Under the pieces are notes generated by a model. That model worked only from the letters and a program-made list of their open reading frames with translations. It ran no database searches and was not told the DNA's origin. The translations under genes were made by a program, and so were the position numbers. Positions 1 to 21,216 of a stretch of 21,216 bases of DNA are shown here, piece after piece. How positions within the stretch are numbered: the first letter of the stretch is position 1; each line of letters starts with the position of its first letter. Source of the DNA: a virus; IMG/VR virus record IMGVR_UViG_3300042518_000611, positions 1-21,216 of that record. One strand, given 5' to 3'.

Positions 1-2
1 GG

Positions 3-182
3 GCCTACGTGTCTCGGAATTGCACGCAGACAGAGTCGGCCCCGGATGACTTTGGCGATCCCGAGCCGCTCGAGACGCTTGATCTCTGCCCGTGGGTGCA
101 GAAGCGAATCAAAGAGTTGCGGCTAAAGGAGCGGCACTTCGAAGAGAAGATCCGCCAGGAGTGGGAGCCCATCCTGAGTTGA
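3..182 (+). CDS. C-terminal part of an unknown protein (5' truncated)
   Basis: This open frame enters from the left edge and ends at a TGA at 180-182, leaving 59 visible residues. The visible part starts with a Thr/Ser/Asp-rich stretch, then has a Leu-Asp-Leu-Cys-Pro-Trp patch, and ends in a charged helical stretch rich in Lys, Arg and Glu (about residues 33-57), which could be a coiled coil or nucleic-acid-facing helix. I do not recognise the family. It runs in the same direction as everything downstream and is followed by a 50-base gap holding a hairpin. The frame is supported by its codon pattern and by its agreement with the direction of the neighbours; the function is unknown. Confidence 0.5.
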   Translation, partial: AYVSRNCTQTESAPDDFGDPEPLETLDLCPWVQKRIKELRLKERHFEEKIRQEWEPILS

Positions 183-193
183 CAGCCGTGGCA

Positions 194-225
194 TCCTCCG
201 TGGGTGGATTCATCACCCCGGAGGA
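194..225 (+). promoter_or_regulatory. Hairpin covering the ribosome binding site of the next gene
   Basis: TCCTCCG at 194-200 is complementary to CGGAGGA at 219-225, and the inner GGGTG at 202-206 pairs with CACCC at 214-218, giving a 12-bp stem with one bulged T and a 7-base loop. The right arm contains the GGAGGA that serves as ribosome binding site for the start at 232. It could limit translation of the secreted protein, or act as a terminator for the upstream gene, though no T-run follows. Confidence 0.5.
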
Positions 226-231
226 CACGCC

Positions 232-528
232 ATGCGTTGTCTGCTCGCGTTGATTGTCTGTCTCGCTGCGGTCTCGGCTCACGCTGATACTCGGGTCGTG
301 GTTCGCGGTCCTGCCGTCGTGACGGCCCAGGATCATGCCACGATCATCGCCCGCCGTGGGGCGCTGGTTCACAGCCAGTGCAACCAGTACGAAGGGATCG
401 GCATGGGCAGCACGCCCGAGGCGGCCCGCCGCAACTGCTGTTTCTTCGGGAAGCGGGTGATCGTCGAAGAGGGCGTGGCCTACTCGCCGGCCCGCCGCAT
501 GTGGTTCGCTGTCATCCGGTATCGGTGA
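232..528 (+). CDS. Small secreted protein of unknown function
   Basis: The predicted 98-residue protein starts at an ATG behind a GGAGGA ribosome binding site. Residues 1-18 form a typical signal peptide: Met-Arg-Cys, a hydrophobic core of Leu, Ile, Val and Ala, then a Ser-Ala-His-Ala cleavage-like site before Asp19. The mature part is about 80 residues, basic, with cysteines at about 50, 69 and 70 and many Val and Ala residues. It is too small for an enzyme I can name. In a phage run it might be a superinfection-exclusion or envelope-acting factor, but that is inference. The hairpin at 194-225 overlaps its ribosome binding site and suggests translational control. Confidence 0.7.
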   Translation: MRCLLALIVCLAAVSAHADTRVVVRGPAVVTAQDHATIIARRGALVHSQCNQYEGIGMGSTPEAARRNCCFFGKRVIVEEGVAYSPARRMWFAVIRYR

Positions 529-531
529 CGC

Positions 532-681
532 ATGGCCCCGTGGCTAATCGCCCTGACGGGCGGCATCTACCTCGTGGTCGCGGCCGACCTGGCCCTGCAT
601 GGCAAAGCAGGGCTGGGTCTGGCCTACCTTGGGTATGCGTTTGCGAATGTCGGCCTGTACCTCGCAGCGAGGGCCAGCTGA
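532..681 (+). CDS. Tiny membrane protein (49 aa)
   Basis: A short frame runs from the ATG at 532 to the TGA at 679-681 and encodes 49 residues. Almost all of it is hydrophobic: a first segment at about residues 3-20 and a second at about 27-47, separated by a short His-Gly-Lys turn, which looks like a helical hairpin in the inner membrane. It begins 3 bases after the secreted-protein stop, and its stop shares one base with the start of the RusA-like gene (TGATG). That tight coupling supports it as real. A holin-like role is possible for a two-segment phage protein of this size, but its position beside a recombination gene gives no support for lysis. Confidence 0.6.
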   Translation: MAPWLIALTGGIYLVVAADLALHGKAGLGLAYLGYAFANVGLYLAARAS

Positions 682-1079
682 TGGCGTTCACGTTTGAGGT
701 GCCAGGCGATCCCGTCCCGCAGCCGAGGCCCAGAGTCTCGACTCGGGGCGGGTTCGCTCGGGCCTACGTGCCTTCGACGCATCCCGTTCACGCCTACAGG
801 CAGTCGATCGCAGCAGCTGCTCGAGGTGCTGGCCTTGGCGAGACCGGCGAGCCGCTGAACGTGGTGATTGACGCCGTCTTTGGTCGGCCGAAGTCGCACC
901 TGAACAAGTCTGGTGTGAAGGCGACGGCACCGCGACTGCCCAGGCCCGACGTGGACAACATCGGCAAGGCCGTACTGGATGCCCTGCAGGACGTGATCGG
1001 CGACGACACGATGGTGTCTCGCCTGGTCGTGGAAAAGAGCTTCGGAACCGAAGGACGCACGACCGTGCGGATCTCGTGA
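681..1079 (+). CDS. rusA: RusA-family Holliday junction resolvase
   Basis: This 132-residue protein matches RusA-type endonucleases, which cut Holliday junctions as homodimers during phage recombination and help resolve DNA before packaging. The family signature is visible: an N-terminal Val-Pro-Gly-Asp-Pro-Val-Pro-Gln-Pro-Arg-Pro-Arg segment (residues 7-18), and the catalytic acidic cluster Arg-Pro-Asp-Val-Asp-Asn-Ile at 88-94, followed by Asp100 and Gly-Asp-Asp at 107-109. Asp90, Asp92 and the 108-109 pair fit the metal-binding aspartates known in E. coli RusA, and the length fits the family. I chose the ATG at 681 because it overlaps the upstream stop (TGATG) and starts the conserved domain. 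A longer in-frame opening from 378 would run across two other genes and is not credible. Confidence 0.9.
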   Translation: MAFTFEVPGDPVPQPRPRVSTRGGFARAYVPSTHPVHAYRQSIAAAARGAGLGETGEPLNVVIDAVFGRPKSHLNKSGVKATAPRLPRPDVDNIGKAVLDALQDVIGDDTMVSRLVVEKSFGTEGRTTVRIS

Positions 1080-1702
1080 ACGTGCTGATTCTGACGAGCG
1101 TTTCTGCCAGCATCGCGGACATGGCGGCCGTTACGGTCCCGAACAAAACAGAGTACGCCTTGCTCCACGGGTATTCGTTGCTGGTCGAGAATAAACCGTA
1201 CGACGAAGCCGCGTCGCGGATGGGCCGCCTGTGCGGCTACCTCGACGAGTTTGACATTGTCTGGACGCTTGACTGCGACGCCATCATCACAGACGTGCGG
1301 CAACCGCTGCACGAGCTGCCATGCCTTGGGCCGCACGTCACGGTGTGCGAAGAGGGCATCGTTGAGTGGAACCTGATTAACTGCGGCAGCGTTGTTACGC
1401 GAAACACGGACGAGTCGCGGGCTCTCTGGCAGCGCGTTGAGGAAAGCAAGGATCTATGGCAGTCGCTGGCGTGCGGATGGCAAACGTGGCTTGGTAATGC
1501 AAAGTGCACCCCAGCTGAGCTCGTGACCGTGGCCCCGCTGCGGTCATTTAACTCGTGCGTGTGGAATAGGCCAGCGAACGCACGCGACGAGATCGGTGGC
1601 CACTGGGAACCTGGCGACTTTGTCTATCACCCGTGCGGCGTCTATCCGCATGAAGAAAGGCTTAGATGGATACAGAGAACGCTTCCCTGTGTGAAACGCT
1701 AG
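1076..1702 (+). CDS. Putative GT-A glycosyltransferase (GT34-like)
   Basis: The gene starts at a GTG that overlaps the RusA-like stop by 4 bases (GTGA) and encodes 208 residues. The N-terminus has a beta-strand (Val-Leu-Ile-Leu-Thr), and Thr-Leu-Asp-Cys-Asp-Ala-Ile-Ile at 64-71 is a DxD motif, the metal and nucleotide-sugar binding site of GT-A glycosyltransferases. The Leu-Asp-x-Asp-Ala context, the later Asn-Cys-Gly-Ser (about 101-104) and the His in the C-terminal part recall the galactosyl/mannosyl transferase GMA12/MNN10 (GT34) family, though it is shorter than cellular members. It overlaps the next gene, a second DxD protein, by 37 bases, so the two probably act in one modification pathway. 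Donor and acceptor are unknown; phage structural proteins, DNA or host surface sugars are all possible. Confidence 0.65.
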   Translation: MNVLILTSVSASIADMAAVTVPNKTEYALLHGYSLLVENKPYDEAASRMGRLCGYLDEFDIVWTLDCDAIITDVRQPLHELPCLGPHVTVCEEGIVEWNLINCGSVVTRNTDESRALWQRVEESKDLWQSLACGWQTWLGNAKCTPAELVTVAPLRSFNSCVWNRPANARDEIGGHWEPGDFVYHPCGVYPHEERLRWIQRTLPCVKR

Positions 1703-2592
1703 ACATTCCGGCACACCTGCTGCAGCCGTTGGAGGTGTTCGGTGATTCCTACATCGCCAAGGCCAACGAAGGTGCCATTCGCCTGGCGAACTCTAAGGTG
1801 GCAATCGTCGGCCTGGCCCGCAACTGCGGCGGCCCTCTGCGGGCGAACCTCGAGCAGGCTCTGCAGGTCGCCGAAGGCTGCCAAGATTGGCGGCTGCACA
1901 TTGAAAGCAATGACTGCGACGATGACACGGTGAACGTACTCGCTGAGTTCTGCCGTGCCCACAAGGAAGCCACGTTCCACTACCAGATCCTCGGGCGGAA
2001 GCAATTCTCCGCAGAGTTCGCCGGCCCTCGCACGATCGCTTTGGCCGAGTACCGCGACGCCTGCCAGCGGTGGGTACGTGCGTGTGCAGCTGATGCCGAC
2101 TACGTCATAGCGATCGACTGGGACGCCTGGGGCGGCTTCTCTGTGCCCGGCCTGCTGAATGGCGTGGGCTGGCTTGTCGAGCTCCAGGGGGCGTACGGCA
2201 TGGCCGCCGTTTCGCTGCTCGAGACGGCCACCATGAGCATGGGCGAGGACAACACGCCTAAGCTGACCAGCGGATGGGCGCAGTATGACGCCTGGGCGTT
2301 GCGATTGAACTCCTACTGGGACGACTACACCGCTGGCCTCGGCGGGTGGAAACATCAGTGGATCCCACCCGTGGGATCGCCGCCGGTGCGTGTGTGTTCG
2401 GCCTTCGGCGGGCTCGTGGTCTATCGGACTGATGCCTACCTGAAAGGCACGTACGACGGCGTGCACGATTGCGAACATGTGGCGTTTCACAAAAGCATCG
2501 AGAAGGCAACAGGTGGGCAGGGGCTGTACCTGTGCCCGTCGATGCGAACTGTAATGCGGTGGATGAATGCGCGGCATAACGGCGACGATTGA
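1666..2592 (+). CDS. Putative glycosyltransferase with DxD motif
   Basis: This predicted protein has 308 residues. A Val-Ala-Ile-Val-Gly-Leu-Ala-Arg-Asn-Cys segment at 45-54 looks like the first strand and loop of a GT-A fold. Ile-Glu-Ser-Asn-Asp-Cys-Asp-Asp-Asp at 79-87 resembles the second strand, and Val-Ile-Ala-Ile-Asp-Trp-Asp-Ala-Trp-Gly at 147-156 carries the DxD motif (Asp151, Asp153). The order resembles CAP59/mannosyltransferase-like and other phage glycosyltransferases. A His-Asp-Cys-Glu-His near the C-terminus could supply a metal ligand. It begins inside the end of the previous glycosyltransferase gene in another frame, so the pair look translationally coupled. The acceptor cannot be read from sequence. 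Confidence 0.65.
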   Translation: MDTENASLCETLDIPAHLLQPLEVFGDSYIAKANEGAIRLANSKVAIVGLARNCGGPLRANLEQALQVAEGCQDWRLHIESNDCDDDTVNVLAEFCRAHKEATFHYQILGRKQFSAEFAGPRTIALAEYRDACQRWVRACAADADYVIAIDWDAWGGFSVPGLLNGVGWLVELQGAYGMAAVSLLETATMSMGEDNTPKLTSGWAQYDAWALRLNSYWDDYTAGLGGWKHQWIPPVGSPPVRVCSAFGGLVVYRTDAYLKGTYDGVHDCEHVAFHKSIEKATGGQGLYLCPSMRTVMRWMNARHNGDD

Positions 2593-2920
2593 CGTTGCGA
2601 CATTCCGAGCCGATTGGATGACGCACATGCCGATCTCGGCACTGTGCGAGCGGTGGACGATTTCCAAAGACCAGGTCCTGCGGCTCCGCGACGTGTGGCG
2701 GCTGCCGCTGCGGAATGACCGCCGGCTGCGGTTCAAGCCGGAACGCCAGAGAGACCCGACGCCACGCGAGATCGCCCAGGCGTGCCGCGAGATCCAAGCC
2801 AGGTGGGACGAGCGGACCCGTGAAGAGCGGGCAGTGGTGAAGCGGTCCACCGTGTCGATGCAGCGCATCGAGATGACGCCCGAGGCCCGGACCGCGTTCG
2901 AGCAGATGGGTGACGAGTGA
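2567..2920 (+). CDS. Small HTH-like DNA-binding protein
   Basis: The frame encodes 117 residues and overlaps the preceding gene by 26 bases. An internal ATG at 2618 would remove the overlap, so the start is uncertain. Residues 24-45 (Ser-Ala-Leu-Cys-Glu-Arg-Trp-Thr-Ile-Ser-Lys-Asp-Gln-Val onward) have the spacing of a helix-turn-helix with a turn around Thr-Ile-Ser, as in homeodomain-like or terminase-small-subunit-like DNA binders. A basic stretch follows, then a helix of the Glu-Ile-Ala-Gln-Ala-Cys-Arg-Glu-Ile-Gln-Ala-Arg-Trp type, a pattern I associate with phage hypothetical proteins. It might be a regulator of this run. The true small terminase is at 11338, so this is not needed for that role. 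Confidence 0.55.
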   Translation: MRGITATIDVATFRADWMTHMPISALCERWTISKDQVLRLRDVWRLPLRNDRRLRFKPERQRDPTPREIAQACREIQARWDERTREERAVVKRSTVSMQRIEMTPEARTAFEQMGDE

Positions 2921-3180
2921 AGATGCCCGACTACGTCGAACGGCGGATCGTGATCGAGGTCGGCCGGCAGTATGCCTACGTCTACATGACCACGGGCGAC
3001 GGAAAGTTGATCGCCGGCCGTGAGGAGTCGTTCAAGCAACCGTATCGGCTGGATCTCAAGGAAGCCGCCGAAGAAGCGACTGACTTGTGGGATCTCGTCT
3101 ATGACCACCTAAACGACACGATCAACTTTCCTCTGCCAGAGGCGGGGGATGATGGGCCAGACTCCGAAGAGGAGGACTGA
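2917..3180 (+). CDS. Hypothetical protein, acidic C-terminus
   Basis: This 87-residue frame starts at a GTG overlapping the upstream stop by 4 bases (GTGA); an ATG two codons later is the alternative. The first half alternates hydrophobic and charged residues like a small beta-sheet (Arg-Arg-Ile-Val-Ile-Glu-Val, Tyr-Ala-Tyr-Val-Tyr-Met). The second half is helical, and the last 13 residues are mostly Asp and Glu. An acidic tail of this kind can mimic DNA or bind a basic partner, but there is no family match I can name. Its tight coupling to both neighbours supports it as a real gene of the same transcript. Confidence 0.6.
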   Translation: MKMPDYVERRIVIEVGRQYAYVYMTTGDGKLIAGREESFKQPYRLDLKEAAEEATDLWDLVYDHLNDTINFPLPEAGDDGPDSEEED

Positions 3181-3185
3181 CGCCC

Positions 3186-3491
3186 ATGCCCAGCTTCGAG
3201 ATGACGCCCGACGAGATCGGGCAGTACGGCGCGAACCTCACCATCTGGGAGAAGCTCGCGCTGCTCAATTCTTTCGCCCCGCTCCTGACGTTTGGGCAGC
3301 GATACCTCTCGGCGTTTGATCCGTATGCCAAGGCGGTCGTGGTGGGAGAAGCGTGCGAATGGCTGGCAAGCAAGACCGACAGCGGCCTGGACGACGAGTT
3401 GGTAAAGCACGTCGCGGCCCTGCTCAAAACCAAAGAGGGCGAGCAGCTCGTCCGGTGGGCGGTCGCAAAAATCGAAGGGATGCGGGCGTGA
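3186..3491 (+). CDS. Hypothetical protein (101 aa)
   Basis: The frame starts at an ATG 5 bases after the previous stop, with GAGGA about 8 bases upstream, and ends in a GTGA overlap with the next gene. It encodes 101 residues predicted to be mainly helical, beginning Met-Pro-Ser-Phe-Glu-Met-Thr-Pro-Asp-Glu-Ile. Moderately hydrophobic stretches occur at 25-39 and 47-60, but they are too broken by charge to call membrane segments. I do not recognise the family. Its position just before a membrane protein and a peptidase makes it a candidate partner of that cluster, by context only. Confidence 0.6.
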   Translation: MPSFEMTPDEIGQYGANLTIWEKLALLNSFAPLLTFGQRYLSAFDPYAKAVVVGEACEWLASKTDSGLDDELVKHVAALLKTKEGEQLVRWAVAKIEGMRA

Positions 3492-4093
3492 CTGATGAAT
3501 CACTTCGTGCCGCTGCCGTCCTTGCTGCGGCGGCTCTACTCGCTGCTCCCTACCGGGCACAAATCCAAGCCTACGCGCACCGTGCGTTGGAAGCCGGAAA
3601 AGAAAAAGCGGGACTCATCGCACGGGTCGCAGCAGCCGCTCTGATTATCGCGGCAGCGTGGGGCAAGGTGCCGATGCCGTCGCTGGCGTTGCCTGCGGCG
3701 GTGCAGTCGGTGAAGGTCGAGACGCCGAGTGCTGAGATGCAAGCCGTTGTCGCTCCTGTTGCTGCCGAGCTTTCCGACCTGAACGCTGTTGACCGTGCCG
3801 TCTGGGCTGAGGCTTGGACAAAAGCCGCCCTGGTGGTCGAGGGCGACGGCGTTTCACAAGAGGTCGCGTTCACAGACACTCGCTCGCTGCGTGCATACAC
3901 CGCCCTTGCTCTCGATATTGCGTGGCGGCGGATTCATGGCAAGCCGCCGGGAGACGAGAAGCTTCAAGCGGCGGTGGAGAAAGCGTACGCCCAAGGCATC
4001 GGGCTGGCGGTAGTCAGCGTCACGAAGGACATCCGAAAGCAGTACGCAGATTTCGCCCGCGCGATGGCATGGGCCGGATTCGGGAAGGGGTGA
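3488..4093 (+). CDS. Two-segment membrane protein
   Basis: I place the start at the GTG at 3488, which overlaps the upstream stop (GTGA) and gives 201 residues. A longer in-frame opening to 3353 would lie inside the previous gene. Residues 7-21 and 43-59 are Ala/Leu/Ile-rich and look like two membrane helices separated by a basic loop of about 20 residues. The rest, about 140 residues, is a mixed hydrophilic domain with Trp-Ala-Glu-Ala-Trp-Thr-Lys-Ala-Ala at 106-114 and further helices. Size and layout are compatible with an envelope-anchored phage factor, and it lies 3 bases before the papain-like peptidase gene. A holin-type role is a guess from context; the large soluble domain is unusual for a classic holin. 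Confidence 0.6.
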   Translation: MTDESLRAAAVLAAAALLAAPYRAQIQAYAHRALEAGKEKAGLIARVAAAALIIAAAWGKVPMPSLALPAAVQSVKVETPSAEMQAVVAPVAAELSDLNAVDRAVWAEAWTKAALVVEGDGVSQEVAFTDTRSLRAYTALALDIAWRRIHGKPPGDEKLQAAVEKAYAQGIGLAVVSVTKDIRKQYADFARAMAWAGFGKG

Positions 4094-4096
4094 AGC

Positions 4097-5029
4097 GTGG
4101 CGTTCATCCCGATGTTCGGCTACGAGCCCGATCCGTACGGTGCTGCGGAGTTCGTGGCATCTCTGCCGCACCCGACGCTGGCAGACGCTGGCCCAGGCTT
4201 GCAGGCGGCGAAGCACGACGTAAGCCTGTCGGCGCTGCTGCTCAAGTCGATGCCGTCGTGGAAGCGTGGCAAGCAGCCAATCGGCAGTTGCGTCGGCTGG
4301 GGAACCGCGATGACGGTGGACTGTCTAGCAGCCGCCGACATTTGGCTGCGACGCGACCCGGAAGTGTGGGGCGGGCTGTGCATCCCCGGCGTCGTCTACG
4401 GGCTTTCCCGTGTCGAGGCGAGGGGCCAGAGCCGCAACCTCGGTGGCGACGGCAGCACCGGCTACCACGCAGCCAAGGCGATCCGCGATTTCGGCACGCT
4501 GCACTTCGGCCAGGACTACGGCGGCAAGCGGTGGGACAAGCCGCTGAGCGGCACCGAAGAGTCAGCACTGGGCCGCGACGGCCTACCTGACAAGCTCGAA
4601 CCGTACGCTGCAAAGCACAAGGTCGCCGAAGTCACGCTGGTGAAGTCGTTCGATGACTGTGCGAAAGCCATCTCGAACGGCTACCCGGTGTTTCTGTGTT
4701 CGATGCGTGGCTTCTCGATGAAGTTCCGCGAGTACCCCAACCTCGGCGGCGGCTGGCTCGTCCCGATGGGGACCTGGGCGCACTGCATGATGGGCTGCGA
4801 TTTGCGGTGGGATCGGCCTGCCATCAGGGTGCCCAATAGCTGGGGTGATTGCTACGACGGGCCTGTTGACGAGAAGGCTCCGCCGGCGTTGCAGCGTTCG
4901 GCTGGCTGGGTTGATGCCGAAGTCATCGACTCGATGTGCCGTGGTGGCGATAGCTATGCCGTCTCAGGGTTCAGCGGCTTCGAGCCTTCGCTCATGCCAG
5001 AGTCCGGTTGGCTTACGGGGATTCTGTAA
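4097..5029 (+). CDS. Papain-like (C1-type) cysteine peptidase
   Basis: The GTG at 4097 opens a 310-residue protein with the layout of a papain-fold cysteine peptidase. Lys-Gln-Pro-Ile-Gly-Ser-Cys-Val-Gly-Trp at 59-68 supplies a candidate oxyanion Gln60 and nucleophile Cys65. His229 (Trp-Ala-His-Cys-Met-Met-Gly) fits the catalytic histidine, and Asn247 sits in Asn-Ser-Trp-Gly (247-250), the hallmark around the third catalytic residue. The Gln-Cys spacing is one residue shorter than in papain, and the region between Cys65 and His229 is about 30 residues longer than papain's. There is no signal peptide or propeptide that I can see, so the enzyme would be cytoplasmic until released. It sits among small membrane proteins and just before an envelope-targeted protein, suggesting action on envelope proteins. 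Virion maturation or a toxin-like role are alternatives. Confidence 0.78.
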   Translation: MAFIPMFGYEPDPYGAAEFVASLPHPTLADAGPGLQAAKHDVSLSALLLKSMPSWKRGKQPIGSCVGWGTAMTVDCLAAADIWLRRDPEVWGGLCIPGVVYGLSRVEARGQSRNLGGDGSTGYHAAKAIRDFGTLHFGQDYGGKRWDKPLSGTEESALGRDGLPDKLEPYAAKHKVAEVTLVKSFDDCAKAISNGYPVFLCSMRGFSMKFREYPNLGGGWLVPMGTWAHCMMGCDLRWDRPAIRVPNSWGDCYDGPVDEKAPPALQRSAGWVDAEVIDSMCRGGDSYAVSGFSGFEPSLMPESGWLTGIL

Positions 5030-5322
5030 TGCGTTGGCTCGTCTGTTTCCTAGTCGTTTCCGGCGGCTGCGTGGCAACACTCCCTGCCGGAGATCCTTCG
5101 ATCACTGCCGACATCGCAGCCGAGACGGCTCGCATGGTGATTCTGATGCGGCATGAGATGCCGCCGACACCTGCACCGGCGTCAGATGTTTGTGAGAACT
5201 GCGACGGGGCCGGGAAGGTCCGAAGCGGCGATGGCATTTCTGTCTTTACGTGTCCGGTATGCAAGGGCACCGGCAAGAAGCCGAAGGCCCAGCCCTGCCC
5301 AGACGGGAAGTGCCCCAAATGA
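5029..5322 (+). CDS. Envelope-targeted protein with two DnaJ-type zinc motifs
   Basis: I choose the ATG at 5029 because it overlaps the peptidase stop (TAATG) and begins with a hydrophobic leader; an in-frame ATG at 5008 would put polar residues first. The product has 97 residues. Residues 3-14 form a short hydrophobic core ending Val-Ser-Gly-Gly-Cys, which is close to a lipobox but has Ser at -3. The C-terminal third has Cys55-x-x-Cys58-x-Gly-x-Gly and Cys75-x-x-Cys78-x-Gly-x-Gly, two copies of the DnaJ central-domain zinc motif, plus a pair of cysteines at 90 and 95. Two such repeats would make one zinc site. It is probably a small lipoprotein or membrane-tethered protein partner of the peptidase. 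Zinc binding is a family-based inference. Confidence 0.6.
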   Translation: MRWLVCFLVVSGGCVATLPAGDPSITADIAAETARMVILMRHEMPPTPAPASDVCENCDGAGKVRSGDGISVFTCPVCKGTGKKPKAQPCPDGKCPK

Positions 5323-5681
5323 CGCTCGCCGACCTCCAAGCCCAATGCTGGGCCGACCTCCCGCCGATCCGCAAAAGGCTCGTCGGCCGCGACACGGTGA
5401 ACGACCTGTTGCAGCTTGCCGTTGCGAACTGGTCTGGCGACTACCTCGCCGCATGCCGCGACAACCAGCAGCGCGACGTGTACGTGCATGCGTTGCTCAC
5501 GGCGGTGAAGCGGGAGCATCAGGCTGCGGGCGACAAAGACCCGAATGAGTACGGGTTCATCTGGGTTCTGCTGCTGCAAGCCGTTGCGGTCGCCGTCGTA
5601 CAGTGGTTGGTGGCATGGTGGCTTGAGCGACTGTCACACAGGGCGTTGCTTACGGTCATGCAGTACGAGCTAACGAAATGA
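5319..5681 (+). CDS. Small membrane protein with C-terminal TM segment
   Basis: The ATG at 5319 overlaps the upstream stop (ATGA) and gives 120 residues. Residues 1-75 are soluble and helical. Residues 80-102 are strongly hydrophobic and aromatic (Phe, Ile, Trp, Val, Leu), giving one membrane helix, followed by a basic tail. One hydrophobic helix after a soluble N-terminal domain is unlike class I holins but would suit a spanin-like or regulatory membrane protein. It forms a chain with the two neighbouring genes through 4-base overlaps on both sides, so all three are likely made together. Confidence 0.6.
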   Translation: MTLADLQAQCWADLPPIRKRLVGRDTVNDLLQLAVANWSGDYLAACRDNQQRDVYVHALLTAVKREHQAAGDKDPNEYGFIWVLLLQAVAVAVVQWLVAWWLERLSHRALLTVMQYELTK

Positions 5682-5941
5682 CCAAGGAAGAAATCGGCGG
5701 CACACTCGGCAGCATCATGGAACGCTGGGGCTTCCCGGTGCTTGTGGCGTTGGCTGCGGGCTGGGTGCTTCGGCACGACGTGCTGCTGCCACTGGTCGAG
5801 GAGCATCGGTCGTTTGTGAAGTCGCTGAGCGAGACGCAGCGTGAGATTTCGCAGGCGGTGAATGAGCAGACCCGCTTGCTCTATGCACTACAACCGAGAA
5901 CTACCGCGACAGGCAGCGACGCCGGGCGCGACCAGAACTAA
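5678..5941 (+). CDS. Small holin-like membrane protein
   Basis: This frame encodes 87 residues and starts with an ATG that overlaps the preceding stop by 4 bases. Residues 17-33 form one hydrophobic segment, followed by a charged amphipathic helix (about 38-70) with heptad-like Leu, Ile and Val spacing, and a polar tail. One membrane segment plus a coiled-coil-like cytoplasmic helix is seen in several phage holin or holin-associated proteins. It closes the membrane/peptidase cluster before a 31-base gap. I infer a lysis-related role from length, topology and place only; no holin family signature is visible. Confidence 0.55.
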   Translation: MTKEEIGGTLGSIMERWGFPVLVALAAGWVLRHDVLLPLVEEHRSFVKSLSETQREISQAVNEQTRLLYALQPRTTATGSDAGRDQN

Positions 5942-5972
5942 CGACCTTACATCCCTACAGTAGCGACGCGCC

Positions 5973-6776
5973 ATGCCAATGTCCCCTAGATTGCTGCGTC
6001 CCAGATCGGCCGCCATCGCTGGCGACTCCGACGTTCAGAACTACATCGCGGCTGTCGAAATCGCTGACGGGCAGCAGCTTGAGCAGGCAGTGAAGGACGC
6101 GATCCGCGACTTCATTTTGGGCTGCAAGACTGACGGCATCTGGTCGGCCATCAAGGCGTCATGCCTCCTCATGGGGGCTAGGACGCTCTCCGGTGCGTTG
6201 ACTCCGCTGGTCGGGGCGGCACCGACGAATAACGGCCCGTTTGTTTCTGGGGACTACAACCGAAAAACGGGGTTGATAGGCGACGGAACCGGCAAGTATT
6301 TGGACAGCAATCGGAATAACAACGCAGACCCGCAGAATAGCGTGTCCCATGCGGTGTGGGTTTCTACGTCATCCACTGGGTCTGTCCCGATTGGCGCTGG
6401 ATTCAACCTTACTGGCGCGACACGTTGCGCAATCATTGCGTCACCTGCGACTATTAGCGTGCGAATCCGGTCTTCGGCGGCGTTCAGCCCGGCCGCAACC
6501 GGAAACCCGTCGAACGGCAGCCTTTTTGCTTATCGACGCTCTGCGTCTAACGCAAGCCGCGCCAGGATCAACGGCACCGACACTACTTACACAACCGCGT
6601 CAGAAACTCCCTTCAACGGAAACGTCTTTGTGTTTGGCGATAATAATGCTGGGTCTGCCGCGGCCCTGTTTGCCGGTCGCCTCGCCTTCTATTCCATCGG
6701 CGAATCCCTTGACCTCGCCCTGCTAGACACCCGCGTGTCCAACCTTTACAACGCTATCGGAGCCGCCATCCCATGA
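5973..6776 (+). CDS. Putative tail fibre / receptor-binding protein
   Basis: The 267-residue protein begins Met-Pro-Met-Ser-Pro-Arg-Leu-Leu-Arg-Pro-Arg-Ser-Ala-Ala and contains a helical N-terminal third (about 20-70) followed by a long Ser, Thr, Asn, Gly and Ala-rich part that reads as beta-sandwich. The Asn-Gly-Pro-Phe-Val-Ser-Gly-Asp-Tyr-Asn-Arg-Lys-Thr-Gly-Leu stretch at about 87-101 and the C-terminal Phe-Ala-Gly-Arg-Leu-Ala-Phe-Tyr-Ser-Ile-Gly resemble LamG/concanavalin-like modules found in environmental phage tail fibres. The final residues overlap the next gene by 4 bases. It is probably the adhesin that meets the host surface; ATGs at 5973 and 5979 are both possible starts. The family call rests on composition and recollection of similar phage proteins. 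Confidence 0.6.
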   Translation: MPMSPRLLRPRSAAIAGDSDVQNYIAAVEIADGQQLEQAVKDAIRDFILGCKTDGIWSAIKASCLLMGARTLSGALTPLVGAAPTNNGPFVSGDYNRKTGLIGDGTGKYLDSNRNNNADPQNSVSHAVWVSTSSTGSVPIGAGFNLTGATRCAIIASPATISVRIRSSAAFSPAATGNPSNGSLFAYRRSASNASRARINGTDTTYTTASETPFNGNVFVFGDNNAGSAAALFAGRLAFYSIGESLDLALLDTRVSNLYNAIGAAIP

Positions 6777-7192
6777 CGCTAGGCGACCTCACGCTGCCGA
6801 TCAGTTACACCGACGCCCGCCAGTGGGCGTTAGTGTTCGATGTCCAACTGGCCGAGCGGCTCGCGGAAATCCACGCCGAGCATGGCAGCAACAAGTGCCG
6901 CCCTGTGCCTCGCACGCTGACCGATGGGCGGCTGATGCTGTGTGCCGACGTTCTCACTGAAGTCGGGCCGGGCGGGCTTCTGGAAGCGATGTGGGCGGCT
7001 GCGGACAAAGCGGTGCTGTCCCAGGCGGTCGAAGTGCTGCCCTGGGCCGACGCGGTCGCCCTGCTGCCGCCCGATCCGCCGATGCCGTCGCCTGTCTCAT
7101 CGCCCACGCTCTCGCCAGCCGCAGCCCCCAGCGGTGGCGGCACCCTTGCACCTGGCGTAGCTCCGTCGCTGGGTGGTGCGTTGCGGCGATGA
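6773..7192 (+). CDS. Hypothetical protein following the putative fibre, Pro/Ser/Ala-rich tail
   Basis: The frame overlaps the fibre stop by 4 bases (ATGA) and encodes 139 residues. The first 100 are a compact helical domain with two cysteines (43 and 57). The last 40 are a low-complexity Pro, Ser, Ala and Gly tail that is probably disordered. Coupling to the fibre gene suggests a fibre chaperone or a minor tail component, but I recognise no domain. It is the last gene of the tightly packed left run: after its stop comes a 102-base gap with a promoter-like sequence. Confidence 0.6.
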   Translation: MTLGDLTLPISYTDARQWALVFDVQLAERLAEIHAEHGSNKCRPVPRTLTDGRLMLCADVLTEVGPGGLLEAMWAAADKAVLSQAVEVLPWADAVALLPPDPPMPSPVSSPTLSPAAAPSGGGTLAPGVAPSLGGALRR

Positions 7193-7225
7193 TGTCGCTA
7201 CACCCACAGAGTGCGGCGATTTGAA

Positions 7226-7237
7226 GTAGCGTCATTC
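7226..7237. repeat. Left copy of 12-bp inverted repeat around the methyltransferase gene
   Basis: GTAGCGTCATTC here is the exact reverse complement of GAATGACGCTAC at 8319-8330. It lies upstream of the promoter-like sequence of the methyltransferase gene. A near copy, TGTCGCTAC at 7193-7201 just after the previous stop, can pair with 7226-7234 with one mismatch across a 24-base loop. Confidence 0.6.
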
Positions 7238-7260
7238 GCGGTCGCGCTTCTGAACAAGCA

Positions 7261-7288
7261 TTGACCCAGTTGACGCTCCGCATACGTT
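7261..7288 (+). promoter_or_regulatory. Promoter-like sequence, leaderless layout, for the methyltransferase gene
   Basis: TTGACC at 7261-7266 and TACGTT at 7283-7288 are separated by 16 bases and resemble sigma-70-type -35 and -10 boxes. The start codon lies only 6 bases after the -10 box, so transcription would begin at or within a base or two of the ATG. No ribosome binding site precedes the start. The same spacing recurs before the gene at 8690. Confidence 0.45.
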
Positions 7289-7294
7289 GGCGGA

Positions 7295-8320
7295 ATGGCA
7301 ACTCACCGCCTCATTCAAGGCGACTGCATCGAAGGGCTGCGGGCGCTCCCCGACGCCAGCGTCCACTGCTGCGTCACCAGCCCGCCATACTGGGGCTTGC
7401 GTGACTACGGCCACGATGGGCAGATCGGCCTGGAGTCAACGCCGGAAGCCTATGTCGCTCGCATGGTGGAGGTGTTCCGCGAGGTACGGCGAGTTCTGCG
7501 GGATGACGGGACTTGCTGGGTGAACCTTGGAGACTCCTATTTCGGAACCGGCAGAGGGCCGACGCATCCGACCGGCTTTCATGGTGGCGACAACGGCACG
7601 TCTTTCCCAACAAAAGGCGTCTACAGCCACAGCACGCTAAAGGGAAAAGACCTCTGCGGCATCCCCTGGCGTGTCGCCTTCGCCCTCCAGGCTGACGGCT
7701 GGTGGCTGCGGCAGGACATCATTTGGCACAAGCCCAACCCGATGCCCGAGAGCGTGCGGGACCGCTGCACGAAGGCGCACGAATACGTTTTCCTGCTCAC
7801 CAAGAGCGAGCGGTATTGGTACGACGCGGAGGCGGTAAGCGAGCCTGTTTCCGCATCCAGTGTCGCCCGTGTTTCGCAGGCGACGTGGGACGGTCAGCAC
7901 GGTAGCGACCGTGTGCCGGGCAAGACAAATGGCCCCATGAAGGCGGTACTAAAGCGAAGCGGCAATAAGGAGCGGAAGTCGGCCAAAGAGCGTGACTGCC
8001 CACGCAACGGCGTGTGCGGCAGCGTCCCGTGGGAAGGGACGACGAGAAACAAGAGATCGGTCTGGACCGTCACGACAAGGCCGTACAAAGGCGCTCACTT
8101 TGCCACCATGCCTCCGGACTTAGTTGAGCCGTGCATCAAGGCAGGCTGTCCCGAGGGCGGCACGGTGCTGGACCCGTTCGCAGGCAGCGGCACCACGCTG
8201 GCCGTCGCCGCAGAGCTGGGCCGCAGTGGCATCGGCTGCGAGCTGAATCCCGAATACATTGAACTGGCAGAGCAGCGGATCGCCAAGTCGAAAGCGAAGA
8301 TGCCGCTGTTCGTGGCGTGA
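7295..8320 (+). CDS. Beta-class DNA methyltransferase (N4-cytosine/N6-adenine)
   Basis: This 341-residue enzyme carries the two signatures of amino-group DNA methyltransferases: the catalytic Ser-Pro-Pro-Tyr at 29-32 and the AdoMet-binding Asp-Pro-Phe-Ala-Gly-Ser-Gly-Thr-Thr at 293-301. Catalytic motif first and AdoMet motif last is the beta-class order. Ser-Pro-Pro-Tyr is more usual in N4-cytosine enzymes, but N6-adenine specificity cannot be excluded. The less conserved, charged stretch at about 170-250 may be the target recognition region. No cognate restriction endonuclease is visible nearby, so it looks like an orphan phage enzyme that could protect phage DNA or alter its regulation. The gene has its own promoter-like sequence, no ribosome binding site, and 12-bp inverted repeats at both ends, which makes it look like a separately acquired cassette. 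Confidence 0.88.
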   Translation: MATHRLIQGDCIEGLRALPDASVHCCVTSPPYWGLRDYGHDGQIGLESTPEAYVARMVEVFREVRRVLRDDGTCWVNLGDSYFGTGRGPTHPTGFHGGDNGTSFPTKGVYSHSTLKGKDLCGIPWRVAFALQADGWWLRQDIIWHKPNPMPESVRDRCTKAHEYVFLLTKSERYWYDAEAVSEPVSASSVARVSQATWDGQHGSDRVPGKTNGPMKAVLKRSGNKERKSAKERDCPRNGVCGSVPWEGTTRNKRSVWTVTTRPYKGAHFATMPPDLVEPCIKAGCPEGGTVLDPFAGSGTTLAVAAELGRSGIGCELNPEYIELAEQRIAKSKAKMPLFVA

Positions 8321-8330
8321 ATGACGCTAC
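8319..8330. repeat. Right copy of 12-bp inverted repeat around the methyltransferase gene
   Basis: GAATGACGCTAC begins inside the methyltransferase stop codon (8318-8320) and is the exact reverse complement of 7226-7237. It runs directly into a small stem (8330-8344). Confidence 0.6.
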
Positions 8331-8344
8331 ACACCGTAGGTGTG
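8330..8344 (+). terminator. Weak hairpin after the methyltransferase gene
   Basis: CACACC at 8330-8335 pairs with GGTGTG at 8339-8344 across a GTA loop, and GTATTT follows. The 6-bp stem is short and the T-tract poor, so this is at best a weak terminator; it may instead be an extension of the repeat at 8319-8330. Confidence 0.25.
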
Positions 8345-8414
8345 GTATTTCGGGCAGATTGCGTGCGGGGCAATAACGGCGAAATAGGTTGCCTGCAACG
8401 AAACCGACCGGGCG

Positions 8415-8436
8415 TTCGCAATTCGCGAATTACGAA
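8415..8436. promoter_or_regulatory. 22-bp palindrome just before a small gene
   Basis: AATTCGCGAATT at 8420-8431 is a perfect 12-bp palindrome. The flanking TTCG (8415-8418) and CGAA (8433-8436) extend it to 22 bp with one mismatched pair (8419/8432). It ends 1 base before the ATG at 8438, so a dimeric repressor bound here would block transcription or start-codon access; as RNA it would form a strong hairpin. Confidence 0.5.
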
Positions 8437-8437
8437 A

Positions 8438-8659
8438 ATGACACTCCCTCGCGAGCGAACCAGCGCCGTCATCCGCACGCAGGCGTTCCTCCTGCGTCTC
8501 GCCAGCCCCTATGAGGGCGGGATCAAGGGAGTGCCGAAGCCAGTCCGCGAGGAAGCTAGGCGGCTGCTAAAGCACTATCCCCACTGGTTCGACCTGGGGA
8601 GGACTGACGCCTTCGACGCCGAGGCGGCCAGCCGGATCGCGAGCCAGGACGAGCGTTGA
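8438..8659 (+). CDS. BPSL0761-like small protein
   Basis: I take the ATG at 8438, giving 73 residues starting Met-Thr-Leu-Pro-Arg-Glu-Arg-Thr. An in-frame ATG at 8321 would add 39 residues across the palindrome and repeat and does not look like protein. The start pattern and the later Val-Pro-Lys-Pro-Val-Arg-Glu-Glu-Ala-Arg-Arg-Leu-Leu-Lys-His-Tyr-Pro fit the BPSL0761 family of short proteins, which have Met-Thr-Met-Pro-Asp-Glu-Arg-Thr-like starts and Val-Arg-x-x-Ala-x-x-Leu-Leu-x-His-Tyr-Pro cores. The family occurs in proteobacteria and phages and has no assigned function. It sits directly behind a 22-bp palindrome. Confidence 0.65.
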   Translation: MTLPRERTSAVIRTQAFLLRLASPYEGGIKGVPKPVREEARRLLKHYPHWFDLGRTDAFDAEAASRIASQDER

Positions 8660-8683
8660 CCCGATTGCCACGCCCTGTAGGCT
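8656..8683 (+). promoter_or_regulatory. Promoter-like sequence with leaderless layout for the gene at 8690
   Basis: TTGACC at 8656-8661 overlaps the previous stop codon, and TAGGCT at 8678-8683 follows after 16 bases; the ATG comes 6 bases later. This is the same geometry as at 7261-7288. The start-site context GCTGCGGTCATG (8681-8692) recurs exactly at 10676-10687 before the second HNH gene. Confidence 0.45.
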
Positions 8684-8689
8684 GCGGTC

Positions 8690-8905
8690 ATGCAAGCCAT
8701 CCTCCGGTTCGATTGCTCCGACCCTGACGACGCCCGCGAGCATCGGTACTGCCTCGCCGGCCGCGATGCCCTCATCGCCTTGGAGCTGATCGGCAACCGC
8801 TGCCGGTCGCTCCTGAAGCACGGCGAGCCGTCGCCCGAGACGGAGCGGGCGGTGGAGGAGATTCGCAGCCTGATCCCGCACGAGCTTGTGGAGTTGCTGG
8901 TATGA
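8690..8905 (+). CDS. Small hypothetical phage protein (71 aa)
   Basis: The frame gives 71 residues: a strand-like start (Gln-Ala-Ile-Leu-Arg-Phe-Asp) with an Asp-Pro-Asp-Asp turn, then long helices. The pattern hydrophobic strand, Asp-rich turn, then a helix ending Arg-Ser-Leu-Leu-Lys-His-Gly recalls a common family of small phage proteins of unknown role. It has a promoter-like sequence directly upstream and no ribosome binding site, so it may be translated from a leaderless message. It overlaps the next gene by 4 bases (ATGA), so the two are probably expressed together. Confidence 0.6.
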   Translation: MQAILRFDCSDPDDAREHRYCLAGRDALIALELIGNRCRSLLKHGEPSPETERAVEEIRSLIPHELVELLV

Positions 8906-9135
8906 ATTCCCGCTCGGGACAGTCCGAGGCGAAAACACGCGATTTGGGCGATGACGTTCCCGCTCGGGACAACACGCTCACGGCAGAGGAGCGCGAGGCG
9001 ATTGCGTTCATGCTCAGGCACGCGGCGGTCGCCGCAGACGGTGGGGCGTTCATTGACAGTGCCGACTACCGCCAGCATCACGACACCGTGTTCGGGCTGC
9101 TGGGCCGCGCATCAGATGGCAGTAATCGCCAATAG
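8902..9135 (+). CDS. Small hypothetical protein (77 aa) with internal DNA repeat
   Basis: The ATG overlaps the upstream stop by 4 bases, and the product has 77 residues. The first 25 are polar and probably disordered; residues 26-45 (Thr-Ala-Glu-Glu-Arg-Glu-Ala-Ile-Ala-Phe-Met-Leu) form an amphipathic helix, and a second helix lies near 55-70. The 5' part contains two copies of a 15-bp repeat (8907-8921 and 8957-8971) that are read in different frames, so the N-terminal peptide itself is not repeated. No family is recognised. It is the last gene before the AT-rich gap. Confidence 0.5.
   Translation: MNSRSGQSEAKTRDLGDDVPARDNTLTAEEREAIAFMLRHAAVAADGGAFIDSADYRQHHDTVFGLLGRASDGSNRQ
8907..8921. repeat. 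Direct repeat copy 1 (TTCCCGCTCGGGACA)
   Basis: This 15-bp sequence recurs exactly at 8957-8971, starting 50 bases further on. It contains the inverted arms TCCCG and CGGGA around CT. Both copies are preceded by ATGA, at one base and two bases distance respectively. Confidence 0.7.
8957..8971. repeat. Direct repeat copy 2 (TTCCCGCTCGGGACA)
   Basis: Exact second copy of 8907-8921. Because the spacing of 50 is not a multiple of three, it encodes a different peptide from copy 1, which points to DNA-level duplication or function. Confidence 0.7.
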
Positions 9136-9357
9136 ATGCGCAGTTCGTAAGAAAAACGTGGCATTAATGCTTACGGAATCTCGTTTGTGAAACATATCGG
9201 ATTTGATGTGTTACGCGAGACGACACAACACGCCGCACATAACGCCGAAAGAATTGCGCATGCCGAAAACCGCTGAAAGAAAGGTAGTTACGGCGAGCGT
9301 TGTTCATAATGTTCAAAACTTTTTGAACGTATTGCGCTACTGAAATCAGGTGCAGGC
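9136..9357. promoter_or_regulatory. AT-rich gap with palindromes, likely control region
   Basis: This 222-base gap is visibly richer in A and T than its surroundings and has no credible gene. It holds TTCGTAAG (9144-9151) facing CTTACG (9170-9175), with the perfect palindrome GCATTAATGC (9161-9170) at the inner edge of the second arm. Further on, GTTCAAAA (9311-9318) and TTTTGAAC (9321-9328) face each other across CT. TTGAAC at 9323 could be part of a -35 box, but I see no convincing -10 partner. Operator or replication-control functions are both possible. Confidence 0.45.
9311..9328. promoter_or_regulatory. Inverted repeat GTTCAAAA-CT-TTTTGAAC
   Basis: Two perfect 8-base arms separated by 2 bases lie 30 bases before the ATG at 9358. 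The shape fits a dimeric repressor operator. As a terminator it is poor, because the stem is AT-rich and no T-run follows. Confidence 0.5.
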
Positions 9358-9543
9358 ATGGCAGGAAAGACCCAATACTGGCTCATCACCATCCAGCAGG
9401 AACACTGCTCTGGATATTACACGTTCGCCATTGCCCATCACCCAGCCGACTACATGGCGAAGCACATCGAAGACACCCTGTTTTTCGCCATGCCAATCAC
9501 CAAGCAGCAGTTCAAGGCCGTCGATAAGGCGTGCAGCGGGTGA
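9358..9543 (+). CDS. Small hypothetical protein (61 aa)
   Basis: The frame starts at an ATG after a purine-rich stretch (AGGTGCAGG) and encodes 61 residues. The first half has a Tyr-Trp-Leu-Ile-Thr-Ile strand and aromatic residues (Tyr-Tyr-Thr-Phe-Ala-Ile); the second half is helical with a Phe-Phe-Ala-Met-Pro-Ile patch. Together they suggest a tiny folded alpha/beta protein. I recognise no family. It follows the AT-rich gap and may be the first gene controlled by the inverted repeat at 9311-9328. Confidence 0.5.
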   Translation: MAGKTQYWLITIQQEHCSGYYTFAIAHHPADYMAKHIEDTLFFAMPITKQQFKAVDKACSG

Positions 9544-9566
9544 CCTTACTGAGCGAAAGTGCAGAC

Positions 9567-9806
9567 ATGGAAAGCAAATGGATTTCAGTGAGCGACCAGA
9601 TGCCGCAGGAAGGCATCCGGTGCATCATTGCGACAAGGATTCCGGGCCGTCACGTTATCGACGGCGAGCCTAAAGACGGGCATGAGATTGAGTTTGGCGA
9701 GTGGCACGGCAACCGCTGGAAGTGCTTTTCCATCCCGTGCGTATCCGTCATGCACCCGTCGATGGTCAGCCATTGGATGCCCCTTCCCGAGCCGCCAGCC
9801 GCGTGA
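9567..9806 (+). CDS. DUF551-like small protein
   Basis: The ATG at 9567 gives 79 residues starting Met-Glu-Ser-Lys-Trp-Ile-Ser-Val-Ser-Asp-Gln-Met-Pro. A GTG at 9531 lies inside the previous gene and is less likely. The start Trp-Ile-Ser-Val-x-Asp-x-x-Pro and the end Val-Ser-His-Trp-Met-Pro-Leu-Pro-Glu-Pro-Pro are the two conserved ends of DUF551, a small family common in phages and prophages with no known function. The middle contains a His-Glu-Ile-Glu-Phe-Gly-Glu-Trp stretch typical of the domain. Family membership is well supported by pattern; the role is unknown. Confidence 0.75.
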   Translation: MESKWISVSDQMPQEGIRCIIATRIPGRHVIDGEPKDGHEIEFGEWHGNRWKCFSIPCVSVMHPSMVSHWMPLPEPPAA

Positions 9807-9889
9807 CACAACAGCGGCGACCTACCGCCACGCGCCCCTGCAAGGGTTCCACGCCTAGCCCCTAACCTAGACGGCACAGGAGACCACGC

Positions 9890-10246
9890 ATGGCCGACGC
9901 CACAATCAGCCGCCGCTTCAGAGACTTCGACATCACCCTGCACACGACCACCTCCCTGGCCACCACGCTCGACGTGCGAGACGTTGCAGGCGCAATCGTG
10001 TCGTTCGGCACCATGAGCACCAATGCCAGCACGCTGCAGATGTTCGTGAGCCCCACCCGTGCCGGGTCGTTCTCTCGCCTGTACAAGGCGGATGGCAGCA
10101 TCGCCACGCTAACCCTGGCCCCCTCGAGCACGGAAGGCCGCTCCTACAGCCTGCCCGATGAGGTGTTCGCTGCCGAGTTCCTGAAGATCGTCGGCGTTAC
10201 CACCAACAGCACGGGCACGGTTGGCGTGGTCATGTTCAAGAGCTAG
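9890..10246 (+). CDS. Hypothetical beta-rich protein, possibly a virion component
   Basis: The ATG is preceded by AGGAG at 9878-9882, a good ribosome binding site, and the frame gives 118 residues. The protein is rich in Thr, Ser, Val and Ala with alternating hydrophobic residues (Phe-Asp-Ile-Thr-Leu-His-Thr, Ala-Ile-Val-Ser-Phe-Gly-Thr), and reads as a small beta-barrel or sandwich without cysteines. Composition is like tail or head decoration proteins, but no family is recognised. It comes just before the HNH and terminase genes, a place where small structural or decoration proteins are not unusual. The function is inference only. Confidence 0.6.
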   Translation: MADATISRRFRDFDITLHTTTSLATTLDVRDVAGAIVSFGTMSTNASTLQMFVSPTRAGSFSRLYKADGSIATLTLAPSSTEGRSYSLPDEVFAAEFLKIVGVTTNSTGTVGVVMFKS

Positions 10247-10249
10247 GGC

Positions 10250-10567
10250 ATGCCCCAGCGAATCCCAGCCCATAGGCCGCTGCGTCTGCGTTCGTCACGC
10301 CCCAAGCGAGACGATACAGCCAGGCCTAACGCGGCAGCCCGTGGGTATTGCTCAACCGCCTGGTTCAAGATCCGCCAGGCCGTGCTGATCCGAGACGCAT
10401 GGGCATGTCAGGACTGTGGGCGTGTGTGTGCAGACAAGAGGGAAGCCCACGTTGACCACATCACGCCTAAGGCACAGGGCGGGCAGGATGTGATGGAGAA
10501 CCTCAGGACGCTGTGCATCAGGTGCCACGGCAGGAAGACACGGCAGGAGCAGGCAGGGGGAGGGTAG
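10250..10567 (+). CDS. HNH endonuclease
   Basis: This 105-residue protein has the HNH layout. Cys53-x-x-Cys56 and Cys89-x-x-Cys92-His93 form a structural zinc site, His67-Val-Asp-His70 carries the first catalytic histidine pair, and Asn84 is the central Asn of the motif. The N-terminal 30 residues are basic and probably contact DNA, and Trp38-Phe-Lys-Ile-Arg-Gln is the usual helix before the first zinc knuckle. Small HNH nucleases next to terminase genes are known to work with the terminase in cos cleavage and DNA packaging (for example HK97 gp74), which is the likely role here. It starts 3 bases after the preceding stop. A second HNH gene follows within 120 bases. Confidence 0.88.
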   Translation: MPQRIPAHRPLRLRSSRPKRDDTARPNAAARGYCSTAWFKIRQAVLIRDAWACQDCGRVCADKREAHVDHITPKAQGGQDVMENLRTLCIRCHGRKTRQEQAGGG

Positions 10568-10684
10568 GTCGGATCATAGGGAGGCCAGCCACATTAAACC
10601 CCGGATGTGTCTGATGGGTGCACGGTCGCAGGTAACTGTCAGGGGGTAGGCCTTAGCGTTTGACACAAGCCGCATGCTGCGGTC

Positions 10685-11452
10685 ATGGCCAAACGCAACG
10701 GTTTCATTATCACCTGCGCAAACGCTGCTTGCCGCAAGCCCTTTTATGTAACGCCCAACCGTTACGCCAAGGGCGCTCGGTGCTGTTCGTGGAAGTGCAG
10801 GGCAGAGCACATGCGACTGCCTAATCGCTTCTGCCAAAACCCAGCATGCGGCAAAAAGATTGAACGACCAGCACAAGGGCCACGCAAAACAGCACTAGGG
10901 CAAGACGGCCGAAAATACTGTTGCCGTGAATGCGCATGGGACCACCGATGGGGCTCGGACAGGCCGCGAAAGAACTGGAGCAAGCAACACCTGGCGTCAG
11001 CCTCTGCTGGAGCTCGTCAAACGTCTCTGCGAAAAAAATGCAAAATCCTTGAAGTGCCGTTTGACGAGCAATGCACCCGCCTCGCTGTGCTTGATCGTGA
11101 CGGCTGGGTATGCCAGCTATGCGACATTAAGTGCAATAGGGAATACGTCATTGACCCAAAGACGCGAAGGCCGGACCCGCGAAACGCAGAACACGACCAT
11201 ATCGTGCCACTTACGGCAGGTGGCAGCCCAGGCAATGTCTTCCCTAACTCGCAGTGTCTATGCCGTAAATGCAACAATAAGAAGCGTGCTCGAAGCATTG
11301 GGCAGCTGCGACTTGACCTAGAAGGGTCGGTGAAACGATGGGAAAACGGGGGCCGAAGCCGACGCCAACAAAACTCAAGATCCTGCGTGGCAACCCAGGC
11401 CGCCGGCCAACCAACAAAAGCGAGCCGCAGCCGGCAACAGATGGCGTTGTAA
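10685..11452 (+). CDS. HNH endonuclease with tandem N-terminal cysteine modules
   Basis: The 255-residue product has three parts. Residues 11-38 (Cys11-x4-Cys16, Cys33/34, Cys38) and 50-83 (Cys50-x4-Cys55, Cys79/80, Cys83) look like two related zinc modules. Residues 143-200 form an HNH domain with Cys143-x-x-Cys146, His170-Asp-His172, Asn184 and Cys193-x-x-Cys196. The last 38 residues overlap the start of the small terminase gene by 115 bases in another frame and look like unconstrained basic sequence. It may be a homing-type nuclease with its own DNA-reading fingers or a packaging partner. TTGACA at 10660-10665 and the start context GCTGCGGTCATG precede it, and it has no clear ribosome binding site. 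Confidence 0.82.
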   Translation: MAKRNGFIITCANAACRKPFYVTPNRYAKGARCCSWKCRAEHMRLPNRFCQNPACGKKIERPAQGPRKTALGQDGRKYCCRECAWDHRWGSDRPRKNWSKQHLASASAGARQTSLRKKCKILEVPFDEQCTRLAVLDRDGWVCQLCDIKCNREYVIDPKTRRPDPRNAEHDHIVPLTAGGSPGNVFPNSQCLCRKCNNKKRARSIGQLRLDLEGSVKRWENGGRSRRQQNSRSCVATQAAGQPTKASRSRQQMAL

Positions 11453-11814
11453 TGCCGCCGCATTTGGGCGAGGTGGCCGCAGCCAAATGGGGCGAGGTGC
11501 TGCCGCTGCTTCAATCGGTCAAGGTGATGACGCGGGCCGACATCGAGGCGTTGGCTCGTTATTGTGACACCTACGAATGGTGGCTTGCCACTCGTGCAAG
11601 ACTCAAAAAGGAAGGCGACACATACCCCATCCTCAACGACAAAGGCGACGTGAAATACATCGCCCAACGCCCAGAGGTGAGCATCGCCCACAAGCTCGCC
11701 GTGCAGCTGCGACAGCTCGAGCAGGATTTTGGGCTGAACCCGAGTGCTAGAACCGGCCTGCATGTCGAAGAGCCGAAGCAAGAAAACGAAGACGACGCCC
11801 GCATGTTCGCTTGA
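11338..11814 (+). CDS. terS: Terminase small subunit (P27-like)
   Basis: The 158-residue protein opens with Met-Gly-Lys-Arg-Gly-Pro-Lys-Pro-Thr-Pro-Thr-Lys-Leu-Lys and Leu-Arg-Gly-Asn-Pro-Gly-Arg-Arg, the diagnostic N-terminus of P27-family small terminase subunits. These bind the packaging site and recruit the large subunit. A helical middle with Ala-Arg-Tyr-Cys-Asp-Thr-Tyr-Glu-Trp-Trp and a C-terminal Leu-Gln-Arg-type helix with Phe-Gly-Leu-Asn-Pro-Ser complete the usual pattern. The ATG at 11338 starts the conserved motif, so the long overlap with the upstream HNH gene (115 bases) is real on this side. The gene overlaps the large subunit by 53 bases. Confidence 0.93.
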   Translation: MGKRGPKPTPTKLKILRGNPGRRPTNKSEPQPATDGVVMPPHLGEVAAAKWGEVLPLLQSVKVMTRADIEALARYCDTYEWWLATRARLKKEGDTYPILNDKGDVKYIAQRPEVSIAHKLAVQLRQLEQDFGLNPSARTGLHVEEPKQENEDDARMFA

Positions 11815-13327
11815 TGCGAAGGCTGCGGACATCGCGGTGCGGTTCTTTGAGGAGAACCTGACGCACGCGAAAGGCGAGCTCGGCGGCAAGGCGTTCCTGC
11901 TCGAGCCGTGGCAGAAGGAATACGTCGGCCGGTTGTTCGGCACGATGAAAAGCGACGTGCGGCAGTACCGCACAAGCCTGCTGGCCATCCCGCGAAAGAA
12001 CGGCAAGAGCACGCTCTGTGCTGGCATCGCCTTGAAGCTCATGTTCGATGGCGAGCCTGGTGCCGAGATCTATTCGTGCGCCGCCGACCGCGACCAGGCC
12101 CGGCTCGTCTTTGAGATGGCGAAGGTCTGCGTTGAGAACTCGCCGAAACTGCGGAGCCGCCTGCGGGTCTTTCGTAACTCGATCGTGCGAGAGGACACGC
12201 ACTCGACATACAAGGCCCTGTCGGCCGAGGCGTTCACGAAGCACGGACTAAACGCTCACGGGATTATCTTCGACGAGCTACACGCCCAGCCCGACCGGGA
12301 ACTGTGGGACGTGATGACCACATCGACAGGTGCCAGGCGTCAGCCCTTGTGCGTGGCGATCACCACGGCTGGCTTCGACAGGAAGAGCATCTGCTGGGAA
12401 ATCTGGCGTTACGCCCTGGCCGTGCGTGACGGTGCGATTAAAGACGCGACCTTCCTGCCTGCGATCTACGCCGCCGATCCCGAGGACGATTGGACGAAGG
12501 AGGCGACCTGGCGCAAGGCGAACCCGAACCTCGGCGTGAGCGTGAAGCTCGATGACCTGCGGGTGCGGTGCAAGCGTGCCCAGGACATGCCGAGCGAAGA
12601 GAACACATTTCGGCGGCTGCACCTGAACCAGTGGACCGAGCAGGATACGCGCTGGCTGCGAATGGAGCACTGGGCACAGGGTAACGAGCCTTGTCCGGTG
12701 ATGCTGGATGGCCGGGAGTGTTTCGCTGGCCTCGACCTCGCCAGCACGTTCGACACGACCTGCTTCTGCCTGCTGTTCCAGCTGGACGATGGCCGGTTCT
12801 GGGTTGAGCCGCATTTCTGGATTCCCGAAACGAACATGCGGGAGCGGGTGAAGCGGGACCGCGTGCCGTATGACCTCTGGCACAAGCAAGGCTTCCTGCA
12901 CACTACGCACGGGAACGTCACCGACTTCGACCAGGTGCGGGCTGACATCATGGCCCTGACGAAGAAATACAACGTGCGGCAGGTGGCGATCGACCGCTGG
13001 AACGCCACTCAGCTGTCGACGCAACTGCAAGGCGATGGGGTAAACGTCTTAGGTTTTGGGCAGGGCTACGGCAGCATGAGTTCCGCCGCCAAGGCCCTTG
13101 AGGCGGCCTGCGTGGGCGGCCGTCTCCTCCACGGCGGTCATCCCGTCCTGGCGTGGCAGGCGTCGAATGTGGCGATACAGAGCGATCACGCGGGCAACAT
13201 TAAGCCGAGCAAGCAGAAATCCAACGAACGGATCGACGGCATCGTGGCCCTGACCATGGCCCTTGGCATTCACGCTACGGCCACGGCCCCGGCACCTGAG
13301 CAGAACTGGGACATCATCTCGTTATGA
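11762..13327 (+). CDS. terL: Terminase large subunit (HK97-like)
   Basis: The ATPase and nuclease that pumps DNA into the prohead. From the ATG at 11762 it has 521 residues; a GTG at 11744 is an alternative start. Ile-Pro-Arg-Lys-Asn-Gly-Lys-Ser-Thr at 76-84 is the Walker A-like motif, Gly-Ile-Ile-Phe-Asp-Glu at 167-172 the Walker B with catalytic Glu172, and Thr-Thr-Ala-Gly at 201-204 the coupling motif. The nuclease domain shows Gly-Leu-Asp325-Leu-Ala, Asp411 after Val-Ala-Ile, and Asp492 near the C-terminus, the three metal-binding acids expected for the RNase H fold. The length is normal and no break is visible. It overlaps the portal gene by 4 bases. Confidence 0.96.
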   Translation: MSKSRSKKTKTTPACSLDAKAADIAVRFFEENLTHAKGELGGKAFLLEPWQKEYVGRLFGTMKSDVRQYRTSLLAIPRKNGKSTLCAGIALKLMFDGEPGAEIYSCAADRDQARLVFEMAKVCVENSPKLRSRLRVFRNSIVREDTHSTYKALSAEAFTKHGLNAHGIIFDELHAQPDRELWDVMTTSTGARRQPLCVAITTAGFDRKSICWEIWRYALAVRDGAIKDATFLPAIYAADPEDDWTKEATWRKANPNLGVSVKLDDLRVRCKRAQDMPSEENTFRRLHLNQWTEQDTRWLRMEHWAQGNEPCPVMLDGRECFAGLDLASTFDTTCFCLLFQLDDGRFWVEPHFWIPETNMRERVKRDRVPYDLWHKQGFLHTTHGNVTDFDQVRADIMALTKKYNVRQVAIDRWNATQLSTQLQGDGVNVLGFGQGYGSMSSAAKALEAACVGGRLLHGGHPVLAWQASNVAIQSDHAGNIKPSKQKSNERIDGIVALTMALGIHATATAPAPEQNWDIISL

Positions 13328-14616
13328 GCGAAAACGCCGCCGCCGATTACAAGATGTTCGACCTGCGTGGCATCGACTGGCCCGAGGTGTCGCCGTCTCG
13401 CACGCCTTCGGGCATCCGCGTCAACGCCGACAACTCGATGGCGTGCTCGGCCTACACAGCCTGCATCCGCGTGATCTCTGACGCCGTGTCGGCCCTGCCG
13501 CTGCATGTGTTCGAGCGAATGGCGAACGGCGGCAAGCAGAAGGCTACGAGCCACCCGGTGTACCGGCTCCTGCACCAGCAGCCGAACCCGTGGCAGACGG
13601 CGCAGGAGTTTCGGGATTGGATGACCGGCATGTATCTGCACTACGGTGCGAGCTACGCCGAGATCCGCCCAGGTGCTCGAGGTGCCGTGTCGGAACTGTG
13701 GCCGCTGCACTCCAGCCGGATGGAAGTCGAGCGGCTGGAAGACGGGACGCTTCGGTATCGCTACCGCGAGCCCAGCGGCCGGCAGACGATCTACAGCCAG
13801 GAGCAGATCTTCGCCCTGCGGTTCACGACCGAGGACGGCATCAAGGCGATCCCGACGTACAAGATCTTCCAGAACGCCATCGGCCTTGCCCAGGCTCTTG
13901 AGGCCCACGGGTCCACCTACTTCGGCAACGGAGCCCGGCCCGGCATCGTGCTGGAGTCAGAGAACCCGATCCCCGTGGAGGCTGCCGAGCGGCTGCGTGA
14001 GCAGTGGGAGCGGATGCACCGTGGTGCAGATCGGGCGTTCCGAACGGCGGTTCTGCCGAACGGGGTGAAGGCCCACGAGCTTAGCGGCAGCAACGAGGCG
14101 GCCCAGTTCTTGGAAACGCGGCAGTACCAGGTGATCGAGATCTGCCGGGCGTTCCGCGTGCCGCCGCACATGATTCAAGACCTGACCCGCAGCACCTACA
14201 GCAACATCGAAGTGCAGGGCACCGAGTTTGTTCAGCACTGCCTGCTGCCGCACCTGAAACGGTGGGAGGCCGCCATCAGCCGCGACCTCATCGTGGATGA
14301 TGAGACCTTCTTCGCTGAACACTCGGTGAGCGGCCTGCTCCGTGGCGACCACGCAAGCCGGTCGGCCTACTACGTCTCGGCCCTGCAGAACGGGTGGATG
14401 ACCATTAACGAGATCAGGGAACTAGAAAACCTGAACCCGATCGGGCCGGAAGGTGACAAGCACTTCGTGCAGCTGAACATGACCACGCTGGACAAGGTGG
14501 GCGCGGAGCCGCCGGCACCTGAGCCGATGCCCGAGCCGCCCGCCGAAGTTGAAGACAGCCCGGCCGATGCCGCCGAGGACCAGACCGAACAGGAGGAGTA
14601 CACCGATGGAAATTGA
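13324..14616 (+). CDS. Portal protein (HK97 family)
   Basis: This 430-residue protein forms the dodecameric ring at the capsid vertex through which DNA enters and to which the tail attaches. Support comes from its position between large terminase and protease and from family-like stretches: Ala-Tyr-Thr-Ala-Cys-Ile-Arg-Val-Ile-Ser-Asp-Ala-Val-Ser-Ala-Leu-Pro-Leu at 43-60, His-Pro-Val-Tyr-Arg-Leu-Leu near 80, Gly-Asn-Gly-Ala-Arg-Pro-Gly at about 203-209, and Arg-Val-Pro-Pro-His-Met-Ile in the second half. The last 45 residues are Pro, Glu and Asp-rich and probably disordered. Its start overlaps the terminase stop (ATGA), and its end overlaps the protease start by 11 bases. Confidence 0.95.
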   Translation: MSENAAADYKMFDLRGIDWPEVSPSRTPSGIRVNADNSMACSAYTACIRVISDAVSALPLHVFERMANGGKQKATSHPVYRLLHQQPNPWQTAQEFRDWMTGMYLHYGASYAEIRPGARGAVSELWPLHSSRMEVERLEDGTLRYRYREPSGRQTIYSQEQIFALRFTTEDGIKAIPTYKIFQNAIGLAQALEAHGSTYFGNGARPGIVLESENPIPVEAAERLREQWERMHRGADRAFRTAVLPNGVKAHELSGSNEAAQFLETRQYQVIEICRAFRVPPHMIQDLTRSTYSNIEVQGTEFVQHCLLPHLKRWEAAISRDLIVDDETFFAEHSVSGLLRGDHASRSAYYVSALQNGWMTINEIRELENLNPIGPEGDKHFVQLNMTTLDKVGAEPPAPEPMPEPPAEVEDSPADAAEDQTEQEEYTDGN

Positions 14617-15250
14617 ACGCCGCGATTTCGCCTTCGAGGAAGAGAACGAACTGATCGTTGAGAGCCGGGCCGATGGCCGGGCCGCGATCATCGGGTACGC
14701 CGCCGTCTACAACCGGCTGTCTCTCGACCTCGGTGGGTTCCGCGAAGAGATCCTGCCGGGTGCGTTCGACAAGATCCTGAACCGCCAGCGTGGCAAGGGC
14801 GACGTGGTGGCGCTGTTCAACCACGATTCTAATATCGTCCTGGGCCGCTCATCGTCTGGCACGCTGGAACTCTCTAGCGATGACAAGGGGCTGAAGTACG
14901 TGGTGACGCCGCCCGTGAGCCGGGCCGACGTGCTCGAGCTCATCCAGCGGCGCGACGTGCGTGGCTCGTCGTTCGCCTTCACAGTGGACCCGAAGAACGA
15001 GTCGTTCCGCACGGGCGAGGACGGCAAGGCCGTCCGCCAGATCCGGGAGGTGTCGGGCCTTTACGATGTCGGGCCGGTCCTGGTGCCGGCGTACCCCGCC
15101 ACCTCGGCATCCGTTGCCATGCGTTCCTACGAAGCCTGGCTGGCGTTGCAGTCGCAGCCCGAGCCCGAGGCTGTGGCCGCAGTTGTCGCCAAGCGTTCCC
15201 TGGTTCGTGACGCAGCTGCTGCGTGGTCACTGAGGCTTCGCCGTGTCTGA
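14606..15250 (+). CDS. Prohead maturation protease (HK97-like, U35)
   Basis: From the ATG at 14606 (ribosome binding site AGGAGGAG at 14591-14598) the protein has 214 residues. The serine protease signature of HK97-type prohead proteases is present: Phe-Asn-His73-Asp holds the catalytic histidine and Gly-Ser-Ser122-Phe-Ala-Phe the serine. The conserved Tyr-Asp-Val-Gly-Pro-Val-Leu-Val-Pro-Ala-Tyr-Pro-Ala-Thr comes near 154-167, and the N-terminal Gly-Tyr-Ala-Ala-Val-Tyr-Asn and Ile-Leu-Pro-Gly-Ala-Phe are also typical. It cleaves the scaffold-like N-terminal part of the capsid protein during maturation. The last part, after about residue 185, is a variable Ala/Arg-rich tail that overlaps the next small ORF by 8 bases. 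Confidence 0.93.
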   Translation: MEIERRDFAFEEENELIVESRADGRAAIIGYAAVYNRLSLDLGGFREEILPGAFDKILNRQRGKGDVVALFNHDSNIVLGRSSSGTLELSSDDKGLKYVVTPPVSRADVLELIQRRDVRGSSFAFTVDPKNESFRTGEDGKAVRQIREVSGLYDVGPVLVPAYPATSASVAMRSYEAWLALQSQPEPEAVAAVVAKRSLVRDAAAAWSLRLRRV

Positions 15251-15413
15251 AGCACGCTGCACCTGCGGCGAAAAGCTCCGGTGCCGTTCAAGCCGTCCGT
15301 GTGGTGACGAGCGGCAGCGGTATCTGCGTTGCCCGAGGTGCGGAGCGCGGGCGGTGGCATTTGTGAAAACAACACTTTCCGAAGTGCGGTTCTGCAAGAG
15401 GCCAGCACGGTAG
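15243..15413 (+). CDS. Tiny zinc-ribbon protein (56 aa)
   Basis: A short frame starts at a GTG overlapping the protease stop by 8 bases and ends at the TAG at 15411-15413. It encodes 56 residues with Cys6, Cys8, Cys14 and Cys20 in the first part, then Arg-Tyr-Leu-Arg-Cys30-Pro-Arg-Cys33-Gly, and a last Cys near the end. This is the look of a small zinc ribbon, resembling short phage proteins of the Com/Ogr size class, though it is not clearly either. Its place between the protease and capsid genes is unusual but repeats the coupled style of its neighbours. With 56 residues it is easily overlooked; the cysteine density argues against a random frame. Confidence 0.6.
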   Translation: MSEARCTCGEKLRCRSSRPCGDERQRYLRCPRCGARAVAFVKTTLSEVRFCKRPAR

Positions 15414-15462
15414 TGGCAAGGTGGACTCCATCGGCAATACCGCCGCAGGAGTCTCACCGAAC

Positions 15463-16782
15463 ATGGACAATCTCAAGAAGCTTCAGGACGAGGCCGTTGC
15501 CCTCGCCAACCGGATCGACGCCGTGCGGGCGATCGAGGGCGACGAAGACAAGGTCGCCGAGCGTGACCTGGAGCTCGAGACGCTGAACAAGCGGGCCGGC
15601 GATCTGGCCAAGAAGATCGACTTCGAGAAGTCGGTGGTCGAGTCGGCCAAGAATCTCCGCAGCGTGGTCGAGCGCTGCTCGCCGGCTCCCGAGGTGAAGG
15701 AAGAGCGGAGCGAGAAGGTCCGCGTCGAGGCTGTTCCGTTCTCGGGGCGGCTCCGTGCGTTCGAGAACGCCAAGGACGCCTACTCGGTGGGCATGTGGTT
15801 CAAGGCCAAGAGCGGCGATGCCGAGGCCAAGCGGTGGTGCCAGGATCACGGCGTCGAGGCTCGTGCCCAGGGTTCGACCGGTTCCACGACCGGTGCGGCC
15901 TTCGTGCCTGACGTGCTCTCCTCGACCGTCATCCGCCTGGTCGATCAGTATTCCGCCTTCGCTCAGAACGCCACCAACGTGGTGATGCCGAGCGACGTGC
16001 TCCTGTTCCCGCGTCGGACTGCCGGTGCGACGGCCTACTGGATCAACGAGAACACTGCCATTACCGCCAGCGACCCGACCTCGAACCAGGTCACGCTGAC
16101 GGCGAAGAAGGTTAGTGGTGCGGTGACGATTGCGAGCGAGCTCCTGCAGGACTCCATCGTGTCGATCGCCGACTGGATCGCTGCCGAACTGGCCCTGACG
16201 CTCAGCAACGCCGTCGAAGAGGCTGCGTGGAGCGGCAACCCCAGCAACGCCCCAGCGGTTGCCGGGCTCGTCACGACCTACACGGGCGGCCTGCTGGCGG
16301 CGTCTGCTGCCACCTACGCCGCCTCGCTCGTGACGGCTGCCGGCGACACGCCCGACGAAGTCACGAAGGCGAACCTGCTGGCCATGATGGCCAGGGTTCC
16401 GCAGCACTCGCGTCAGGGTGCCAAGTGGTTCTGCTCGCCGTTCTTCTTCGCCACCTGCATGCAGAACCTCGACCTCGCCCAGGGCGGGTCGGTCGGTCTG
16501 TCGCAGGGCATGGGTCCGACGTTCCTCGGCTCGGAAGTGGTCCTCACCGACCGCCTGCCGGCCGGTGCGGACTCGACGGGTGCGATCATGGCTCTCTACG
16601 GAAACATGGCGAACTCGAGCTACTACGGCATCCGTCAGGCCATCGAGATCGCGTCCAGCGATCAGGTGAACTTCCTGAGCGACCAGACCGTGATCCGTGC
16701 GGTGGCCCGCGTGGCCATCACGCACGCCAACCTGGGCACCGACACCGTCGCCGGCCCGATGATCGGCCTGGTCGGTGCGTGA
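15463..16782 (+). CDS. Major capsid protein (HK97 fold)
   Basis: I choose the ATG at 15463, which has AGGAG at 15447-15451, for a 439-residue product; an in-frame GTG at 15421 would add 14 residues. Residues 1-75 are a charged heptad-like coiled coil (Leu-Gln-Asp-Glu-Ala-Val-Ala-Leu, Arg-Asp-Leu-Glu-Leu-Glu-Thr-Leu), the scaffold-like delta domain expected to be removed by the protease. The mature part starts near the Gly/Ser/Thr-rich stretch at about 135-145 and shows the usual Phe-Val-Pro, Ile-Asn-Glu-Asn and Ser-Gly-Ala-Val-Thr-Ile-Ala-Ser-Glu-Leu-Leu patterns of HK97-type shells. It is followed by a strong hairpin at 16814-16842. Confidence 0.93.
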   Translation: MDNLKKLQDEAVALANRIDAVRAIEGDEDKVAERDLELETLNKRAGDLAKKIDFEKSVVESAKNLRSVVERCSPAPEVKEERSEKVRVEAVPFSGRLRAFENAKDAYSVGMWFKAKSGDAEAKRWCQDHGVEARAQGSTGSTTGAAFVPDVLSSTVIRLVDQYSAFAQNATNVVMPSDVLLFPRRTAGATAYWINENTAITASDPTSNQVTLTAKKVSGAVTIASELLQDSIVSIADWIAAELALTLSNAVEEAAWSGNPSNAPAVAGLVTTYTGGLLAASAATYAASLVTAAGDTPDEVTKANLLAMMARVPQHSRQGAKWFCSPFFFATCMQNLDLAQGGSVGLSQGMGPTFLGSEVVLTDRLPAGADSTGAIMALYGNMANSSYYGIRQAIEIASSDQVNFLSDQTVIRAVARVAITHANLGTDTVAGPMIGLVGA

Positions 16783-16813
16783 GCCTGACGGCTTGACTTG
16801 ATGTGCAAACTGG

Positions 16814-16842
16814 GCGGGCCGCTCCAAACCGGGGCGGCCCGC
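16814..16842 (+). terminator. Strong GC hairpin after the capsid gene (terminator or attenuator)
   Basis: GCGGGCCGC at 16814-16822 pairs perfectly with GCGGCCCGC at 16834-16842, and TCC/GGG extend it inward to 12 bp (one G-U pair) around AAACC. TCTCGTTT follows, a weak T-tract. Being just after the major capsid gene and ahead of a lower-need gene, it would favour capsid mRNA over downstream genes. Confidence 0.7.
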
Positions 16843-16862
16843 TCTCGTTTGCGAGGTTGACA

Positions 16863-17597
16863 ATGCTGGTCAAGGTCGGTGGCACTGAGGCCGACATCCG
16901 GGTGGAAGCCATCCTGTCGATGCCCAGGCTCTCGTTTACGGCCAACCACTTCGCCTGGGCTCAGGCACTCATGCCGCTGGGGATTCGCCCCACGATGGGC
17001 ACTGGTGCGTTCTGGTCGCAGGTGAACACCCGCGTGATGGAGCAATTCATCGACAAAGCGGAATACCTGCTCACGATCGACTACGACACGTTTTTCACGA
17101 AGGAAGACGTGGAGCATCTCTTCGCCCTGGCGATGACGTTCCAGTGTGACGCTATTACTGGGCTGCAGACCAAGCGGGAAGACGGCCGCCCGATGCTGAC
17201 CCTCAAGGGCACGCTGGACAACCCTCCAGAGGGCGGCACTACGAGCCTGCCTATGTCGTGGTTCGCCGAGCCTGTGCAGGAAGTGGACACGGCGCACTTC
17301 GGGTTGACCGTCATCAGCACGGCCGCCCTGAAGCGATGCAAGAAGCCATGGTTCTGGTCGAAGCCCGGCCCTGACGGGTCGTGGAACGACGGCCGTACCG
17401 ATGATGACATCTGGTTCTGGCGCAACTGGCGCGACAGCGGCAACAGGCTTTTCGTCACGCCCCGCGTGGTGCTGGGGCACGGCGAGTACGTGGTGACCTG
17501 GCCGGGCCAGAACCTCGGCAAGCCTGTTTTTCAGTGGACCACGGAGTTTACGACCAACGGAAAGAAGCCCGAAACTGCATGGAGTGTGCCTCAGTGA
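16863..17597 (+). CDS. Putative glycosyltransferase between capsid and connector genes
   Basis: The ATG at 16863, preceded by GAGG at 16853-16856, gives 244 residues; a longer frame from 16803 would start inside the hairpin. Leu-Leu-Thr-Ile-Asp73-Tyr-Asp75-Thr-Phe-Phe carries a DxD motif after a hydrophobic strand, as in GT-A glycosyltransferases. The later Asp-Asp-Asp-Ile-Trp-Phe-Trp and the His-Gly-Glu-Tyr near the C-terminus fit the catalytic and metal-binding regions of that fold. It lies between the capsid protein and the head-tail connectors, so the capsid or another virion protein is the natural acceptor to suspect, a rarer arrangement than lysogenic conversion glycosyltransferases. 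Donor sugar and target are unknown. The next gene overlaps its stop by 4 bases. Confidence 0.6.
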   Translation: MLVKVGGTEADIRVEAILSMPRLSFTANHFAWAQALMPLGIRPTMGTGAFWSQVNTRVMEQFIDKAEYLLTIDYDTFFTKEDVEHLFALAMTFQCDAITGLQTKREDGRPMLTLKGTLDNPPEGGTTSLPMSWFAEPVQEVDTAHFGLTVISTAALKRCKKPWFWSKPGPDGSWNDGRTDDDIWFWRNWRDSGNRLFVTPRVVLGHGEYVVTWPGQNLGKPVFQWTTEFTTNGKKPETAWSVPQ

Positions 17598-17833
17598 AGA
17601 AAATCACATTTACCCGCGCGTGGCGTGCCTACCGCAAAGGGCAGTCTGTCGAGATGACGGGCGGGCTGGCGACGCAGCTGGTGGCCCAGGGCGTGGCCAT
17701 AGAAGACCGGCAGCAGGATCTGATCGAGACCGCAGCGATTGAGACGGCTGCCGAGACGGCCGACGCCACCCCGAGAAAACGAGGACGCCGTGCAGTACCG
17801 AAGCCTGACTCGCCAGACACCGCCAGCCGTTGA
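17594..17833 (+). CDS. Small hypothetical protein in the head-tail region
   Basis: The GTG at 17594 overlaps the glycosyltransferase stop (GTGA) and gives 79 residues; an ATG at 17579 is a possible longer start. The first 45 residues look like a small beta-rich fold (Lys-Lys-Ile-Thr-Phe, Ala-Tyr-Arg-Lys-Gly-Gln-Ser-Val-Glu-Met), similar in size and pattern to short proteins that sit before gp6-like connectors in HK97-type phages. The remainder is an Ala, Thr and Glu-rich stretch followed by a basic Lys/Arg-Pro tail. It overlaps the connector gene by 44 bases, so the tail may be little constrained. Confidence 0.55.
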   Translation: MKKITFTRAWRAYRKGQSVEMTGGLATQLVAQGVAIEDRQQDLIETAAIETAAETADATPRKRGRRAVPKPDSPDTASR

Positions 17834-18398
17834 GCCCGTCACGCTGAGCGAGGCCAAGGCTCATCTGCGTGTCGATACCACGACCGACGATGCCTACATC
17901 GGCTCCCTCATCACGGCGGCCCGTGAGTGGTGCGAGCAGTACCTGGATCGCACGCTGGTTCACACCCAGTGGGTCATGCGGTTCGACAGGTTCCCACCGG
18001 ACGGCACGCACGACATCGAACTGCCACGCCCGCCAATGGCCTCGGCTGGCACAGTGACGGCGGAGGCCCTGACGTTCACGTTTGAGAACGGCACCACCTC
18101 GACCTACTCGACCGCCAGTTACCGCGTGGATCGGGACGGCGTGCCGGGCACCGTGAAGACGCTGTATGGCCAGACGTGGCCGCCGCACCTGCAGGACGAT
18201 AACGCCATCAGCGTGACCTGGTGGGCCGGCTACGGGGCCAGCGGTACGAGTGTGCCTGCTGCGATCCGCCACGCCATGCTCATGCTTGTGGGCATGTGGT
18301 ACGAGCGACGCATGGCGGCCGACTCAATGGGCGGTGACGAGATCCCGTTTGGCGTGAAGTCGCTGCTCGACTCCCAGCGTTGGGGATCCTACCGATGA
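17790..18398 (+). CDS. Head-tail connector protein (gp6-like)
   Basis: From the GTG at 17790 (GAGG at 17781-17784) the protein has 202 residues. The opening Pro-Val-Thr-Leu-Ser-Glu-Ala-Lys-Ala-His-Leu-Arg-Val-Asp followed by Asp-Asp-Ala-Tyr-Ile-Gly-Ser-Leu-Ile-Thr-Ala-Ala-Arg-Glu-Trp-Cys-Glu is the hallmark of HK97 gp6-like connectors. These form the ring joining the portal to the head-closure protein. The C-terminal helix Ala-Ile-Arg-His-Ala-Met-Leu-Met-Leu-Val-Gly also fits. A longer frame from 17739 would start inside the previous gene and adds only basic residues. Confidence 0.9.
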   Translation: MQYRSLTRQTPPAVEPVTLSEAKAHLRVDTTTDDAYIGSLITAAREWCEQYLDRTLVHTQWVMRFDRFPPDGTHDIELPRPPMASAGTVTAEALTFTFENGTTSTYSTASYRVDRDGVPGTVKTLYGQTWPPHLQDDNAISVTWWAGYGASGTSVPAAIRHAMLMLVGMWYERRMAADSMGGDEIPFGVKSLLDSQRWGSYR

Positions 18399-18712
18399 TC
18401 GACCCCGGCAAACTCCGCGAGCGTATCACCGTGCAGATCGCCAGCGGCACGACCAATGCCCTCGGCGAGACGGTGCTGACGTGGAACGACTCGTCGGCCG
18501 TGTGGGCGAGCGTTGAAGGCGTATCGGCCCGCGAGGCGCTGATTGCCGGGCAGCAGGAAACGAGCGTGACGCACAAGGTGCGGCTGCGATACCTGCCTGG
18601 CCTGACGCAGCAGATGCGGTTCTCTTGGCGGTCCCGCACGCTGGAGATCGTCAGCCTGCTCGAGCACGGCAACCGCAGCGAGCATGAGGCTATCTGCCAG
18701 GAGCAGCAGTAA
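18395..18712 (+). CDS. Head-closure / head-tail adaptor protein
   Basis: The ATG at 18395 overlaps the connector stop by 4 bases and gives 105 residues. Met-Ile-Asp-Pro-Gly-Lys-Leu-Arg-Glu-Arg-Ile-Thr-Val-Gln and the following Val-Trp-Ala-Ser-Val-Glu and Ala-Leu-Ile-Ala-Gly patterns are those of SPP1 gp16-like head-closure proteins, which seal the portal ring and provide the tail docking surface. Its size and order between connector and gp10-like gene match HK97-type modules. An in-frame ATG at 18380 lies inside the connector gene and is unlikely. Its stop overlaps the next start by one base. Confidence 0.88.
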   Translation: MIDPGKLRERITVQIASGTTNALGETVLTWNDSSAVWASVEGVSAREALIAGQQETSVTHKVRLRYLPGLTQQMRFSWRSRTLEIVSLLEHGNRSEHEAICQEQQ

Positions 18713-19380
18713 TGGCACAGGCCAGCGGCTCGCTTGAGCTCAGTATGGAGTTCCCAGAGCTCACGCAACTGCGAGAGCAGTTCAAGGAGTTGCCGAAGAA
18801 CATTGCCGCCAAGCACCTCGGCGCGGCACTTCGCAAGGCTATGGCACCAGGGCAGGCCGCCCTGCGAAAGAACACGCCAAAGGGGCCGACCGGCAACTTG
18901 CGAAAAAGCATCAAGACGAAGGTCAAGGTGTACGCCAAAGACGGCAACGCCGTAGGCATCGTCGGCTACGCGATCGGGAAAGGCAGTCTTGGCTACCACC
19001 AGGGCTTCTTGGAGTTCGGCACGAAGGAACGCAAGACGAAGGGGCGGTTCGCCTCTAGCTGGAAGAGCAGCAGCCTCAATAACAGCCAGTACGTGCGAGG
19101 TGGGTTCACAATCCTGAATCCAAAGCGTGGCCGCAACGCCGGCAAGCTCATTACCAAGCCGAAGTCGCCGAAGGCGTTCTTCAAGACCGCCAAGCAGGGC
19201 CAGGTCGTGAATCTCGGCAAGATGCCGGTCGGCGGGCGTACAGGCGTGCCCCCAGTGAAAACGTCATTCAATCAGGCCCAGCCGGCCATGCGCAGCCTGC
19301 TGCAAAACGAATTGGCCACCCGGCTGGAGAAGGCATTGAACGAAGTCAAAGGCCGCGTGGCCAGAGGTCTCATCACATGA
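18712..19380 (+). CDS. HK97 gp10-like neck / tail-completion protein
   Basis: The 222-residue product follows the head-closure gene directly (TAATG). It has a helical N-terminus, then Asn-Thr-Pro-Lys-Gly-Pro-Thr-Gly-Asn-Leu-Arg-Lys-Ser-Ile at about 54-67 and Tyr-His-Gln-Gly-Phe-Leu-Glu-Phe-Gly-Thr at about 95-104. These are the typical sites of gp10-family proteins (the Glu-Phe-Gly-Thr box). It is longer than many members (about 110-160 residues), mainly by a Lys-, Ser- and Gly-rich segment between about 105 and 185 that may be an inserted loop or domain. It is thought to act at the head-tail junction or in tail completion. The next gene overlaps by 4 bases. Confidence 0.85.
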   Translation: MAQASGSLELSMEFPELTQLREQFKELPKNIAAKHLGAALRKAMAPGQAALRKNTPKGPTGNLRKSIKTKVKVYAKDGNAVGIVGYAIGKGSLGYHQGFLEFGTKERKTKGRFASSWKSSSLNNSQYVRGGFTILNPKRGRNAGKLITKPKSPKAFFKTAKQGQVVNLGKMPVGGRTGVPPVKTSFNQAQPAMRSLLQNELATRLEKALNEVKGRVARGLIT

Positions 19381-19787
19381 AATCCCCCGAAGCCGTCCTC
19401 CGCTCCGCCCTGGTTACGAACACCGTCACCTCGTCAATCGTGGGCAGCCGCGTCTATCCGCTTTTGGCCCCGAAAACGGCGGCCCTGCCGTTCATCGTCT
19501 GGCGGCGGTCTGCGATCAGCCGCGAGCACACGCTGGCCGGGCCTATGGGCGTGCCAAACGTCAGCGTGGAGATGCAGTCTTTCGCCACCACCTACGAGGA
19601 CGTGCGTGATCTGGCCGACCGCGTGCGTCTGGTTCTGGATGGCTACGGGGGCACCGTGGAAAATACAGAGGTGAAGCATGTGTCGCTGGAGCAGGAATCC
19701 GACGACTTCGTGCAGCTGGCAGGCGGCGACCTTCCGCCGGTGTACCAAGTAACTCAGACCTTCAACGTCCTCTGGCAGGAGTCTTAG
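19377..19787 (+). CDS. Tail terminator-like protein (DUF3168)
   Basis: The ATG overlaps the previous stop (ATGA), and the product has 136 residues. Ala-Val-Leu-Arg-Ser-Ala-Leu, Ser-Ser-Ile-Val-Gly-Ser-Arg-Val-Tyr-Pro and Leu-Pro-Phe-Ile-Val-Trp, then a helix with Tyr-Glu-Asp-Val-Arg-Asp-Leu-Ala-Asp-Arg-Val-Arg, are the standard DUF3168 pattern. The end Val-Tyr-Gln-Val-Thr-Gln-Thr-Phe-Asn-Val is the final strand. These proteins cap the tail tube and set tail ends (lambda gpU-like role). Position after gp10 and before tube proteins is canonical. Confidence 0.88.
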   Translation: MKSPEAVLRSALVTNTVTSSIVGSRVYPLLAPKTAALPFIVWRRSAISREHTLAGPMGVPNVSVEMQSFATTYEDVRDLADRVRLVLDGYGGTVENTEVKHVSLEQESDDFVQLAGGDLPPVYQVTQTFNVLWQES

Positions 19788-19790
19788 AGC

Positions 19791-20174
19791 ATGTCCGCTA
19801 CGCCGCATGATGGTACGGGAACGACGTTTTCCTTCGGTGGCACCGCGTTCACCGTCACGAACATCGTGGTGACGAACACGGACCCGGCCGCCGATGACAC
19901 CATTGACGTGTCGCACCTCGGCCTGACCACCGGCAACAGCATCCGCACGATCAGCCGCCCGCTCCAGGGATCGGCAACCGACACCGGCCGCGAAGTCGTG
20001 GTGGACTACCTCGGGACGAACATCATCAAGGACGCTTCGACGGGCACGCTGGTGCTGACGGTCGGCGGATCTACGGCGATCAGCGCCTCCGCTACCGTCT
20101 CTGCGTCCACACTGACGTTTGCCACGAACGACGCCGTGCGTGGTCAGGTCACCTTCAAGGTGGCTCGCTACTAA
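19791..20174 (+). CDS. Tail-tube-like (major tail) protein 1
   Basis: The frame gives 127 residues and begins 3 bases after the terminator gene, with AGGAG at 19777-19781. The protein is rich in Thr, Ser, Val, Gly and Ala and shows Gly-Gly-Thr-Ala-Phe-Thr-Val-Thr-Asn-Ile-Val-Val, Asp-Val-Ser-His-Leu-Gly, and a final Val-Arg-Gly-Gln-Val-Thr-Phe-Lys-Val-Ala. This is a strand pattern typical of siphovirus tail-tube proteins that stack as hexameric rings. Position between DUF3168 and the chaperones fits the tube. A second, similar protein follows. Confidence 0.8.
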   Translation: MSATPHDGTGTTFSFGGTAFTVTNIVVTNTDPAADDTIDVSHLGLTTGNSIRTISRPLQGSATDTGREVVVDYLGTNIIKDASTGTLVLTVGGSTAISASATVSASTLTFATNDAVRGQVTFKVARY

Positions 20175-20178
20175 GCCT

Positions 20179-20192
20179 GACGGAGGACCGTC
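20179..20192 (+). promoter_or_regulatory. Small hairpin holding the ribosome binding site of tail-tube gene 2
   Basis: GACGG (20179-20183) and CCGTC (20188-20192) pair perfectly around AGGA, and the ATG follows at once. The GGAGG ribosome binding site lies in the stem and loop, so the hairpin could tune translation. The preceding AGCCTGACGG (20174-20183) also occurs after the capsid stop (16782-16791). Confidence 0.4.
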
Positions 20193-20528
20193 ATGGCTAC
20201 AGAGTGTGCGGGCGTTACGGCGACGTGGAATTCCACGGCGTTCGGTGAAGTCACCGACATCAAGGTGGCAGTCGGCGGCGGGCTTCCGCTCGCTCGAGGA
20301 AGCACGGCAGCTTCCATGGCCTGGGCATTTGACGCAGGCACTATAGAGATAGCGTGCCTGCAGACTGCGAACATCGCAATGACTCAGTTCGGCAAGAAGG
20401 CCACCCTGGACATTTCCGGCGGTGGGATGACCTTCACGACCAAAGCCATCTGCCAATCGCTGCAGCTTGCGGGCAAGGTAAACGACGTTGCGCGGTACGC
20501 AGCGACGTTCAAGATTGTCCTAGAGTGA
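20193..20528 (+). CDS. Tail-tube-like protein 2
   Basis: This 111-residue protein has the same outline as the preceding gene product: Ser-Thr-Ala-Phe-Gly-Glu-Val-Thr-Asp-Ile-Lys-Val near the start, Gly-Thr-Ile-Glu-Ile-Ala in the middle, Gly-Gly-Gly-Met-Thr-Phe-Thr-Thr-Lys-Ala and a final Asn-Asp-Val-Ala-Arg-Tyr-Ala-Ala-Thr-Phe-Lys-Ile-Val. That makes it a probable second tail-tube-type protein, perhaps a paralogue. It starts 18 bases after the previous stop, behind a small hairpin. The two could form alternate rings, or one may be the main tube and the other a minor or end component. The similarity is judged by eye and is modest. Confidence 0.7.
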   Translation: MATECAGVTATWNSTAFGEVTDIKVAVGGGLPLARGSTAASMAWAFDAGTIEIACLQTANIAMTQFGKKATLDISGGGMTFTTKAICQSLQLAGKVNDVARYAATFKIVLE

Positions 20529-20538
20529 GGTAGCTGCA

Positions 20539-20883
20539 ATGGCACTGACGGCAGAACAGATCATGGCGGCCGACGATCTCGGCCTTCTGAAGGTCAACGT
20601 CAAGGAGTGGGGCGGCGAGGTCTACATTCGCGTCATGACCGTGGGTGAGCTCGACGCCTACCAGAAGGAATGGGTCGGCAAGAAGGAAGTCGGCGTGGAC
20701 AACTTCCGCGCTAAGTTCCTGGCGCGCTGTCTGTGTGATGACAAGGGCCAGCGGCTATTTACCGACGAGCAGATTGAGCAGCTGGCGGCGAAGTCTGCCA
20801 AGGTTGTTGGCCGGCTGTTCGACAAGGCGGCGGCACACAACGCGATCACGGAGAAGGACGTGGAGGAACTCGCAAAAAACTAA
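20539..20883 (+). CDS. Tail assembly chaperone (G-like)
   Basis: The ATG at 20539 opens a 114-residue protein. A small beta-rich N-terminal half (Leu-Lys-Val-Asn-Val-Lys-Glu-Trp-Gly-Gly-Glu-Val-Tyr-Ile-Arg-Val-Met-Thr) is followed by a helical half with Ala-Lys-Phe-Leu-Ala-Arg-Cys-Leu-Cys-Asp-Asp. This is the general pattern of siphovirus tail assembly chaperones, which coat the tape measure protein until the tube is built. The final codons Ala-Lys-Asn sit on the slippery heptamer A AAA AAC at 20874-20880, immediately before the TAA stop, so a fraction of ribosomes should continue in the -1 frame. Confidence 0.85.
   Translation: MALTAEQIMAADDLGLLKVNVKEWGGEVYIRVMTVGELDAYQKEWVGKKEVGVDNFRAKFLARCLCDDKGQRLFTDEQIEQLAAKSAKVVGRLFDKAAAHNAITEKDVEELAKN
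20874..20880 (+). promoter_or_regulatory. Programmed -1 frameshift slippery heptamer A AAA AAC
   Basis: The zero-frame codons GCA AAA AAC end directly before the TAA stop at 20881-20883 and place A AAA AAC in the correct phase for a -1 slip. After the slip the next codon starts at 20880 and leads without a stop into the downstream frame (frame of 20916-21188). Confidence 0.88.
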
Positions 20884-21188
20884 GCATCCGCCCGACGCGC
20901 AGGTTTCTGTTTCGTTTGGCGGGTCACTTGAAAATGACGGTGGGCGACCTCGAGCGGCGAATGTCGTCGGTCGAGTTTGCCGAGTGGTTGGCATACACAA
21001 GGTATTTCGAGGCGTTGCCGGATTCGTGGCGTGAGACGGGACTGATTGCAAGCGCGGTGCTTGCCCCGTATTCCGCCAAAGGAAAGGCTCCGCGTGCCGA
21101 AGACTTTGTGCCAATCGAAAAGCCGCCGCAGCATCAGCAGCAGATGGTGGACCAGATCAAGCAACTGCAGACCTTATTCGGCGGGTGA
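20880..21188 (+). CDS. Frameshifted T domain of tail assembly chaperone (GT fusion part)
   Basis: The -1 frame from 20880 is open to the TGA at 21186-21188 and adds 102 residues, giving a 216-residue GT-type fusion with the preceding chaperone. Asp-Leu-Glu-Arg-Arg-Met-Ser-Ser-Val-Glu-Phe-Ala-Glu-Trp-Leu-Ala-Tyr-Thr-Arg fits the T domain (DUF4035-like) of siphovirus GT proteins, and Leu-Ala-Pro-Tyr-Ser follows. No good independent start or ribosome binding site precedes it: TTG at 20916 and ATG at 20932 are the only options. That agrees with expression only by frameshift. The C-terminal part after about residue 75 is Gln and Pro-rich. Confidence 0.82.
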   Translation, partial: LSIRPTRRFLFRLAGHLKMTVGDLERRMSSVEFAEWLAYTRYFEALPDSWRETGLIASAVLAPYSAKGKAPRAEDFVPIEKPPQHQQQMVDQIKQLQTLFGG

Positions 21189-21191
21189 AGT

Positions 21192-21216
21192 ATGGCGACT
21201 GTAATCGGCGTAGGCA
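21192..21216 (+). CDS. Start of next tail gene, probably tape measure (3' truncated)
   Basis: An ATG at 21192, 3 bases after the GT stop, opens a frame with eight visible residues starting Met-Ala-Thr-Val-Ile-Gly-Val-Gly before the window ends. By position, directly after the G/GT chaperone pair, this should be the tape measure gene, which is long and sets tail length. Too little is visible to test that. Confidence 0.4.

Follow-up and report, generated by a model that had tools for sequence, protein, structure and literature searches.

A GT-A-fold glycosyltransferase gene fixed in the head module of an uncultured phage group, and a family of hairpin inserts that ribosomes may bypass

An abundant group of phages, most of them uncultured, carries a predicted glycosyltransferase of the GT-A fold as a fixed head-block gene, and in some members this gene and the large terminase gene are interrupted by hairpin elements of about 50 nt that ribosomes probably hop over. 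Taken together, the glycosyltransferase reading and bypass of the elements probably provide the best explanation of the data. The window, the whole stretch of DNA that was analyzed, comprises 21,216 nt (positions 1 to 21,216 of IMG/VR virus record IMGVR_UViG_3300042518_000611). A sequence-only reading of it had singled out an ORF at 16863–17597 with the motif Asp73-Tyr-Asp75, both of which are real and read from the sequence as described. The features that concern us are the following.

11744–13327, + strand: large terminase gene, uninterrupted in the window
15421–16782, + strand: HK97-type major capsid protein gene (Pfam Phage_capsid, 8.5e-34; PHROG major head protein)
16812–16844, + strand: G+C-rich inverted repeat in the gap between the capsid and glycosyltransferase genes; similar repeats occupy the same place in relatives
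16863–17597, + strand: GT-A-fold glycosyltransferase gene, 244 aa (ATG at 16863, TGA at 17595–17597)
17013–17016, + strand: empty insertion site after Trp51 (TGG codon at 17013–17015), at which 18 IMG/VR contigs carry a 50-nt hairpin
17079–17087, + strand: Asp73-Tyr-Asp75, DxD-type metal/nucleotide-sugar motif; D73 and D75 are invariant in 59 orthologues
17400–17408, + strand: Asp180-Asp181-Asp182, candidate catalytic acidic (xED-like) motif by analogy with GT-A enzymes; D180 and D182 are invariant
17478–17480, + strand: His206, invariant, putative C-terminal metal-binding His
17594–17833, + strand: small gene of 78–79 aa, 3′ of the glycosyltransferase gene, no function assigned
17739–18398, + strand: gp6-like head-tail connector gene (PF05135, 2e-13); the actual start probably lies downstream of that of the ORF

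The gene order in the window is thus major capsid, glycosyltransferase, small gene, head-tail connector, and head closure (PHROG 25), the last lying downstream of the connector gene. The position between the capsid gene and the connectors, as first proposed, is correct with the amendment that one small gene also precedes the connectors. Elsewhere in the window, two more glycosyltransferase-like ORFs (1076–1702 and 1666–2592) give weak matches to Pfam Glyco_transf_34 and Glyco_tranf_2_4, the first of them having no match among 10 related contigs, and two HNH-like ORFs (10250–10567 and 10685–11452) lie immediately 5′ of the terminase genes.

The identity of the protein is revealed by its predicted structure. 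Pfam, NCBIfam, and PDB sequence searches with the glycosyltransferase protein returned nothing, tblastn against named phages returned chance-level matches only (one annotated "has synthase" at 25%), and the sole sequence-family match is a weak one to PHROG 1574, a family with no assigned function (2.4e-6, residues 65–213). An AlphaFold model built from an alignment of 59 intact orthologues has a pLDDT of 89.1 and a pTM of 0.89 (pLDDT 32 for a single-sequence model). The closest solved structure is that of STIV A197, a GT-A enzyme (PDB 2c0n; Foldseek E 7.9e-9, VIA Z 17.4), which superposes with an rmsd of 2.8 over 175 residues; further VIA matches are human LH3 (Z 15.8), mimivirus R699 (Z 14.7), and human COLGALT1 (Z 13.9), and a library of viral structures yields many matches annotated GT-A/GT2, including phage and giant-virus glycosyltransferases. 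In the model, the D73/D75 motif ends the core strand 68–73, and D73, D75, G147, D180, D182, and H206 do not vary among the 59 aligned orthologues. Because of these structural matches and invariant residues, the assignment is near certain at the level of the fold. A capsid acceptor is a reasonable inference. The glycosyltransferase call of the sequence-only reading, which a structural model of another kind was to refute, is well supported: the predicted fold is of the GT-A type, the top structural matches of the model are GT-A enzymes, and the residues typical of the type are invariant. The protein is very probably a GT-A glycosyltransferase, with the proviso that a GT-A fold by itself is no proof of activity and that enzyme activity is predicted from the model.

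The gene is conserved. At least about 600 IMG/VR stretches match it in a scan confirmed by tblastn, the best 80 of these at 87–100% identity. Relatives were also gathered by their portal protein, to avoid selecting on the glycosyltransferase gene itself, and all 42 portal-selected loci with more than 3.2 kb past the portal gene have the glycosyltransferase gene between the capsid gene and the small gene, at 67–100% identity. These 42 loci are not distant relatives, since their portal proteins are 90–100% identical. A divergent lineage (L161/L164; identities of 48% for terminase, 44% for portal, and 36% for capsid protein) keeps the gene, as does a Planctomycetota MAG contig (L222) in its head module; in both, one extra gene separates the capsid and glycosyltransferase genes. 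The extra gene, of about 145 aa, belongs to PHROG 5707 (function not assigned; L161 5969–6406, L063, and L222 3132–3608) and perhaps encodes a decoration protein. In some relatives a variable gene of about 140 aa with no clear family lies between the connector and head closure genes (L171 7164–7583). As to the host, a search of 392 Planctomycetota genomes gave no strong match besides the one MAG contig. The gene had originally been viewed as an unusual insertion at a place normally held by small head genes; it is instead the standard occupant of that place, and its presence in 42 of 42 portal-selected loci rules out a rare insertion.

What the enzyme glycosylates is less firmly indicated. The gene would encode a small cytoplasmic GT-A-fold glycosyltransferase, produced along with the late head genes, that most likely takes its sugar from a nucleotide-sugar of the host and attaches it to a protein of the virion, the adjoining major capsid protein being the first candidate for an acceptor. 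Capsid glycosylation by the window enzyme is plausible and consistent with the constant place beside the capsid gene and, by analogy, with STIV A197 as the closest fold; that the enzyme acts on a head protein has, in our estimate, about an even chance. Less probable, and still a serious alternative, is that the enzyme modifies a protein of the tail or fibres, the DNA of the phage, or a glycan on the host surface and that the position only reflects late expression. Many phage glycosyltransferases act on such targets, the sequence cannot tell the acceptor, and the window holds the two additional glycosyltransferase-like genes with weak Pfam matches (1076–2592). Against this, the capsid-connector position is constant in 42 of 42 loci and persists where terminase, portal, and capsid proteins are only 36–48% identical, and among the nearest folds are two enzymes that glycosylate proteins, LH3 and COLGALT1, although likeness of fold does not settle the acceptor. 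LH3 and COLGALT1, both of which act on proteins, and mimivirus R699 share the GT-A fold with the window protein (Z about 14–16) but are only 8–15% identical to it and far larger.

The window protein resembles STIV A197 in its minimal GT-A fold and in being virus-encoded. The two differ in that they are 14% identical, that STIV is an archaeal, non-tailed virus, and that the window gene, in a tailed phage of the HK97 type, is locked between the genes for capsid and connector. The STIV capsid protein is glycosylated, and A197 is essential and may be the enzyme responsible, with the acceptor not proven (PMC10551542). Among mycobacteriophages, phage-encoded glycosyltransferases and glycans on the major capsid protein are reported for Che8 and Rita (cluster F1; cited in PMC11256854). 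The glycosyltransferase genes of the F1 phage Maravista are located toward the genome's 3′ end (PMC11256854), whereas the window gene lies in the head block.

In two of the portal-selected relatives (L118 and L100), the glycosyltransferase gene is split over two frames. DNA alignment places an insert of exactly 50 bases, GGTTGAGCCCYCTGGCTAAAYGCYRGGGGGCTCAACCCYAGRACAAATGS, directly behind the Trp51 codon; the second codon of the insert is an in-frame TGA. A search of the whole IMG/VR collection with the hairpin pattern found 18 contigs, all with the insert at the Trp51 codon of the glycosyltransferase gene, and a pattern search for other inserts of 35–63 nt at the same codon and with the same flanks gave only these 18. 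The insert-bearing orthologues (L118, L100, L156–L173, and L380) hold elements of 50–51 nt with an in-frame stop, and an RNA covariance model found a third glycosyltransferase insert variant with a different flank. The 18 interrupted alleles are as different as 70% at the DNA level. The carriers are near-identical over about 33 bases before and 12 bases after the insert, unlike intact alleles, while the rest of the gene diverges, as after co-conversion or as if the flanks worked together with the element; flank and element are predicted to fold together (z −7 to −9). The downstream halves have dN/dS values of 0–0.2, as in intact alleles. Diverged alleles share identical elements, which points to a recent spread, so that this conservation of the downstream frame is weaker evidence of long-term function for the glycosyltransferase than for the terminase. 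The window's own glycosyltransferase and terminase genes carry no element.

The terminase inserts were found by a split-frame search of the collected loci, in which the gene was first seen broken by 50 or 47 bases, by two scans of the collection, and by comparison with intact homologues. Numbered on the intact TerL of relatives, two sites, T175 and T185, flank the FDELHAQ motif, and a third, T194, lies at RRLW^DAL; with T303 these make four sites near window codons 169, 179, 188, and 291. A fifth site, that of L311, lies in the Walker A region. Element lengths are 50 nt at T175 and T185, 50, 51, or 52 nt at T194, 47 nt at T303, and 51 nt in L311. A terminase element is present in 14 of the 70 portal-selected loci that cover that part of the gene. 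Elements are seen in the terminase genes of L129, L122, L100, L058, L090, L083, L084, L086, L087, L068, L017, L113, L114, L148, L150, and L311, and in matches from the collection scans. Two elements occur within one terminase gene in L328, and L100 and the contig of L380/L366 each combine one terminase element with one glycosyltransferase element. The apparent start of an intein, LAIDTPIPTPDGWKTMGDLKVGDFVF, lies just 3′ of the hairpin insert in the L311 terminase (contig IMGVR_UViG_3300016263_000623).

The TerL sequence on both sides of many inserts is 95–99% identical to the intact TerL of relatives, and 3′ of the insert the frame is open for 234–362 codons in all carriers tested, save for the T175 reading of L328, which stops at the second element of that gene. 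Median dN/dS values downstream of the insert, computed on protein-guided alignments, are 0.14 for T194, 0.30 for T175, and 0.17 for T303.

All of these inserts belong to one element family with lengths of 47–52 nt, 50 nt being the commonest, and every element breaks the frame or carries a stop, including the 51-nt in-frame elements, all of which hold an in-frame stop. Double-sided compensation is seen at 12 of 19 stem pairs. On the sense strand the stems contain 606 Watson-Crick, 111 G.T, and 0 A.C pairs, a count that is only indicative because the stem finder favors G.T and the elements are related. Since the stems keep their pairing by compensation, with many G.U and no A.C pairs, the selected entity is a hairpin in the mRNA; the covariance model likewise gives much higher scores on the sense strand than on the antisense strand. 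In about 2.1 Mb of collected sequence, strong covariance-model matches fall at six sites, in the glycosyltransferase and terminase genes, and low-scoring hairpin matches occur outside both genes (L305, L331, L341, L343, L345, and others). A blind ranking of the strongest hairpins across all loci also puts the glycosyltransferase and terminase elements on top. Comparison of the glycosyltransferase cassette and two terminase cassettes with named phages, and of the glycosyltransferase cassette with plasmids, gave no match, and Planctomycetota genomes searched for the elements gave weak matches only.

The codons that border the elements are usually matched. The codon that precedes the insert and the one that ends it read CTG/CTG at T175 (in one case CTA) and at T185, CGG/CGG at T303 (in one case CGA), and CCG/CCG in L311. 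The glycosyltransferase pair is TGG/TGG or TGG/TGC, variants A and C having TGG/TGC, which agree in two of three bases. Over these five sites (the glycosyltransferase site, T175, T185, T303, and L311), the first two bases are equal in all 18 distinct elements and all three in 13. The outer codons at T194 show no match. In 18 of 20 elements an inner pair is present there: a GGC at the tip of the hairpin, with TGA or CGA after it, and a GGN codon that stands four codons ahead of the end and in the downstream frame whether the element has 50, 51, or 52 nt. This take-off/landing pair was picked after the fact, and the tail pairs with the upstream exon too. In L327 a co-varying AGC/AGA pair replaces GGC/GGN; the misfits are L378, which has GAG, and L346, in which a TGA lies between the landing codon and the terminase frame. 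If GGC is the take-off codon, many T194 elements have a stop right after it; in the glycosyltransferase elements the TGA is one codon later, and at the other sites a stop is absent or later still.

That the elements are skipped or removed during expression seems highly probable from the sequences, and skipping by ribosome bypass is the probable route. The mRNA of the element would form a strong stem with the codon before the insert in its base, as in the predicted folds of the take-off stem-loop; the ribosome would leave the mRNA at this stem and resume on a codon that matches, located at the element's end or close to it, and two disjointed frames would be joined into one protein, as in T4 gene 60. 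Because of the codon matches around the elements, we consider bypass the best explanation, with RNA excision as its main rival.

Excision from the mRNA, whether of a tiny intron-like element or by nuclease and ligase processing, with no ribosome skipping, has perhaps one chance in four. It fits all lengths from 47 to 52 nt and would restore the uninterrupted protein exactly wherever an element lies, also at T194; insertion into conserved motifs (the DELHAQ region and Walker A) is typical of self-removing elements, and the element-bearing TerL of L311 appears to contain an intein too. The six element-bearing loci searched against Rfam at the gathering score, however, gave no family match, the junctions in the predicted folds have no visible bulge-helix-bulge motif, and splicing does not need matched codons that differ mainly at third positions. 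All self-splicing introns known to us are far longer than 47–52 nt.

Much less probable is stop readthrough or a single frameshift that adds about 17 residues, or the separate synthesis of two halves that then associate. The 51-nt elements are in frame apart from their stops, and on the L118/L172 contig the −1 frame is open through the element. Yet neither readthrough nor a frameshift can serve elements of 47, 50, 51, and 52 nt jointly, and other 50-nt glycosyltransferase elements have a TAG in the −1 frame. A separate C-terminal half was rejected for L161-type alleles: as no ATG, GTG, or TTG start lies between the element and the DxD motif, such a piece would lack the DxD motif. Least probable of all is that the elements are inactivating palindromic mobile insertions and the split genes dead, for although each insert breaks the frame or adds a stop and mobility is suggested by the several sites, the identical copies in diverged alleles, and the shared flanks beside the insert, the terminase is essential and yet interrupted in many separate metagenome assemblies with open frames and dN/dS of 0.14–0.30, hairpin pairing is kept with a sense-strand G.U signature, and the strong matches are confined to six sites in two genes.

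Ribosome bypass of these elements would be reminiscent of T4 gene 60, in which ribosomes pass over 50 nt that separate codons 46 and 47: they leave the mRNA at a GGA, followed by UAG, and land on a matching GGA with the help of a take-off stem-loop and of a short, weak Shine-Dalgarno-like sequence before the landing site (PMC5009743, PMC11194080). Shared with gene 60 are disjoint coding segments, a gap that breaks the frame or holds a stop, a stem-loop that includes the take-off codon, the 50-nt length as the commonest, and, at T194, a GGC followed by TGA with a GGC landing candidate. The present elements differ from gene 60 in occupying several sites in two genes and in their long, near-perfect hairpins and lengths of 47–52 nt; no sequence relation to gene 60 has been shown, and no homing endonuclease gene of the HNH type was found beside the glycosyltransferase. 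In element carriers, HNH matches lie elsewhere on the contigs, and no HNH gene adjoins the glycosyltransferase gene. In the mitochondrial bypass of Magnusiomyces, there are several inserts per genome and imperfect matches are tolerated (PMC5009743), as would be the case here, with the difference that mitochondrial ribosomes carry it out. The same source describes a proposed bypass in the terminase gene of Streptomyces phage Hau3 (PMC5009743); the gene affected is the same, but the Hau3 gap is much shorter and tied to a UUA codon. The 3-base repeats at the ends of the inserts could be target-site duplications. On the sequence evidence we lean slightly toward a mobile family of hairpins of about 50 nt in essential virion genes over which ribosomes hop, a widespread and transmissible phage trait.

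The glycosyltransferase itself adds to the GT-A enzymes a new member that is fixed in the head module and has a probable virion substrate, and is otherwise mostly ordinary. As the gene is fixed in the head module of a very common phage group, virion glycosylation, if true, would be a standing trait of the lineage, and the enzyme offers a clear case for testing alongside those of STIV and the mycobacteriophages. Of greater importance than the glycosyltransferase are the hairpin inserts, being unexpected and interrupting phage genes that are still under selection. To our knowledge, work on efficient bypassing in bacteria has dealt essentially with a single gene, T4 gene 60. With their natural sequence variants, intact sister genes, and several sites, one of which has three element lengths, the inserts make up a panel for testing what hopping demands of a ribosome. 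If the mRNA is processed, they would stand for an RNA-removal element of very small size; if the reading as mobile, bypassed elements is true, programmed bypassing would be widespread in phages and not an oddity of T4 gene 60.
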